Source of the DNA: Moritella yayanosii
Lineage (GTDB): Bacteria; Pseudomonadota; Gammaproteobacteria; Enterobacterales; Moritellaceae
Length of the DNA stretch: 64,000 nucleotides
Assembly: GCF_900465055.1 (NCBI RefSeq)
Contig: NZ_LS483250.1
Coordinates: forward strand, 3,968,001 to 4,032,000
Direction: 5' to 3'
Positions 1 through 64,000 of this stretch are shown here, piece after piece. The notes under the pieces are model-generated. The model was not told the DNA's origin. It saw only the letters and a list, made by a program, of their open reading frames with translations, and searched no databases. Each line of letters opens with the position of its first letter. Position 1 is the stretch's first letter. Both the position numbers and the translations under genes were made by a program.

Positions 1-2
1 TA

Positions 3-647
3 TCACGTAAAGTATTAACCGATATTACCCCAGCGCAAAAACAAACCGCGGTGTTGGCTGGTATTCGTAAAGCGGGATTATCGGTATTACCATGGAATGA
101 CCAAAGTAAGGCGCTATTAACGCGTTTACGTTGTGCGCATTTATGGCTGCCAGAGTTAGGCTTTGTTGATTACAGCGATGAGGCGCTGATGGCGGATTTA
201 GACAAGTGGTTATTACCCTACTTAACGGGCGTAACAGGACCTGCGCAGATGAAAAAAATACCCATTATCGAGGCATTATTATCGCGATTAGCGTGGTCGT
301 TGCAAAAGCGTTTGGATAGTGAATTGCCAACTCATTTCACCGTGCCTACAGGCTCAAAAATAAAATTACGTTATAGTGATAATGCCGCGCCGAGTTTACC
401 CGTGCGTATTCAAGAGATGTTTGGTCAAGCCAATAAACCCACGGTTGCCAATGGTCGCGTGCCGATTGTGATTGAACTACTGTCACCGGCTCAACGTCCG
501 CTTCAGATAACCCAAGATTTACTGGGTTTTTGGAATGGCAGTTATGCCGAGGTTAAAAAAGAAATGAAAGGCCGTTATCCAAAGCACTATTGGCCTGATA
601 ATCCACTTGAGGCGATGCCCACTCGACGGGTTAAAAAACATATGTAG
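3..647 (+). CDS. hrpB: ATP-dependent RNA helicase HrpB, C-terminal part (cut by window edge)
   Basis: This is the last 214 codons of a reading frame already open at the window edge. The tail carries the conserved HrpB ending: a block around VIELLSPAQRPLQIT, then LGFWNGSYAEVKKEMKGRYP and the basic tail PTRRVKKHM. This is the HrpB_C region that follows the helicase domains in DEAH-box HrpB, so the helicase core lies outside the window. HrpB is a putative RNA helicase whose cellular role in bacteria is not well defined. The GTG at 51 is only an internal codon, not a start. The next gene begins 75 bases downstream. Identity is fairly certain from the tail alone. Confidence 0.9.
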   Translation, partial: SRKVLTDITPAQKQTAVLAGIRKAGLSVLPWNDQSKALLTRLRCAHLWLPELGFVDYSDEALMADLDKWLLPYLTGVTGPAQMKKIPIIEALLSRLAWSLQKRLDSELPTHFTVPTGSKIKLRYSDNAAPSLPVRIQEMFGQANKPTVANGRVPIVIELLSPAQRPLQITQDLLGFWNGSYAEVKKEMKGRYPKHYWPDNPLEAMPTRRVKKHM

Positions 648-722
648 GAAAGCAGTAATTATTATGGGTAATCTGCTATTATCCCGCAGAGTTCGTTCCA
701 GTACCATAAAAGAAGATTTATC

Positions 723-1673
723 ATGACTAAAAAAACTGCCTCATTGCATCCCCGTAATCCACATCAGGGACGTTATGATTTAACCGCCTTAGTTAAAACA
801 TACCCAGCGTTAAAAGCGTTCATAACGCTAAATCCTAGTGGAGAAGATACGGTCGATTTTAGTGATGATAAAGCCGTCATTTGCTTGAACAGTGCATTGT
901 TAGCCCATTTTTACCAAGTACCAAATTGGCAGATCCCACCGGGTTACTTATGTCCGCCAATCCCAGGGCGTGCGGATTATATTCATTATATTGCCGACTT
1001 GCTGGCAGACATGAATAATGGCGAAGTACCAACCGGTAAACGTGTTAAAGCGTTAGACATTGGTACAGGCGCTAACTGTATTTACCCTATTCTTGGTCAT
1101 CGCAGTTATGGCTGGGGTTTTGTGGGTACCGATATTGATACGGTTGCCGCAAAAACCGCGAATGTGATCGTGCAAGCAAACCCGAGCTTAAGCAAAGCGA
1201 TCAAAATCGTGTTAAAGAAAACGCCAGGCAGTACCTTTAAAGGTGTGATTAAATATAACGACAAATACGCTGTCACGATTTGTAACCCGCCGTTCCATGC
1301 ATCGATGGCGGATGCGGCAGCAGGCACTGAGCGTAAGATTAAAAATCTGCACAAAGGTAAAGCAGCGCCAACCGACACCACTAAGTTGAACTTCGGTGGT
1401 CAGCATTCTGAACTTTGGTGTGAAGGTGGCGAACTACGCTTTGTCAAAGACATGGCGAAAGAAAGTAAAGATTTCACGGCGCAAGTATGTTGGTTTACCA
1501 GTCTTATCTCAAAAGGTGAGCATATCGAAGAGCTTGAACAGTATTTACAAGGACTTGGCGTAAAACAAATCCGTGTGATCCCGATGTCGCAAGGCCAGAA
1601 AGTCAGTCGTATATTAGCGTGGAGCTTTATGGATACTGATGAGCAACAACAATGGGCTGCCGATAATTGGTAG
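723..1673 (+). CDS. rlmF: 23S rRNA (adenine(1618)-N6)-methyltransferase RlmF
   Basis: The 316-residue protein is a SAM-dependent methyltransferase that N6-methylates A1618 of 23S rRNA. The SAM-binding motif reads ALDIGTGANCIYP (about residues 110-123), and the catalytic NPPF motif is present as ICNPPFHASM near residue 190, followed by the typical GTERKIKNL stretch. Length matches the E. coli YbiN/RlmF family. The start ATG at 723 follows AAGAAGATTTATC, a modest ribosome-binding site. It stands alone, between hrpB and a DUF1294 gene, and is closed by a strong stem-loop terminator. No oddities seen. Confidence 0.93.
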   Translation: MTKKTASLHPRNPHQGRYDLTALVKTYPALKAFITLNPSGEDTVDFSDDKAVICLNSALLAHFYQVPNWQIPPGYLCPPIPGRADYIHYIADLLADMNNGEVPTGKRVKALDIGTGANCIYPILGHRSYGWGFVGTDIDTVAAKTANVIVQANPSLSKAIKIVLKKTPGSTFKGVIKYNDKYAVTICNPPFHASMADAAAGTERKIKNLHKGKAAPTDTTKLNFGGQHSELWCEGGELRFVKDMAKESKDFTAQVCWFTSLISKGEHIEELEQYLQGLGVKQIRVIPMSQGQKVSRILAWSFMDTDEQQQWAADNW

Positions 1674-1737
1674 AAAACATGGGTAAGGGTACTGGTAAAA
1701 CACACGGGTAGTCGGCGTTATATTTAGGTAGATTAAT

Positions 1738-1765
1738 ACGGCAAGCATCGCGCTTGCCGTTTTTA
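1738..1765 (+). terminator. Rho-independent terminator after rlmF
   Basis: A 9-bp perfect stem ACGGCAAGC / GCTTGCCGT with a five-base loop (ATCGC) is followed directly by a run of five T. It lies between the rlmF stop and the ribosome-binding site of the next gene. Confidence 0.85.
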
Positions 1766-1779
1766 TATCAGAGGATAAA

Positions 1780-2073
1780 ATGATGTTGGTATGGCTAGGT
1801 TACAGTTATTTGGTATTGAGCATTATTACCTTGCTGGTATATGGAAAAGATAAATGGGCAGCGACACGACAGGTATGGCGTACACCAGAGCGTACATTGC
1901 ACTTGTTGGCGCTGTTCGGTGGTTGGCCGGGTGCGCTCGTCGGACAAAAACTGTTTTCTCATAAAAAAAGTAAAATAAGCTTCAAACGTATTTTTTGGTT
2001 AACTGTTGTTGGTAATGTACTCATTGTACTCGGCATTTTTCAAATAGATCCGAGTTATGTGATAGTGAGCTAA
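1780..2073 (+). CDS. DUF1294 family small membrane protein
   Basis: This 97-residue protein has a hydrophobic N-terminus, a cytoplasmic loop with the DUF1294 signature DKWAAxRxxWRTPE, the LLxLFGGWPGALVGQ segment and the HKKSKxSF motif before a last hydrophobic helix. I count about three membrane segments. ATG ATG at 1780 follows AGAGGATAAA, a good ribosome-binding site. DUF1294 proteins are often found alone or joined to cold-shock domains; their function is unknown. It is a single gene between a terminator and the M23 peptidase gene, which has its own upstream region. Confidence 0.85.
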   Translation: MMLVWLGYSYLVLSIITLLVYGKDKWAATRQVWRTPERTLHLLALFGGWPGALVGQKLFSHKKSKISFKRIFWLTVVGNVLIVLGIFQIDPSYVIVS

Positions 2074-2209
2074 TTGTTGACTTCAATTTTTTTAACTGAT
2101 TTACACATATTTACGTTATCTATACTATGCCTTTGTTTTGTTGTGTTATACCATTTCGGCCTTATTATGCTAATTACGGCTATTTTTAACGAAGACTGGG
2201 TATTCATTA

Positions 2210-3526
2210 ATGTCGTCAATTAAGAACAATAAATTACAATTAGTGCTGATGTGGGTACTATTAACCAGCGTATTGCTTGGTATTGTCGCGTTATTACCGG
2301 TGAGCGATAAAGTCGATACCAATACTGCGATAAAGGCTGCGCCGATTGCGACAACCGCGCTTATCGATGAACCAGCATCGCCACTTGATGAAGCAAGTAC
2401 GACGAACTCGATGGTTACCGAATCAGCAGTGGCATCAATCGCAGTAGAATTGGCCAAGTCTTATCCCAAAACAATTAACTATGTGATCCAAAAGGGTGAC
2501 ACCTTAGGGGCTATTTTTGAGCAATTAGATCTAAGCCAAAAGAGTCTTTACCAAATTCTGGAAGTGGATTTAAACGTGCTGGCATTAGACAGTATTAAAC
2601 CGGGACAAATGTTAATCTTTACTGAATTTGAAGGGGAATTAACGCGTTTGGAATTACACATAAGCTTAGCGCAGCAAATAATTTATAAACGCCAAGGTGA
2701 TAGTGGTTTTGAATTTGAACAGATAAATGTTGATGGTGAATGGCGCGAGCACAGCTACATTGGCCAGATTGAGTACAGTTTTTCAGGATCTGCAAAAAAA
2801 GCGGGATTATCGTTATTTGAAGCGCAATTTATTGCCAGTTTATTAAAAGATAAAATCAATTTCAGCCGTGATTTCCGTATTGGTGATACGTTTAAAGTAT
2901 TGGTATCTCGTCAATATATAGGTGACCAACTGACGGGCGAAAACCGTATTGATGCGGTGAGTATTAATAATCGCAGCCGTAATATTAGTGCCTATTTGTA
3001 CGAAGGTGCTTATTATGACGAAGCTGGTTTAAGCATTGAACGTGCTTTTGTGCGTCGTCCTGTTAGCAGTAAATACCGTATATCATCAAGCTTCAATCCA
3101 AAGCGTTTACACCCAGTGACCGGTTTATTACGTCCGCATAATGGCACCGATTTTGCGACGCCGATTGGTACACCTATTTTCGCTACCGGCGATGGTGTGG
3201 TATCTCGTGTGCTTAATCATAAGTATGCTGGTTTGTATATCGAGATCTCAAACGGTCAAACCTACCGTACTCGTTTCTTGCACCTGAGTAAGGCATTAGT
3301 GAGAAAAGGGCAACGGGTTAAACGCGGCCAAAAAATTGCATTATCGGGAAATAGTGGCCGTATTACCGGACCACATCTGCATTACGAACTACATATGCGC
3401 GGTCGTGCGGTGAATGCCATGACTGCAGATATTCCGATTGCGTCAGCGATTGATAAGCGCCAGCAAGCGGCATTTAAACTGGCGTTAAATAATTATCATG
3501 CGGCTTGGGAACACGTTAAAAGTTAA
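2210..3526 (+). CDS. M23 family peptidoglycan endopeptidase, MepM/YebA-like
   Basis: A 438-residue envelope protein. Residues about 10-30 form one hydrophobic segment (signal anchor). Near residue 92 a LysM/OapA-type segment starts ([18 protein letters not shown]), followed by a mixed region. From about residue 300 there is a complete LytM/M23 zinc peptidase domain with [14 protein letters not shown] (first His and Asp ligands), and the [12 protein letters not shown] motif near residue 390 (last His pair). The order of OapA-like, LysM-like and M23 domains is that of MepM, which cuts meso-DAP-D-Ala crosslinks during cell growth. The last 11 bases overlap the end of convergent arfB. The exact paralogue cannot be fixed by eye. 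Confidence 0.88.
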
Positions 3527-3929
3527 CTTTACCGCGCATGTTTTTGGTTTTACCACGCTGAGTTTTAGTGTCCATACGTTTTTTTTTGGCATTTCGACTG
3601 GGCTTGGTAGCACGACGTGCCTTTTGGATCACTGTGGCCTGCTTAATCAGTTCGATTAAGCGTTCAAACGCCACCTGCTTGTTAAAATCTTGACTACGCG
3701 AATCTTGACTTTTAATGATGATGACGCCATCTTTGGTGATGCGATGATCATTTAACGCCAATAACCTTTCTTTGTAAAATTCAGGTAATGACGAGGCTTT
3801 AATATCAAAGCGCAAATGGATCGCGGTTGATACTTTATTGACGTTTTGACCACCGGCACCTTGCGCGCGGATGGCCTGGATATCAATTTCGGAATCGGGA
3901 ATGGATACATTGCTCGAGATGAAAATCAT
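3516..3929 (-). CDS. arfB: Alternative ribosome-rescue factor ArfB (YaeJ)
   Basis: A 137-residue class-I release-factor-like protein. The GGQ catalytic loop is seen as [21 protein letters not shown] at residues about 24-44, and the C-terminus is a Lys/Arg-rich tail ([13 protein letters not shown]...) that in ArfB sits in the empty mRNA channel of stalled ribosomes. It lacks codon-recognition domains, as expected for ArfB against RF1/RF2. The ATG at 3929 has AAGG upstream on the minus strand. It converges on and overlaps the M23 gene by 11 bases. Confidence 0.93.
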
Positions 3930-4097
3930 TATGAACCTTGGTGTTATATTACTGTGCGATATTAAGCTGACCGACGTTGGGTTCGTTGTGTGTAACCGCT
4001 AGCGTCTGGTTGGCGATGTGCCTATGATACTCTGGTTTGATGCGATTGTTAATTTTCAATTGTCAGGGGTTATTATCTTTTATGCGATTAGAGAATA

Positions 4098-4592
4098 TTG
4101 AGAGTGATAATTAGACCAGTCAAAGAAACGGATGCTAAAGCCTTATCTGCGTTATTTTCTCAACTCAATGATGAAACGCCGTTTATGGCCATGGGGGAGA
4201 AAAATAACGCCACTGAACTCAGTGAGCATCTGGCCTTATTTATCAATTCAGCAACCCAGGTGCTGTATGTGATAGAGCAGGACGGCCATAAGCTGCTTGG
4301 TTTTGCGATTGGTATAACCGGTTATATTAGTGGCGATAGTCATACTGCATCTTTGGTTATGGGTATTGTGCAAGCGAGTATCGGTAAGGGGCTTGGTCAG
4401 CAATTATTGTTACACGTTGAAGCCTGGGCTCGGTTGCATAAATTACAACAGCTAGAATTAACCGTCATGATAGACAATGAAAACGCGATAGCCTTTTATA
4501 AACACGCTGGATTTAAGCAACAAATAGCAAAGCCAGCAGGGATGATTGACGCGCTGACTGAAAATGAATTATATATGCTAAAGGTTGTTTAA
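4098..4592 (+). CDS. GNAT family N-acetyltransferase
   Basis: A 164-residue single-domain acetyltransferase of unknown substrate. The N-terminal IIRPVKETDAKALSALFSQL, the acetyl-CoA loop region VQASIGKGLGQQLL (a Q/RxxGxG/A variant) near residue 110 and the LTVMIDNENAIAFYKHAGF block near residue 135 are typical of GNAT. No ATG opens the frame: an in-frame TAG lies at 4089, so the start must be TTG 4098 or GTG 4104, both without a strong ribosome-binding site. A 10-codon ATG frame (4082-4114) overlaps the start in another frame and may be chance. It could be poorly translated. Confidence 0.75.
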   Translation: MRVIIRPVKETDAKALSALFSQLNDETPFMAMGEKNNATELSEHLALFINSATQVLYVIEQDGHKLLGFAIGITGYISGDSHTASLVMGIVQASIGKGLGQQLLLHVEAWARLHKLQQLELTVMIDNENAIAFYKHAGFKQQIAKPAGMIDALTENELYMLKVV

Positions 4593-4720
4593 ATTGCCTC
4601 GCGCTAGTTGAGTTGTGGGGTATGAACAGGGTAAACTAGCCATTCTTTATTACGTCGTTTTATGAGATCGTACTTGATCATATTTGACCGTATTTGCTGC
4701 AATTTCTAGGACCCTTTCCT

Positions 4721-6952
4721 TTGGCTAAACGTCCCGTAAGTGATGACACCAAAAAGACTGTCACGAAACGAAAATCCGCTGCAAGCACAGCAGCAAAGAA
4801 AATCACAACGAAATCCCCGGCCAGGAAAATAGCCAAGAAAAAGGCTAAAAAAGCAAAAGATCGCACTTGGACTCGCAGTATCGTCATTTTCCTCCTTAAA
4901 TTTAGTCTGGCTTTTTCGGCTATCTTTATTCTTTACGGCATGTATTTAGACAGTAAAATTCAAGCGCGATTCTCTGGCCCTATTTGGAAAACACCAGCGC
5001 AGATCTATGCGCGTAGTTTAGCGTTAACACCTGGCATGTTTTTACCTCATGAAAAGTTGGTCGAAGAGCTGGTATTACTCAATTATTTAAAAGTAGCAAA
5101 ACCGCGTAGCGCCGGGCAGTTTTCTGTTTCCAAGACCAAAGTGGAATTATTTCGCCGCAGCTTTACCTATCTTGATGGCACCGAGCCTAATCAAGCGCTG
5201 TTTTTAACCTTCGCAGATAACCGCTTAGTCAGCATTCGTGATCAGCAAACCGGTAAATACCTTAAGTCTGCTAACCTCGATCCTATGCTGATTGATACCT
5301 TACAAGCACCCAATCAAGAAGATCGTATCTTGGTTGAATTACAAAATTACCCACAACTGTTAATTGATACTTTATTGCTGGTGGAAGATCGTGATTTCTA
5401 TCATCATAGCGGGATATCACCGGTTGCTATTATCCGCGCTGCATTCGCTAATATGAATGCCGGGCGTACTGTACAAGGCGGTAGTACCTTAACCCAGCAA
5501 TTAGTGAAAAACTTCTTCTTAACCCGTCAGCGTAGTTATTGGCGTAAGTTTAACGAAGCCTATATGGCAATATTGATTAACTACCGTTTAAGTAAAGACG
5601 CGGTTTTAAGTGGTTATCTTAATGAAGTGTATTTAGGCCAAAATTACAGTGATGGTGTTTATGGTTTTGGGTTAGCGAGTTACTTTTATTTTGGTCGCCC
5701 AGTACCAGAGATCACCATAGAGCAGATGGCATTGTTGGTTGCTGTAGTCAAAGGACCGTCGTTTTATGATCCTTGGCGTTATCCAGAACGTGCGCTAGAA
5801 CGTCGTGACATGATCATTCGTTTATTGTCTAAAAATGGCAAGATCAGCACCCCTGAATATCGCGAGGCTATCTCGAGACCGTTAGGTATTATTCCGCGTG
5901 GACACATGAGTATATCTAAAGTACCCGCGTTTTTATCCTTGTTACGCCGTGAGTTAAAAACCACGTTTGGTGATGCCTTGTATGATCAATCGGGATTAAA
6001 AATATTTACCAGTTTAGATCCGCTTGCTCAGCGTGCCGCTGAAACCGCCATTACACAAGGTCTGCCACGGTTAGAGAAAGCCCGTCACATCTCTGGATTA
6101 GAAGTGGCAATGGTGGTAACCGACCGTCATTATGGTCGTGTGATTGCGATTGTGGGTGGACGTAATACCCAGTATGCCGGCTTTAACCGGGCGCTTGATG
6201 CTTCACGTCCGATTGGCTCGGTGGTGAAACCAGCGATTTATTTAACGGCGTTTGAACAAGGTTATGACCTTAATTCACCGTTAGAAGATAAACCGCTACG
6301 GTTAAATAATCAGTACGGTAATAATTGGCAACCGAAAAATTATGATCGTAAATACCGTGGTGAAGTGCCGTTATACCAAGCCTTGATGCAGTCGCTTAAT
6401 GTGCCAACGGTTAATTTAGGCATGGCGCTCGGCATTGATAATGTCATTGAAAGTTTAAAACGACTGGGCGTTGAAAAGGTCGATAATCACTATCCGTCGA
6501 TGTTGCTCGGGGCGTTAAATATGTCACCGTTCCAAGTTTCACAAATGTATCAAACCATTGCGACAGGAGGGGTGTATTATAAGTTAACTGTATTGGTGGC
6601 AGTCGTGGATGCAGACGGTGATCTGGTTTATCAACAGAATTTAAAAGGTAGCCGTCGATTCTCGCGTGAAGATACTGATTTGACGATTTATAATATGACA
6701 TTGGTGGCCAAGCAAGGCACTGCACGTCGTTTAAGTTGGCAATTTCCGGGGATTAACTTTGCCGGTAAAACAGGCTCGACTGATAACTTACGTGACAGTT
6801 GGTTTGTCGGTTTAGATAATCGCGATGTAGTGACCGTCTGGGTGGGACGTGATGATAATAAAACCTCCACATTAACCGGTTCGAGCGGTGCATTGACGGT
6901 ATTTGGTGATTACATGAAATTACGTAGTGCCGATAGTTTGGCGATAAATTAG
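4721..6952 (+). CDS. mrcB: Penicillin-binding protein 1B, bifunctional transglycosylase/transpeptidase
   Basis: A 743-residue class A PBP that polymerises glycan strands and crosslinks peptides in the periplasm. A Lys-rich cytoplasmic N-terminus is followed by one membrane segment (about residues 55-80), a UB2H-like region, then the GT51 motifs EDRDFYHHSG, GGSTLTQQLVKN and LNEVYLGQ. The transpeptidase domain has the Ser motif RPIGSVVKP, the SLN motif and KTGST. I chose TTG at 4721 (MAKRPVSDD) because AGGA lies nine bases before it; the TTG at 4694 has no such site. It is monocistronic, with a weak stem-loop downstream. Confidence 0.92.
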   Translation: MAKRPVSDDTKKTVTKRKSAASTAAKKITTKSPARKIAKKKAKKAKDRTWTRSIVIFLLKFSLAFSAIFILYGMYLDSKIQARFSGPIWKTPAQIYARSLALTPGMFLPHEKLVEELVLLNYLKVAKPRSAGQFSVSKTKVELFRRSFTYLDGTEPNQALFLTFADNRLVSIRDQQTGKYLKSANLDPMLIDTLQAPNQEDRILVELQNYPQLLIDTLLLVEDRDFYHHSGISPVAIIRAAFANMNAGRTVQGGSTLTQQLVKNFFLTRQRSYWRKFNEAYMAILINYRLSKDAVLSGYLNEVYLGQNYSDGVYGFGLASYFYFGRPVPEITIEQMALLVAVVKGPSFYDPWRYPERALERRDMIIRLLSKNGKISTPEYREAISRPLGIIPRGHMSISKVPAFLSLLRRELKTTFGDALYDQSGLKIFTSLDPLAQRAAETAITQGLPRLEKARHISGLEVAMVVTDRHYGRVIAIVGGRNTQYAGFNRALDASRPIGSVVKPAIYLTAFEQGYDLNSPLEDKPLRLNNQYGNNWQPKNYDRKYRGEVPLYQALMQSLNVPTVNLGMALGIDNVIESLKRLGVEKVDNHYPSMLLGALNMSPFQVSQMYQTIATGGVYYKLTVLVAVVDADGDLVYQQNLKGSRRFSREDTDLTIYNMTLVAKQGTARRLSWQFPGINFAGKTGSTDNLRDSWFVGLDNRDVVTVWVGRDDNKTSTLTGSSGALTVFGDYMKLRSADSLAIN

Positions 6953-6988
6953 CTGAACTGAATTCAGTCGGTGACATCCACAACTAAC

Positions 6989-7017
6989 AACGGCGAGCTT
7001 GAGCGCTCACCGTTTAT
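6989..7017. terminator. Weak stem-loop between convergent mrcB and outer-membrane protein gene
   Basis: AACGGCGAGC pairs with GCTCACCGTT (one mismatch) around a six-base loop, followed by TTTATCT. The T tract is poor, so termination strength is uncertain. The position between two converging genes fits a terminator. Confidence 0.5.
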
Positions 7018-7067
7018 CTATCTAATTCATCAGACAATAAATACCGTCATGTAATAATATTGTCTAT

Positions 7068-7742
7068 TTAGAAGTGACCTTCTAAACCAACAAATACCCC
7101 GTCAATGGTTGCATCTGCTTTCACGTCATCAACTTTAAAATCAAGCTGTTGAATACGGTAGCCAGCACGGATAGACCAATCTAGTACATAACCAGGGTTG
7201 ATCATGAACGCAAGACCGATTTCAGCATCGCCGTATACATCACCCGTGATACCAATGGCATTGATCATCGCAAAGGCTTTAAGTGGGAACATAGGTAAGC
7301 CAACTTCACCGTAAGCATAACCCATAGGTAACGGACCTGAGAATGACACATCCGTAGAACCATCTTCGAAAGTACCATTCAGCTGACGCCAGGTAACACC
7401 GGCATCCAGTGATACAATGTCATTGTCTAAGAATTCATAATACAGCGTAAAATCAACCGTTTTTAGGTTGATGTTTTCACCTGCTGAAGAACCTTCAATG
7501 TCAATATTAGAAAGACTAAGTGCCACATTTGGAATTAATGGGATTGGGTGTTCAAATTTAGCGTAGATACGGTAGTTGTAAGTGTCTTCGTAATCAGTCG
7601 TAAAATCGGTATTATTATAGCTAAGTGTGCCATCAACACCGGATTTCCATACATCTGCACCAAAGTAGGTGCCAAGCATATCAGCCGTTACGTTGTTTGA
7701 AAGAGCAGTCAGAATAGTTAGTGCAAGTAGTTGTTTTTTCAT
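7068..7742 (-). CDS. Small outer-membrane beta-barrel protein (TIGR04219-like)
   Basis: A 224-residue exported protein with a signal peptide (MKKQLLALTILTALSNNVTA, cut before DMLG). The mature part alternates polar and hydrophobic residues as in beta-barrels and ends with a Phe (VGLEGHF), the usual outer-membrane C-terminal signal. The start DMLGTYFGADVWKSGVDG and the segment FEHPIPLIPNVALSLSNIDI resemble the TIGR04219 outer-membrane family of Vibrio and Shewanella. Function is unknown. It is a single gene between mrcB and hemL, on the same strand as hemL but separated from it by a terminator. Confidence 0.75.
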   Translation of the reverse strand: MKKQLLALTILTALSNNVTADMLGTYFGADVWKSGVDGTLSYNNTDFTTDYEDTYNYRIYAKFEHPIPLIPNVALSLSNIDIEGSSAGENINLKTVDFTLYYEFLDNDIVSLDAGVTWRQLNGTFEDGSTDVSFSGPLPMGYAYGEVGLPMFPLKAFAMINAIGITGDVYGDAEIGLAFMINPGYVLDWSIRAGYRIQQLDFKVDDVKADATIDGVFVGLEGHF

Positions 7743-8116
7743 AATGAGTCCATGTTCATTTATGTAATTTAATCGCGCAACAGTAACAGCAAGCGTCCTT
7801 AGTTAATAAGTATTAGATATTTATCCATCAAATCCTAATGCTATTAACTCACGGTTAATACTTTCGGCCGGTGTGGGAAAAAGTTTAGCGCTAATGTTAA
7901 CTTTTATAAAACCGTTCGCATGCAGTTAATTTGGCTGGTCATTATACATTTTGCAGTTAAATAATCATGTTAAATGGGTTATTTATATCATTTTAACTAA
8001 AGTAGTAAGCTTATTTTGGACTGGTATTTTTACGAGGTAAAAAAAACACTCAAAAAAGCCCTAATAATAGGGCTTAACAAAATGATAAAAATGGTACTTC
8101 TATCATACTTTTAGGT
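7743..8116. other. Intergenic region upstream of outer-membrane protein gene
   Basis: This 374-base AT-rich stretch holds the hemL terminator (8052-8075) and the upstream region of the outer-membrane protein gene. I see no convincing reading frame, RNA gene or repeat in the rest. Confidence 0.5.
8052..8075 (-). terminator. Rho-independent terminator of hemL
   Basis: On the minus strand the stem AAGCCCT / AGGGCTT with a six-base loop is followed by a run of six T. It sits about 40 bases after the hemL stop codon. Confidence 0.85.
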
Positions 8117-9409
8117 TTAAAATTGTGACGCTAACTTAGCAAAACAACGTTCAGCGGCTGCAATTGTCGCTTCAATATCGGCACTGGTATGTGCAGTTGA
8201 TAAGAAACCCGCTTCAAATGCAGACGGTGCAAGATAAACACCTTCAGCTAACATAAGGTGGAAGAATTTCTTGAAACGTTCGGCATCACACTTACACACA
8301 TCAGCAAAACCAGTTACTTCAGCTTGGTCGGTAAAGAAGAAACCAAACATACCGCCCACATAGTTTACTGCCAGTGCGATGTTTTGGCGTGCCGCTGCTG
8401 CTTTAAGGCCTTCTGCTAATTGCTTGGTGCTGGCACTTAATTGTGCCGCCACTTCTGGTTTGTCAATTTCGGTTAATGCCGCTAGGCCTGCCGCCATGGC
8501 AATTGGGTTGCCTGACAATGTACCCGCTTGGTATACCGGACCTGTTGGGGCAATGTGTTGCATGATCTCTAGTTTACCGCCAAACGCGCCAACAGGCATG
8601 CCGCCACCGATCACTTTACCTAAGGTTGTTAGGTCTGGTTTTACTTGATAGAGAGCTTGGGCACCGCCTGTGGCTACACGGAAACCTGTCATTACTTCAT
8701 CAAAGATAAGTACTGCATTGTATTTATCACAGATGCTACGCAATCCTTGTAGGAAACCAGGTTGTGGTAGAATGCAGTTCATGTTGCCTGCAACAGGTTC
8801 GACAATGATACAAGCGATATCTTCTGGGTATTCAGCAAATAGTGTTTCAACTGATGCTAAATCATTGAACGTTGCTGTAAGGGTAAGCTTAGCAAAATCA
8901 GCAGGGATACCAGGAGAACTTGGCTGACCTAATGTTAATGCACCAGAACCCGCTTTAACCAGTAGTGAGTCAGCATGGCCGTGGTAGCAACCTTCAAATT
9001 TTAAGATCTTGTCACGATGAGTGTAACCACGCGCTAGACGGATCGCACTCATGGTTGCTTCTGTACCGGAGCTAACCATGCGGATCTGGTCCATAGATGG
9101 CACCATTGCTAGAACTTTTTGCGCCATGATCACTTCGATTTCAGTCGGTGCACCAAAACTTAAACCATTTTCAACGGCAGCAAGTACTGCAGATTTGATT
9201 GCTGGGTGGTTATGACCCAAGATCATTGGTCCCCATGAACCAACATAATCAATATAGGCATTGTCATCTACATCATAGATACGCGCGCCTTCGGCACGTT
9301 GAATAAAGACTGGGCTACCACCCACGCCATTGAATGCGCGCACCGGTGAGTTAACGCCACCAGGAATAATGGCTTGAGCTTGCGTGAAAAGTTGGCTTGA
9401 TTTAGACAT
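8117..9409 (-). CDS. hemL: Glutamate-1-semialdehyde 2,1-aminomutase
   Basis: A 430-residue PLP enzyme of the C5 tetrapyrrole pathway that turns glutamate-1-semialdehyde into 5-aminolevulinate. Visible family motifs are [16 protein letters not shown] at the N-terminus, [44 protein letters not shown] and the PLP-lysine motif [16 protein letters not shown]. The ATG at 9409 is preserved as start because AAGGA lies six bases upstream on the minus strand; the in-frame TTG at 9415 touches that site. Monocistronic, ended by the stem-loop at 8052-8075. Confidence 0.97.
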
Positions 9410-9612
9410 CTGCAATCCTTTTATCTACTGTCAGAGACGACATATATAAGAAATAGTAAGAAATATTTTTAGGGCGTTATTATACCTGTTAAGTGGTGTA
9501 AACGTAGTTTTTTTACATTTTTAGCTACTGGCATCTAACTAGGCTTTGTTTTCATCAGCAGAATCGTTAAAATAGCGCTATATTTTATGTTTCTTCACGA
9601 CTAAAGGCTGAC

Positions 9613-10308
9613 ATGTTTAAGATTATTAAACCACGTTACATCGTATTATTAGCGCTCGCTATATTATTGGGTTATGGTTTTTATTACCTGAAAAGCATGG
9701 CGTCAGCAGCAAGAATAGTCATGAAAGATGATGAAATTGCACGATTAAGTACCGGTTTAACAGAAGTGACTAAAATGAAAGCTCAGATCGAAGCTGAACT
9801 GCAAATCAGCGCAATATTAGTGGAACAGTTAACTGAGCAGCAACGTATGTTATTGAATGAAAATACCGAACTAAAACGTGAGTTGATTTTTTATCAACGC
9901 ATCATGGCGCCAGAAGACGTGATTAATGGTGTTAAATTAGAAAGCCTTACATTCATTCCGGAAGTGAGTGAAAACTATTATTTTATGCAGCTAGTATTAA
10001 TGCAGGTGCAAAAGAAAAAACGTCATATTAAAGCCACTGCGGATTTAGTTTTCTATGGTAGCCTAGCAGGAGAACCTGCAGAGTACACTTGGAATGAATT
10101 AGTCGATGACATCCAGCAACAACTCAAGTTTTCATTCCGTTACTTCCAAACGATAGAAGCATCGATAAAATTCCCACTGGGTTTTGTGCCGGAACGGGTG
10201 CAGTTTATTGGTAAGGTAAAGGGGAATCGTTGGAATTCGAGCATCAAGTTAAAACAGAACTTTGACTGGAGTGCGGTATTACAAAACAGTGACTCGATCT
10301 CTGGGTAA
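9613..10308 (+). CDS. DUF6776-type membrane-anchored coiled-coil protein
   Basis: A 231-residue protein with one N-terminal membrane anchor (about residues 10-27), a coiled-coil stretch rich in Glu, Gln and Leu (about 35-95, including LTEQQRMLLNENTELKREL) and a C-terminal beta-rich region (SIKFPLGFVPERVQFIGKVKG). This layout and the position just upstream of erpA match a conserved protein of Vibrio and Shewanella assigned to DUF6776; function unknown. ATG 9613 follows AAAGG at good spacing. The 96-base gap to erpA allows either cotranscription or a separate erpA promoter. Confidence 0.75.
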   Translation: MFKIIKPRYIVLLALAILLGYGFYYLKSMASAARIVMKDDEIARLSTGLTEVTKMKAQIEAELQISAILVEQLTEQQRMLLNENTELKRELIFYQRIMAPEDVINGVKLESLTFIPEVSENYYFMQLVLMQVQKKKRHIKATADLVFYGSLAGEPAEYTWNELVDDIQQQLKFSFRYFQTIEASIKFPLGFVPERVQFIGKVKGNRWNSSIKLKQNFDWSAVLQNSDSISG

Positions 10309-10416
10309 TTGCCGCCATTAATGCTACCAGCGTTGAATGTTGATAAACGATAGTTGACTGAATTAGTCAGGTATTAGATAATTGAATGTATAAATCGAGT
10401 TTAAGTGAGATCAGAT

Positions 10417-10848
10417 ATGGAACTATTTACAGACGTTGGTGCAACTCAGGCTAACAATAACGAAGTTGTTGAACAAGCTGTTATACCTGTTGCTGTGGAA
10501 GCAAGTGCAGATGATATGGTATTACCAATTCATTTTAGTGATGCGGCTGCAGCAAGAGTGAAAGAATTAATTACGGAAGAAGAAAACCTGGCGCTGAAAT
10601 TACGCGTGTATGTGACTGGTGGCGGTTGTTCTGGTTTCTCTTATGGTTTTACTTTTGATGAAAAAATTAATTTTGGTGACACTGTTATTGAAAAGAACGG
10701 CGTGACTATGGTTGTGGATTCAATGAGTTTACAATATTTAGTGGATGGCACGGTTGATTACATTGATGGCTTAGAAGGTTCACGCTTCTTGGTAAACAAC
10801 CCGAATGCAACAACAACATGTGGTTGTGGTTCAAGTTTTTCAATTTAA
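10417..10848 (+). CDS. erpA: Iron-sulfur cluster insertion protein ErpA (with N-terminal extension)
   Basis: An A-type Fe-S carrier that delivers clusters to apoproteins such as the isoprenoid enzyme IspG. The core from [16 protein letters not shown] to the end matches E. coli ErpA closely, with all three cluster-binding cysteines (GGGCSGF and TTCGCGSS) and the ErpA tail CGSSFSI. From ATG 10417 the protein has 143 residues, about 30 more than the usual 114; the extra N-terminus is acidic and low in pattern. A shorter start at ATG 10516 would give the usual length but has a weaker ribosome-binding site. GTG 10405 is a third, unlikely option. A strong terminator follows. Confidence 0.93.
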
Positions 10849-10875
10849 GCGTTGTTTCATTAACAATTACGATTC

Positions 10876-10910
10876 GCCGTACTTAACTGTCGTTAAGTAC
10901 GGCATTTTAT
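10876..10910 (+). terminator. Rho-independent terminator after erpA
   Basis: An 11-bp perfect stem GCCGTACTTAA / TTAAGTACGGC with a six-base loop (CTGTCG) is followed by ATTTTAT. It starts about 28 bases after the erpA stop. Confidence 0.8.
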
Positions 10911-11086
10911 ATCACTTTTATATATAGCCGTTATTCCCCCTCATATTTTGTTATCCCGTCTTAGATTATAAAACTCAGATTATAAATAAGTTAGTGCTTA
11001 TAGTTTATTTTTAATGTTTGTGACCGATCGTCTTGTTTTTTATTGTTGGCATTTATCGCTGGTTAAATATGTTGCACTATGGTTAA

Positions 11087-11625
11087 GAAGCCATTATTTC
11101 AAGCGTCAGTGATCGCGCTGAAGATGTTGATGACGAGATGGATATTCGCGTACGTTTCTCTGAGCAATACCGTCATATCAGCCGTCTCGCAGACTTACGT
11201 TTAAAAACAGCCGCAGGGCAAGTACCATTAAGTGTATTTTAAACTCTGACCGCAGAGCAGAAAAAAGATTCGGTGGATAAAGTTGATGGCCGCCAAACAC
11301 TAAAAATTGAAGCGGATTTATTGCCCAGTTATAACTTAAATGAGCAACTGCCTAAGTTAATGGAATTAATGAAAGGTTTAGAGCTCGATCCGCGTGTGAC
11401 AATACGCTCACGTGGTCACAATTGGTAACCGCTGTGGCGAGCGGATTAACCTTTGCGACGGTACTGACCTTAGTATTGACGCCCTGTATGTTGGTATTGG
11501 GCGATCGATTAAGTCAACGTTGGAATAAAGGCAACGCCGTGGTAAATGTGAGGGTTGTTGACAGTGATGCCATGATTGATTTTTATGACATCGAAAAGTG
11601 TAATTTAAACGCGAGTATTATTTAA
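11087..11625 (+). pseudogene. Remnant of an RND-family efflux permease (AcrB/MdtF type)
   Basis: Two separated pieces of an RND inner-membrane pump remain. The first (11087-11428) reads DDEMDIRVRFSEQYRHISRL then LKTAAGQVPLSVF, a stop TAA at 11240, then AEQKKDSVDKVDGRQTLKIEAD in the same frame; this is the periplasmic porter region that in intact pumps reads near DEVDIRVRFP and VPLSNFV. The second (11422-11625), in another frame, reads VASGLTFATVLTLVLTPCMLVL, the final membrane helix region. The membrane block between them is gone. No intact start is seen. This is a decayed gene with a stop, a large deletion and a frame change; its 3' end overlaps the DUF423 stop. Confidence 0.85.
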
Positions 11626-12004
11626 TTTTGCAAGCACGCCAAACTAATAATAACCACGACAACATCAGACCGCTGCCACCGAAGGGCGTGATGTTGCTTA
11701 ACCATTTTTCACCAGTTAATGCATAAAGTATCAAAGAACCACTAAAAGTAATAATGCTCACCAATTGTAGACCCGCGACCCAGTTAAAACGTCCGGCAGC
11801 GAATTTATTATCTAATAAAGCCAAAAACAACACACTTAATGTATGAATAAATAAGTAGTCTCGCGCCGTCGCAAAGTTAGTAACCCCGTTATGTAATACC
11901 AACTGGGAATGCCATAAATGTGCACCTAACGTGCCCACGAGAATATTGGTAAACATTAAAATGGAACAGATGATCAGGAAATACTTGAGTTTGTTGTGCT
12001 GCAT
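11618..12004 (-). CDS. DUF423 family membrane protein (YgdD-like)
   Basis: A 128-residue protein with four hydrophobic segments. Family marks are GTLGAHLW near residue 25, FATARDYLFIHTLSVLFLALL near residue 45, FSGSLILYALTG near residue 90 and the ITPFGGSGLMLSWLLL block near residue 107. DUF423 proteins are conserved inner-membrane proteins of unknown function. It stands alone; its end overlaps the RND remnant by eight bases and its start faces away from the porin gene upstream region. Confidence 0.85.
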   Translation of the reverse strand: MQHNKLKYFLIICSILMFTNILVGTLGAHLWHSQLVLHNGVTNFATARDYLFIHTLSVLFLALLDNKFAAGRFNWVAGLQLVSIITFSGSLILYALTGEKWLSNITPFGGSGLMLSWLLLVWRACKIK

Positions 12005-12212
12005 GGTGCGGTTACCTTACCTTTAATAACTATAAATAAATCAGTCGAAAGACTTAGTTTGTTGTAATACGTAATAAAGTTGTCATTTATCTTACATTTT
12101 TTGTTCATATTTATCACACATCTTTGTCATATTTCACCTTTAGTATTGATTCCAATTAAAGCAACTACTCAACAACGTATTTTTTATATTTGTTAACACA
12201 ATGGAATCTAAA

Positions 12213-13187
12213 ATGAAAAAATCATTACTGGCACTGGTATTACCAAGTTTATTCGCCTCAACGGTTGGCGCGGTTGAAGTTTATAATGATGATAACCAAT
12301 CTGTTAACGTATATGGCCGTGCTTATGCAGGACATGACTTTAGTGGTGAAGATAAAAATGCTAATTATGGTAATGATGCTTACATTCGTATTGGTGCTAA
12401 GCTGAAATCAGATATCTCTGAGTCACTATCGGCATTTGCTCGTTATGAACTACAGTGGGATCTCGCTGACGGTGAGAAACAAGACAAAACCAAAACCCGT
12501 TTAGCGTATGTTGGTCTTGACAGTGACGTTGGTGCATTCAGCTTCGGTCGTCAATATGGTGCGGTTTCATTAGTGTCAGACATTACTGATACAGCTTATA
12601 CCAATGCATACGGTGGCAATCTGGGCGTAGGTAAAGACCACGATGGCACAGGTCGTGATAGCAGTTTATTAAAATACAGCAACAAATTCGGCGCTTTGCA
12701 GCTAGATGCTTCATACCGTCTTGACGATACCCAAAGTGATGCAGAAAGTGATGCGGCATACGGCTTAGCCGCGGCATATGAGCTTGATTTTGGTTTAACA
12801 CTCGTGGCTGGTTTTAATGGCAGTTCACCGACTGATGATTATGATGCATCAATCTTCTTAGTGGGTGCAAGTTACAAAACTGGCCCAGTGAAAGTAGCGG
12901 CCACATTCGCACAAGGTTCCGAATTTGCAGGGCAAAATACCGACCACACGGCGTATGAATTAATGGTTGAATACAAAATTAGCAAGCAACTGCGTGCTCA
13001 AATATTATATAACGTCCAAGAGCACGAAGACACCGTGTCATCAGTTAAAACCGATGTTGTTGATGATTTAGTATTCGGTGTGCGTTATGACTTTAACAAA
13101 AGCTTACGGTCGGTTGCTGAATACCGCATTAACGGTGTAGACGGTATGGATGACGATTTCCATCTCGCGGCACGTTACAGCTTTTAA
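12213..13187 (+). CDS. Outer-membrane general porin (OmpC/OmpU type)
   Basis: From ATG 12213 the protein has 324 residues with a classical signal peptide (MKKSLLALVLPSLFASTVGA) cut before VEVYND. The mature start VNVYGRAYAGHDF, the repeated YELQWDL, AFSFGRQYGAV (loop 3 region) and alternate hydrophobic strands, and the terminal Phe (LAARYSF) mark a 16-stranded trimeric porin. It lets small hydrophilic solutes pass the outer membrane. An upstream in-frame ATG at 12201 adds MESK and lacks a ribosome-binding site; TGGA lies nine bases before 12213. A strong terminator follows, so the gene is monocistronic. Its long AT-rich leader probably holds regulator sites but none was identified. Confidence 0.9.
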   Translation: MKKSLLALVLPSLFASTVGAVEVYNDDNQSVNVYGRAYAGHDFSGEDKNANYGNDAYIRIGAKLKSDISESLSAFARYELQWDLADGEKQDKTKTRLAYVGLDSDVGAFSFGRQYGAVSLVSDITDTAYTNAYGGNLGVGKDHDGTGRDSSLLKYSNKFGALQLDASYRLDDTQSDAESDAAYGLAAAYELDFGLTLVAGFNGSSPTDDYDASIFLVGASYKTGPVKVAATFAQGSEFAGQNTDHTAYELMVEYKISKQLRAQILYNVQEHEDTVSSVKTDVVDDLVFGVRYDFNKSLRSVAEYRINGVDGMDDDFHLAARYSF

Positions 13188-13250
13188 TCGCTAGGTTAGT
13201 TATCGTGGCGTTAAATTAGCCTCGGAACATTAATATAGTTGAATGCGTAA

Positions 13251-13282
13251 AAGCGGTTAATCTTCGGGTTAACCGCTTTTTT
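13251..13282 (+). terminator. Rho-independent terminator after porin gene
   Basis: A 10-bp perfect stem AAGCGGTTAA / TTAACCGCTT with the loop TCTTCGGG is followed by a T tract. Confidence 0.85.
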
Positions 13283-13417
13283 GCATGCAGTTCTCTATCT
13301 AGTTCATATTCAAACCGTAACCTAGTTGTGTATCGCTTGAAAACAGTTGATAATGACTCGAGATTTCTCGTCGGGCATTTTATTGAGCCTCTTAGCTTAA
13401 CAAGTCGGATAAATAAA

Positions 13418-13669
13418 ATGCAGCTATTAGACCTTAGTACCTTCACTTGTCCTTTACCATTGATAAAAGTAAAACTATGGTTAAAGCAAGTTGAGCTCGG
13501 CACCGAAATTATCGTATTACTGACCGACCCTGGTTCTCGTCAAGATATACCTAAATTTTTAATCAGTCTTGGTCAATCAGTGGTTGAATTAGAAAACAGT
13601 CCATTAATGTTACGTATTAAGGTCACTAAACTAACGCAGCACTTATCACTGACACAGCTCAGTACTTAA
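13418..13669 (+). CDS. TusA-like sulfurtransferase domain protein
   Basis: An 83-residue protein of the SirA/TusA fold with the Cys-Pro-X-Pro motif at its N-terminus (STFTCPLPLIKVKLWLKQ) and the loop DPGSRQDIPKFL, matching TusA-family dual strand-helix patterns. TusA-type proteins carry persulfide sulfur on that Cys, for example for tRNA thiolation; this copy may be a paralogue and its partner is not known. ATG 13418 fits the family start; the open frame upstream to 13328 runs through unrelated sequence. It lies 43 bases upstream of the PerM-type gene, in the same direction, a pairing common in marine gammaproteobacteria. Confidence 0.8.
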   Translation: MQLLDLSTFTCPLPLIKVKLWLKQVELGTEIIVLLTDPGSRQDIPKFLISLGQSVVELENSPLMLRIKVTKLTQHLSLTQLST

Positions 13670-13712
13670 CACTTAATAAACAATAAATTCAATCTTAAGG
13701 CAATCACAATTT

Positions 13713-14780
13713 ATGATCTCTGTCGTATCTCGTTGGTATCAGGAACGTTTTTCTGACCCGCATGCAGTCACTTTATTCTTACTATTAGTATTTGGCTTTT
13801 CGGTTATTTATTTCGCGGGTAGCTTAATTACCCCGTTTTTAGTGGCTATCGTATTGGCTTATTTACTGGATTGGCCATTAATACGATTAATGCGTTTAGG
13901 GTTGTCGAGAACCTGGGCAACTGTGATTATTTTATTGCTGTTTGTCACCATGATGGTGATGCTCACGTTAGGGTTAATACCAACTGTCTGGCAGCAAGGG
14001 GTGACACTGGTTAAAGCAATGCCGACTATGCTTAAGCAAGGTCAAGAATTCTTACTGATGTTACCACAAGAAAATCCGGATATTTTTAATGCCGAGTTGA
14101 TTAAAACCGCCTCGCTGGCAGTGCAAGATCATGTGGTTAAATCTGGCGAGATGATATTAAGTGCTTCTTTTGCGTCTTTATTTGATATTGCTGCGATCCT
14201 GATTTATTCAATTTTAGTGCCGTTATTAGTATTTTTCATGCTTAAAGACAAGGTCATTATGGTTAAAGCCTTGGTGAGTATTTTGCCGCAGAATCGTCGT
14301 CTGGCGATGGAAGTATGGACCGAAATGAACGGCCAAATTGCCAATTATATTCGCGGTAAAGTATTTGAAATTGTCATTGTTGGTTTTTGTACTTGGTTAG
14401 TGTTTTTCTTTACTGATTTACAATATGCAGCACTGCTGGCGGTATTGGTGGGTTTCTCGGTATTAATTCCTTACATTGGCGCGGCAGCAGTGACTGTCCC
14501 TGTTATGGTTGTGGGTTTATTTCAGTGGGGACTAACGCCTGAATTCACTTATATGATGGTGGCTTACGGTATCGTGCAAGCACTCGATGGTAATTTATTA
14601 GTACCGATATTATTCTCTGAAGCGGTAAACTTACACCCCGTTGCGATCATTATGTCGGTATTAGTGTTTGGTGGCCTGTGGGGATTCTGGGGTGTGTTCT
14701 TCGCTATCCCATTAGCAACCTTAGTGAAAGCGGTGTTTAACGCTTGGCCTAAACGCGAAGATACGCCAGCTGAAGTTTAA
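13713..14780 (+). CDS. AI-2E/PerM family membrane transporter
   Basis: A 355-residue polytopic protein with about eight hydrophobic segments: a pair near residues 20-55, one near 65-90, one near 155-175 and a cluster from 215 to 335. The family marks are ITPFLVAIVLAYLLDWP, the FFMLKDK segment, the GFSVLIPYIGAAAV block and the QALDGNLLVPILFSEAVNLHP motif. This is the PerM branch of the AI-2E exporter family (DUF20); the true substrate is unknown in most members. ATG 13713 has AAGG some bases upstream. It probably forms an operon with the TusA-like gene. Confidence 0.85.
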   Translation: MISVVSRWYQERFSDPHAVTLFLLLVFGFSVIYFAGSLITPFLVAIVLAYLLDWPLIRLMRLGLSRTWATVIILLLFVTMMVMLTLGLIPTVWQQGVTLVKAMPTMLKQGQEFLLMLPQENPDIFNAELIKTASLAVQDHVVKSGEMILSASFASLFDIAAILIYSILVPLLVFFMLKDKVIMVKALVSILPQNRRLAMEVWTEMNGQIANYIRGKVFEIVIVGFCTWLVFFFTDLQYAALLAVLVGFSVLIPYIGAAAVTVPVMVVGLFQWGLTPEFTYMMVAYGIVQALDGNLLVPILFSEAVNLHPVAIIMSVLVFGGLWGFWGVFFAIPLATLVKAVFNAWPKREDTPAEV

Positions 14781-14806
14781 TTAGCTGGTCTAATCAAAAG
14801 TAGCCA

Positions 14807-14846
14807 TATACCCAACACTCATGCAGCTTCAAAGGCGACGGGTATA
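14807..14846. repeat. Interspersed inverted-repeat element, copy A (degenerate)
   Basis: A 40-base element with ends TATACCC and GGGTATA. The inner part (GCAGCTTCAAAGGCGAC) is a weak match to the ACTTCAAGATGC arm of the better copies. It lies between the PerM-type gene and phhB, which converge. See the copies at 21487, 25154, 33717 and 62811. Confidence 0.6.
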
Positions 14847-14894
14847 TAAACAGCTCGTGGATCTAAATTTTACGTTAGGTCACGGGCTGTTTGT

Positions 14895-15236
14895 TTATTC
14901 AGCCAGTAATGTGTCGGTTTTAGCCGCGCACACAAAATCATTCTTATGTAAGCTTTTAATGCTGTGCGACCACCAGGTGATCGTTACTTTGCCCCATTCT
15001 GTTAATAACGCAGGGTGATGGCCTTCGACTTCAGCCATATCTGCCACTCGATTGGTAAATGCGATCGCTTGTTTAAAGTTTTTAAACTTAAATTCACGTT
15101 CTAATTGCATGATGTTGTCACGTACTTCTACCGTCCAATCGGGGATCTGATTAACTAATACGGCTAACTCTGTGTCGCTGACTTGTGGTGCATCGGCACG
15201 ACATGCTTGGCAACTTTGTAAATTTAATTCGGTCAT
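14895..15236 (-). CDS. phhB: Pterin-4a-carbinolamine dehydratase
   Basis: A 113-residue protein that recycles the pterin cofactor of phenylalanine hydroxylase by dehydrating 4a-hydroxytetrahydrobiopterin. The family motif [21 protein letters not shown] (about residues 72-92) holds the active-site histidines. The N-terminal [13 protein letters not shown] is also usual for the bacterial form. Length is normal and no stop is seen. It lies just downstream of a broken phhA on the same strand, so it probably was the second gene of a phhAB operon and has now lost its main partner. Confidence 0.93.
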
Positions 15237-15290
15237 GATGATTACTCTTTTCTATTATTTTAAAATAAAAGGGTTAAATACAGGTTCTGC

Positions 15291-15659
15291 CTAACAAGCG
15301 GCATCATGAAAAATATCCGGCTCTTGAATGTAGTCTATGTCTGCTTTGGTGCGAATGAAAGTAGCTACCGGAAAACGTTTGGTCGCCAGTAATTCAAAAA
15401 AACGTTCAAAACCAATTAAAGCAGGCACATTCTCGACGCCCATTTGTAGCAGTTCGATACCGGTAATAAATTCATCACAGGCACGGTCTTTAATAATCTT
15501 GGTTTGACGGTTGTACAGCGAAGCGTATGAATGAGTCGGGTTGTAAGGTGGCTGTATTCTGTCGGTAGTATTATCTAAGGGGATAGATGGACACCAACTG
15601 TACCTTAAAGCGATTGAGATGGGTATTGGCGTGATACCAGGGCAACTCAGCAGTGCCAC
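15291..15659 (-). pseudogene. phhA: Broken phenylalanine 4-hydroxylase gene
   Basis: The frame of 122 codons holds parts of the aromatic amino acid hydroxylase PhhA. The segment SLYNRQTKIIKDRACDEFI matches the N-terminal third of PhhA, and PALIGFERFFELLATKRFPV plus FIRTKADIDYIQEPDIFH matches the start of the catalytic core. Between them the stretch with the PQLDEIN...TGWRV sequence of normal PhhA is missing (GVEN joins directly to VPALIGF). The frame then ends right after EPDIFH, before the iron-ligand motif region HxxxGHCP, with an unrelated DAAC tail. The iron-binding histidines and the C-terminal half are absent, so no active hydroxylase can be made. The N-terminal 25 or so residues also look unrelated. 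Confidence 0.88.
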
Positions 15660-15690
15660 GAATAAGTTTGATCACTGCATTCGCATTAAC

Positions 15691-15706
15691 TGTGATTAAT
15701 ATCACA
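15691..15706. promoter_or_regulatory. CRP-type binding palindrome
   Basis: TGTGATTAATATCACA is an exact match to the core CRP pattern TGTGA-N6-TCACA. It lies 32 bases upstream of the broken phhA frame and 128 bases upstream of the divergent small gene at 15834, so it could act on either. Binding is inferred from the pattern only. Confidence 0.6.
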
Positions 15707-15833
15707 CTTATAAATGACTCATATCAATTCTTATGAGGGGGTGGGGCGTTATAATTCCGACTCCAAAGTTATCCCATTCTCGAGTGACGCTTTTCTTGTC
15801 GTGCTTAGATGGTCTCTTTATGAGTAAAATATT

Positions 15834-16106
15834 ATGAGTCAAAAACCTGATCTTTCTAGTGCAATGACAAATCTTATTGCAGAAGTGCGCGACGTTTTTC
15901 CTTTCTATGCACCGGAATCCAGTATCTGTGGTGATTCGTGTGAAGGTTGTCCGAAGAAATTATTAGAATTAGTCGATTCTGAACTTTGTTATTGGGAAGA
16001 CCAAGTTAAGCAGGGCACCGCGCCGACTTTTGATGAATTGAACCGCGTTGGTAAGTTGTGTAAGAATGTCCGGCGCGGTTTAAAGCGTAATGGGCTGGTG
16101 GATTAG
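15834..16106 (+). CDS. Conserved small cysteine-containing protein, function unknown
   Basis: A 90-residue soluble protein with no signal peptide. It has a compact cysteine cluster ICGDSCEGCPKKLLELVD (residues about 31-48), plus Cys residues near positions 52 and 76, and a basic C-terminus NVRRGLKRNGLVD. A C-x4-C-x2-C arrangement could bind metal, but I do not recognise a named family. ATG 15834 is the only sensible start, although the upstream site is weak. It is divergent from phhA with the CRP-type palindrome between them, and is followed by a long non-coding stretch. Confidence 0.7.
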   Translation: MSQKPDLSSAMTNLIAEVRDVFPFYAPESSICGDSCEGCPKKLLELVDSELCYWEDQVKQGTAPTFDELNRVGKLCKNVRRGLKRNGLVD

Positions 16107-16437
16107 ACCTTTTTAATAATATATAGTGGCAGCTTGCGGTTTACATTGAGTTTATTTATCATTCATTATTTTTACCTTACCTTCTTGTCGTGATTATTTT
16201 AAACGTAATATACGCTTACTCTCTAATATTCGGCGTGATAGTGATATTTGATATATTGGCAGATAGCGGTATTTAATTGGGCAGGGGTCTAGAAACTCCG
16301 TTCTCAGCTTTTAATCTTATCTGCATTTTATATCTCCGCATCTCTAAATTAAAATAAAGCGTTGAAATATAATTAGATATACACCATAATTCTCATTATA
16401 GTTCGCGTTGTTTGCGGGTGAAATAGTGAGGTGAAAA
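16107..16437. other. AT-rich intergenic region
   Basis: No gene is seen in these 331 bases. The 3' part holds a Fur-like sequence (16384-16401) just upstream of the 47-codon gene. The rest has no clear stem-loop terminator or repeat. Confidence 0.5.
16384..16401. promoter_or_regulatory. Possible Fur-box-like sequence
   Basis: CCATAATTCTCATTATAG contains ATAATTCTCATTAT, on the other strand ATAATGAGAATTAT, which resembles the AATGAGAATNATT core of gammaproteobacterial Fur boxes. It lies 37 bases upstream of the start codon at 16438, a place where it could cover a promoter. The match is short and imperfect. Confidence 0.35.
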
Positions 16438-16581
16438 ATGGTAAAGGCCATCAAATTGATGCTTTGTGATTTTGAAAAAAAATTAGCGGAATCTGAAAAT
16501 GGGCAGCAAGAAATTGAACAGCTGGTGATCCAAATGGAAATGTATATTAAGAAAGCCAAAGAACTGCAGTGGCAGAGCTAA
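16438..16581 (+). CDS. Small 47-residue helical protein, function unknown
   Basis: A short frame opens at ATG 16438 behind GAGGTGA with a five-base spacer, one of the best ribosome-binding sites in the window. It encodes 47 residues (MVKAIKLMLCDFEKKLAES, then a Gln/Glu-rich stretch with EQLVIQMEMYIKKAKELQW) that should form a charged amphipathic helix or coiled coil. There is no signal peptide or membrane segment. I know no family for it. The strong site, normal codon use and a Fur-like sequence upstream support a real gene, but with no homology evidence this stays a prediction. Confidence 0.6.
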   Translation: MVKAIKLMLCDFEKKLAESENGQQEIEQLVIQMEMYIKKAKELQWQS

Positions 16582-16691
16582 TTTGGCCAAAAATTAAGAA
16601 GTGAAGCACCACTGCGTGTTACGAATTTTATGTAAGAAGTTCATCATCAGCCACGGGTTTCAACTCCCCCCCAGCTCTAATCATTTTTTCA

Positions 16692-16744
16692 AAACAAAAA
16701 GCCAACAAACCTGAGTCATTACATCCTCAAATTCTGTTGGCTTT
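16692..16744 (-). terminator. Terminator of bcp
   Basis: AAAGCCAACA (16698-16707) and TGTTGGCTTT (16735-16744) form a perfect 10-bp stem with a 27-base loop. On the minus strand the stem is followed by TTGTTTT. It lies about 40 bases after the bcp stop. Confidence 0.75.
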
Positions 16745-16785
16745 GTATTGTTCTTACAACTAATCAGAAACTAAATTAACCGCGC

Positions 16786-17295
16786 CTATTTAGTCGCTAA
16801 ATAATCCAATACTACTTGGTGATGTTCTTTCGTCTTAAACTTGCTGTATTCGCCTTCTAACGGCACTGCTTTTAGCGATGCTGAAGTGAATACGTGTTCA
16901 ATCGTACCTTGCTCATCGATTAAGAAAGACAGACGGTGGATACCATCAAACTCCTTACCCATGAATTTTTTCAGACCCCAGACGCCGAATCCGTCTGCGA
17001 CTGCATGGTCAGGGTCTGAAAGTAGGCTAAAGTTTAATTCATCACGGTCGCTGAATTTAGTTAGGCGTTCCACTTCATCAGGGCTGATGCCTACTACGAC
17101 TACATTTAACTCAGTGAATGCTGTGATATGATCACGTAGTTTTTGCGCTTGTGTTGTACAACCCGGCGTCATTGCTTTTGGGTAGAAATAAGCTAAGACT
17201 TTTTTGCCTGCGAATGAATCAAGAGAAATGCTTTCATTATGTTGGTTTAGCAGAGTAAACGATGGTGCTTTATCACCAGACTTTAAAGTTTGCAT
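16786..17295 (-). CDS. bcp: Thioredoxin-dependent thiol peroxidase (Bcp/PrxQ family), one-cysteine variant
   Basis: A 169-residue peroxiredoxin that reduces hydroperoxides in the cytoplasm. The thioredoxin fold start GDKAPSFTLLNQ and the peroxidatic site FYPKAMTPGCTTQAQKLRD (Cys near residue 46) are clear, as is the FGVWGLKKFMGKEFDGIHR block. In E. coli Bcp the resolving Cys lies five residues after the peroxidatic one; here that position is Gln and the protein has no other cysteine, so it should use an outside thiol. The C-terminus has a short insertion (SASLKAVPLEGEYSKF) compared with E. coli Bcp. ATG 17295 follows AGGA. It is a single gene with its own terminator. Confidence 0.9.
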   Translation of the reverse strand: MQTLKSGDKAPSFTLLNQHNESISLDSFAGKKVLAYFYPKAMTPGCTTQAQKLRDHITAFTELNVVVVGISPDEVERLTKFSDRDELNFSLLSDPDHAVADGFGVWGLKKFMGKEFDGIHRLSFLIDEQGTIEHVFTSASLKAVPLEGEYSKFKTKEHHQVVLDYLATK

Positions 17296-17433
17296 GAATA
17301 TGAGTCCTAACTATTAACAGATTATGAATAAATCGTATGAGACTATTGTGCGGGAGTTTTTCCATCTCGACAAGGACTATTACGAATAGGCATTAATGGA
17401 CTCGGTACATGGATAAAACATGAATAAAATAGC

Positions 17434-17463
17434 GATAAATAGTGATAAATAGTGATAAATAGT
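17434..17463. repeat. Three perfect 10-bp tandem repeats (GATAAATAGT)
   Basis: GATAAATAGT occurs three times head to tail just before the ribosome-binding site (AAGGAGAAG) of the DUF6314 gene, so it lies in its promoter or leader. The unit is about one DNA helical turn. Confidence 0.85.
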
Positions 17464-17479
17464 ATTTAAGGAGAAGATA

Positions 17480-17965
17480 GTGCAAACATTGACTAACTTG
17501 TGGACCCTACTGAATCGCTTGAACAGATTTAGTTTCAAGGTCAATGCCGACAATGACTCTGTCACTGGTTGGCAAGGTGAAGGGCAGGGCTTAATTAAAC
17601 GCCGTGCCGGTACTAATGACGTTAAATCGGACGAGCCTGGATCCGGCGCGATTATCGAAACTATCGAGCGTGGCGATTATTACGTGACAGCAGATCGTAA
17701 AGTGTCGATGCATAACCAATATTTGTGGGAGTTCGAAGGCGATCATATTGGTTTAACCCATTTACGCTTTGGTTGGGATAAACCGGTATTTTTGTTTGAT
17801 ATTATTGAAAATGGCCAGGGTGAATTAGTCACGCGTCAATCACATCAATGCGCGGCAGATAATTACGATGCCTCATTTGTATTACATATCGATAGTCTGG
17901 TTATGCAGTGGCGCATCCAGGGGCCTAAGAAGCGTGAAGTCTTAGATTATATTTATTGGGTATAA
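17480..17965 (+). CDS. DUF6314 family protein
   Basis: A 161-residue soluble protein that fits the DUF6314 pattern: an early GWQGEGQGLIKRR segment, ETIERGDYYVTADRKVSMHNQYLWEF in the middle, and the LVTRQSHQCAADNYDASF and MQWRIQGPKKREVL blocks near the end, as in the family signature with H.C..D.Y and W.V.GP.K. It looks like a beta-barrel fold; function is unknown. The start is GTG 17480, decided by a strong AAGGAG site six bases upstream. The sulfur operon begins 114 bases downstream on the same strand with its own likely promoter, so a functional link is possible but not shown. Confidence 0.8.
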   Translation: MQTLTNLWTLLNRLNRFSFKVNADNDSVTGWQGEGQGLIKRRAGTNDVKSDEPGSGAIIETIERGDYYVTADRKVSMHNQYLWEFEGDHIGLTHLRFGWDKPVFLFDIIENGQGELVTRQSHQCAADNYDASFVLHIDSLVMQWRIQGPKKREVLDYIYWV

Positions 17966-17983
17966 GGGACATTAGCGCATTTT

Positions 17984-18012
17984 TTGTTCTTCGGTTAATC
18001 GTCAACTATACT
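17984..18012 (+). promoter_or_regulatory. Candidate sigma-70 promoter of the sulfur-carrier operon
   Basis: TTGTTC and TATACT are spaced by 17 bases, giving a good -10 and a partial -35 box. The predicted transcript would begin near 18019, about 60 bases before ATG 18080. Confidence 0.5.
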
Positions 18013-18079
18013 ATTCCTTACTTATAAACACTATTTAGACCCGATAACTTTGACGTTAAATACGTTATTTGAGAGCGCC

Positions 18080-18967
18080 ATGGAAGTGCTAGATTTAATT
18101 GGTAATACGCCGTTAATTAATCTGAGTTTTCTAAGCCCACAGCCTGAGTGTGTCAGTTTGTTTGCCAAAGCCGAGTGGATGAATCCCGGCGGTTCACTTA
18201 AAGACCGCTCGGTGAAACTGATCCTAACGCGCGCTATTGAAGACGGCCTGTTACAGCCAGGTAAAATAATTCTCGATTCCAGTAGCGGTAATGCCGGTAT
18301 TTCTTACAGCATGATTGGCGCCGCACTCGGCTATGCGGTCAACATCGTGATCCCCGACAATGCCAGCAACGAAAGAAAAATGCGTCTGCGAGCCCACGGT
18401 GCGCAATTGATCGAGACCGATGCGTTAGAAGGTTACGATCAAGCCATTCGTCATGTGCATGAATTATATGCCAACTCACCAGATAAATATTTCTTTGCTG
18501 ACCAATACAGTAATCAAGCCAATGTGCTTGCGCATTACCACGGCACGGGCGCGGAGCTCATTGCGCAGGTATCAGGTCCCATTACCCATTTTGTCTGTGG
18601 TGTCGGCACTGGCGGCTCCTTAACGGGCATCGCTAGGCGGCTAAAAGCCAAGTATCCGGCAGTTGTCATCGTGGGTATTCGCCCCGAGCGTTGGCCGGGT
18701 ATCGAAGGCCTGAAACCCTTGGGCGAAAAAGAAGATATTTTACCGAAAATTTTTGACGGCTCTTTGGTTGATCGTTGGCTTGATGTGAGCGCTGATGAAG
18801 CCAAAAGCATGTGTCTTACTATGGCCCGTCGAGGTTATTTTGTCGGGCAATCTTCCGGGGCATACCTTGCGGGCTGCTGTAAATTAATGGCGGAGTTGTC
18901 AGAAGGGGTGGTGACCACCTTAATGTGTGACAGTGGCGAGCGTTATTTCAGTACGGGGTTATGGTAA
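18080..18967 (+). CDS. Cysteine synthase-like PLP enzyme (CysK/CysM family)
   Basis: A 295-residue fold-type II PLP enzyme of the cysteine/cystathionine beta-synthase family. It begins VLDLIGNTPLINL, has the PLP lysine in NPGGSLKDRSVK (Lys41), the substrate-binding loop as SSSGNAGIS in place of the usual TSGNTG, and the phosphate-binding GVGTGGSLTG near residue 170. CysM of this type takes O-phosphoserine or O-acetylserine and a sulfur donor. The gene context (JAMM peptidase and sulfur-carrier activating fusion) suggests protein thiocarboxylate as donor, as for mycobacterial CysM with CysO. ATG 18080 has GAGAG upstream; TTG 18050 is a less likely start. Its stop overlaps the start of the next gene by seven bases, so the two are translationally coupled. 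Confidence 0.88.
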   Translation: MEVLDLIGNTPLINLSFLSPQPECVSLFAKAEWMNPGGSLKDRSVKLILTRAIEDGLLQPGKIILDSSSGNAGISYSMIGAALGYAVNIVIPDNASNERKMRLRAHGAQLIETDALEGYDQAIRHVHELYANSPDKYFFADQYSNQANVLAHYHGTGAELIAQVSGPITHFVCGVGTGGSLTGIARRLKAKYPAVVIVGIRPERWPGIEGLKPLGEKEDILPKIFDGSLVDRWLDVSADEAKSMCLTMARRGYFVGQSSGAYLAGCCKLMAELSEGVVTTLMCDSGERYFSTGLW

Positions 18968-19395
18968 TCATGACGATTGAAATTAATGCCGCGATCAAGT
19001 CAGCGATGCTAGATCAGGCTGAGTCTTGTTTTCCCAATGAGAGTTGTGGCTTTATTATTGGTTCATACGCAGCTGGTGTGGCTAAGGGCGATTATTATAT
19101 TCCCTGTGACAATGATCATGGGCACAATCAACAGCGGCGTTTTCTTATTGATCCCATGGCCTATCAATTAGCCGAAGATACAGCCGATGCCAATGGGCAA
19201 AGCATCATTAGTATTGTCCATTCTCACCCTGATCATCCCGACCAGCCTTCTGAATTTGATCGGCTGCATGCCTGGCCAGGGCTCAGTTACATCATTATTG
19301 CTGTGTTTGCGGGTCGAGTGCGCAGTTATCGGTCGTGGCAATTGAGCGATGATCGCAGTGAATTCCATCAGGAAGTTATTAATCTGGGAGATTAA
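18961..19395 (+). CDS. JAMM/MPN+ metallopeptidase, Mec+-like
   Basis: A 144-residue single-domain JAB1/MPN protein with the full zinc site: Glu27 in NESCGFIIG, then HSHPDHPDQPSEFD giving His87, His89, Ser97 and Asp100. Such bacterial enzymes (Mec+ of Mycobacterium, QbsD of Pseudomonas, HcyD of Wolinella) cleave next to the diglycine of ubiquitin-like sulfur carriers, either to free a cysteine adduct or to expose the diglycine. The gene starts inside the last codons of the cysteine-synthase-like gene (ATG 18961; 18970 is possible) and stops one base before the carrier-E1 fusion, so it is in the middle of a tight operon. The natural target is inferred, most likely the fusion protein encoded next. 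Confidence 0.9.
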   Translation: MVIMTIEINAAIKSAMLDQAESCFPNESCGFIIGSYAAGVAKGDYYIPCDNDHGHNQQRRFLIDPMAYQLAEDTADANGQSIISIVHSHPDHPDQPSEFDRLHAWPGLSYIIIAVFAGRVRSYRSWQLSDDRSEFHQEVINLGD

Positions 19396-19396
19396 T

Positions 19397-20815
19397 ATGA
19401 TGACAGTGACGCTAAAAATCCCATCCCCATTGCGGCGTTTTACCGATAATAGCCGTGCCGTAGAGGTTGAAGCTGACAGTGTTGCAACGGCACTTGAACA
19501 GCTATTTATTCTGTATCCAGATCTGAAATTACAAGTCATGGATGACAGCGGGCAGCTGCGTAATTTCGTTAATTTATTTCACGACAAGGTCGATATTCGC
19601 CAGCAGCAAGGACTAAATACCCGTTTACACCAAGGCAGTGAACTGCGTATCGTGCCAGCCATAGCGGGTGGCAGTGACAGCCGATTGTCGGCGCTGGAGT
19701 TGAGTCGTTATAGCCGCCATATCATGTTGCCCGAAATGGGCATTGAAGGGCAAGAGTTGCTAAAATCCGCCAGTATTTTAATTATTGGCGCGGGGGGGTT
19801 AGGTTGCCCGTTGGGTTTGTATCTTGCTGCGGCGGGAGTTGGTCATTTAGGTATCGTGGATAATGACGTTGTCGAAGAATCTAATTTGCAACGGCAAGTA
19901 CTGTATACCATCGATGATATCGGCAAGCCGAAAGTAGATTGTGCCGCGGCGCGTCTGCGTCAGCTTAATCCTTATATTAAAATCAGTTGTTATGCCGAGC
20001 TACTGACCAGTGCTAATGCCATGCAGTTGATTGAACCTTATGATCTGGTGATTGATGGTACCGATAATTTTCCCACCCGTTATCTGGTGAATGATGCTTG
20101 TGTATTGCTGAATAAACCGAATATTTACGGCAGTATTTTTCGCTTCGACGGTCAGGCAACGGTGTTTAATTATCAACAAGGGCCCTGTTATCGTTGTCTT
20201 TATCCATCCCCGCCGCCGCCCGGGTTAGTGCCTTCTTGTGCCGAAGGTGGTGTGCTTGGGGTATTACCGGCGATTATCGCTTCAATTCAGGCGACCGAAG
20301 CGATTAAAATGATCACCAACATCGGTGATAGCTTATCGGGTAAGTTGCTGCTGTATGATGCGCTAAAAATGGAATTTGAATATCTACAGATTGAAAAAAA
20401 TCCGGATTGCCCGTTATGTGGTCAGCACCCGTCTATTCATGCATTGATTGATTATCAGCAATTTTGTGGAATCACCACCAGTACTGAACCACGCAGTTAT
20501 CAGGACATCAGCCCGCAGGAACTAAAGCAGAAGTTGGATGCTAACGACCCCTTAGTGTTAATCGATGTGAGAGAACCTTATGAGCGTGAGATTTGTAAGA
20601 TAATGCCGAGTCAGCATATTCCCATGGCACAGATTGATGCACATATGGCGGAGTTCAATACTGAACAAGTGCTAGTGGTTCATTGCAAGCTAGGTGGGCG
20701 CTCTGCGACAGTATGTCAGCAGTTTAGTACTCAGGGTTATAAGCATGTGTTTAATCTGACAGGGGGTATTTTAGCCTGGGCGGATGCGGTCGATGATAAG
20801 TTGATCCGTTATTGA
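19397..20815 (+). CDS. Ubiquitin-like sulfur carrier / E1-like adenylyltransferase / rhodanese fusion
   Basis: A 472-residue three-domain protein. Residues 1-92 are a MoaD/ThiS/CysO-like beta-grasp domain ending VPAIAGG, with Gly91-Gly92 at the place where a free carrier would end. Residues about 100-345 are a ThiF/MoeB-type E1 domain with GAGGLG (131-136), SNLQRQ (162-167), TDNFPTR, a likely catalytic Cys281 in SCAEGGVLG and a zinc site CYRC (264-267) plus CPLC (338-341). Residues about 370-472 are a rhodanese domain with active Cys430 in HCKLGGRS. MoeZ/MOCS3 proteins have the last two domains; the carrier is normally separate. The start ATG 19397 follows GGGAG at eight bases. The E1 should adenylate the diglycine and the rhodanese should supply persulfide sulfur. 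Confidence 0.92.
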   Translation: MMTVTLKIPSPLRRFTDNSRAVEVEADSVATALEQLFILYPDLKLQVMDDSGQLRNFVNLFHDKVDIRQQQGLNTRLHQGSELRIVPAIAGGSDSRLSALELSRYSRHIMLPEMGIEGQELLKSASILIIGAGGLGCPLGLYLAAAGVGHLGIVDNDVVEESNLQRQVLYTIDDIGKPKVDCAAARLRQLNPYIKISCYAELLTSANAMQLIEPYDLVIDGTDNFPTRYLVNDACVLLNKPNIYGSIFRFDGQATVFNYQQGPCYRCLYPSPPPPGLVPSCAEGGVLGVLPAIIASIQATEAIKMITNIGDSLSGKLLLYDALKMEFEYLQIEKNPDCPLCGQHPSIHALIDYQQFCGITTSTEPRSYQDISPQELKQKLDANDPLVLIDVREPYEREICKIMPSQHIPMAQIDAHMAEFNTEQVLVVHCKLGGRSATVCQQFSTQGYKHVFNLTGGILAWADAVDDKLIRY

Positions 20816-20844
20816 CGTAGTGTGTTAGGCAGGTAAACTCACCA

Positions 20845-20867
20845 CGGTTAATCGCGATGATTAACCG
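20845..20867. terminator. Stem-loop between the sulfur operon and gcvR
   Basis: A perfect 9-bp stem CGGTTAATC / GATTAACCG with loop GCGAT lies between two converging genes. There is no T tract on either side, so its strength as a terminator is uncertain. Confidence 0.5.
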
Positions 20868-20889
20868 CGATGATATCGAAAATACTTAA

Positions 20890-21429
20890 TTAAGCCGTGA
20901 TCACCTTGTTATCGACCGTGAAGTGATATTCAGCATTCAAAATAGTACACAGTCCGCTGAGTTCCGATTTTAAAACAGCCAAATCACAATCAGACGTCGT
21001 ATTTAGCGTAAAATGTGCTTTAAGTATATCTGAGTTGTCTGCCGCGGTTAATATCTCTGAGCGTAGTCCGGCTAAATTAAGATTATTATTGGTAAAGAAT
21101 AACGTAAATTTCTCGATAATGCCGGTTGCATCAGGGATCGTTACTTCAACTTCAATGGTATGATCATAGCTAATTGGTTCGTGACGTTCGGTGCGCTTCA
21201 TCATGGTAATTAAGTCGAGCTCTTGGCTCTTTATTGGCAAGCTAGATTCAAGTTGGATAATGGCGTTCCATTCACCAGACAATAGCATGATCAGGGTGAA
21301 CTCATTTCCAAAAATAGCCAGTCTGCTATCGACGATATTACAGCCGCAATTACTGACGTGGCCAATCAGTTTGTGGACGATACCTGGACTATTGCTGCCA
21401 AGGGCGGTGATAACTAAATTCTGCGTCAT
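20890..21429 (-). CDS. gcvR: Glycine cleavage system transcriptional repressor GcvR
   Basis: A 179-residue protein made of two ACT domains: the first starts LVITALGSNSPGIVHKLIGH, the second after HTIEVEVTIPDATGIIEKFT. In E. coli GcvR binds glycine and the activator GcvA to repress the gcvTHP genes. It lies divergent from dapA, the same arrangement as in E. coli and vibrios. I chose ATG 21429; the frame is open to TTG 21459 but AAGGA and TGGA lie just before 21429. Identity rests on double ACT layout, length and context. Confidence 0.88.
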   Translation of the reverse strand: MTQNLVITALGSNSPGIVHKLIGHVSNCGCNIVDSRLAIFGNEFTLIMLLSGEWNAIIQLESSLPIKSQELDLITMMKRTERHEPISYDHTIEVEVTIPDATGIIEKFTLFFTNNNLNLAGLRSEILTAADNSDILKAHFTLNTTSDCDLAVLKSELSGLCTILNAEYHFTVDNKVITA

Positions 21430-21486
21430 TTTGTTCCAGGTCCTTTTATTCTGAGTCAATTACAGTAAGTAAACAGTAGAGCATGA

Positions 21487-21557
21487 TATACCCAAGCAAC
21501 TTCAAGATGCAACAATCCGCGAGATTATCAACCCGCATATTGATGTTGGCAGGTATA
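21487..21557. repeat. Interspersed inverted-repeat element, copy B
   Basis: A 71-base element begins TATACCCAAGCAACTTCAAG and ends in GTTGGCAGGTATA, an imperfect inverted repeat. It lies between gcvR and dapA, and would be in or near the promoter region of both. Confidence 0.75.
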
Positions 21558-21637
21558 TAACCAGAATATGCTTGCGGCAACTGACTGCTACATATTACTA
21601 TGCCATGTGTTTTATCGTCAGTTATAACAAGGCCTAT

Positions 21638-22516
21638 ATGTTAACAGGTAATATCGTCGCACTTATCACTCCGATGCTCGACAATGGAGACGTCGATCTT
21701 TGCTCTTTACAAGGTTTAGTTGAATATCACATCCAGAGCAATACCATCGCATTAGCGGTATTGGGCACGACTGGAGAGTCTTGTACTTTTACCCAAGATG
21801 AGCACCTTTCCGTGGTTAAAGCAGTACTGGACATGGCGCAAGGTCGTATCGCAATTATTGCTGGTTCAGGGTCAAATAGCACTCGTAACGCCATTAAGTT
21901 AAGTCAAGAATTACACAAGCTAGGCGTAACAGCCGGACTTTGTGTCACGCCTTATTATAATAAGCCAACCCAAGAAGGGTTATATCAGCATTATAAAGCG
22001 ATCACTGAAGCCTGTGATTTACCTCAGATTTTGTACAATGTACCCAGTCGTACGGGGTGTGATATGAGTAATGAGATCGTGGTTAGATTAGCGGAACTTA
22101 ATGCTATCATAGGCATCAAAGATGCTACCGGTGATTTAACGCGTTTAACTCAGCTTAAACCCTTCCTTCCAGATGATTTTTTGCTATATAGTGGTGATGA
22201 TGCCACGGGCTGTGAATTTATGTTGCAAGGCGGTAATGGGGTTATTTCTGTTACTAGTAATGTCGCTGCCGATGCCATGAGCCGTATGTGTTCGTTAGCA
22301 TTAGCAGGAAAACGTCAAGAAGCGACTGAAATTAATAACAAATTAATGCGTTTACACCAAGATTTATTTGTCGAAGCCAACCCAATCCCGGTAAAATGGG
22401 CGTGCAACCAGTTATCTTTGACTGCAACGGCTAATTTACGGTTACCGTTAATTGAATTAGATCAGCAATATCATGCTCAAGTGAGTGCGGCACTCGCGCT
22501 TGCAGTGGATGCATAA
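21638..22516 (+). CDS. dapA: 4-hydroxy-tetrahydrodipicolinate synthase
   Basis: A 292-residue TIM-barrel aldolase that condenses pyruvate and aspartate semialdehyde in lysine and meso-DAP synthesis. The motifs are LGTTGESCTF, VTPYYNKPTQEGLYQHYKAI, the Tyr-containing YNVPSRTGCD and the Schiff-base lysine in IIGIKDATGDLTR, all as in E. coli DapA, which has the same length. ATG 21638 follows AAGG; upstream in-frame codons run into the repeat element and are not coding. It is followed 28 bases later by bamC, as in E. coli, so the two are likely one operon. Confidence 0.96.
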   Translation: MLTGNIVALITPMLDNGDVDLCSLQGLVEYHIQSNTIALAVLGTTGESCTFTQDEHLSVVKAVLDMAQGRIAIIAGSGSNSTRNAIKLSQELHKLGVTAGLCVTPYYNKPTQEGLYQHYKAITEACDLPQILYNVPSRTGCDMSNEIVVRLAELNAIIGIKDATGDLTRLTQLKPFLPDDFLLYSGDDATGCEFMLQGGNGVISVTSNVAADAMSRMCSLALAGKRQEATEINNKLMRLHQDLFVEANPIPVKWACNQLSLTATANLRLPLIELDQQYHAQVSAALALAVDA

Positions 22517-22543
22517 ATTTTTGAATTAGGGAATATTAATACT

Positions 22544-23674
22544 ATGACTATGTCATCAACAGGTCACCGCTTGACTAACGCAAAGCGTTATAGCGTATTA
22601 GCGTGTGCTATTTTAGTCAGTGCTTGTTCAGGAACAGACACAAGACGTCAGGCCAATCAAGACTTTGAATATTTAAAGCAGACAACACAGCCAGAATTGG
22701 TGATTGCAGAAGGGCTTGATACACCGTTATACACACAGCGTTATAACGTGCCTGAATTAGCCGAAGGGGCTGAAAATCGCCCCGTAGGAGCTGATGTTGA
22801 TGTACGTTCGCCAGTACAAATTCTAGCGTTATCGCCATTGGTACGTGTTGAAGAAGGCAGTGAAAATGTGACGATTTGGTTTAATAGCCGTAGTTCAAAA
22901 GAAAATATTTCTGCGCAGGTATGGACATTATTAGCTAACTTCTTAGCCGATAAAAAAGTAGCGATTGCCAAGCTAGATGAAACGAATCATACCTTAGAAA
23001 CGGATTGGTTAATTAACCAAGAAACGTTTGATGAATTTAAAGAAGTATCGAAATACGAACTCAAGCAGCGTTATAAATTCACGTTATTAACCGCGACAAG
23101 TAAGCGTACTGTCGGTCTACAAGTAGATTTGATTGATCACGAAGAACGTTTAGAAGGTACTAAGGTTGATAATAATTTAAGTAAAGGCGATCGCCGTCGT
23201 TTTGCCGTGCAGATGTTAAACCTAGTTAATATTTATTACGAAGTTGACCGTATCGAAGGTAATAACAAAGAAACGGCAGAACAAAAAGCGTCGAAGCTTA
23301 AAATTGATTTTGTTGATCAAAAACACCCTGTTATTACCTTAAATATTCCGTTTGATGATGCTTGGCAGTTATTACCAATGGTATTAAACAAAGTAGGGAT
23401 GACAGTTGAAGATGAAGATAAACTTGCTGCGACCATGCTCGTGAGCTTTGATGAGCAGTCTGATAAGTTCTGGACTGACAATAAAATAACACCGGTGACT
23501 CTCGCGGAAGATGACTACCGTATTCAGGTTGGCGAGATCAAAGGACATACTTCAATCGCGTTCTTTGGTGACGACAAACAGCCATTGTCAGCTGAAGTGA
23601 TGAGCCAGTTATTTATTAGCTTGAAAGATGCAGCTGATGCATTACGTGCAGAGAAAACAACAAACGAAGAGTAA
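22544..23674 (+). CDS. bamC: Outer-membrane assembly lipoprotein BamC (NlpB)
   Basis: A 376-residue lipoprotein with an N-terminal signal ending in the lipobox LVSAC (Cys28). After it comes the long unstructured part (DTPLYTQRYNVPELAE, GADVDVRSPVQILALSP) that in E. coli BamC binds BamD, followed by two helix-grip domains. BamC is part of the Bam complex that inserts beta-barrels in the outer membrane. It directly follows dapA, as in E. coli. A second ATG (22550) is an equally good start. A strong hairpin follows. Confidence 0.93.
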   Translation: MTMSSTGHRLTNAKRYSVLACAILVSACSGTDTRRQANQDFEYLKQTTQPELVIAEGLDTPLYTQRYNVPELAEGAENRPVGADVDVRSPVQILALSPLVRVEEGSENVTIWFNSRSSKENISAQVWTLLANFLADKKVAIAKLDETNHTLETDWLINQETFDEFKEVSKYELKQRYKFTLLTATSKRTVGLQVDLIDHEERLEGTKVDNNLSKGDRRRFAVQMLNLVNIYYEVDRIEGNNKETAEQKASKLKIDFVDQKHPVITLNIPFDDAWQLLPMVLNKVGMTVEDEDKLAATMLVSFDEQSDKFWTDNKITPVTLAEDDYRIQVGEIKGHTSIAFFGDDKQPLSAEVMSQLFISLKDAADALRAEKTTNEE

Positions 23675-23711
23675 TGTGCAATACCTAGGGTGTTAATCAT
23701 GAAATAAAAAC

Positions 23712-23745
23712 AAGGCCGATGTATATAAGTACATCGGCCTTTGTG
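23712..23745 (+). terminator. Terminator after bamC
   Basis: A perfect 12-bp stem AAGGCCGATGTA / TACATCGGCCTT with loop TATAAG is followed by TGTGTTTAT. The stem is strong, the T tract partial. It may serve both converging genes. Confidence 0.8.
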
Positions 23746-23794
23746 TTTATGGTTATAAATATAAATATAAATGGCAATGTCGATGCATTAGCTG

Positions 23795-24061
23795 TTATTT
23801 ATCTGAATCTTTTTTTACTTCATCGGGCATTGGATTTTTGTTGTATTCATTACGGTATTCATTGTTATATTCTTGCTGGTCTTTGTCGTCATCATCATCC
23901 GGTAATGCTTTGGCATGTTTTCCGGCATCCAGATGTAAAGCTTTGTTAAATTGGTGTTCAATTTCTTCTGGTATCTTCATTTTCATGTTTGCGGTGTATT
24001 TTAACGCCATGATTGACCCTAGAATGAAACCTAAGGCCACTAGAATAATGAGCCAAACCAT
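23795..24061 (-). CDS. DUF2897 family small membrane protein
   Basis: An 88-residue protein starting MVWLIILVALGFILGSIMALKY, one membrane segment followed by the KMKIP signature of DUF2897. The C-terminal half (from about residue 50) is highly acidic and polar (LPDDDDDKDQQEYNNEYRNE), longer than usual for the family. Function is unknown. ATG 24061 has a perfect AGGAGG site at four bases; the open frame up to 24124 is not used. It follows the peptidase gene on the same strand. Confidence 0.82.
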   Translation of the reverse strand: MVWLIILVALGFILGSIMALKYTANMKMKIPEEIEHQFNKALHLDAGKHAKALPDDDDDKDQQEYNNEYRNEYNKNPMPDEVKKDSDK

Positions 24062-24099
24062 AAATCCTCCTATTGTTAATTGATAGTCGTTATTAAATA

Positions 24100-24795
24100 T
24101 TAATCGGGCGCTGCAACGTTGCAAATATACTGGGTATAAATCTGTTCTATATTGGCTAAAATAGCCGCTTTACCTTGAATGTCCGCATTGCGAATCGTGT
24201 CTGTTATTAACGCCAGGGTGAATGCTTGTTGTGCTGGTTCGGCGATAGGCTGGTAACTTAAGTGCCAAGGTTCGCGTGACACGCCACCCAGATCTTGACG
24301 ATAAGGACGATAGAAACCACAGTCAGTTATATTGTCATCTAACCAAGCTGACAGCGACGCTAAATAGCCACCTTGATCATATTCTTGTGGGATCAGTTGT
24401 AACTGATAATCCTTGGGCAATGCACTATAGTCACACACATCAATCTCGCTGCCCCAATGATGGCGACTGGCACCCGGTAACATTGACCAACGTAATATGG
24501 CGAATACTTTTTGTTCTTCACTAAGTATAGCGTGATCGAGAGGTTGACTGTCATGATCCAAAATGGGTCTGAGACCGTTAAACTTATTATTCCAAATACT
24601 CAGTTGCTGCTCAAAAGAACGAAAGCTAGAGACGACGTCGAGATTGAATCCAGCCTGTTTAGCGCGAGTTTGTAACCGCTGAAATGCAGTGAATGTTTGC
24701 TGGTGAATAAGCTTGGCCTGTAATGGTAGTGCAATAACATGATTTTGTGTTTGTCCGGTTAAAGCTTGTGTGTTCAATAATGGTGTCGTTAGCAT
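24100..24795 (-). CDS. M15 family D-Ala-D-Ala carboxypeptidase (VanY/DacB-like)
   Basis: A 231-residue metallopeptidase with the M15B zinc motifs: SSFRSFEQQLSIWNNK near residue 60, SRHHWGSEIDVCD near 110 (first His and Asp ligands) and EPWHLSYQP near 180 (catalytic Glu and last His). No signal peptide is visible, which is usual for this cytoplasm-like branch in vibrios and Shewanella. The start may be ATG 24795 or GTG 24816; the GTG would overlap the previous gene. It follows the SelW-like gene by four bases and probably forms an operon with it and perhaps the DUF2897 gene. Confidence 0.85.
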   Translation of the reverse strand: MLTTPLLNTQALTGQTQNHVIALPLQAKLIHQQTFTAFQRLQTRAKQAGFNLDVVSSFRSFEQQLSIWNNKFNGLRPILDHDSQPLDHAILSEEQKVFAILRWSMLPGASRHHWGSEIDVCDYSALPKDYQLQLIPQEYDQGGYLASLSAWLDDNITDCGFYRPYRQDLGGVSREPWHLSYQPIAEPAQQAFTLALITDTIRNADIQGKAAILANIEQIYTQYICNVAAPD

Positions 24796-24799
24796 TTGA

Positions 24800-25087
24800 T
24801 TATACCGTACGGTCACTGTGGCCGAGGTCGCGTTCTGGGGCGATAATATCCCGTACCCGTTGCTTTAATACTTTCGCGTCGGGGAAACCGCCGTCTTGTT
24901 TACGCTCCCAAATCAATTGCTGATTACAATGGATCTCAAAGCGACCACCGGTATCTGGGTGTAAGCTTATTTTACTTATCTCTTCACCAAAGGTATGCAG
25001 GAGTTCTTGTGTTAGCCAGGTCGAGCGCAACATCCAGTTACACTGTCGGCAATAGTAAATATCAATTTCAGCTTTGATCTCTGACAC
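24800..25087 (-). CDS. SelW/Rdx-family thioredoxin-like protein
   Basis: A 95-residue protein of the SelT/SelW/SelH-type (Rdx) fold. It opens SEIKAEIDIYYCRQCNWMLR with a redox CxxC motif and goes on to LHPDTGGRFEI and ERKQDGGFPDAKVLKQRVRD, family marks in the cysteine (non-selenocysteine) form. Function is thought to be redox but is unproved. I chose GTG 25087 with AGGA eight bases upstream; the longer open frame to 25270 reads through the repeat element and is rejected. It is the first gene of an operon with the M15 peptidase gene. Confidence 0.82.
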   Translation of the reverse strand: MSEIKAEIDIYYCRQCNWMLRSTWLTQELLHTFGEEISKISLHPDTGGRFEIHCNQQLIWERKQDGGFPDAKVLKQRVRDIIAPERDLGHSDRTV

Positions 25088-25153
25088 AGTCAAGGTCCTA
25101 TTGTTATAAATATTACTTATCCTAGCGCTATTATTCGCGGGTGGATATGATTT

Positions 25154-25231
25154 TATACCCAAGTTACTTATGCCTTGAATATACGCTTCATTCGGTTTGC
25201 TGGTTGTGCATCTTGAAGTCGCTTGGGTATA
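25154..25231. repeat. Interspersed inverted-repeat element, copy C
   Basis: A 78-base element with left end TATACCCAAGTTACTT and right end GCATCTTGAAGTCGCTTGGG followed by TATA. The centre includes TTCATTCGGTTT, also found in copy D. It lies between divergent SelW-like and pseudouridine synthase genes. Confidence 0.85.
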
Positions 25232-25281
25232 TTGTTTATTTAGGGTACACTTCGGCCTCATTTTCAGCATTGGTTTTTTTA

Positions 25282-25962
25282 ATGTATAGCATTTTATTTC
25301 AGAATAATGATTTCTTGGTTATCAACAAAGCAGCTGGCATCGGTTTTCATGATGAAGACGGCGTTGATGGTATTTGTTCTATTGTCAGAAAGGATATTGG
25401 CAGATTAGTTTTTCCAGTACACCGTTTAGACAAAGTGACATCAGGATTGTTGTTACTGGCTAAATCATCAGAAGCGGCTGCTAAATTAGCCAAGCTATTT
25501 GAATTGCATGAGATCCAAAAATATTATTTGGGTATCATTGATAGCAAACCAAAGAAAAAACAAGGTTTAGTGAAAGGTGATATGGAGCGTTCACGTCGTA
25601 GCATGTGGCGTTTAACGAAGACATTAACTAACCCTGCTGTGACCCAGTTCTTCACCCAGAGTATTGGTGATGGCAAACGCTTAGTGGTATTGAAACCACA
25701 TACTGGCAAGACACATCAATTACGTGTTGCTTTAAACAGCCTAGGTAGCCCTATCTGTGGCGATCCGCTGTATCAAAGTGCTGATGCTTGGAAATATGAT
25801 CGCGCTTACCTACACGCGTATTGTTTACAGTTTACCTTAAATGGTGAAGACTTTAGTTTTGTGGCTGATGAATTTAGTGGTGAGCTATTTGCGACACCAG
25901 CGTGTAAAGAAGCATTAGTGGCTTATGCACAGCCTGAGACATTGGCTTGGCCAAAAGTATAA
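25282..25962 (+). CDS. RluA-type pseudouridine synthase (TIGR01621-like)
   Basis: A 226-residue enzyme that isomerises uridine in RNA; its target is not known. It starts MYSILFQNNDFLVINKAAG, has the catalytic Asp in PVHRLDKVTSGLLLLAK (near residue 50), and the LKPHTGKTHQLRVAL and GDPLYQ motifs, without an S4 domain. This short form fits the TIGR01621 group. ATG 25282 matches the family start; the longer frame from 25141 runs through the repeat and is rejected. It converges on tal with a shared terminator between. Confidence 0.87.
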   Translation: MYSILFQNNDFLVINKAAGIGFHDEDGVDGICSIVRKDIGRLVFPVHRLDKVTSGLLLLAKSSEAAAKLAKLFELHEIQKYYLGIIDSKPKKKQGLVKGDMERSRRSMWRLTKTLTNPAVTQFFTQSIGDGKRLVVLKPHTGKTHQLRVALNSLGSPICGDPLYQSADAWKYDRAYLHAYCLQFTLNGEDFSFVADEFSGELFATPACKEALVAYAQPETLAWPKV

Positions 25963-26012
25963 CCATTATATAGCCCAGTTACTGCCAGAGATACTGGCTA
26001 AAAAATGCATAA

Positions 26013-26062
26013 AAAAACGGCCCACGTAGTACTCTTTATCGAGTAATGCGTTGGCCGTTTTT
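26013..26062. terminator. Bidirectional terminator between pseudouridine synthase and tal genes
   Basis: AAAAACGGCC (26013-26022) and GGCCGTTTTT (26053-26062) form a perfect stem with A and T runs at the base, so it should work in both directions. The inner 30 bases contain a second pairing TACTC / GAGTA. Confidence 0.85.
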
Positions 26063-26088
26063 GTTAACGACGCTAGTGCTTATTTAAA

Positions 26089-27036
26089 TTAGAATAAGTC
26101 AGTAATCATCGCTTCTAGTTTGTTTTGGTCGATTGCGAAGTTACGGATACCTTCCGCTAGTTTTTCAACTGCCATCGGATCTTGGCTGTGATCCCAACGG
26201 AATGCTGCTTCTGTTAGTTTCGCTTTTGGTGCTACTGCATCAGCTTCTGAGAATAGCGCTTGTACAACAGGCTCTGAAGAGTTTTGTAGCTCTTCTAATA
26301 GCTGTGGTGCAATGGTTAGACGGTCACAACCAGCAAGGGCTAGGATCTCACCTGTGTTACGGAAGCTTGCGCCCATAACAACCGTTTTATAACCCGATGC
26401 TTTGTAGTAGTTATAGATAGTGCTTACCGAGATAACGCCTGGATCGTTAGCGCCTTCATATGTTTCGCCTGTTTTCGCTTTATGCCAATCCATGATACGG
26501 CCAACGAAAGGAGAGATTAGGAATACGCCTGCTTCAGCACATGCTTGCGCTTGAGCGAAAGAGAATAGTAACGTTAGGTTACAGTTGATGCCCATTGCTT
26601 CAAGTTGTTCTGCAGCGCGGATACCTTCCCAAGTAGAAGCCAGTTTGATCAGGATTTTTTCTTTTGCAATGCCAACAGCCTTATATAAGTCGATTAGTAG
26701 TAATGCTTGTTTCACACTTGCTTCTGTGTCATAAGAAAGACGTGCGTCAACTTCTGTTGAGATGCGACCTGGAATTGTCGTTAAGATCTCTTTACCAATT
26801 AATACCGCTAGTTTGTCACATGCCAGTGCAACTTGTGTTTCTGGCGTTGCGTTTTCTTTAGCATACGCAATTGCTTGTGCTACTAATGGTTGATAAGCTG
26901 GTAATGCAGCTGCCTTTAAGATAAGTGATGGATTGGTCGTCGCATCTTGAGGCTGGTATAATTTAATCGCTTCCACATCGCCTGTATCTGCAACAATAGT
27001 GGTTAATTTACTTAGCTGTTCTAACTGATTACTCAT
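26089..27036 (-). CDS. tal: Transaldolase
   Basis: A 315-residue class I aldolase of the pentose phosphate pathway. It moves a dihydroxyacetone unit from sedoheptulose-7-phosphate to glyceraldehyde-3-phosphate. Motifs seen are [21 protein letters not shown], the Schiff-base Lys in [29 protein letters not shown] and [11 protein letters not shown]. Length and sequence match TalB-type enzymes of E. coli. ATG 27036 is the start. It stands alone; no transketolase gene is next to it. Confidence 0.97.
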
Positions 27037-27321
27037 TATTTTATGTCCACAATTATATTATTGATCGGTGTAAGGGCTTACCGTTAACTATCATTAATAT
27101 TGATTATAATGTCAATACTATAAAACCAGACTTTTTCGAGATCTTCGTTTAAGAAAAATAGCGGTAATTTCTGAATTGTATCTTAGCATAACCTTCACTT
27201 GAAAGTATGTAGGCTTTCATCACGTTTTGTTGACAAACTTCTTTGACAAAATAGTGCTTGCAATCACATTCTGCTACGGTATGTTGTTTATATATAATAA
27301 ATAGAATATATGAGCAACGTA

Positions 27322-28389
27322 ATGGAAAAAGATACCTTAAATAATGTACATATTTGTTCTGAACAAGTATTGATGACCCCTTCTGAATTAAAAGTTAAAT
27401 TACCTATTTCAGAGCATGCCCTTGGTTATATACAAACTGCACGTGAAACGATTGCTAACATTATCGCTGGTAAAGATAAACGTTTGCTCGTGGTGTGTGG
27501 TCCTTGCTCAATCCATGATGACAAAGCGGCGTTAGAATATGCCGGCAGATTAAAAGCATTGCATGACGAATTAGGCGAGCAGCTATATATTGTGATGCGT
27601 GTCTATTTTGAAAAACCACGTACTACTGTTGGCTGGAAAGGCGCGATTAATGATCCGCACATGGATGGCTCATTTGATGTTGAAACGGGGTTGATCAATG
27701 CGCGTAAATTATTAATTACCCTAGCGGAAATGGAAATCCCAACCGGCACGGAAGCGCTCGACCCGATTAGTCCACAATACCTTGCGGAACTATTTTCTTG
27801 GTCAGCGATTGGCGCACGTACCACCGAGTCACAAACTCACCGTGAAATGGCGTCTGGTCTGTCGATGCCTGTTGGTTTTAAAAATGGTACCGACGGCAGT
27901 TTATCAACGGCAATCAATGCGATGAAGTCTGCATCTCATTCACATCGCTTCATGGGCATTAATCAAGACGGTCAAGTTGCGTTACTACAAACTCAGGGTA
28001 ATCCTGATGGTCACGTGATCTTACGGGGTGGTAAACAACCAAACTATGATTCAGTTGCCGTTGCATTAGCCGAGCAAGACATGGTCAAAGCCGGTTTACG
28101 CCCAAGCTTGATGGTGGATTGCAGCCATGCTAACTCGAATAAAAACCACGAACTACAACCGCTGGTAGCGAAAAATGTTATTCACCAGATCCAAGAAGGT
28201 AATAGCTCAATCATGGGTATTATGATTGAAAGTCATCTACATGGTGGTAATCAATCGTCAGAACAGCCTATTGCGGATATGGCATACGGTGTATCTGTGA
28301 CTGACGCGTGTATTGATTGGGATACGACTGATATATTATTACGTCAAACAGCAGCGGAGTTAAGCGGCTGTTTGACTAAAAGAACATAG
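27322..28389 (+). CDS. aroF: 3-deoxy-7-phosphoheptulonate synthase, AroF-like
   Basis: A 355-residue DAHP synthase, the first enzyme of the shikimate pathway (phosphoenolpyruvate plus erythrose-4-phosphate). The start MEKDTLNNVHICSEQVLMTP resembles E. coli AroF, the tyrosine-inhibited isozyme, more than AroG or AroH. Core motifs GPCSIHD, YFEKPRTTVGWKG, SWSAIGARTTESQ and PVGFKNGTDGS are complete. The adjoining tyrA, 62 bases downstream, also supports AroF. An in-frame ATG at 27310 would add four residues. I found no clear TyrR box by eye in the upstream 280 bases. Confidence 0.92.
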   Translation: MEKDTLNNVHICSEQVLMTPSELKVKLPISEHALGYIQTARETIANIIAGKDKRLLVVCGPCSIHDDKAALEYAGRLKALHDELGEQLYIVMRVYFEKPRTTVGWKGAINDPHMDGSFDVETGLINARKLLITLAEMEIPTGTEALDPISPQYLAELFSWSAIGARTTESQTHREMASGLSMPVGFKNGTDGSLSTAINAMKSASHSHRFMGINQDGQVALLQTQGNPDGHVILRGGKQPNYDSVAVALAEQDMVKAGLRPSLMVDCSHANSNKNHELQPLVAKNVIHQIQEGNSSIMGIMIESHLHGGNQSSEQPIADMAYGVSVTDACIDWDTTDILLRQTAAELSGCLTKRT

Positions 28390-28451
28390 TCCTTAGTTCG
28401 ATACATATCTAGGTAAATAGTGCATCAAGGACGTTATGAGGTGAATGGTCA

Positions 28452-29594
28452 GTGAAACTGGATCCGTTAGGTAAATTAAGAGATAAAATCGATGATGTTG
28501 ACCAGCAGTTGGTTGACTTACTCGCACAGCGTCTGGCATTAGTGGCAGAAGTCGGGGACATAAAAAGTGAGCATGGCTTACCTATTTATGTGCCGGAACG
28601 TGAAACTGCGATGTTGGAAAAAAGACGTGCGGAAGCCGAAAGTAAAGGTGTACCTGGTGATTTGATTGAAGATGTATTACGCCGTGTGATGCGCGAGTCG
28701 TATGCCTCTGAAAAAGATTCCGGTTTCAAAACAGTGAAGCCAGACCTTGGCCGTATCGTGGTGATTGGTGGTGCGGGTAAATTGGGTATGCTGTTTGTAC
28801 GCATGTTTCGTTTGTCTGGTTATCAGGTTGATATTCTCGAGCAAGGTGATTGGGATAATGCCGATGCGTTATTTGCCAATGCCGGGCTGGTGGTGGTATC
28901 AGTGCCAATTAACCTAACCGAAACCATTATTGCTAAATTAGGCTGTTTACCAAAAGATTGCGTATTGGCTGATATTACCAGTATTAAGAGTAAACCCTTA
29001 CAAGCAATGCTTAATGCGCATCAAGGCCCTGTGGTCGGTTTACATCCGATGTTTGGCCCTGATGTAGGTAATCTGGCGAAACAAGTGATTGTGTGTTGTG
29101 ATGGGCGTGGTAAAGAGCAATACCAGTGGCTGTTAGCGCAAATGCAGATTTGGGGCGCGCGTATTTATCATGTGGATGCCAAGCAACATGATGAAGCGAT
29201 GACCTTGATCCAAGCCTTACGCCACTTTACTACGTTTGTATACGGTGCACATTTAGCGGAAGAGAATCCAGATATACAGCAATTGCTGGATCTAAGCTCA
29301 CCGATTTATCGCCTAGAATTGGCCATGGTTGGACGTCTGTTTGCCCAGGACCCAACGCTATATGCAGACATTATTTTAGCGTCAGATAATAACGTAGCGA
29401 TGATCCGTCGTTATGCCGAACGCTTTATGCAAGCTGCTGAAATGTTAGAGCGTAATGATAAAGATGGCTTTATTCGCTCGTTTGAAATGGTCTCTGATTG
29501 GTTTGGTGATTATTCAACCCAGTTCTTGCAAGAAAGTCGCAATCTATTGTTACAAGCAAATGATAATCGCCAGTTTGTTAATGTTGATAATTAG
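28452..29594 (+). CDS. tyrA: Bifunctional chorismate mutase / prephenate dehydrogenase (T-protein)
   Basis: A 380-residue fusion for tyrosine synthesis. Residues 1-90 are an AroQ-type chorismate mutase ([22 protein letters not shown]), then a NAD-dependent prephenate dehydrogenase with Rossmann motif [16 protein letters not shown] near residue 103 and the [10 protein letters not shown] motif near 197. The start is GTG 28452 with GAGGTGA at eight bases. It follows aroF in the same operon, the E. coli order, and is closed by a terminator at 29627. Confidence 0.96.
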
Positions 29595-29626
29595 TTAGTT
29601 AATCGAGTCGCTAATAACAGACAAAT

Positions 29627-29656
29627 AAAAAGAGCATCGCGATGATGCTTTTTTTA
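29627..29656 (+). terminator. Rho-independent terminator of aroF-tyrA
   Basis: AGCATC / GATGCT with loop GCGAT, extended by an A run on the 5' side and seven T on the 3' side, 33 bases after the tyrA stop. Confidence 0.85.
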
Positions 29657-29694
29657 TTTGGATAATTTAATGTAGCAAAACCACACGGGTGTTC

Positions 29695-29782
29695 ATTGAT
29701 AAAACTACAAATTTCAACTTATAAAACTATAATGGTTCACTTATAAAATTGTAGTGGTGCACTGATAAACACTAGAGCAGTT
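29695..29782. repeat. Four imperfect 22-bp tandem repeats at the pheA 3' end
   Basis: Units of exactly 22 bases start at 29695, 29717, 29739 and 29761. The middle two are closest (ACTTATAAAACTATAATGGT and ACTTATAAAATTGTAGTGGT); the outer two share the GATAAA part. The last unit covers the pheA stop codon (29772-29774). Confidence 0.75.
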
Positions 29783-30938
29783 CTTCAGGTACATCTGTTG
29801 CAGCTACATCTTCACTTGGATAACAACCTAATATCTTTATTTGATGAGTAATACGGGTGAGTTGTTTAATGACATTTTTCATTTTGTCTGATTGTAAATT
29901 AGCCGCGACATCAATATAGAACATCTCTTCCCAAGGGTTACCTTGAATTGGACGCGATTCTAATTTCGTCATCGTTACGCCTTCTTCACGTAATACTAAT
30001 AACGCTTCTACTAAGCAGCCCGCTTTCTGTCCTGTTGACATAGTAAAGGTAGTTTTAGCCGGAATTTGTACTGCAACATCAACCGGTTTACGGGCCACCA
30101 CAATAAAGCGGCTGTAGTTTTCGGTTTGATTTGCAAGACCGGTACGAATGGGCTTTAAACCATACAGTTCGCCACCGGTGATGCTACCAATTGCCGCAGC
30201 ATCTTCGCGGTTAAGTTCTTTTACTTTCGCCATCGCGGCTGATGAACTGTCCACAAACTCAATTTTAATGTGTGGATGGGCACTTAAAAATAATGAACAT
30301 TGGGCAAACGGTTGTGGATGCGCATAGATCGTTTTAATTTTTGATAAGTCAGTATCACAGGTAGTGATCAAACTGTGTTCAATTGGCTGGGTTAATTCAC
30401 CAACAATCGATAACGTGGTGTGCTGCAATAGATCGTAAACATCATTAATGCTACCTGAAGAGGTATTTTCAATGGGTAGCATGCCGTAGTCAGCTTGACC
30501 TTTTTCTACCGCGGTGATGATTTTTTGGAATGTCGGGAAGCCTAATTCTACTAAGCGGTCATCTTGACGCGCAAAATACTTTTTACACGCGAGGTTGGAA
30601 TAAGAGCCTTTGTCACCGAGAAAAGCAACGCGTGCGACCGATACCGCGGCATTGGGATTTTTAATTTCTTGTAAAAAGGCTTGTTGTAATAATACTGAAT
30701 CTTCAAGCACCGTATGGTAAATGCTCATGATATAGTTGCTATCAAGACCAAGTTCACGACCTTGGTTAATTAAACGTACTAGTAGTTGCTGTTCACGATC
30801 TTGGTCGCGTACTGGCTTACTCGTCGATTGCTTGCTTTTTGCCACTTCGATGGCTAATTCTCTGCGTTCGGATAATAGTCTTAATAAATTATTATCCAGC
30901 GTGGTAATGCGCGTTCTAATATCGTTGAGGTCTGCCAT
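29772..30938 (-). CDS. pheA: Bifunctional chorismate mutase / prephenate dehydratase (P-protein)
   Basis: A 388-residue fusion for phenylalanine synthesis. Residues 1-90 are an AroQ chorismate mutase (LNDIRTRITTLDNNLLRLLSERRELA), then the prephenate dehydratase domain (VAFLGDKGSYSN, YGMLPIENTSSGSINDVYDLL, NYSRFIVVARKP), and an ACT domain with the Phe-binding motif LESRPIQGNPWEEMFYID. ATG 30938 follows AAGGA at nine bases. The frame stays open 21 codons further, in a stretch rich in Phe and Tyr codons, but no leader-peptide stop is seen, so no pheL-like attenuator is supported. It converges on tyrA and follows raiA on the same strand. Confidence 0.96.
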   Translation of the reverse strand: MADLNDIRTRITTLDNNLLRLLSERRELAIEVAKSKQSTSKPVRDQDREQQLLVRLINQGRELGLDSNYIMSIYHTVLEDSVLLQQAFLQEIKNPNAAVSVARVAFLGDKGSYSNLACKKYFARQDDRLVELGFPTFQKIITAVEKGQADYGMLPIENTSSGSINDVYDLLQHTTLSIVGELTQPIEHSLITTCDTDLSKIKTIYAHPQPFAQCSLFLSAHPHIKIEFVDSSSAAMAKVKELNREDAAAIGSITGGELYGLKPIRTGLANQTENYSRFIVVARKPVDVAVQIPAKTTFTMSTGQKAGCLVEALLVLREEGVTMTKLESRPIQGNPWEEMFYIDVAANLQSDKMKNVIKQLTRITHQIKILGCYPSEDVAATDVPEELL

Positions 30939-31021
30939 GAAATAGGATCCTTGTGCGTACTCTATAAAGTTATGTGGATATATATGCCTAATAGTGCACA
31001 TTTATGTTTAATTGATGGTTT

Positions 31022-31050
31022 AATTTATTTATCTAGCGAGGCAAAGTCAA
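31022..31050 (-). promoter_or_regulatory. Candidate promoter of pheA
   Basis: On the minus strand TTGACT and TAAATT are spaced by 17 bases, between the raiA terminator and pheA. The predicted leader is about 75 bases. Confidence 0.4.
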
Positions 31051-31077
31051 GGTGTCAGGGGGCAAACTGTGGAAATA

Positions 31078-31106
31078 AAAAAGCGCAGTTCTATACTGCG
31101 CTTTTT
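31078..31106 (-). terminator. Terminator of raiA
   Basis: An 11-bp stem AAAAAGCGCAG / CTGCGCTTTTT with a seven-base loop; on the minus strand it ends in a T run. It separates raiA from pheA. Confidence 0.85.
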
Positions 31107-31165
31107 GTTGTTCCCGTATTAACGTGGAAATCAGAAAATTTAGTACTCTTTGTTAGTACGTTGTA

Positions 31166-31552
31166 TTAATATTCAGCGACCTCTAACTCGTCATCAGAAA
31201 CCTTTTCGGCAGGGAGTTCTTCACCACTAATGACACCTGCTCGACATTGTTCTTTACCACTGCTGTGTGCAGCGTGCTTGTCGCAGTATTTATTTAATTG
31301 ACGCTCTAGCTTTTGGCCTAAAATCGTAATTGCAGCGTAAAGATCTTCTCCTTCAGAAACTGCGAGTAGTTGGCCTTGTGGAAGATGAATGCTAGCCTCA
31401 AGTTTTTTAATGCAATTCTTGTCTTTGGTGATCGTTACGTGCGGGTTAATCATTGGAATATTGAAGCGCTCTAACTTAGCATACTTCATTGCGAGCTTTT
31501 CGCGCATAGGAGCCGTAACTTTAATTTCTTTACTGGTTATTTCAAATGTCAT
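31166..31552 (-). CDS. raiA: Ribosome-associated inhibitor RaiA (YfiA)
   Basis: A 128-residue short hibernation factor that blocks the ribosomal A/P sites in cold shock or stationary phase. The start MTFEITSKEIKVTAPMREKL and the block INPHVTITKDKN, then AVSEGEDLYAAITILGQKLERQLNK, match the HPF/RaiA fold, with a divergent acidic C-terminus (SDDELEVAEY), like the tail that tells RaiA from HPF. Upstream of pheA is also the E. coli place of raiA. ATG 31552 is preferred, with AAGGAG six bases away; ATG 31558 sits too close to that site. Confidence 0.9.
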   Translation of the reverse strand: MTFEITSKEIKVTAPMREKLAMKYAKLERFNIPMINPHVTITKDKNCIKKLEASIHLPQGQLLAVSEGEDLYAAITILGQKLERQLNKYCDKHAAHSSGKEQCRAGVISGEELPAEKVSDDELEVAEY

Positions 31553-31727
31553 AGACATCTCCTTGGATAATTGCCTTAATGGGTTCAACTTCAGAATACG
31601 ACTTTCAGCGTTTAAAAACGTGATCTATATCTCGTTTGTTAATTTAGTTTTTTTAATGCACAAAAAGTGTGACGAGCTAATCATTTATAGGTGTTTTCGT
31701 TAAATTTATTGTCTTCTACCGCCCGCT

Positions 31728-31742
31728 TAGGCATTATGCCTA
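31728..31742. promoter_or_regulatory. Short palindrome upstream of the GGDEF-EAL gene
   Basis: TAGGCATTATGCCTA is a perfect 6-bp inverted repeat around TTA, 22 bases before ATG 31764. It could be an operator; no factor is suggested. Confidence 0.3.
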
Positions 31743-31763
31743 GTCCATAGCTGATAAAATCAA

Positions 31764-33647
31764 ATGATTATTGAACCGTATAATATGTCTGATAAATGTA
31801 ATATGACTCACACACATGACAAATTTATTGCCAAGTCTGCACAGCTTAACCATGTGTTATTACAATTAACCGTTATAGATTGGCGTGGCAGTGATGAATT
31901 TGTTGGTTTTGTCGATGATATAGTCAACGAAACTAAACAATCATTAAGCCTTGTTGATGTGCATATTCAGTTGTTTACCGACACATTCGATAATATTATC
32001 CCGTTATTGCCACAATACCTTAGCCGTGTTAATCCTAATCACGTTTTTAATTTGACCGAATTATCGCAGTTGCACTCACGCAGTGAGGTTGTTCAAATTA
32101 TTGCACAGGACGATGTTCTAAAAACAATCAATTTAACTGTCCCATTATTTAATCATAATGACTGTATTGGTGTGATGCACTTTAATGGCATCATCGAGAG
32201 TGATGTCCCGTCGAGCACAACCTTGTCTTTTTGTCATGCTATCGGCTCGCTAATACAACGTAATTTCCGCTTGATGGATAATGAATTACGCTATGGTTTA
32301 TCTATGCTCACCGCGAGTCAATCGCAAGAAGAATTTCATCGTTTGGCATTTTTTGATTCGTTAACCGGTCTTGCTAATCGACGATTATTAAATCAAACCA
32401 TAGAAACGCAGTACCAGCTAGCTAAAAAAAATCAGGTGGTAGGGGCGTTATTATTTATAGACCTGGATTTTTTTAAAGCCATTAATGATTCATTGGGACA
32501 TGCTGTGGGTGACGGCATACTGGTTGAGGTTGCAGAGCGATTAAAAGAAATACCACGTCCAGAAGATTTTATTGCGCGCCTCGGTGGTGATGAATTTGTC
32601 ATTTTGTTAGCTGATTTATCGGAAAACCCAATGCATGCCGAACAACACGCGAATTTACTGGCAGAGCAGTTAATTGAGCGTATTTCTCAGCCGTATTTAT
32701 ACAAAGGACAAGCCTTGTATATTGGTGCGAGTATTGGTGTTACCTTGTTCCCAAGTAAAGATCAGCATGCTGATGATTTATTAAAACAAGCAGATACGGC
32801 TATGTATCAAGCGAAATCGAATGGCCGTAAAAAAGTGTATTTCTTTGATGTAAAAATGCAGCGTAAAGCGGATAAACGGTTACATATTTATAATTGTCTG
32901 AAAAGTGCGATCGCTAAAAATGAACTGTTTTTGCATTACCAACCACAGCATATGGTGCAAAATGGCGAGATTATTGGTGTTGAAGCCTTAGTGCGTTGGC
33001 ATTTAGGCGGGAAACAACAAATCTCGCCTGCCGAATTTATTCCGATTGCTGAAGAGACCGATCTGATTATTGATATTGGTATATGGGTACTGCAGGCCGC
33101 GTGTCGTCAATTTGTTGAATGGCAATTACAAGGCGTTAATGTACCGCAATTATCGGTGAACGTGAGCACCCGACAATTTCATGATAATAACTTTGTTGAT
33201 TCGGTATTGATGGTATTGGAGGAGACCGGAATGGACCCGATGCAATTAAACTTAGAGATCACCGAGTCGGTGGTGATTGAGCATGCCGAAGACGCTATCC
33301 GTAAAATGACCGATCTGAAAAATATCGGTGTCAGTTTTGCTGTGGATGATTTCGGTGTGGGTTATTCGTCGTTAAGTTACTTAAAACGCTTGCCTGCCAA
33401 TGAGCTGAAAATTGATCGCTCATTTATTCAAAATATTCCTTATAACGTCTCTGATATGGCGATTGTTGAAGCGGTATTGGCGATGGCAAAACACATGGGC
33501 TTTAATGTTACCGCTGAGGGGGTTGAAAGTCGCCAGCAGTTGGAATTTTTACAACGTCAACAATGTAGTTTCTATCAAGGTTTTTATGCCAGTAAGCCGT
33601 TGTCGGCCGAATACTTAGCGCTTTACATCAAACGTCTACAGGGATAG
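31764..33647 (+). CDS. Dual GGDEF-EAL cyclic-di-GMP protein with N-terminal sensor region
   Basis: A 627-residue soluble protein. Residues 1-180 look like a GAF-type sensor region (weak call). The GGDEF domain follows (FDSLTGLANRRL, then RLGGDEFVIL) with an intact inhibitory I-site RPED five residues before GGDEF. The EAL domain has GVEALVRW, NLEITES, DDFGVGYSSLSYL, LKIDRSFI and TAEGVES, so all catalytic residues are there. It may make and break c-di-GMP; the balance is unknown. Start choice is open between ATG 31764, 31785 and 31803. No membrane segment is seen. Confidence 0.9.
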   Translation: MIIEPYNMSDKCNMTHTHDKFIAKSAQLNHVLLQLTVIDWRGSDEFVGFVDDIVNETKQSLSLVDVHIQLFTDTFDNIIPLLPQYLSRVNPNHVFNLTELSQLHSRSEVVQIIAQDDVLKTINLTVPLFNHNDCIGVMHFNGIIESDVPSSTTLSFCHAIGSLIQRNFRLMDNELRYGLSMLTASQSQEEFHRLAFFDSLTGLANRRLLNQTIETQYQLAKKNQVVGALLFIDLDFFKAINDSLGHAVGDGILVEVAERLKEIPRPEDFIARLGGDEFVILLADLSENPMHAEQHANLLAEQLIERISQPYLYKGQALYIGASIGVTLFPSKDQHADDLLKQADTAMYQAKSNGRKKVYFFDVKMQRKADKRLHIYNCLKSAIAKNELFLHYQPQHMVQNGEIIGVEALVRWHLGGKQQISPAEFIPIAEETDLIIDIGIWVLQAACRQFVEWQLQGVNVPQLSVNVSTRQFHDNNFVDSVLMVLEETGMDPMQLNLEITESVVIEHAEDAIRKMTDLKNIGVSFAVDDFGVGYSSLSYLKRLPANELKIDRSFIQNIPYNVSDMAIVEAVLAMAKHMGFNVTAEGVESRQQLEFLQRQQCSFYQGFYASKPLSAEYLALYIKRLQG

Positions 33648-33716
33648 TCGGCGTTCGTGATAACCCGAAGGAAAAAATGTTGCTATTAAGGTGAACATTT
33701 TTGTCACTTTAGTATC

Positions 33717-33795
33717 TATACCCAAGTGACTTCATAACGCCGAAGATTCCTTCATTCGGTTTACTGATTGTGCATCTTGAAGTAACTTGGGTACA
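33717..33795. repeat. Interspersed inverted-repeat element, copy D
   Basis: A 79-base element with left end TATACCCAAGTGACTTCA and right end GCATCTTGAAGTAACTTGGG followed by TACA. It shares TTCATTCGGTTT and the right arm with copy C. It lies between the GGDEF-EAL gene and yejA. Confidence 0.85.
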
Positions 33796-33876
33796 TACCA
33801 TTGTAAATTACAGCTAAATGCTATTATTTTAGTAGCGCATTAAATTACTATCTTCATCGGCCAAAGGAACCTAGCC

Positions 33877-35697
33877 ATGAATAAACTGCTTCGTACTGCA
33901 TTATTATCTCTCAGTTCACTGCTCTTCACGCTACCTGTCTTGGCAACATCGAATGTGAGTGAACCGCTACGCCATGCTATTGCAATGCATGGGGAACCTG
34001 CCTATGGTAACAGCTTTACTCATTTCGATTATGTTAATTTAAACGCGCCTCGTACCGGATCTTTACGCCGTTCCGCGATGGGCAGTTTTGATAATTTTAA
34101 TGCTTATATCGTCAAAGGTGTCACTGCTGATGGCACTGGCTATTTGTTTGATACCTTAATGCAGCAAAGCGGGGATGAGGCATTCACCTTATATAGCTTA
34201 GTCGCTGAGTTTATCGAAGTGCCGGACGACCGTAGCTGGGTACGTTTTCACTTAAATCCCAATGCCCGCTTTTCTGATGGCAGTGAGCTAACGGCAAGTG
34301 ATGTTGAGTTTACGTTTAATGTCTTGATCGAAAAAGGCGTACCGCAGTTACGCGCGCAGTATAAAGAGGTCACCAGGGTTGAAGTAGAAAGTAAATCAGT
34401 CATTAAATTTAGTTTTAAAGATAACAAAAATAAAGAACTAGCCTTGATATTGGCACAACTTCCGGTGTTCTCGGAGAAAGACTGGCAAGGTAAAGACTTT
34501 GCGAAGGCAAACTTAAATATACCGCTGGGTTCTGGGCCATATACCATCAAATCCTTTGATGCCGGACGCAGTATTGATTATCAGCGCAATGATGACTATT
34601 GGGCAAAAGACTTACCGGTAAACCGTGGACGTTATAATTTTAAACATATTATTTTTGATTATTACAAAGATGGCAGCATTGCCTTTGAAGCGTTCAAAGC
34701 TGGCGACGTGGATTTCAGATCGGAGAATATTTCGAAACAGTGGGCGACGGGTTATCAGGGCAAAAATTTTATGTCTGGTAAGATCATCAAAGAAGAGATC
34801 CAACATCAGAATCCACAAGGTATGCAGGCATTTTGGTTTAATTTACGTAGAGATAAATTTAAAGATCCCAATGTACGTAAAGCACTCGGCTTAATGTTTG
34901 ATTTCGAATGGACCAATAAGACACTTTTTTATGGGGCGTACAAGCGCTCGGACAGTTTTTTTAGTAATTCAGAGTTGGCAGCAACCGGTATCCCTAAAGG
35001 GGACGAATTAGCCCTGCTTGCACCTTTTAAAGCGCAGTTACCGCCCGAACTGTTTACCCAAGTTTATACATTAGATAAAACCAAAGGTGATGGCCGCGTG
35101 CGTAAGCAGCAGCGCCAAGCAATCAAGTTGTTCAAGCAAGCGGGTTGGACATTGAAGTCAGGTAAAATGCTTGATGCCAATGGCAAACAATTTAGTGTGG
35201 AATTCTTGGCTTATAGTCCGTCGTTTGAACGGGTTATTCAACCATTTCGTAAAAATTTACAACGTATCGGGATTGCCTCGGAGATCCGCATTGTCGATGT
35301 ATCGCAGTACGTGAACCGATTAAATAATTTTGATTTTGATATTTACACCCTCACTCAAGCGCAAAGCCTATCACCGGGTAATGAACAGTTGAGCATGTGG
35401 GGCAGTGAGTTTGCCAATATCCCGGGGACGCTCAATCGTATTGGTTTACAAGATCCGGTTGTCGATGCGTTGGTGGCGAAGGTGATTAATGCCACAGATC
35501 GTGACAGTTTGATTACGGCGACGAAAGCGCTTGATCGGGTGTTATTGTGGAAAAACTTGGTGATCCCACAATGGCATATTAGCAGTTATCGTGTCGCGTA
35601 CTGGCAGCAAATACAGCGTCCCGAAAAGCTACCTAAGTACGGTTTAGCTATCGATAGTTGGTGGCATCAAGACACCACTAGCAATACAGGGAATTAG
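33877..35697 (+). CDS. yejA: Peptide ABC transporter periplasmic binding protein, YejA-like
   Basis: A 606-residue family 5 solute-binding protein with a signal peptide (MNKLLRTALLSLSSLLFTLPVLA). The start AIAMHGEPAYGNSFTHFDYV, the VNLNAPRTGSL block and WVRFHLNPNARFSDGSELTA are typical of YejA. In E. coli YejABEF imports peptides, including microcin C. ATG 33877 follows AAAGGA. The permease gene follows after four bases, so it is the first gene of a four-gene operon. Confidence 0.92.
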   Translation: MNKLLRTALLSLSSLLFTLPVLATSNVSEPLRHAIAMHGEPAYGNSFTHFDYVNLNAPRTGSLRRSAMGSFDNFNAYIVKGVTADGTGYLFDTLMQQSGDEAFTLYSLVAEFIEVPDDRSWVRFHLNPNARFSDGSELTASDVEFTFNVLIEKGVPQLRAQYKEVTRVEVESKSVIKFSFKDNKNKELALILAQLPVFSEKDWQGKDFAKANLNIPLGSGPYTIKSFDAGRSIDYQRNDDYWAKDLPVNRGRYNFKHIIFDYYKDGSIAFEAFKAGDVDFRSENISKQWATGYQGKNFMSGKIIKEEIQHQNPQGMQAFWFNLRRDKFKDPNVRKALGLMFDFEWTNKTLFYGAYKRSDSFFSNSELAATGIPKGDELALLAPFKAQLPPELFTQVYTLDKTKGDGRVRKQQRQAIKLFKQAGWTLKSGKMLDANGKQFSVEFLAYSPSFERVIQPFRKNLQRIGIASEIRIVDVSQYVNRLNNFDFDIYTLTQAQSLSPGNEQLSMWGSEFANIPGTLNRIGLQDPVVDALVAKVINATDRDSLITATKALDRVLLWKNLVIPQWHISSYRVAYWQQIQRPEKLPKYGLAIDSWWHQDTTSNTGN

Positions 35698-35701
35698 CTA
35701 A

Positions 35702-36793
35702 ATGTGGAGTTATATACTGCGCCGTTGTTTGCTGATGATCCCCACTTTGTTAGGCATTATCACCCTTAATTTTATTATTATTCAAGCGGCCCCTGGCGGC
35801 CCTGTTGAACAGTCGTTGGCTAAATTACAAGGTATTGAATCCTCTGCAACCAGCCGTGTTGATGGCAGTAGTCAGGGTGAAGTGAAAGTGAATCTAAGCA
35901 ATGGTACTCAGTCACAATACCGAGGTGCACAAGGTATTGATCCTGAATATATTAAGGAATTAGAGCGGTTATATGGTTTTGATAAACCGTTACACGAACG
36001 CTATTGGTTGTTGCTGAAAAGCTATGTGCAATTCGATTTTGGTGATAGTTTTTTTCGCGATAGTTCGGTGATCGATCTGATATTAGATAAGTTACCTGTA
36101 TCAATTTCATTAGGACTGTGGACGACGATCTTGGTGTATCTTATTTCGATACCGCTGGGGATAAAAAAAGCCGTTACTCACGGTTCTGCTTTCGATGTTT
36201 GGAGTTCAAGCGCGGTGATTATCGGTTTCGCTATTCCTAACTTCCTGTTTGCGTTATTACTGATCGTGCTTTTCGCTGGTGGCAGTTATTTTGATTGGTT
36301 TCCATTACGGGGGTTAACGTCGGCTAACTTCGATGAGTTATCCACGTTTGGGAAAATCAAAGATTACTTCTGGCATCTGGCATTACCGGTGTTGGCTTCG
36401 GTGATCAGTAGTTTTGCCACGTTAACCTTGCTGACTAAAAATACATTTTTAGATGAAATTAATAAACAATATGTGACCACTGCAAGAGCCAAAGGTCTTA
36501 CCGAAAACCAGGTGTTATACGGACATGTATTTCGTAATGCGATGTTATTAGTGATTGCCGGATTACCGGCCGCGTTGATCAGTATTTTCTTTACGGGTTC
36601 ATTGATGATAGAAATTATTTTTTCGTTAGACGGACTGGGTTTATTAGGCTTTGAGTCGGTAATAAATCGTGATTATCCGGTGGTATTTGGCACCTTATAT
36701 ATCTTTACCTTGATGGGGCTGGTTATTAAGTTAATCAGTGATGTCACCTATATGATGATCGACCCACGCATTAATTTTGAGGCGCAATCATAA
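35702..36793 (+). CDS. yejB: Peptide ABC transporter permease YejB
   Basis: A 363-residue inner-membrane permease with about six membrane segments. It begins [20 protein letters not shown], has the long periplasmic loop after helix 1 with [13 protein letters not shown], and the EAA-like loop [22 protein letters not shown] near residue 260 that contacts the ATPase. The family is the DppB/OppB type. Its stop overlaps the start of yejE by one base. Confidence 0.93.
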
Positions 36794-37842
36794 TGGGCTG
36801 GATCGCAACGTGGCAGCGGATCAAACAAAATCCGATGAACCTCAATCGCTGGCAAACCTTTAAGCTGAATAAACGCGGTTATTGGTCGTTATGGTTATTT
36901 AGCGGATTATTTTTATTGAGTTTATTCGCCGAGTTCATTGCTAATGATAAGCCGTTAGTGGTGCGTTACAACGACAGTTATTACTTACCCGTGTTATATG
37001 ATTATAACGAATTGGAGTTTGGTGGTGAGCTGGATATTATGGCCGATTATCGTGATGAATATATTCAAGAGTTGATTTTAGCACAGGGCGATATGTGGTG
37101 GCCCTTGATCCCATTTAGTTATGATACCTTCAATTATGATTTAACGGTGCCGGCACCTTCTGCGCCAGATAGTAACAATTTATTAGGCACAGACGATCAG
37201 AGTCGTGATGTCCTCGCTCGGCTTATTTATGGTTTTCGTATCTCGGTATTATTTGCAATTACCTTGACCATATTTAGCTCGATAATTGGGGTTGCGGTGG
37301 GGGCCACACAAGGTTATTTCGGCGGTCGTATTGATCTCTATGGTCAGCGTTTTATCGAGATCTGGTCGGGTTTACCTATGCTGTTTTTATTGATTATTTT
37401 AGCCAGTTTAGTTCAACCTGATTTTTGGTGGTTACTGGGTATCATGCTGCTATTTAGTTGGATGGCGCTGGTGGACGTGGTACGCGCCGAGTTCTTGCGT
37501 GGCCGTCATCTCGAGTATGTCATTGCCGCGAAAGCCTTGGGGCAATCTCACCGCGCGATTATGTTTAAGCATATTTTGCCTAATGCGATGGTGGCGACGA
37601 TGACGTTCATGCCATTTATTTTTACGGGCGCACTCACCACATTAACCTCGTTGGATTTCCTCGGCTTTGGTTTAGAAGTGGGGTCGCCGTCGTTAGGTGA
37701 ATTAATCAAGCAGGGTAAAAATAACCTGCAAGCACCTTGGTTAGGCATTACCGCGTTTGTGTCGATGGCAACGATCTTGGTGTTATTAGTCTTTATTGGT
37801 GAAGCGGCACGTGATGCGTTTGATCCTCGTAAGGGAGCGTAA
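36793..37842 (+). CDS. yejE: Peptide ABC transporter permease YejE
   Basis: A 349-residue inner-membrane permease of the DppC/OppC type. It has a first helix near residues 33-50, a large periplasmic loop (VVRYNDSYYLPVLYDYNE, YDTFNYDLTVPAPSAPDSNN), the LLGTDDQSRDVLARLIYGFR motif, and the EAA-like loop IAAKALGQSHRAIMFKHILPNA near residue 240. It lies between yejB and yejF with one-base overlaps, so the three are translationally coupled. Confidence 0.93.
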   Translation: MGWIATWQRIKQNPMNLNRWQTFKLNKRGYWSLWLFSGLFLLSLFAEFIANDKPLVVRYNDSYYLPVLYDYNELEFGGELDIMADYRDEYIQELILAQGDMWWPLIPFSYDTFNYDLTVPAPSAPDSNNLLGTDDQSRDVLARLIYGFRISVLFAITLTIFSSIIGVAVGATQGYFGGRIDLYGQRFIEIWSGLPMLFLLIILASLVQPDFWWLLGIMLLFSWMALVDVVRAEFLRGRHLEYVIAAKALGQSHRAIMFKHILPNAMVATMTFMPFIFTGALTTLTSLDFLGFGLEVGSPSLGELIKQGKNNLQAPWLGITAFVSMATILVLLVFIGEAARDAFDPRKGA

Positions 37843-39470
37843 TGAGTAAAACGAAACTTAAACTAAACGTTATATCGGCCTCTGAGCCGAAACAACTGGT
37901 ACTGGAGGTAAACGATTTATCGGTTAGTTTTGGTGAACAGCGGGTTGTTGAGCATGTTTCTTTTACGATTGAAAAAGGCAAAACCTTTGCGCTTGTGGGT
38001 GAAAGTGGCTCTGGTAAATCAGTGACAGCGTTATCTATTTTACAGTTATTGCCTTTTCCCGCGGCACACTATCCGGCAGGCAGTATTAAGCTAATGGGCA
38101 AAGAGGTGATAGGCAAAAACCACGCGGTGATGCAAGCGTTACGGGGTAACTGTGCCAGCATGATCTTTCAAGAACCGATGACGTCTTTAAACCCACTGCA
38201 TACCATTGAAAAACAAATATCTGAAATACTGTTTTTACATCAGGGATTAAATAAAAAAGCGGCGCAGTGCCGTTGTCTCGAATTGTTAGAATTAGTCGCA
38301 ATTCCGGAACCGAAAAAGCGCTTAGGTTCTTACCCGCATGAATTATCTGGTGGTCAACGCCAGCGAGTGATGATCGCGATGGCGTTGGCCAATGAGCCGG
38401 ATTTATTGATCGCGGATGAACCGACCACTGCACTGGATGTCACCGTGCAATTACAAATTTTGGAATTGTTAAAATCATTACAGGCTAAGCTGGGAATGGC
38501 GATATTGATGATCACTCATGATCTTAATATCGTCAAATATTTGGCCGATGATGTGGCGGTGATGAAACAAGGTAAAATTGTGGAAATGGGCGCTGTTGAG
38601 CGGATCTTTTCAGCGCCACAGCATGCATATACTAAAATCCTATTAGATGCGGAACCACAACGTAATATACCTACGTTGATACGCACAAAACCATTATTAC
38701 AGGTAAACGATTTTAAGGTATGGTTTCCGTTAAAGAAAGGGTTCTGGCAACGCACTTATGATCACATCAAAGCCGTTGACGGCGTATCACTGCAACTATA
38801 TCAAGGAGAAACCCTCGGTATTGTCGGGGAAAGTGGCTCTGGTAAAAGTACCTTGGTACGAGGTATATTGAGGCTGATTGAAAGTGAAGGTGATATTTAT
38901 TTTAACGGTACCAATCTGCAAGGACTTAATTTGACCGCGATGCGCGCTTATCGTCAGTCGTTACAAATCGTGTTTCAAGATCCGTTTGGTAGCCTCAGTC
39001 CGCGCATGTCGGTACGACAAATTATCAGTGAAGGGTTAGAGGTGCAAGGTAAACACAGTGAAATTGAAATTGAAATTGCTATCCAACAAGTATTGATTGA
39101 TGTTGCTTTGCCTGTAGAGTCTTTAGATCGTTACCCACATCAGTTTTCTGGTGGCCAGCGTCAGCGTATTGCTATCGCGCGAGCGTTAGTGTTAAAACCT
39201 CAGATCCTGATTTTAGATGAGCCAACATCAGCGCTAGATCGTACGGTGCAAAAACAGATCTTAGATTTATTGTGTCAGTTGCAGCAACAGCATCAACTCA
39301 GCTATATTTTTATTACTCATGATTTAAGTGTGGTACGCGCGGTAAGTCACCGTATTTTAGTGCTTAAAGACGGTAAAGTTGTTGAAGAGGGGGAAACAGA
39401 AGCGGTGTTTAACCAACCGCAGCAAGCTTATACCCAAGCATTACTGTCGGCCGCAATGTGTTTTAGTTAA
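37842..39470 (+). CDS. yejF: Peptide ABC transporter ATP-binding protein YejF (two fused ATPase domains)
   Basis: A 542-residue protein with two full ABC ATPase domains. Each has a Walker A (GESGSGKS near residues 50 and 330), a signature (LSGGQRQRVMIAMAL and FSGGQRQRIAIARAL) and a Walker B (LLIADEPTTALD and ILILDEPTSALD). Fused DppD/DppF-like domains are characteristic of YejF. It energises import through YejB and YejE. A strong terminator follows about 50 bases after its stop. Confidence 0.94.
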   Translation: MSKTKLKLNVISASEPKQLVLEVNDLSVSFGEQRVVEHVSFTIEKGKTFALVGESGSGKSVTALSILQLLPFPAAHYPAGSIKLMGKEVIGKNHAVMQALRGNCASMIFQEPMTSLNPLHTIEKQISEILFLHQGLNKKAAQCRCLELLELVAIPEPKKRLGSYPHELSGGQRQRVMIAMALANEPDLLIADEPTTALDVTVQLQILELLKSLQAKLGMAILMITHDLNIVKYLADDVAVMKQGKIVEMGAVERIFSAPQHAYTKILLDAEPQRNIPTLIRTKPLLQVNDFKVWFPLKKGFWQRTYDHIKAVDGVSLQLYQGETLGIVGESGSGKSTLVRGILRLIESEGDIYFNGTNLQGLNLTAMRAYRQSLQIVFQDPFGSLSPRMSVRQIISEGLEVQGKHSEIEIEIAIQQVLIDVALPVESLDRYPHQFSGGQRQRIAIARALVLKPQILILDEPTSALDRTVQKQILDLLCQLQQQHQLSYIFITHDLSVVRAVSHRILVLKDGKVVEEGETEAVFNQPQQAYTQALLSAAMCFS

Positions 39471-39523
39471 AGTACCACTCGAGTTAATACTTTAGTGATA
39501 GTTATCGCACTGTTTTACAGACA

Positions 39524-39555
39524 AAAAAACTCACTAATAAATAGTGAGCTTTTTT
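39524..39555. terminator. Terminator after yejF (both directions)
   Basis: CTCACTA / TAGTGAG with loop ATAAA; an A run before and a T run after make it fit for both strands. Confidence 0.85.
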
Positions 39556-39709
39556 AAATTCTGAATGCAGTGGTGTTCCAAAGCGCTAACCCGAAGTTAG
39601 AGTGAGATAACCAAGCACGCCGGCATTGAAAGTCCAAATACGATGTCATTACATCTGTTTGACCAATAAAGTGGTCGGCTGTTTCGGCTTCTGACTTAAA
39701 TATAGCGCA
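39554..39709 (-). other. Open block of 51 codons without a start, possible repeat or gene remnant
   Basis: On the minus strand a frame runs from a stop at 39712 to TAA at 39556. It reads CAIFKSEAETADHFIGQTDV, then MTSYLDFQCRRAWLSHSN and FGLALWNTTAFRI. There is no ATG, GTG or TTG near its beginning and no ribosome-binding site. It ends on the stem of the terminator. It may be a piece of a repeated intergenic sequence or a gene ruin; a few plus-strand hairpins (GACCAATAAAGTGGTC) also allow a structured RNA. No function is claimed. Confidence 0.35.
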
Positions 39710-40098
39710 TTACTTTTAATATACAACTGTTGATGTCGTGTTTTTTATGGCTTATTTTTGATGATTATTAACTTAGTGACGCCGATCGTTACGATACATG
39801 TAATTTACTGTTAAATTAAGTCTGACCTCACACTAGTCTCGGGCGGAGCCTTTGCACTAATTGGATGACATCGAAATAATTGCGATATTATTTCTGCCCG
39901 TTGTTAACAATCAGTTATGCCTTAATGCAATGACATAACCAATAACACAGAACCCTATTATTTGGAGTTATTCTCAGATAATGGCCTCAGTTTTGATTTC
40001 CTACTTATCTTTCCTGAATATATGCAGCACGATGTTATGACAATTACCACGGCAGATGTATTGATTAATTGTTGCCGCCAATGTAATGATTTCAGGCG

Positions 40099-41538
40099 TT
40101 ATCGCCCCGATGCTAATGAGATTAACGGGACGCGCGCAATGATGTTTAGACCCATTTCGTGAGCAATCTTACTTGTATCCCATAGTGTATCTTGTGTTGT
40201 TGACAGTGCAACGCTGATGGCTACCCCTTGGATTATGCCTAATAATAGTCCCAGTAAAATATAGCTGATAATAGGTAAATTAATCGTTTGTTCGGGAATG
40301 AATGGTCGCGTAATGATCTTAATGTTAGTCGCTGATTCAAACTCGCCAAGCGCATTACTAATTGACACCATTTCATGGCGTGTTAATAACTCTAAATAGA
40401 CGGTGTTTTTTTCATCGTGCTCACGCTTTAATCGCTGTAACTCTAGCTCAATTGTTACATATTTAGCTTGGTTTTGTTGGAAGTATTGCTGCTGTTTTGC
40501 CAGTGTTTTTAATTCTAATGTTATTTTTTTAATGCTGTTTCTATAGCGTTCATAACTATCGAGCTGAGCGAGTAATAATGGCGTCACCTGCGTTGTTAAG
40601 GCTTGTTGTGTCAGCCGAGTGATACGGTTTAGCAGTAAATCTAGCCCCTGTTGACTCTGTATGCTGGACTGGAGTCTTTGTCTTTGCTCTTGTAAGCGAG
40701 CTATTTTTAGATTTGTTGATTTAACTTGTGAGTGTTGTTCGGTGTAGAGCATTAATTGCTGGATTTTTAATGTTTCGAGTTGGGTGATTTTGTTATCAAT
40801 AAACTGTGCAGCAGGATTGGTTAGAATTAATATTTTTGTTAATAGCGTTAATTTAGATTGAAATAATGCTAATTCCTGTGCTTTATTTTCTAGACTGCGA
40901 TTGATATCAACAAGTGTTGACTCCCTGGCTTCATATAACTCAGGAATGATGCTGGCATTTTTTAGTTGAAAATCAAAAAGGTTCTGCTCTGCTTGGCGTA
41001 ATACTTTATATTGTTGATTGAGCTGCTTGGCAAGAAAGGTTTGACTCGTTATTGCCTGTTCTTGGTTAGGTTTAATTAAGCGTAAAATGAATTGCTCACT
41101 GACCACATCTAAGATTATGCTTAATTGTCGCGGGTCTGGCCATACCATTTCAATTTTTATTAGTTCAGCCCCTGTTAATGATAACTTTAAAGATTGTCTT
41201 ATTTTATTAACTACTTGCTGTTGTTGCCAAGCTGAATCATCGGGTATAATTAAACCGACTTGTTGAGCCACCTCGAGTAATACTTGTTTGCGCTTAACAA
41301 GAATGTTGATCGCTTTAAAGCGAGATTGGATATTGAAGGGCTGTGATAATTCTGACAAAAATGGATTTAACAGTGCGCTTTCTTGCAATAATATACTGGT
41401 ATGTGAATGGTAACTTTCAGGAATACTGCGGCCAACAAAATAACCAATGACTGGCATCGTAATAATTGGGATCAGTAAATAATAGCGTTTCCGCCACAAA
41501 ATAGCATAAAGCTGGTAAAGCTTAATCCATAAAGCCAT
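40099..41538 (-). CDS. Wzz/GNVR-type polysaccharide chain-length or export protein
   Basis: A 479-residue inner-membrane protein. One membrane segment lies near residues 18-36 and one near 430-450; between them a long periplasmic coiled-coil region rich in Gln and Leu (QLNQQYKVLRQAEQNLFDF, RLKREHDEKNTVYLELLTRHE). The end of that region, KIITRPFIPEQTINLP, is the Pro-rich GNVR/Wzz motif before the second helix. It has no tyrosine-kinase domain; the frame ends soon after the second helix. No glycosyltransferase or other polysaccharide gene is near, so its pathway is unknown. ATG 41538 has no clear ribosome-binding site. Confidence 0.82.
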   Translation of the reverse strand: MALWIKLYQLYAILWRKRYYLLIPIITMPVIGYFVGRSIPESYHSHTSILLQESALLNPFLSELSQPFNIQSRFKAINILVKRKQVLLEVAQQVGLIIPDDSAWQQQQVVNKIRQSLKLSLTGAELIKIEMVWPDPRQLSIILDVVSEQFILRLIKPNQEQAITSQTFLAKQLNQQYKVLRQAEQNLFDFQLKNASIIPELYEARESTLVDINRSLENKAQELALFQSKLTLLTKILILTNPAAQFIDNKITQLETLKIQQLMLYTEQHSQVKSTNLKIARLQEQRQRLQSSIQSQQGLDLLLNRITRLTQQALTTQVTPLLLAQLDSYERYRNSIKKITLELKTLAKQQQYFQQNQAKYVTIELELQRLKREHDEKNTVYLELLTRHEMVSISNALGEFESATNIKIITRPFIPEQTINLPIISYILLGLLLGIIQGVAISVALSTTQDTLWDTSKIAHEMGLNIIARVPLISLASGR

Positions 41539-41632
41539 AAATCTTTGCCATAAATGTCACACGTCACAAGGAACCTTTATTAAAGGTAGCTAGCTGTCTG
41601 AATTATGGCAATATTTATTCTCAGATCAACAC

Positions 41633-42508
41633 TCACTGGTTGGTTATTACGTTTTGTTGTGCTTGTAAGGCAATCTCGCAGAGGGTTGTTATACCTTGTA
41701 CTACGCGCGGTGAAAAACGGTGTGATACATCGGGATTAATTCTAAATATATTGCCGTTTTTCACTGCCGGAATGCTCTGCCAGGTTTGCCATTGTGCTAA
41801 CTCGGCGTCATTCACTGTACCAGCCACGATCACTGCGGGTTGCTTCACTAGCACTTGTTCTACATTGATCACGGGATAGGGCACCGGGCTGTCATGAAAT
41901 ACATTATTAAAACCACATAACTCAAATTGTTCTTGTAACCAAGGGTCGTTCGCCACTGTCATTAACGGGGTTGGCCAGACTTGGTAGAAGAGGTCCTGCT
42001 TCGGATTATGCGCATACTTAGCGCGCAATGCAGCTAAGGCTTGACGGTATTTGTCACTCACCGGGTCGGCAATAGATTGGGTCCCTAACATTTTCCCAAG
42101 TCGCTGTATTTGGGTGGCAATATCATCTAATCCACCGGTCTTTGAAGCATAAACCGGAATGCCAAATTTTTTAAGTTGATTGATATCTGCCGCGGAGTTA
42201 CCTTGCTGCCAGTAAATGACCAGATCAGGTTCAAGTGCGAGTATTGTTTCGATATTTATTTGTTGCGAGCTAGCGACAATCGGTAATGCTTTGGCCTCTT
42301 CTGGGTAATCAGAGTAAGCACTGACTCCGATCAGTCTATCCCCCGCGCCAGCGGCGAAAACCAGTTCTGTGGTATGCGGCGACAGCGATACGATACGCTG
42401 TGGGTACTTTTCTGGCACTGGTAAAGGAAATGCTTGAACGGAAGAAGACTGCACTTGCACTGAAAATACAATGATGAAGAGTGTAACGAATCGCGTTAAA
42501 AAAGACAT
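41633..42508 (-). CDS. btuF: Vitamin B12 ABC transporter periplasmic binding protein
   Basis: A 291-residue periplasmic protein with a signal peptide (cut near VQA-FPLP). The start of the mature part, YPQRIVSLSPHTTELVFAAG, and AGDRLIGVSAYSDYPEEA are typical of BtuF, as are EPDLVIYWQQGN and FELCGFNNVF. BtuF binds cobalamin and hands it to BtuCD. Neither BtuC nor BtuD is in the window. It lies downstream of the CobD/CbiB-like gene and mtnN on the same strand, with a 55-base gap. Confidence 0.9.
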   Translation of the reverse strand: MSFLTRFVTLFIIVFSVQVQSSSVQAFPLPVPEKYPQRIVSLSPHTTELVFAAGAGDRLIGVSAYSDYPEEAKALPIVASSQQINIETILALEPDLVIYWQQGNSAADINQLKKFGIPVYASKTGGLDDIATQIQRLGKMLGTQSIADPVSDKYRQALAALRAKYAHNPKQDLFYQVWPTPLMTVANDPWLQEQFELCGFNNVFHDSPVPYPVINVEQVLVKQPAVIVAGTVNDAELAQWQTWQSIPAVKNGNIFRINPDVSHRFSPRVVQGITTLCEIALQAQQNVITNQ

Positions 42509-42563
42509 AAAAACTCAGTGTTGTGACAGGTTAAGGTGAACAATAACATTGATTATAACGTGT

Positions 42564-43502
42564 TTATTTAATCGCAATAAGTAAGTAGATAGCGCTGATA
42601 AAACATAACCAAACGATGAGTGCCAAGGTCAATTTTTGTTGTGCGCGTTTGATATCATCGCGCTGTGCTGGCTGGGTATGACCAAGTTGGCTAAAACGCT
42701 GCATAGCCCCTTGATATTTACGTGGACCGCCTAATTGGATCGCAAGACTATAGGCAAAGCTTGATAATAAAAAACCACTGCTAAAGTGATGCCATTGTTT
42801 GGCTTGTTTGGTTAAATTCGATAATGGGCTTGTCGCGCGCTGTAAGCCGCGTAATGTGCATGCAAGTATAAGATGAGCGGGTGACGCTAATAGCCGTAGT
42901 AAGGACGCTGCAGGGCGACCAAATTGATGATTAACCGGCAGTTTACTATTCCAGTTATGCGCTATTAATTGAATGGTTCGATAAATTATCGCTGGCCAGA
43001 TACCCAAACATACATACCAAAATATAACAGCAAACCACTGATAACTATTACGTAAGCACATATTTTCGATACTGGCTTTATGTAAACCGAGTAAGGATAG
43101 TTGGTCTAAATCCCGCAATGTTCGAGGTTGTATTTGGCTGATGATGGTTTGCTTTTCCAGGTTACCTAAATCAATTTTGGGTAAGCTGACTTTTTCCCAT
43201 TGTAATAAACACAATAATAATACCAACTCAAATATGATGGCTTCAATAACAATAAATTGAATAACGGCAGCGATAATTAAAATGAAACCGAGCATGGTGA
43301 TCATGGCAAGGTGGCCTGCGATGTACTGTTGCTGTGGGCTGCGTTGTGCGTTATTTACTTTATCTGCAATGGCGCTAAAGAGGTGGTTTAACAGTTGTGT
43401 CGGATGAAAACGTGGTGGGTATAGTGGTAAACGGGCGATGACGATTGCAGTCAGTAAGATAAATACTGACTGCATACTGGTCCAATTCATGGCCAAATTC
43501 AT
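42564..43502 (-). CDS. CobD/CbiB-family membrane protein
   Basis: A 312-residue inner-membrane protein with about five membrane segments. It has the CobD/CbiB/AmpE-like pattern RTLRDLDQLSLLGLHKASIENM (around residue 130), the AVIFWYVCLGIWPAIIYRTIQ segment and a C-terminal FLLSSFAYSLAIQLGGPRKY block. CbiB-type enzymes attach aminopropanol to adenosylcobyric acid. Its place between mtnN and btuF is a known order in vibrios and Shewanella and suggests a cobalamin link. No other cobalamin synthesis gene is seen here. It starts one base after the mtnN stop. Confidence 0.82.
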   Translation of the reverse strand: MNLAMNWTSMQSVFILLTAIVIARLPLYPPRFHPTQLLNHLFSAIADKVNNAQRSPQQQYIAGHLAMITMLGFILIIAAVIQFIVIEAIIFELVLLLCLLQWEKVSLPKIDLGNLEKQTIISQIQPRTLRDLDQLSLLGLHKASIENMCLRNSYQWFAVIFWYVCLGIWPAIIYRTIQLIAHNWNSKLPVNHQFGRPAASLLRLLASPAHLILACTLRGLQRATSPLSNLTKQAKQWHHFSSGFLLSSFAYSLAIQLGGPRKYQGAMQRFSQLGHTQPAQRDDIKRAQQKLTLALIVWLCFISAIYLLIAIK

Positions 43503-43503
43503 G

Positions 43504-44199
43504 TTATTTTAACTCGTGTAACATGTTTACGACCATTGCGGATGAGTTTTTCGCGGCCACAATCAGGTATTCTTCAAATGATGTTGGAGATTCTTTCCCC
43601 GCGATATCTGATAATGAACGGATCACCACAAATGGGACGTCAAACTGGTGACATGTTTGGGCGATTGCTGCAGCTTCCATTTCTACTGCTGCCATTGTCG
43701 GGAAGTTAGCACGTGCTTCTTCTACTTTTTTCGGATCAGCCATGAAGCTATCACCAGTACAGATTAAACCTTCGATAGTTTTAATGTCGCGGTCTGCTGA
43801 AATCGCTTTTTTAGCTGCTTCAACAAGACGTGGATCAGGAATATATGCCGCAGGTTTTTGAGCACATTGACCGATTTCATAGCCAAATACAGTTAAGTCT
43901 ACATCGTGGTGACGTACTTCACTTGAGATCACGACATCGCCAACTTTAAGCGCTTTATCGTAACCGCCTGCTGAGCCAGTATTGATGATGTAATCAGGCT
44001 TGTAATGTACAAGTAGTAGTGTTGTTGCTACGGCTGCTGCAACTTTACCAATACCTGATTTACTTAAAATAACATCATGCCCAGCAAGTGTGCCACTATA
44101 ATACTCACAACCGGCTTGCGTAAATGTCGTTACGTTATCAAGTTGCTCACGCAGGATCTCAACTTCCTGCTCCATTGCACCAATAATACCTATTTTCAT
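43504..44199 (-). CDS. mtnN: 5'-methylthioadenosine/S-adenosylhomocysteine nucleosidase
   Basis: A 231-residue enzyme that splits methylthioadenosine and S-adenosylhomocysteine, part of SAM recycling and of the route to autoinducer-2. The motifs [47 protein letters not shown] and the catalytic [12 protein letters not shown] and SLSDIAG are intact, the length is normal. It heads the group mtnN, CobD/CbiB-like gene, btuF, all on the minus strand. Confidence 0.96.
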
Positions 44200-44241
44200 C
44201 GTTGTCTCTAATCTATCTCGAAAAATGTCATGCTAGCACAG

Positions 44242-44279
44242 TTTGGTTGCGGTATTAATTTTTGGTTGCGGTATTAATT
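44242..44279. repeat. Perfect 19-bp tandem duplication
   Basis: TTTGGTTGCGGTATTAATT occurs twice head to tail in the upstream region of mtnN, near the stop of the DUF481 gene. Confidence 0.9.
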
Positions 44280-44292
44280 GGTCGTTAAGCGA

Positions 44293-45528
44293 TTAATTAA
44301 ATGAAACACCTAAGCCAAATGCTATACGAAAGTCATTTTTTTCTAGCGGCACACCGTCGATATTAAGTAGGGGGTTATTAACCCGATCCCAAAAGAAAGT
44401 AATATCGAAATCAAGCACGTCAGTCAGTTCAATATCAAAATTCATTTTGGCGTTTTGTAAATAGCCGCCAAGATCAGATTCTGTTGCGGTTATTTTATAA
44501 CTCAATTCTAGATCAATCTGATTATGTATTTCACGCTCATAATCAAGACTGACGGATACAGCGAGACTGGAATCACTCGTATTGAGTTGTGTCTCGCTAA
44601 ATTCATATTTGGTATACAAATAAGAAGGTCCTAAGTTCATCTCTAACGCTTGATCGCCGTCGTCAATGAATTGATAACCGATACCCATACCGATATTGAT
44701 CCGGCTGTTTACATTTTGCAATGGGTCTCGGTATAGACTTAAATCAAGCGGTCTGAAAAATAAGTCTTTGTCACTATAGACATCGTAGGTCATTAAAAAA
44801 CGATGGTTCTCATCGGTCTGAACATTATCTGTCACCCCGATAATCGCGCTATAAGACGTTTTAATACGCGATGTAGTGGTGTGACGAGAAAGTTCTGCAT
44901 TGGTATTATATTCAAGTTTATTGGTATTACCTGAGCTGAGATTGGCACCGAAGGTTATTTTTCCTTGCCATATATTACCACCAGTCTCTAAACCTGCGAT
45001 CAGGGTCATTAGATCTGCTTGGGCTATTTTGTGCTGCCGGTTATTGCTAATAATGAGGATACCGTCTTCAAGCGCAATGGTGCCGGTAATGATACTGCCG
45101 TCAATGGTTCGAACGGTAAATAATTGACGACTGTTAATGCGGCTGATATCAGACCACTTAATTTTTAAATCGCCAAGGTCATCGCTATCGAAAGCGAGTT
45201 TTTCATCATAAAGATCTTCGATGTTACCAATTAAGAATTCACCTGATTTTAACCAGAGCCAATCTTCATCTATGCCTAAACTGTCGGCAAGTATGATCTC
45301 TTGGCTGTTTTCAATGTGGGTCACTGCATCGGTATTGTCGGCAATATTGGTGCTAACACTGCTTGATTCGCTAAGTGAGGTTGGCGCTTGCGTTTTAATA
45401 TAGTCACCTAGAATTATTTCTTGCGCAGCAAAGCTCGGCACGCTAAATACTGTGCTTAAAAAACTAAAAGCGATACTAATAACAATTAAAGTTAATTTAG
45501 TTGTTGTGCGGATATTAAACGAGTTCAT
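44293..45528 (-). CDS. DUF481 family outer-membrane protein (YdiY-like)
   Basis: A 411-residue exported protein with a signal peptide (about 35 residues, cut near SFAA-QEIIL). The N-terminal part has two similar segments, QEIILGD and QEIILADSLG, linked by a Ser/Thr-rich stretch. The middle (WLWLKSGEFLIGNIEDLYDEK, then KIKWSDISRIN) is a short SH3-like region. From about residue 190 the DUF481 beta-barrel follows (WQGKITFGANLSSGNTNKLE) to the terminal LGVSFN. Function is unknown. The gene is single. Confidence 0.85.
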   Translation of the reverse strand: MNSFNIRTTTKLTLIVISIAFSFLSTVFSVPSFAAQEIILGDYIKTQAPTSLSESSSVSTNIADNTDAVTHIENSQEIILADSLGIDEDWLWLKSGEFLIGNIEDLYDEKLAFDSDDLGDLKIKWSDISRINSRQLFTVRTIDGSIITGTIALEDGILIISNNRQHKIAQADLMTLIAGLETGGNIWQGKITFGANLSSGNTNKLEYNTNAELSRHTTTSRIKTSYSAIIGVTDNVQTDENHRFLMTYDVYSDKDLFFRPLDLSLYRDPLQNVNSRINIGMGIGYQFIDDGDQALEMNLGPSYLYTKYEFSETQLNTSDSSLAVSVSLDYEREIHNQIDLELSYKITATESDLGGYLQNAKMNFDIELTDVLDFDITFFWDRVNNPLLNIDGVPLEKNDFRIAFGLGVSFN

Positions 45529-45637
45529 TGTTATCAGGTATTTGCGCCATAGTTCCTTGTAATTGGATGGGTATAATACAAAATAATGATCAATAATTAA
45601 ATATATTATCGTTTTTATAGTTGAAAATAACGTATAA

Positions 45638-45670
45638 AAAAACGCTAGTAAAATGAATACTAGCGTTTTT
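45638..45670. terminator. Terminator downstream of gltD
   Basis: A 13-bp perfect stem AAAAACGCTAGTA / TACTAGCGTTTTT with loop AAATGAA. On the minus strand it follows gltD by about 65 bases. It has A and T runs on both sides. Confidence 0.85.
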
Positions 45671-45736
45671 AATTAGTAATATCAGGCTTTAACGACTAAA
45701 TAACAGCGCCGTTAAACACTGCATTTTTATAAGCAT

Positions 45737-51621
<5,885 letters not shown>

Positions 51622-52142
51622 TGCACTTCTCCCTTGCATTCAATTCACTAAATACTAAATATATATGCCTATATTGAGTTTCTACTCACAGGTAAAAATA
51701 CATACAAAAATAGATAAATCGTTAAAATTTTCAAAAGCCGAAAATTGGCTAACCTGCCAAATTTACCAGAATTAATACTTAGGTCAATCTAAAAATGTAT
51801 TCTGAGTTACTTATCACCTTTTTAAGTAAATGGGCCATTTATTTTGGTATTGGTCAATAAACTACAAAAAAAACTGAGGATTATTCAAAATTTAGTTTTT
51901 ATTTTGGATATATGACATTGTGTGATTTTTTAAATTATGTTTAAGCTGTTATTGATGTTGTAGTATGCCATTTATATTGTTTATTCTAATAATATATTGA
52001 TTTGTTTAGTTTATGTTACCTAATACTAAAGTATGTAAAACAAAAAATGGCGTTGGCGTTAATTTTCATCATAACTGCTTTACAGGGTTCTAATTTTGGT
52101 GTTCTATGGTCGGTCGGTGTGAGATGGATCTTGGGCGGGAAT
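51622..52142. other. AT-rich divergent region between gltB and the PAS-GGDEF gene
   Basis: 521 bases, very AT-rich, with no gene that I would support. It should hold the promoters of gltB and of the PAS-GGDEF gene. A small palindrome AAATGGGCCATTT is seen at 51828-51840. I could not identify regulator sites. Confidence 0.45.
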
Positions 52143-54005
52143 ATGGATTTTAATTATCAATCTTTTATGCAGCCAATATTGAATTGGTGGCAGGCTATTA
52201 CTGAATTATCAACAAACACCCCTATCATGATCACGTTTTGGCTGGTTGTAGCGGCCTTATTAATGAGTATGCTGGTGATATTAACGCTATCACGCCAAAT
52301 TGCTACCTATAAAGCATTGCTGACATTTTCAGTCACCCCAACACTTGTTCTCGATGTAAAAAACGCCACGATACGTTATGTTAATCCGGCAATAACCGCT
52401 GCTTTTGATCAAGATAATAATACCAGCCATATTGTTGCTCAGTGCTGCTTTGAGCGTCTATCTCACCTAACAGATCAAACGTCTGTAACCAATGATGTTT
52501 TTCATATAAAGAAATTAAAGAAAACGTTACGTTATAGTGCGGTGCAAATAAACTATCAAGGTCGTCGGGCTTGGTTGTGTCAGATTGAGCATATGGATAC
52601 TAATTCTGCTACCATTTCTCCTTGGAATATGGATGGGCAAATCATTAATAGTTTATTTTCCTCCAATTCGGCATTGATTCATATCAAAACATTGGATGGT
52701 CTCATCTTAAGTTGTTCACCATCATGGGCAACTCAATTTGGCCAATCGGTAGAGCAAGTGAGTGGTTATTTTGAACACGATTTTTATAGTGTTTCCAAGC
52801 TGGAACAAATAAAATCTTATGAAAAGTATGTACTTACTGGTGAGGTCCAAGAATATGAAGAGTGGAGTATGGTTGATGACAATAATATTTTATTGCAAAC
52901 AATCAAATATCCGCTGTATGACGAACATCAAAAGGTGGTCGCGATCTTAACAGTATCGAATGACCAAACGGAAGTGATGGAACTTAATGAACGTCTGCTG
53001 AGTGAGAACAGTGAGCACTTACGCATTGAGGCTGAGTTAAGCCGTCATAATAGTTTATTAAACTCGGTCATTAATGCGACGCCAGATCCGGTTGCTTTTA
53101 TGAATGGTAACGGTAAGTATGTAGGTGCCAATCATGGTTATTGCGAGGTTGTTGGTGTGAAACATGCTGATTTAATTGGTATGGATAGACAACAACTGTT
53201 TAGTCACGATAAAAAGTCCTGGTTATTAGAACAAGAAAATCAATTGTTAGTGGATGGGAAATCAATCCGTTATGAAGAATTTTTGCATTTTGTGGGTCAA
53301 GATCCACGCTGGTATGAAATATGTAAACAGCGCTATGTGAATAGTACCAATGGTGAAAGTGGTATTTTAATTATCTACCGAGATTTAACCGAACGTAAGC
53401 GTATCGAGCATGAACTTGAACAGGCGATAGAAAAATTTGATGAACTAAGTTCAATTGATGAACTGACTAAAATAGCTAATCGACGCACGTTTGATCGTAA
53501 GTTACAGCATCATTGGTCAACTCATTGTCGCGAAGTTAAAGAAATATCGTTGTTGTTTTGCGATGTGGATAGTTTTAAGTTATACAACGATAATTATGGT
53601 CATCCAATGGGGGATGTCGTGCTCGCTAACATTGCCCAAGTGATGAATGAGCAGGTCCATCGCGGTGCAGATTTAGTGGCGCGTTATGGCGGTGAAGAAT
53701 TTGCCGTTATTTTACCCAATACCGACGAAGAAGGGGCAGTTCGTCTTGCCCTGAAAATCATTGCTGCGGTTGAAAGTTTAGCGATTGCACATGCTCACTC
53801 TAACGTGGCAAAACATGTCACACTTAGTATTGGTGTTGCCACTATGTGGCCTGAAGATGAAAGTTCGGAAGCGCAATTACTTGAACATGCGGATAAGGCG
53901 TTGTACCTCGCCAAGGAACATGGCCGCAATCAGTATTGTGTATATCGCGATCAGGAGCGTGAGCCTGCAATGGTGGAATTAAATTTTGATTTATTAAAAC
54001 ATTAG
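52143..54005 (+). CDS. Membrane-anchored PAS-GGDEF diguanylate cyclase
   Basis: From ATG 52143 a 620-residue protein with one membrane segment (about residues 28-48), then PAS-like domains (TPTLVLDVKNATIRYVNPAI; SALIHIKTLDGLILSCSPSW; a clear one at NATPDPVAFMNGNGKYVGAN ending YRDLTERKR) and a C-terminal GGDEF domain (IDELTKIANRRTF, ARYGGEEFAVILP). The GGEEF form is active in other enzymes, and the I-site RGAD lies five residues before it, so feedback inhibition is likely. It should make c-di-GMP. Starts at 52002 (TTG) and 52047 are possible; they would add a hydrophobic stretch and lack good ribosome-binding sites. It lies upstream of arcB, not overlapping. Confidence 0.87.
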   Translation: MDFNYQSFMQPILNWWQAITELSTNTPIMITFWLVVAALLMSMLVILTLSRQIATYKALLTFSVTPTLVLDVKNATIRYVNPAITAAFDQDNNTSHIVAQCCFERLSHLTDQTSVTNDVFHIKKLKKTLRYSAVQINYQGRRAWLCQIEHMDTNSATISPWNMDGQIINSLFSSNSALIHIKTLDGLILSCSPSWATQFGQSVEQVSGYFEHDFYSVSKLEQIKSYEKYVLTGEVQEYEEWSMVDDNNILLQTIKYPLYDEHQKVVAILTVSNDQTEVMELNERLLSENSEHLRIEAELSRHNSLLNSVINATPDPVAFMNGNGKYVGANHGYCEVVGVKHADLIGMDRQQLFSHDKKSWLLEQENQLLVDGKSIRYEEFLHFVGQDPRWYEICKQRYVNSTNGESGILIIYRDLTERKRIEHELEQAIEKFDELSSIDELTKIANRRTFDRKLQHHWSTHCREVKEISLLFCDVDSFKLYNDNYGHPMGDVVLANIAQVMNEQVHRGADLVARYGGEEFAVILPNTDEEGAVRLALKIIAAVESLAIAHAHSNVAKHVTLSIGVATMWPEDESSEAQLLEHADKALYLAKEHGRNQYCVYRDQEREPAMVELNFDLLKH

Positions 54006-54095
54006 ATTGATTAAAAGCTTAATTTTCCTGTGGTTTGCCTATAACCTATCGTATATTATTAATTATCTAGATAATTTTATGAATATGGGTACACC

Positions 54096-56432
54096 ATGAT
54101 GAAAATCAGAGCTTGGGCTCAATACTATGTTGATATGCTCGTTAAATTGGGCGTTATTCGTTTTAGTATCCTCTCCGCCGCTACGGTTATTTTCTTTTCT
54201 ATTACTATTCAAGCCAGCATTAATTATATTCTACGTGGTCAGGTTAAACTTGATGATCTATATGCGGCAATCTTATTTGCGATTATCATTACGCCTTGGG
54301 TGGTGTTTTTTCTCTCTATCGTCGTTCAGCAACTCGAACATTCACGAAAACGACTCAGTAAAATGGTTTACAAACTGCAAGAAGTCCGCGCTCGTGATTT
54401 ACAGTTACAACAAGAGTTACAAGTTAACCTGATTGAACTGAATGCTGAATTTGAAGAGCGTAAAAAAGCAGAAGCAGATAGAAACCAGGCCTTCAAAGAT
54501 TTGGAAAATGAAGTATTTCATCGTGAGCAAGCACAACTTATTGTTGAAGAACGGTCTGCATTAGTACGTTCATTTATTGATAGCTCGCCAGATCTGGTTT
54601 ATTACAGTAATGAACAGGGACAATTTTCTGGTTGTAATTTAGCCATGGAAGCGCTCACGGGTAAGATTGAAAAAGAGCTTATCGGTTTGACGCCGTTTGA
54701 TGTTTTTGATACTGAAATTGCGGCTAAATTTGCGGCAACAGACAAAGCCGTTCTTAATACCAAATTACCGGAAACCTATGAACAGTGGTTAACTTACCCC
54801 GATGGTCATAAGGCTTGCTTTGAATTACGAAAAGTGCCCTTTTTTGGACGCCGGAATGAATATATCGGGGTACTGGGTTATGGCCGTGACATTACCGAAC
54901 GCAAAAAATACCAAGATGCATTAGAAAAAGCCAGCCGGGATAAAACCACATTTATTTCGACCATTAGCCATGAATTACGCACGCCGTTAAATGGCGTCGT
55001 TGGTTTAAGCCGGATCTTACTTGATAGCTCGCTTAATGCTGAGCAACGTCAGCACTTAAATACTATTTATGTTAGCGCGCAAACAATGGGTAACATCTTT
55101 AATGATATTATTGATTTAGATAAATTTGACCGCCGTAAATTTGAGATCATAAATCAACCAATTGAATTCAGAAGTTTTCTCAATGATATTAAAACCCTAG
55201 CACTGCTTCAAGTAGCACAAAAAGGCTTGGTGTTAGCATTTGAGATATTCGGCGATATTCCCGACTTTATCAATGCCGATGGTACACGATTGCGTCAAGT
55301 ATTATGGAACTTGGTGTCGAATGCCGTTAAATTTACTGATTCAGGTGAAATTAGTATCCGGATATTTACCAGTGAGGAAGCGAATAACAAAATTGGTCTA
55401 ACCTTTGAAGTAGAGGATACTGGCATTGGTATTTCTGCCGCTGGACAAGATAAGATATTCGCGATGTATTATCAGGAACAAGGCAGTAAGCGTGCTACGG
55501 GTACGGGTATTGGTCTGTCTGTCGCCAAAAGTTTAATGACGGCAATGGGTGGGGATATCTGGGTCAGAAGTGAATTAGGTGAAGGTTCATGTTTCACCAT
55601 CGAGTTTGATGTGGATGGTGTGGATAGCTTACTACCGAGTGGTACTGCTGGCAGTGAGCAAATTAAACTGTCGGTACTACTGGTTGAAGATATCGAACTG
55701 AATGTTACTGTGTGTACCGCAATTTTAAATAAACTCGGACATACTGTTGAAGTGGCTGTTGATGGTCGTAGCGCTATCCAAATGGCAGAGAATAATAGCT
55801 ACGATTTAATCTTCTTAGATATTAATTTACCTGATATCTCGGGGTTTGAAATTATTAAAATATTACGAGAGAATAAAACGCTTGAGTTACCGCCAGTGGT
55901 CGCGATAACGGCGAATGTCATTAATAATCGTCAAGAATATATTGAGAAAGGCATGAATGATGCGATCAGTAAACCAGTCTCTATCAATGCCGTAACCGGT
56001 GTGATCAATCGCTTATTTAACCAGGTAGAAAAAAAGGTAAAACCTAAGCTGCATTATACTGCTGATGATCAAGAAATGCTGGATGAATACCTTGATATTG
56101 ATTTATTACAACAATATCTCGATACCTTAGGTAAAGATTTATTACTGCAAAGTGTGCGTTTTTTTGAACAAACAATGCCGCATTATTTGACGTTGTTAAA
56201 CACTAATTTAACGGCGCGAGACCAAGATGCGATTGTTGATGAAGCCCATAAAATCAAAGGCGCAGCAGGGACGGTTGGATTAATGCGGATCCAGCAAGTA
56301 TCACAATTGGTCCAGTCACCAGACCAACCTACATGGTGGGAAAATATTGACGATTGGGTTGAGCAGATTAATACCGAATATCAGCATGACGTTAAGCGTC
56401 TGAAGACCTGGATCGAGAGCCAAGATGGATAA
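54096..56432 (+). CDS. arcB: Aerobic respiration control sensor kinase ArcB
   Basis: A 778-residue hybrid kinase, the same length as E. coli ArcB. Two membrane segments lie near residues 20-80, then a coiled coil (LQEVRARDLQLQQELQV), a PAS domain (SFIDSSPDLVYYSNEQG), the HisKA box ISHELRTPLNGVVGLSR near 290, the ATPase N and G boxes (NLVSNAVKF, GTGIGLSVAKSL), a receiver with DLIFLDINLPDISG near 570 and a C-terminal HPt with DEAHKIKGAAGTVG near 715. ArcB senses quinone redox state and phosphorylates ArcA. The stop overlaps the cls start by eight bases. Confidence 0.93.
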   Translation: MMKIRAWAQYYVDMLVKLGVIRFSILSAATVIFFSITIQASINYILRGQVKLDDLYAAILFAIIITPWVVFFLSIVVQQLEHSRKRLSKMVYKLQEVRARDLQLQQELQVNLIELNAEFEERKKAEADRNQAFKDLENEVFHREQAQLIVEERSALVRSFIDSSPDLVYYSNEQGQFSGCNLAMEALTGKIEKELIGLTPFDVFDTEIAAKFAATDKAVLNTKLPETYEQWLTYPDGHKACFELRKVPFFGRRNEYIGVLGYGRDITERKKYQDALEKASRDKTTFISTISHELRTPLNGVVGLSRILLDSSLNAEQRQHLNTIYVSAQTMGNIFNDIIDLDKFDRRKFEIINQPIEFRSFLNDIKTLALLQVAQKGLVLAFEIFGDIPDFINADGTRLRQVLWNLVSNAVKFTDSGEISIRIFTSEEANNKIGLTFEVEDTGIGISAAGQDKIFAMYYQEQGSKRATGTGIGLSVAKSLMTAMGGDIWVRSELGEGSCFTIEFDVDGVDSLLPSGTAGSEQIKLSVLLVEDIELNVTVCTAILNKLGHTVEVAVDGRSAIQMAENNSYDLIFLDINLPDISGFEIIKILRENKTLELPPVVAITANVINNRQEYIEKGMNDAISKPVSINAVTGVINRLFNQVEKKVKPKLHYTADDQEMLDEYLDIDLLQQYLDTLGKDLLLQSVRFFEQTMPHYLTLLNTNLTARDQDAIVDEAHKIKGAAGTVGLMRIQQVSQLVQSPDQPTWWENIDDWVEQINTEYQHDVKRLKTWIESQDG

Positions 56433-57897
56433 GTGGGATTCGTTTACTAATTTTTTTACCTTACTGTTGGTTTTTTTGCATGCTGTGATAATTATATTAG
56501 TATCATTTCGGGTTATTACTAAGCGACGTCCTGCCAGTATATCGTTGGCTTGGTTAGCGGTGATTTACGCGTTACCGTTTGCTGGTGTCGTCATTTATCT
56601 AATTTTTGGCGAGCTGTACTTAGGTAAAAAGCGAGTGCAACGAGCCGCTGTAATGTTCGGTCCTTTTACCCAACGGATTAATCTATGTGCCGCCCCGTAT
56701 CTGGTCTCTTGTGATGCGGATAAGAGAAGTTTAGTTACCCCATTGCGTGAGTTGATTTATGGGCGTTTTCAAATGCCAGCCGTGATTGGTAATCAACTGA
56801 CGTTATTAACCCGTCCTCACGATATTCTTGAGCAGATAATAGCAGATGTGAATACTGCTACCCACGTTGTGTATCTCGAGTTTTATATATGGGCGGTGGG
56901 CGGTAAAACCGACCTAGTTGCTAGCGCGCTGATTAATGCCGCTAAACGTGGCGTCGACTGTCGCGTCATGCTCGATTCGGTAGGCAGTTCGCCGTTTTTT
57001 AAAAGTCGTTGGCCTAAGTTATTTAAACAGGCCGGTATTCACCTTATTGAAGTGCTGCCCGTTGGGCCGATGCGAATATTTTTTCATCGTCAAGATTTGC
57101 GTATGCACCGTAAGCTTATCGCGATTGATAACCATGTGGGTTATACTGGTAGTATGAATTTGGTTGATCCTGAGGTTTTTAAACAACACGCTGGGGTCGG
57201 TGAGTGGGTTGATATTATGATCCGCATGCAAGGGCCTATTATTCCGATTACCGGTTCGTTGTTGGAATGGGATTGGGAGATGGAAACGGGGGAAAGTTTA
57301 GTTAATACTAGGGCGTCTAAATACCAAGAAAGTTCTGTATTCGAAGAGTGCAGTCATGTGCAAATGATCCCATCAGGACCTTATTTTGATGATGATAATA
57401 TTCATCAAGTATTGGTTTCAGCGATTTATTTAGCACAAAAATCTTTAATTCTGACCACGCCTTATTTTGTGCCCGATGAAGCCTTGCAAGCGGCTCTTAA
57501 AACCGCCAGCGCCCGCGGCGTAAAAGTGCAGATTATTCTACCGGCGAAGAATGATTCACGCATGGTGGATTATGCCTGCAAAGGTTTTTTTGATGAGTTG
57601 CTGGTATGCGGTGTCGAAATTTATCAATACCAAAATGGCTTACTGCATACTAAAAGTATTCTGGTGGATAATGAACTATGTTTAGTCGGTACAGTCAATT
57701 TAGATAAACGCAGTTTTTGGTTAAATTTTGAAGTCACATTGCTGATTGATAAGTCCCCTTTTATTGAAGAACTTTATCAATTACAGTTATCTTACATCGC
57801 CCATTCTCATCAGGTATGCCTAACTCAATGGCGACAACGAGGTCGAGTGCAACGATTTTTAGAAAGCCTATTTTACTTATTTAATCCGTTATTATAA
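56425..57897 (+). CDS. cls: Cardiolipin synthase
   Basis: A 490-residue membrane enzyme of the phospholipase D superfamily that joins two phosphatidylglycerols. Two membrane segments are at residues about 8-30 and 40-62. The first HKD motif is MHRKLIAIDNHVGYTGSMN (near 230), the second LHTKSILVDNELCLVGTVN (near 405). The arrangement fits ClsA. The start ATG overlaps the end of arcB by eight bases, so the two are translated together, which is unusual for ClsA genes of E. coli. No terminator is obvious after it. Confidence 0.93.
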   Translation: MDKWDSFTNFFTLLLVFLHAVIIILVSFRVITKRRPASISLAWLAVIYALPFAGVVIYLIFGELYLGKKRVQRAAVMFGPFTQRINLCAAPYLVSCDADKRSLVTPLRELIYGRFQMPAVIGNQLTLLTRPHDILEQIIADVNTATHVVYLEFYIWAVGGKTDLVASALINAAKRGVDCRVMLDSVGSSPFFKSRWPKLFKQAGIHLIEVLPVGPMRIFFHRQDLRMHRKLIAIDNHVGYTGSMNLVDPEVFKQHAGVGEWVDIMIRMQGPIIPITGSLLEWDWEMETGESLVNTRASKYQESSVFEECSHVQMIPSGPYFDDDNIHQVLVSAIYLAQKSLILTTPYFVPDEALQAALKTASARGVKVQIILPAKNDSRMVDYACKGFFDELLVCGVEIYQYQNGLLHTKSILVDNELCLVGTVNLDKRSFWLNFEVTLLIDKSPFIEELYQLQLSYIAHSHQVCLTQWRQRGRVQRFLESLFYLFNPLL

Positions 57898-58009
57898 GTA
57901 TGAATCAGAAAGGGTTAATAAGAAAGAGCTAGTAAAATCTAACAATTAATGGCTAACCACAAATCACTAACAACAAAGTATTAGCAATCAATGAAGGGTT
58001 GGAATTCAA

Positions 58010-58282
58010 ATGAAAAAACCGATTTTATTAGCATTGGCAGTATTTTCTTTAGCGGCATGTAGTAATATCGATACTACAGAAGAGACAGCAAAGTCATTAC
58101 CGATATTGCCAAGTTACAGCAATAGCTGCCCAGATGAGCGCCCACAGATGTGTACGATGGATTATCGCCCTGTATGTGGTACTACGGAATCAAATGAGCT
58201 GAAAACATTCAGTAATGCATGTGGTGCATGTTCTGATGTAACGGTGCGTGGTTATTCTGAAAGTGAGTGTCAGTCGTTTTAG
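58010..58282 (+). CDS. Small lipoprotein with Kazal-like domain
   Basis: A 90-residue protein with a lipoprotein signal (MKKPILLALAVFSLAACSN, lipobox LAAC) followed by a cysteine-rich part CTMDYRPVCGTTESNELKTF then SNACGACSDVTVRGYSESEC. The spacing and the xYxPVCG...TFxNxCxA pattern are those of Kazal-type serine protease inhibitor domains, here with an extra pair of Cys near the start. In bacteria such lipoproteins are known but rarely studied; inhibition of a protease is a guess. GGA lies upstream of ATG 58010. A terminator follows. Confidence 0.8.
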   Translation: MKKPILLALAVFSLAACSNIDTTEETAKSLPILPSYSNSCPDERPQMCTMDYRPVCGTTESNELKTFSNACGACSDVTVRGYSESECQSF

Positions 58283-58289
58283 ATATATA

Positions 58290-58326
58290 AAAAGCCAAGC
58301 GAATGCAGTTTCATTTACTTGGCTTT
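58290..58326 (+). terminator. Terminator after the Kazal-like lipoprotein gene
   Basis: AAAGCCAAG pairs with CTTGGCTTT; the stem goes on with near-pairs up to GAATG/CATTT. A short loop and TTTAT tail. It may also help to end fabH on the minus strand, where an A run in the plus strand gives T. Confidence 0.7.
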
Positions 58327-58350
58327 ATGGTACTGTTAACAAATTAATAG

Positions 58351-58388
58351 GTTAACAAGTTAATAAATTAATTCATTAACTTGTTAAC
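58351..58388. repeat. Perfect 14-bp inverted repeat, partly duplicated
   Basis: GTTAACAAGTTAAT and ATTAACTTGTTAAC flank a ten-base loop just after the fabH stop. A near copy of the left arm (GTTAACAAATTAAT) lies 17 bases before it, at 58334. No T run follows on either strand. Confidence 0.8.
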
Positions 58389-58395
58389 GATGATA

Positions 58396-59496
58396 TTAAT
58401 CCGCTTGAGATTCACGGGCTAATTTAGCCTCTTGACAACCCTTGACAGCATCCTGGATGAGCTCCAACGCAGTGCCGTTATATTCAGGTAGTGATACATC
58501 TGATGTTGCGATAGGTGTTGTTCTTTCGCCCCATTTTATCACCGTCGCACCCCACGTCAAACCACCACCAAATGCAGCCAGTAATACATTGTCACCAGCT
58601 TTAATACGGCCTTGTTCTAGCGCTTCACAAAGTGCAATAGGCACCGTTGCTGACGAGGTATTTCCATATTTATGTACGTTCACCATGACTTTTTCTTTGC
58701 TTGCACCCATGCGTTTGGCTAAAAAATCAATGATACGCAAGTTAGCTTGATGTGGGATAATGAAATCAACATCTTCAGCTGTCATGCCTGCTTTCTCTAG
58801 TGCAATCGCAGAGGCTTCAGCCATGCGTGTTACCGCGCGTTTAAAGATCTCTTTACCCTCGAAGTGGAAGTCAAATAGACCATCAACATTTTTGAAACGT
58901 GCTCTGTCAGTACCAAAGTTAGGTACTGAAAGGATATGACCAGCATCGCCATCACAGCCAATTTTGCTACTTAAAATACCTTGTTTTTCAGTGCTCGATT
59001 CCAGAATCACTGCGCCGGCACCATCGCCGAATAATACTGCAGTGCCACGCTCTGTCCAGTCAAGGAAATAACTGATGCGTTCTGCACCAATTACTAATAT
59101 TTTGTCCATTTGACCACTTTGGATAAATGCACTTGCGGTACTCAGGCCATAAACAAAACCAGTACAAGCCGCATTCATATCAAATACAGCGGCGTTGGTT
59201 GCGCCTAATTTAGCTTGAACTTTTGATGCAGCACTTGGCAGTGTGCAATCAGCAGTACAAGTCGCAAAGAAAATACCGTCAAGTTCTGATGCATCAATAC
59301 CCGCTGCTGCAATAGCTTGGCACGCTGCCACATACGCTAATTCTGATGTACTTACATGTGAGATACGACGTTCTTGCATACCAGTGCGAGATTGGATCCA
59401 TTCGTCATTAGTATCAAGAAAAGTGCTGAGATCATTATTTGTTAGCGTTGCAGGCGGTAGGCATTTACCCCAACCGGTGATATTTGCATAGTGCAT
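58396..59496 (-). CDS. 3-oxoacyl-ACP synthase III (FabH/KASIII family)
   Basis: A 366-residue condensing enzyme that starts chains or makes 3-ketoacyl products from acyl-CoA and malonyl-ACP. The catalytic triad is seen as Cys in DMNAACTGFVYGL, His in IIPHQANLRII and Asn in HKYGNTSSATV. It is longer than E. coli FabH (317) by a C-terminal tail (LPEYNGTALELIQDAVKG). It stands alone, not in a fab cluster, so it is likely a second KASIII; whether it serves fatty acid synthesis or another product is not clear. ATG 59496 has AGGT at nine bases. Confidence 0.88.
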   Translation of the reverse strand: MHYANITGWGKCLPPATLTNNDLSTFLDTNDEWIQSRTGMQERRISHVSTSELAYVAACQAIAAAGIDASELDGIFFATCTADCTLPSAASKVQAKLGATNAAVFDMNAACTGFVYGLSTASAFIQSGQMDKILVIGAERISYFLDWTERGTAVLFGDGAGAVILESSTEKQGILSSKIGCDGDAGHILSVPNFGTDRARFKNVDGLFDFHFEGKEIFKRAVTRMAEASAIALEKAGMTAEDVDFIIPHQANLRIIDFLAKRMGASKEKVMVNVHKYGNTSSATVPIALCEALEQGRIKAGDNVLLAAFGGGLTWGATVIKWGERTTPIATSDVSLPEYNGTALELIQDAVKGCQEAKLARESQAD

Positions 59497-59982
59497 TAAA
59501 ATTTACCTGTGTGTTGTGACTGTAATTAATCTTACTTGCTCAATTATAGAGGTTAGTCTTTGAAAGTGGTAGTTAATTTATAATAGATGGGATATTTGAA
59601 CTGAAAATGGGACACAAAAAAGGCATCGTTTAGGATGCCTATCTTTGCGTTAATATTGCCTGTCATTGGTGATGACGATAATTCCTGGGTAAGGAGTGGT
59701 GCCTGATTGGTTACAAGAAGGGGTCTTCTATCACCGCGTCGACCTAGGTTAAGGTGTCTGCTAATCAGCTTTTGGCGTTATCTTTAACTGGGTTTAGTAT
59801 AGCGATGTTGATGGGGAGGGTGGTTGCAATGTTTGCATTACTTGGCGCTTATTTAGCAATTACATTTGAATTAAAGCTAGTAATTAGCAATAATTGACCC
59901 TAGTTGCGTTTTGGTGCGCTATTTTAATTCTAAAATTTAACGTTGATGTGTTAATTTAGACGTAAACAGTGGAGTAGGGACT
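59497..59982. other. Long intergenic region between fabH-type and Lrp-type genes
   Basis: 486 bases with no protein gene that I can support. It holds a minus-strand terminator at 59613-59640 and, upstream of it, a stretch that may encode a small RNA (listed apart). The last part is AT-rich and should hold the promoter of the Lrp-type gene. Confidence 0.5.
59613..59789 (-). ncRNA. Candidate small RNA ending in a Rho-independent terminator
   Basis: On the minus strand a perfect stem AGGCATC / GATGCCT (loop of six) is followed by six T at 59615-59620. No gene ends there: the nearest minus-strand gene upstream starts beyond 60474, with a plus-strand gene between. About 155 bases upstream is TATACT (59796-59801), a good -10 box, but no -35 box. 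The RNA between would be about 175 bases and has another small hairpin GTCAT-CACCA-ATGAC. It could instead be an attenuated leader of the fabH-type gene. No known RNA family is recognised. Confidence 0.4.
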
Positions 59983-60462
59983 ATGAATATGAAACTAGAT
60001 CGAACCGATAAATTAATTCTTAATTTAATACAAGAAAATGGCAGGATCAGTAATTTAGAATTAGCGGATAAAATTGGTCTATCGGCGTCGCCGTGCTCGC
60101 GACGGGTTAAAAATTTAGAAGAATTAGGCTTAATTGACAAGCATGTGACCTTGCTTGATCAAGCCAAACTTGGTTTAAAGCTGACGGCATATATTCATAT
60201 TAGTATGGACCGACATACGCCTGAGCGATTTGATAATTTTGAAGCGGAGATCGCCGCGATCCCAGATGTGATGGAATGTTGTATTATTACCGGGAGTGAT
60301 GCCGATTTTCAGTTAAAGGTTATCGTGCCGGATATGGAGCATTACCAAGAGTTACTGCTAGGAAAGATAACGCGAATTAAAGGGGTAACAGGGGTGAAAT
60401 CGAGCTTTATGTTACGTAATGTATTAAGCCGAACGGTATTACCGCTCGACCACATTAAATAA
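59983..60462 (+). CDS. Lrp/AsnC family transcriptional regulator
   Basis: A 159-residue regulator. The N-terminal winged helix reads LDRTDKLILNLIQENGRISN then LELADKIGLSASPCSRRVKNLEELG (residues about 5-50), and the C-terminal RAM domain has MECCIITGSDADFQLKVIVPDMEHYQ. These are the usual Lrp/AsnC marks. The effector and targets are unknown. The ATG 59983 follows GGAGTAGGGACT. It converges on the DUF3581 gene with only 11 bases between stops. Confidence 0.92.
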   Translation: MNMKLDRTDKLILNLIQENGRISNLELADKIGLSASPCSRRVKNLEELGLIDKHVTLLDQAKLGLKLTAYIHISMDRHTPERFDNFEAEIAAIPDVMECCIITGSDADFQLKVIVPDMEHYQELLLGKITRIKGVTGVKSSFMLRNVLSRTVLPLDHIK

Positions 60463-60473
60463 TAGGTAACGAA

Positions 60474-61190
60474 TTAACTCGCTGCAGCAAGGTACTTAGT
60501 TTTTGCCGCTTGATAATCGGCAATGACACCGGCCATTACCGATTCTTCGTATGGGATGAGACCGCTTAATAGCATTTCTTTTTGGCCTGTTCCTATTTTG
60601 TCATTACCTTCGTAGAAATCAAATTTAAAGGTCACGGTTGCACGTTTGCCTTGCACGTCAATCACAGCGCCATCAAATTTTAGTGTAATGCTATTAACAT
60701 TCACACGTGTCATGTTTAATTGCATGGATTTATACATCACTAATGCACGCGCGGGGTTGAACATGAGGTTCTCTGAGCGCATCAGTGGCACCATTATGTC
60801 AGGGAAATTATTTCCTGAAAATTGAACATATTCTTTAATAATTTTAGTGATTATTTTTTCATCGTGAGACGATGGACCGCCAATCTCTAATTTCATAAAG
60901 GATTTTTGATCGGTATTTACTATTTCGGTTTTATTTTCTACCAGTGGGGAAAAAGCGAGGTCAGTGTCGTTTTTAACCATACCGGTAAAATCAATTTTCA
61001 TTGTTTCAGATAAACCGAATTTAACCAAAGATACAGCAAAAAGTAAGTCGCCAGGAACACAAAAACGTTTATTATCCACATCATGGATCTTGTTATAGTC
61101 GTTCGCTACCGTTTTAGCAAATCGACTAGCCTGCTGTTGAGTGAAGCGAAAAGAGCTGTCTTTTTGAGAATAGAATTCGTTTAGAAACAT
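60474..61190 (-). CDS. DUF3581 family protein
   Basis: A 238-residue soluble protein. The start FTQQQASRFAKTVANDYNKI followed by HDVDNKRFCVPGDLLFAV is the mark of DUF3581, found in Vibrio, Shewanella and relatives. The N-terminal HD/FCVPGDLLFA part resembles MaoC-like hotdog folds (FVPGDLxFA), but an enzyme role is not shown. ATG 61190 has no clear ribosome-binding site. It is a single gene. Confidence 0.85.
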   Translation of the reverse strand: MFLNEFYSQKDSSFRFTQQQASRFAKTVANDYNKIHDVDNKRFCVPGDLLFAVSLVKFGLSETMKIDFTGMVKNDTDLAFSPLVENKTEIVNTDQKSFMKLEIGGPSSHDEKIITKIIKEYVQFSGNNFPDIMVPLMRSENLMFNPARALVMYKSMQLNMTRVNVNSITLKFDGAVIDVQGKRATVTFKFDFYEGNDKIGTGQKEMLLSGLIPYEESVMAGVIADYQAAKTKYLAAAS

Positions 61191-61356
61191 ATATAATTAA
61201 GCTACGAGAATGAAAACGCTAGTTTACATTAATTTTGTCTATCATGCAGGTCGATCCAGTTGTAAATATTATTGTTTAAAATTTAGACCGGATCACGTGA
61301 TGAGCATATTATCGTTATTGAATGCCGATCAGGGCTATTTAATGATGGCGAAATGA

Positions 61357-61797
61357 CTACTTTCTCACATCTGGAGTCACACTTCTTAAAATACCAATGC
61401 CGGTATTAAATAAGCTTGAACTGGTTTTAATGAGCGTTTCAGCTGGCATACTCGCAGCCGAACCCATTATTGTTGGAATGAATTTTTTAAAGGCATTGTC
61501 GACACCATCCTCAACTTCTTTACTGAGTTGCGGTAAGAATTCATCAATAATCTGATCGAGTTCTTGCTTCACATGCGCTTCTAAGTCGGGTTGTAGTTCG
61601 GCAAATTTTGCTTCGATAGCATCGGCAATATCTGTACTTATTTGTGGTGAAGCTTGGTTAATGGTGGTTTCAGCTTCGATTTTTATCAAGGCGATCTGAG
61701 TGGCTAAATAGGGCTTAATGACATGATTGAAGACATAAAGAAACGCCAGTGCTGTAAAGATGCTACTGAGTAATGCGGTAAAGATAATTGTTAGCAT
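61357..61797 (-). CDS. Membrane-anchored protein with long helices, function unknown
   Basis: A 146-residue protein with one N-terminal membrane segment (MLTIIFTALLSSIFTALAFL). The rest is acidic and helical (IADAIEAKFAELQPDLEAHV, LSKEVEDGVDNAFKKFIPTI) with a Ser/Thr-rich end. No family was recognised. The charge pattern and the frame length support a real gene; the start ATG 61797 has only weak upstream pairing. It lies between DUF3581 and purU, all on the minus strand, with long gaps. Confidence 0.7.
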   Translation of the reverse strand: MLTIIFTALLSSIFTALAFLYVFNHVIKPYLATQIALIKIEAETTINQASPQISTDIADAIEAKFAELQPDLEAHVKQELDQIIDEFLPQLSKEVEDGVDNAFKKFIPTIMGSAASMPAETLIKTSSSLFNTGIGILRSVTPDVRK

Positions 61798-61932
61798 GAT
61801 AAACCATTAAATTATGAATAAGTCATTAATATTAACAATTTAGTTACTCGTGTAAAGGTATATCTGAAAGGAAATAAGCGTGGACCCATAATGATTTATG
61901 GGCTTTCTATTATTCACGAGATTTAAAGTAGA

Positions 61933-62766
61933 TTAAAATACCACGGTACGGTTTTCATAGATAAACACACGTTCTTCAAGTACTAGACGCAATGCTTTAC
62001 TGAGCACTGATTTTTCTACATCTTTGCCTGAACGCGCCATATCTTCGGCGTTGTATTTATGATCTACGTGGATGACATCTTGCAAAATGATCGGCCCTTC
62101 ATCAAGATTATTAGTGACGAAGTGGGCGGTTGCACCAATAATCTTCACGCCACGTTCAAACGCTTGCTTATAAGGCTGTGCGCCAATAAAAGCAGGCAAG
62201 AAAGAATGATGGATATTGATGATTTTATTTTCAAATACAGTGACAAAATTTGGCGTTAGAATACGCATGTATTTTGCTAAAATGACATAATCAGGTTGGT
62301 ATGTTGTTACTGTTTCAATGATTTGTTCTTCGTGTTCTTCGCGGCTAATACCGACGTGGGACACCGTATGATAAGGCACATCAAATTTTCCGGCTAATTC
62401 GGCCAGGTTATCATAATTACCCACAATGGCGGCTATCTCAACATCTAAACCACCGTAGTAATTTTTCATTAAAATATCACCAAGGCAATGCGCTTCTTTG
62501 GTGACTAAGATGACGATGCGTTTACGACCCGCAGAAACCAGTTTACGGTGTGAGCCTGTTGGTAGCGCGCTATCGAGGTCGGCAAGTAAGGTTTCATCGT
62601 TGAATATGCCTTCGAGTTCGGTACGCATAAAAAATCGATTGTGGGTGTTATCGACAAACTCGGTGTTATTGATAATATTGAGTCGATGCTTATAACAAAT
62701 GTTGGTGATCTTCGAGATAAGTCCTTTTTGATCGGGACAATCGGCCAGTAATATTTTCTTTTCCAT
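61933..62766 (-). CDS. purU: Formyltetrahydrofolate deformylase
   Basis: A 277-residue enzyme that hydrolyses 10-formyltetrahydrofolate to formate and tetrahydrofolate, feeding PurT and balancing one-carbon pools. An N-terminal ACT domain (LLADCPDQKGLISKITNICY) is followed by the formyltransferase fold with INIHHSFLPAFIGAQPYKQA and the catalytic TAHFVTNNLDEGPIILQDVI. The end KALRLVLEERVFIYENRTVVF matches E. coli PurU. AGGA lies ten bases before ATG 62766. It follows ychJ on the same strand, as in E. coli. Confidence 0.95.
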   Translation of the reverse strand: MEKKILLADCPDQKGLISKITNICYKHRLNIINNTEFVDNTHNRFFMRTELEGIFNDETLLADLDSALPTGSHRKLVSAGRKRIVILVTKEAHCLGDILMKNYYGGLDVEIAAIVGNYDNLAELAGKFDVPYHTVSHVGISREEHEEQIIETVTTYQPDYVILAKYMRILTPNFVTVFENKIINIHHSFLPAFIGAQPYKQAFERGVKIIGATAHFVTNNLDEGPIILQDVIHVDHKYNAEDMARSGKDVEKSVLSKALRLVLEERVFIYENRTVVF

Positions 62767-62810
62767 GATTTACGTATCCTAGCTACTACTTTATTTGATG
62801 TTTAATGTTA

Positions 62811-62863
62811 TATACCCAAGTTACTCAAGATGCTGATTGTGTATTTGAAGAAGCTTGGGTATA
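62811..62863. repeat. Interspersed inverted-repeat element, copy E
   Basis: A 53-base compact element: TATACCCAAGTTACTCAAGA on the left, and TTGAAGAAGCTTGGG followed by TATA on the right. It lies between purU and ychJ. Confidence 0.85.
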
Positions 62864-62906
62864 TGGCTAAACGAGATACTCCATTCTTGTATGCGTTTAG
62901 CCATAT
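62861..62906. repeat. Perfect 13-bp inverted repeat next to copy E
   Basis: ATATGGCTAAACG and CGTTTAGCCATAT flank a 20-base loop. It overlaps the right end of the repeat element by three bases. There is no T tract on the minus strand, so it is not a typical terminator for ychJ, although it follows its stop by about 20 bases. Confidence 0.75.
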
Positions 62907-62928
62907 TTACTGTGTTTAGCAATGATGG

Positions 62929-63396
62929 CTAGCCACAGCATTTCTTATATTTTTTATCACTGCCGCATAAGCAAGGATCGTTACGGCTTTGTTTTAGTGG
63001 CGCAGGATTAAGTTCGCCATGGGTATAAAACCATTGTTGGTCTTGAAATACGAAGTTGGAGCGTTCATGTAAACACGCTTCTTGCTCGCCGTCTTGGAAC
63101 CAGGCTTTAAATTCCACGATGCCAGTTGCGCTTTCTTCATCACCTTGGCTGACGATTATTTCTAATCGTAACCACGGGGTATTTTCTGCGGTTTCAGTAA
63201 TTAAGTCTTCATTTAAGTCAGCAATAAAATCGGGATGATGTGTTGCCATTAAATAAATCGGTACATTGTTTACATAAGCACTGTAACGCGAACGCATTAA
63301 TTGTTCTGCAGTTATCGGCGTTGCTGTGCCATAAATGTATTTACCGCAGCAATCTTTAAAGGGTATTGCTAAACCACAGCTACACGAAATATGCAT
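62929..63396 (-). CDS. ychJ: YchJ family protein (SEC-C motif)
   Basis: A 155-residue protein with an N-terminal metal motif CSCGLAIPFKDCCGKYI and a C-terminal SEC-C zinc motif (RNDPCLCGSDKKYKKCCG). Between them lies an NTF2-like fold (MRSRYSAYVNNVPIYLMATHH, VEFKAWFQDG). UPF0225/YchJ function is unknown. It lies upstream of purU, the E. coli neighbour. The DUF2947 gene ends nine bases upstream, so the two may be cotranscribed. Confidence 0.93.
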   Translation of the reverse strand: MHISCSCGLAIPFKDCCGKYIYGTATPITAEQLMRSRYSAYVNNVPIYLMATHHPDFIADLNEDLITETAENTPWLRLEIIVSQGDEESATGIVEFKAWFQDGEQEACLHERSNFVFQDQQWFYTHGELNPAPLKQSRNDPCLCGSDKKYKKCCG

Positions 63397-63405
63397 GATA
63401 ACTCT

Positions 63406-63900
63406 TTATTTAGCTGGCTGGACAGCTGCGCGCGTACCAATTAATACGGACCCGTTCTCTTTAAATGAGAGGGTTTCTTTACGTTTCGCGGAGATTAATA
63501 ATGCACCGTCATCATAGAACAAAAAGTTTTTCCAGTTACGTTTAAATGTGCCCCAATTCGTTTCAATCATATTGAAGCGTTCATAGCAAAAATAAACTTT
63601 ACTGTTATCGTCCCAAGTTAAATGTGCGAGCACTTCTTCAGGTAATTCATGGCTATCATCATTGTCCCAAGCGCGCTGCCAGTCAGCTTCTTGCAACCAA
63701 GTGTTTTGATCATGTGGCCAGTCGCCTTTACTGAATTGATCGGTAAAGTTACATTGCGAGCTAATAAGTTGGCTCCATAATTGACCGGCTCTTTCTTTGC
63801 TAAAGGGTTTGATATTCGCTAAATCTTCAGCGTTAATTGGCAGTGATTTATGGTTGAAGATCCACTTTCGAGAATAAGATTCAAGTTCGATATAATTCAT
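63406..63900 (-). CDS. DUF2947 family protein
   Basis: A 164-residue soluble protein with the start MNYIELESYSRKWIFNHKSLP and the blocks RAGQLWSQLISSQ, WLQEADWQRAWDNDDS and VYFCYERFNMIETNWGTFKRN that are typical of DUF2947 of Vibrio and Shewanella. Function is unknown. ATG 63900 fits the family start; a GTG at 63909 would add three residues. It is the first gene of a likely operon with ychJ. Confidence 0.82.
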   Translation of the reverse strand: MNYIELESYSRKWIFNHKSLPINAEDLANIKPFSKERAGQLWSQLISSQCNFTDQFSKGDWPHDQNTWLQEADWQRAWDNDDSHELPEEVLAHLTWDDNSKVYFCYERFNMIETNWGTFKRNWKNFLFYDDGALLISAKRKETLSFKENGSVLIGTRAAVQPAK

Positions 63901-64000
63901 TAATAGCACAGGTTATAAGAAAAATTATTTTCAGTTTACAGCATTATTTACCTTGGCGGTATTAATTACTCAACTGACCGTAATTTAACGAGTTGGAGTG

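Follow-up and report, generated by a model that had tools for sequence, protein, structure and literature searches.

Three adjacent genes on the forward strand of the Moritella yayanosii genome encode a PLP enzyme, a JAMM peptidase and a fusion of a ubiquitin-like carrier, an E1 and a rhodanese. Do they constitute a protein-thiocarboxylate pathway, and how could the carrier serve in it while joined to its own activating enzyme? We analysed these genes within a stretch of 64,000 nucleotides (the window), together with their relatives in other genomes. Our reading, to which we assign a probability of roughly two in three, is that the operon provides an accessory protein-thiocarboxylate pathway to a sulfur-containing amino acid, most likely cysteine, in which the carrier would be made as a pro-carrier.

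The genes are coupled, as a preliminary description of the locus had claimed, and tightly so. The PLP and JAMM genes share 7 nt (18961-18967), while the ATG of the fusion (19397) lies 1 nt past the JAMM stop codon (19393-19395). The same description had given the operon a likely promoter of its own, for which we could read a weak candidate directly on the forward strand (17984-18012), consisting of TTGTTC at 17984-17989, a 17-nt spacer and TATACT at 18007-18012. An operon-specific promoter is plausible: the TATACT (-10) is retained across the four operon-bearing Moritella genomes, although the element matches the consensus at only 8 of 12 positions and was missed by a consensus promoter scan, which returned no more sites than in shuffles.

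The first gene (18080-18967, forward strand) encodes a CysM-like fold-type-II PLP enzyme of 295 aa, which matched PF00291 (PALP) with 230.9 bits against a Pfam gathering cut-off of 35. Its PLP lysine is K41 (codon at 18200), inside the motif GGSLKD, and its closest solved relatives are the E. coli-type CysM structures 2v03/2bhs. The ORF extends 5' to a TTG at 18050, which we rejected as the start since the relatives begin at the ATG at 18080 and the upstream frame is broken in JT01; G001 also retains the same leader while lacking the operon. By comparison with these relatives, ATG 18080 is most likely the start. The enzyme scored under the cut-off of every NCBIfam cysteine synthase model, with 295.6 bits against the curated cut-off of 394.2 bits for Cysteine synthase B (TIGR01138, cysM), so its product is not certain. 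No O-acetylhomoserine sulfhydrylase-type acceptor is linked here; the PLP enzyme is a fold-type-II PALP.

The second gene (18961-19395, forward strand) encodes a JAMM/Prok-JAB metallopeptidase of 144 aa, with a second in-frame ATG at 18970. It matched PF14464 (Prok-JAB) with 77.7 bits against a gathering cut-off of 25, and its nearest structure is 2kcq. The zinc motif is complete (Glu27, His87-Ser88-His89-Pro90, Ser97 and Asp100), and E27, H87, H89, S97 and D100 are invariant across 15 relatives.

The third gene (19397-20815, forward strand) encodes the 472-aa fusion, comprising a carrier (residues 1-92), an E1 (about 97-345) and a rhodanese domain (about 366-472). All three domains exceeded their Pfam gathering cut-offs (ThiS, PF02597, 30.8 bits against 22.5; ThiF 291.6 against 28.1; rhodanese 56.4 against 22.2). 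The MoaD/ThiS-like carrier (19397-19672) ends in IVPAIAGG. The E1 catalytic-type cysteine C281 (20237-20239), in VPSCAEGG, does not vary in either the A2 or the A5 alignment, and the E1 has both CXXC motifs (CYRC at 264 and CPLC at 338). The rhodanese active-site-type cysteine C430 (20684-20686), in HCKLGGRS, is conserved in all six fused relatives whose rhodanese domain is complete. Thus, the CysM-like enzyme with its GGSLKD lysine, the JAMM peptidase with all zinc ligands and the fusion of ubiquitin-like, ThiF/MoeB-like and rhodanese domains are all as the preliminary description had recognised them. Filing the E1 as MoeZ or MoeB was rejected, as it fell under both NCBIfam cut-offs (457.8 of 647 and 486.4 of 633, respectively). 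A chance or mis-called fusion was also rejected, since three more Moritella genomes retain the fused frame at 92-96% identity and another genus retains it at 66-69%.

Because the carrier is N-terminal to its own E1, its diglycine is internal (Gly91-Gly92 followed by Ser93, 19667-19675), so adenylation could not take place until the fusion is cut. This chief consequence of the fusion had been overlooked in the preliminary description. In an AF2 model of the fusion (mean pLDDT 83), residues 89-97, including the diglycine, have pLDDT below 50 and lie between confidently folded domains. Fusions of this type were found in 27 distinct genomes from several phyla. All 27 fused proteins retain A90-G91-G92 at the junction, while the linkers that follow differ in length and sequence, and in all 27 genomes a JAMM gene lies no more than about 5.5 kb away on the same contig. 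In a scan for JAMM linkage seeded on the carrier rather than on the JAMM, the linkage was present at 19 of 19 fused and 4 of 30 unfused loci (Fisher p = 5e-10, with kinship ignored). Carrier-seeded matches without E1 or JAMM neighbours, many of them from Chloroflexota, were excluded from the system counts, as were three JAMM matches that were phage tail JAB proteins (L013-L015). The E1 tree has at least six changes between fused and unfused forms, at least two of which are forced by strong branches, so the JAMM linkage was seen in several lineages. The conserved AGG, the JAMM linkage and these repeated changes support a role of the JAMM as carrier maturase, with a predicted cut at Gly92|Ser93. 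Linkage in related genomes is non-independent evidence, and many of the distant loci are from MAGs.

JAMM genes were found in 87 of 369 genomes of the class and in 152 of 398 of the phylum, but most had no carrier or E1 partner in the short flanks examined, so these counts do not measure the spread of the operon. Rarity of the trio among relatives, which the preliminary description had named as counting against its reading, was not what we found. The PLP-JAMM-fusion order is conserved in four genomes of Moritella and in a second genus of Gammaproteobacteria, as well as in one MAG each of Neomarinimicrobiota and Acidobacteria. An unfused operon, ordered PLP-JAMM-carrier-E1/rhodanese, was present in two Chloroflexota (L072 and L107), whose carriers have a tail after the GG (F in one, 26 aa in the other). 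The trio is absent from seven of 11 genomes of Moritella, a genus of marine bacteria.

Host sulfur genes were searched family by family. CysI, CysE and CysK are present, which led us to reject the operon as the sole cysteine route. Besides the fusion, the host has a ThiS beside a ThiF-type E1, a separate MoaD and a MoeB over the cut-off; no further ThiS/MoaD-like genes were found in the genome. The fusion is therefore not needed for thiamin or Moco. Together with the Moritella genomes that lack the trio, the Cys enzymes and the separate carriers indicate that the operon is accessory and not the main cysteine route. Given CysI, CysE and CysK, the host has no obvious need for a second cysteine route.

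How the operon might work can be outlined in five steps. The carrier would be synthesised at the N-terminus of the E1-rhodanese that activates it, after which the JAMM would cut behind Gly92 to yield a free carrier ending in GG and the E1-rhodanese. The E1 would then adenylate the GG carboxylate, and C430 of the rhodanese, loaded from a sulfane-sulfur donor such as thiosulfate or a persulfide, would supply the sulfur for the carrier thiocarboxylate. The CysM-like enzyme would convert O-acetyl- or O-phosphoserine to aminoacrylate and join it to the carrier sulfur, and the JAMM would hydrolyse the resulting carrier-cysteine adduct, so that cysteine is set free and the carrier can be used again. 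Conservation and linkage strongly suggest the JAMM cleavage at the GG. From homology to CysO-CysM-Mec+-MoeZ, we infer the third to fifth steps and, with them, thiocarboxylate formation and the amino-acid substrate; the analogy with Mec+ supports a JAMM that probably also releases the product. Loading of the rhodanese by a cysteine desulfurase would mean no net cysteine. The preliminary description went too far in presenting the route as sulfide-independent, a property that can only be presumed. It also overstated the case in placing the complete route in the three genes, since the sulfur donor and the supply of acetyl- or phosphoserine are encoded elsewhere.

Among the alternatives, the one that survives best, although we consider it unlikely, is that the fusion and the JAMM form a thiolation module for another thio-metabolite or for tRNA-type thiolation. 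The CysM-like enzyme would then be an ordinary synthase using sulfide or thiosulfate that happens to share the operon and perhaps replenishes cysteine. It resembles E. coli CysM, a type that uses small sulfur donors. In the flanks examined, no PLP gene accompanies the module at four gammaproteobacterial loci (L148-L151) or in Erythrobacter (L056), and a MetY-type enzyme is linked to it in two relatives only (G050 and G271). However, the gene order is constant from Moritella to the Neomarinimicrobiota, the Acidobacteria and the unfused Chloroflexota version, and the swap between CysM-like and MetY-like partners is what one would expect if the sulfur-acceptor enzyme determined the product.

It is more improbable still that the N-terminal domain is never released and is a structural or regulatory part of the E1, with a different carrier as the substrate. 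A ThiF with a fused ubiquitin-like domain, maybe with another role, is known beside a separate ThiS (PMC1779556), and separate carriers lie beside the fused one in five Chloroflexota loci (L034, L047, L057, L081 and L084). This reading is opposed by the constant AGG ahead of a drifting linker, by the unfailing JAMM linkage and by the host's other carriers, the only ones found being the ThiS beside ThiF and the one MoaD. We give very little credence to the freed carrier being a Urm1/SAMP-like protein modifier with the JAMM as deconjugating enzyme and cysteine synthesis secondary. Such a reading would recall the reversible archaeal SAMP1/HvJAMM1 modification system (PMC4443979), and NCBIfam scores the JAMM against desampylase at 53.8 of 130 and the carrier against SAMP1 at 51.9 of 60, both below the cut-offs. 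Against it, the first operon gene encodes a PLP amino-acid enzyme, the rhodanese domain is a sign of sulfur transfer, and no gene for an E2 or a target is linked.

Arguments over the role of the JAMM in sulfur-transfer operons, be it carrier maturation, product release or both, have drawn mostly on unfused systems. A natural carrier-E1-rhodanese fusion beside a JAMM makes maturation directly testable, as without a cut there is no free diglycine. Tentatively, and at slightly less than even odds, we propose that carrier-E1 fusions arose repeatedly as pro-proteins and that a single JAMM serves for carrier maturation as well as for release of the amino acid. If so, carrier and E1 would be made 1:1, carrier maturation would be a possible control point, and there would be a parallel to the eukaryotic processing of ubiquitin-like precursors. 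The compact trio could be rebuilt in E. coli, where one could ask whether sulfur from thiosulfate or persulfide reaches cysteine while bypassing free sulfide.

Several known systems share parts of this design. Uba4/MOCS3-type proteins likewise combine an E1 with a C-terminal rhodanese (6yub match), but have neither an N-terminal carrier nor a JAMM or PLP partner. Krishnamoorthy and Begley reportedly described a protein-thiocarboxylate methionine route in Wolinella succinogenes in 2011 (cited in PMC5764234). In this route and in QbsCDE/PdtFGH, the JAMM trims residues after the GG. Both share a JAMM, a carrier, an E1 and an acceptor enzyme with the trio. Both, including the type 4a siderophore system QbsCDE/PdtFGH, differ from it in acceptor chemistry. 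In the window, the trio has no MetY or sulfate-assimilation genes as neighbours, and no AMP-acid ligase or CaiB-like genes were among the flanking genes examined.

In Mycobacterium, MoeZR converts CysO to its thiocarboxylate, whereupon CysM adds serine and Mec+ sets cysteine free (PMC3227635). Like this system (type 4d in M. tuberculosis), the trio has a fold-type-II PLP synthase with an adjoining JAMM with a full zinc motif, a MoaD-like carrier with GG and an E1 with a C-terminal rhodanese. Unlike the GG here, residues 91-92 of 472, that of CysO already ends a free protein (PMC3227635). Also unlike type 4d, the trio has no ClpS or helical-protein neighbours; its neighbours are DUF6314 and gcvR. 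Thiosulfate sulfurtransferase activity is found in MoeBR as well as in MoeZR, but only MoeZR sulfurates CysO, and MoeZR proteins mostly lack the CXXC motifs (PMC3227635). The E1 here keeps both, so the direct match to MoeZ that had been suggested is not supported. MoaX of M. tuberculosis, a fused MoaD-MoaE, must be cut at Gly82|Ser83 (PMC4326299). It is thus also a fusion with an N-terminal carrier that needs a cut after Gly-Gly with Ser next, but its partner is MoaE instead of an E1. The MoaX work did not identify the protease (PMC4326299); the Moritella fusion, by contrast, has a JAMM gene next to it.

The closest published counterpart is the type 4c operon of Iyer, Burroughs and Aravind (2006), which comprises ThiS/MoaD, E1-rhodanese, JAB and cysteine synthase (PMC1779556). 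These authors proposed a link between sulfur transfer and cysteine and predicted that the JAB could free fused carriers (PMC1779556). The parallel previously drawn with CysM-Mec+-CysO/MoeZ, QbsCDE and Hcy holds up and agrees with this prediction. Moritella is not among the species listed for type 4c (PMC1779556), and no experiments on the fused carrier-E1-rhodanese form were found in the literature searched. The trio has all four type 4c components in one operon. However, the type 4c carrier is a separate gene, while here it is fused to the E1, leaving three genes and an internal diglycine. The general operon idea, predicted in 2006, is therefore not new, and the joined carrier-E1 layout is an uncharacterised variant. 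With its carrier fused in a 472-aa ORF, the Moritella operon is a variant of type 4c and not a plain member.

All three genes are encoded head to tail on the plus strand: a CysM-like PLP enzyme (18080-18967; PALP), a JAMM peptidase (18961-19395; Prok-JAB) and a carrier-E1-rhodanese fusion (19397-20815; ThiS, ThiF and rhodanese), with every Pfam call over its gathering score. Their neighbours are a DUF6314 gene on the 5' side (17480-17965) and gcvR on the 3' side (20890-21459, minus strand). With a 7-nt overlap between the PLP and JAMM genes, and the fusion starting 1 nt past the JAMM stop, the trio is likely a single transcript. The promoter proposed for it in the preliminary description, TTGTTC-17-TATACT, is weak, and a consensus scan found no more sites than in shuffled sequence, but all four trio-bearing Moritella genomes retain TATACT. 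The ORF tool began the PLP gene at TTG 18050. Since relatives begin at ATG 18080, the upstream frame is broken in Moritella JT01 and the same leader occurs in G001, a Moritella genome without the operon, ATG 18080 is the better start.

The host is a Moritella; the closest named matches are Moritella sp. PE36, DT_65 and JT01. Its genome, a single contig of 4.43 Mb, carries two other ThiS/MoaD-like genes (a ThiS adjoining a ThiF-type E1, and a MoaD), a MoeB scoring 402.3 against a cut-off of 376.55, a TcdA-like E1, CysI, CysE and CysK, all distant from the trio. The trio is therefore additional to the host's own carrier/E1 and cysteine genes. The DUF6314-gcvR interval (17480-20890; L131-L141 across Moritella) appears to be an accessory slot that gains and loses genes. 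It holds the trio in four of 11 Moritella genomes and is empty (80 bp) in one, G118. Some trio-less genomes carry other genes after DUF6314, encoding a small protein of ~208 aa or a protein starting MKKVNWKRVNRK. G001 lacks the trio, yet keeps the 5' leader and a stretch resembling the trio's 3' flank. In DT_65, a MITE-like insert of ~260 bp, whose ends are inverted copies (ACCCAAGCnACTTCAAGATGC), separates DUF6314 from the PLP gene.

The compact operon of the preliminary description recurs beyond Moritella: when 296 genomes of the order were searched for the JAMM, a second genus proved to have these three genes in the identical arrangement. G050 and G271, both from another family, keep the JAMM and the fusion, with a MetY-type, O-acetylhomoserine sulfhydrylase-like gene replacing the CysM-like one, likely a homocysteine version of the pathway. 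Besides the full trio, G079 encodes another JAMM, 44-48% identical to that of the window, which stands alone with no carrier or E1 beside it. JAMM matches in three loci of one genus were phage tail proteins, with JAB plus a further domain and a tail-assembly I-like protein following them; phage tails are the other known setting for JAB-ubiquitin-like pairing.

A carrier-domain-seeded scan of 84,980 species genomes added fused forms from Neomarinimicrobiota, Acidobacteria, Chloroflexota, Rubrobacter, Erythrobacter and Planctomycetota. Their domains come in three orders: carrier-E1-rhodanese, carrier-E1 and carrier-rhodanese-E1. A class-wide JAMM survey yielded four further fused loci (L148-L151). 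Five Chloroflexota clusters (L047, L081, L084, L106 and L066) contain two carriers and two CysM-like genes, some with a fused carrier-E1 too, possibly parallel routes in one cluster.

To avoid circularity, linkage was counted only among carrier-scan loci. A JAMM was on the same contig in 19/19 fused loci, within the near flank of the fusion in 14 and, by genome search, 2.2-5.5 kb away in the other five, on contigs of identical length. Among unfused loci whose carrier has an E1-like gene or domain close by, it was linked in 4/30 (Fisher p = 5e-10, with related genomes not independent and some unfused contigs short). Several of the remaining unfused genomes have a JAMM elsewhere, e.g. 0.8 and 1.3 Mb off. 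The fused state changes at least six times on the maximum-likelihood E1 tree, at least two changes being forced by strongly supported branches; the association is therefore present in more than one lineage. On this tree, a weakly supported branch joins the window's clade to two Chloroflexota loci, L072 and L107, which have PLP, JAMM, carrier and E1-rhodanese genes in the same order, unfused. Their carriers lack a terminal GG, having 1 and 26 extra residues, and these tails would need trimming as well. The E1 of L090, whose contig bears the title Klebsiella pneumoniae MAG, clusters with that of a Deltaproteobacteria contig, L093 (support 100/100); the bin is probably mislabelled.

The zinc ligands previously read in the JAMM (Glu27, HSHP 87-90, Ser97 and Asp100) are all there, and E27, H87, H89, S97 and D100 are invariant across 15 aligned relatives. 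The fusion has an E1 cysteine (C281, in VPSCAEGG), two CXXC motifs in the E1 (residues 264 and 338) and a rhodanese cysteine (C430, in HCKLGGRS). Its carrier domain ends in IVPAIAGG, with the diglycine at residues 91-92, and the chain continues as SDSRLSALELSRY into the E1. The junction is AGG in 27/27 distinct fused genomes and the next residue is S, A, T or V, while linker length and sequence vary. In an AlphaFold2 model from a shallow alignment of 18 sequences (mean pLDDT 83), the three domains are each folded and residues 89-97, diglycine included, fall below pLDDT 50, which is consistent with, though not proof of, an exposed, cuttable linker.

E1s of this family adenylate a free C-terminal glycine, as established for MoeB-MoaD and ThiF-ThiS. 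Since the glycine is internal to the fusion, cleavage after Gly92 must precede activation; for the protease, the obvious candidate is the JAMM encoded next to the fusion. By analogy with CysO, the E1-rhodanese should then make the carrier thiocarboxylate, sulfur transfer should follow on the PLP enzyme and the JAMM should perform the final release (PMC3227635). Cysteine as sulfur donor, via a desulfurase, would give no net synthesis, so thiosulfate or persulfide is the more likely rhodanese substrate; both MoeZR and MoeBR act as thiosulfate sulfurtransferases (PMC3227635). The PLP enzyme scores under every cysteine-synthase cut-off, but its fold-type-II, CysM-like sequence favours cysteine over homocysteine as the product.

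The general reading of this operon is not new, since Iyer, Burroughs and Aravind listed the type 4c class in 2006, suggested its coupling to cysteine and already proposed that JABs could free fused carriers (PMC1779556). In the papers open to searching, which left out key subscription titles, we found no report of a carrier-E1-rhodanese fusion with a JAMM and CysM. The fusion turns the old question of the JAMM's role into a directly testable one. In MoaX, the carrier likewise lies in a fusion, and MoaD is inactive unless cut exactly between the second Gly and Ser by an unknown protease (PMC4326299), whereas here a JAMM adjoins the fusion.
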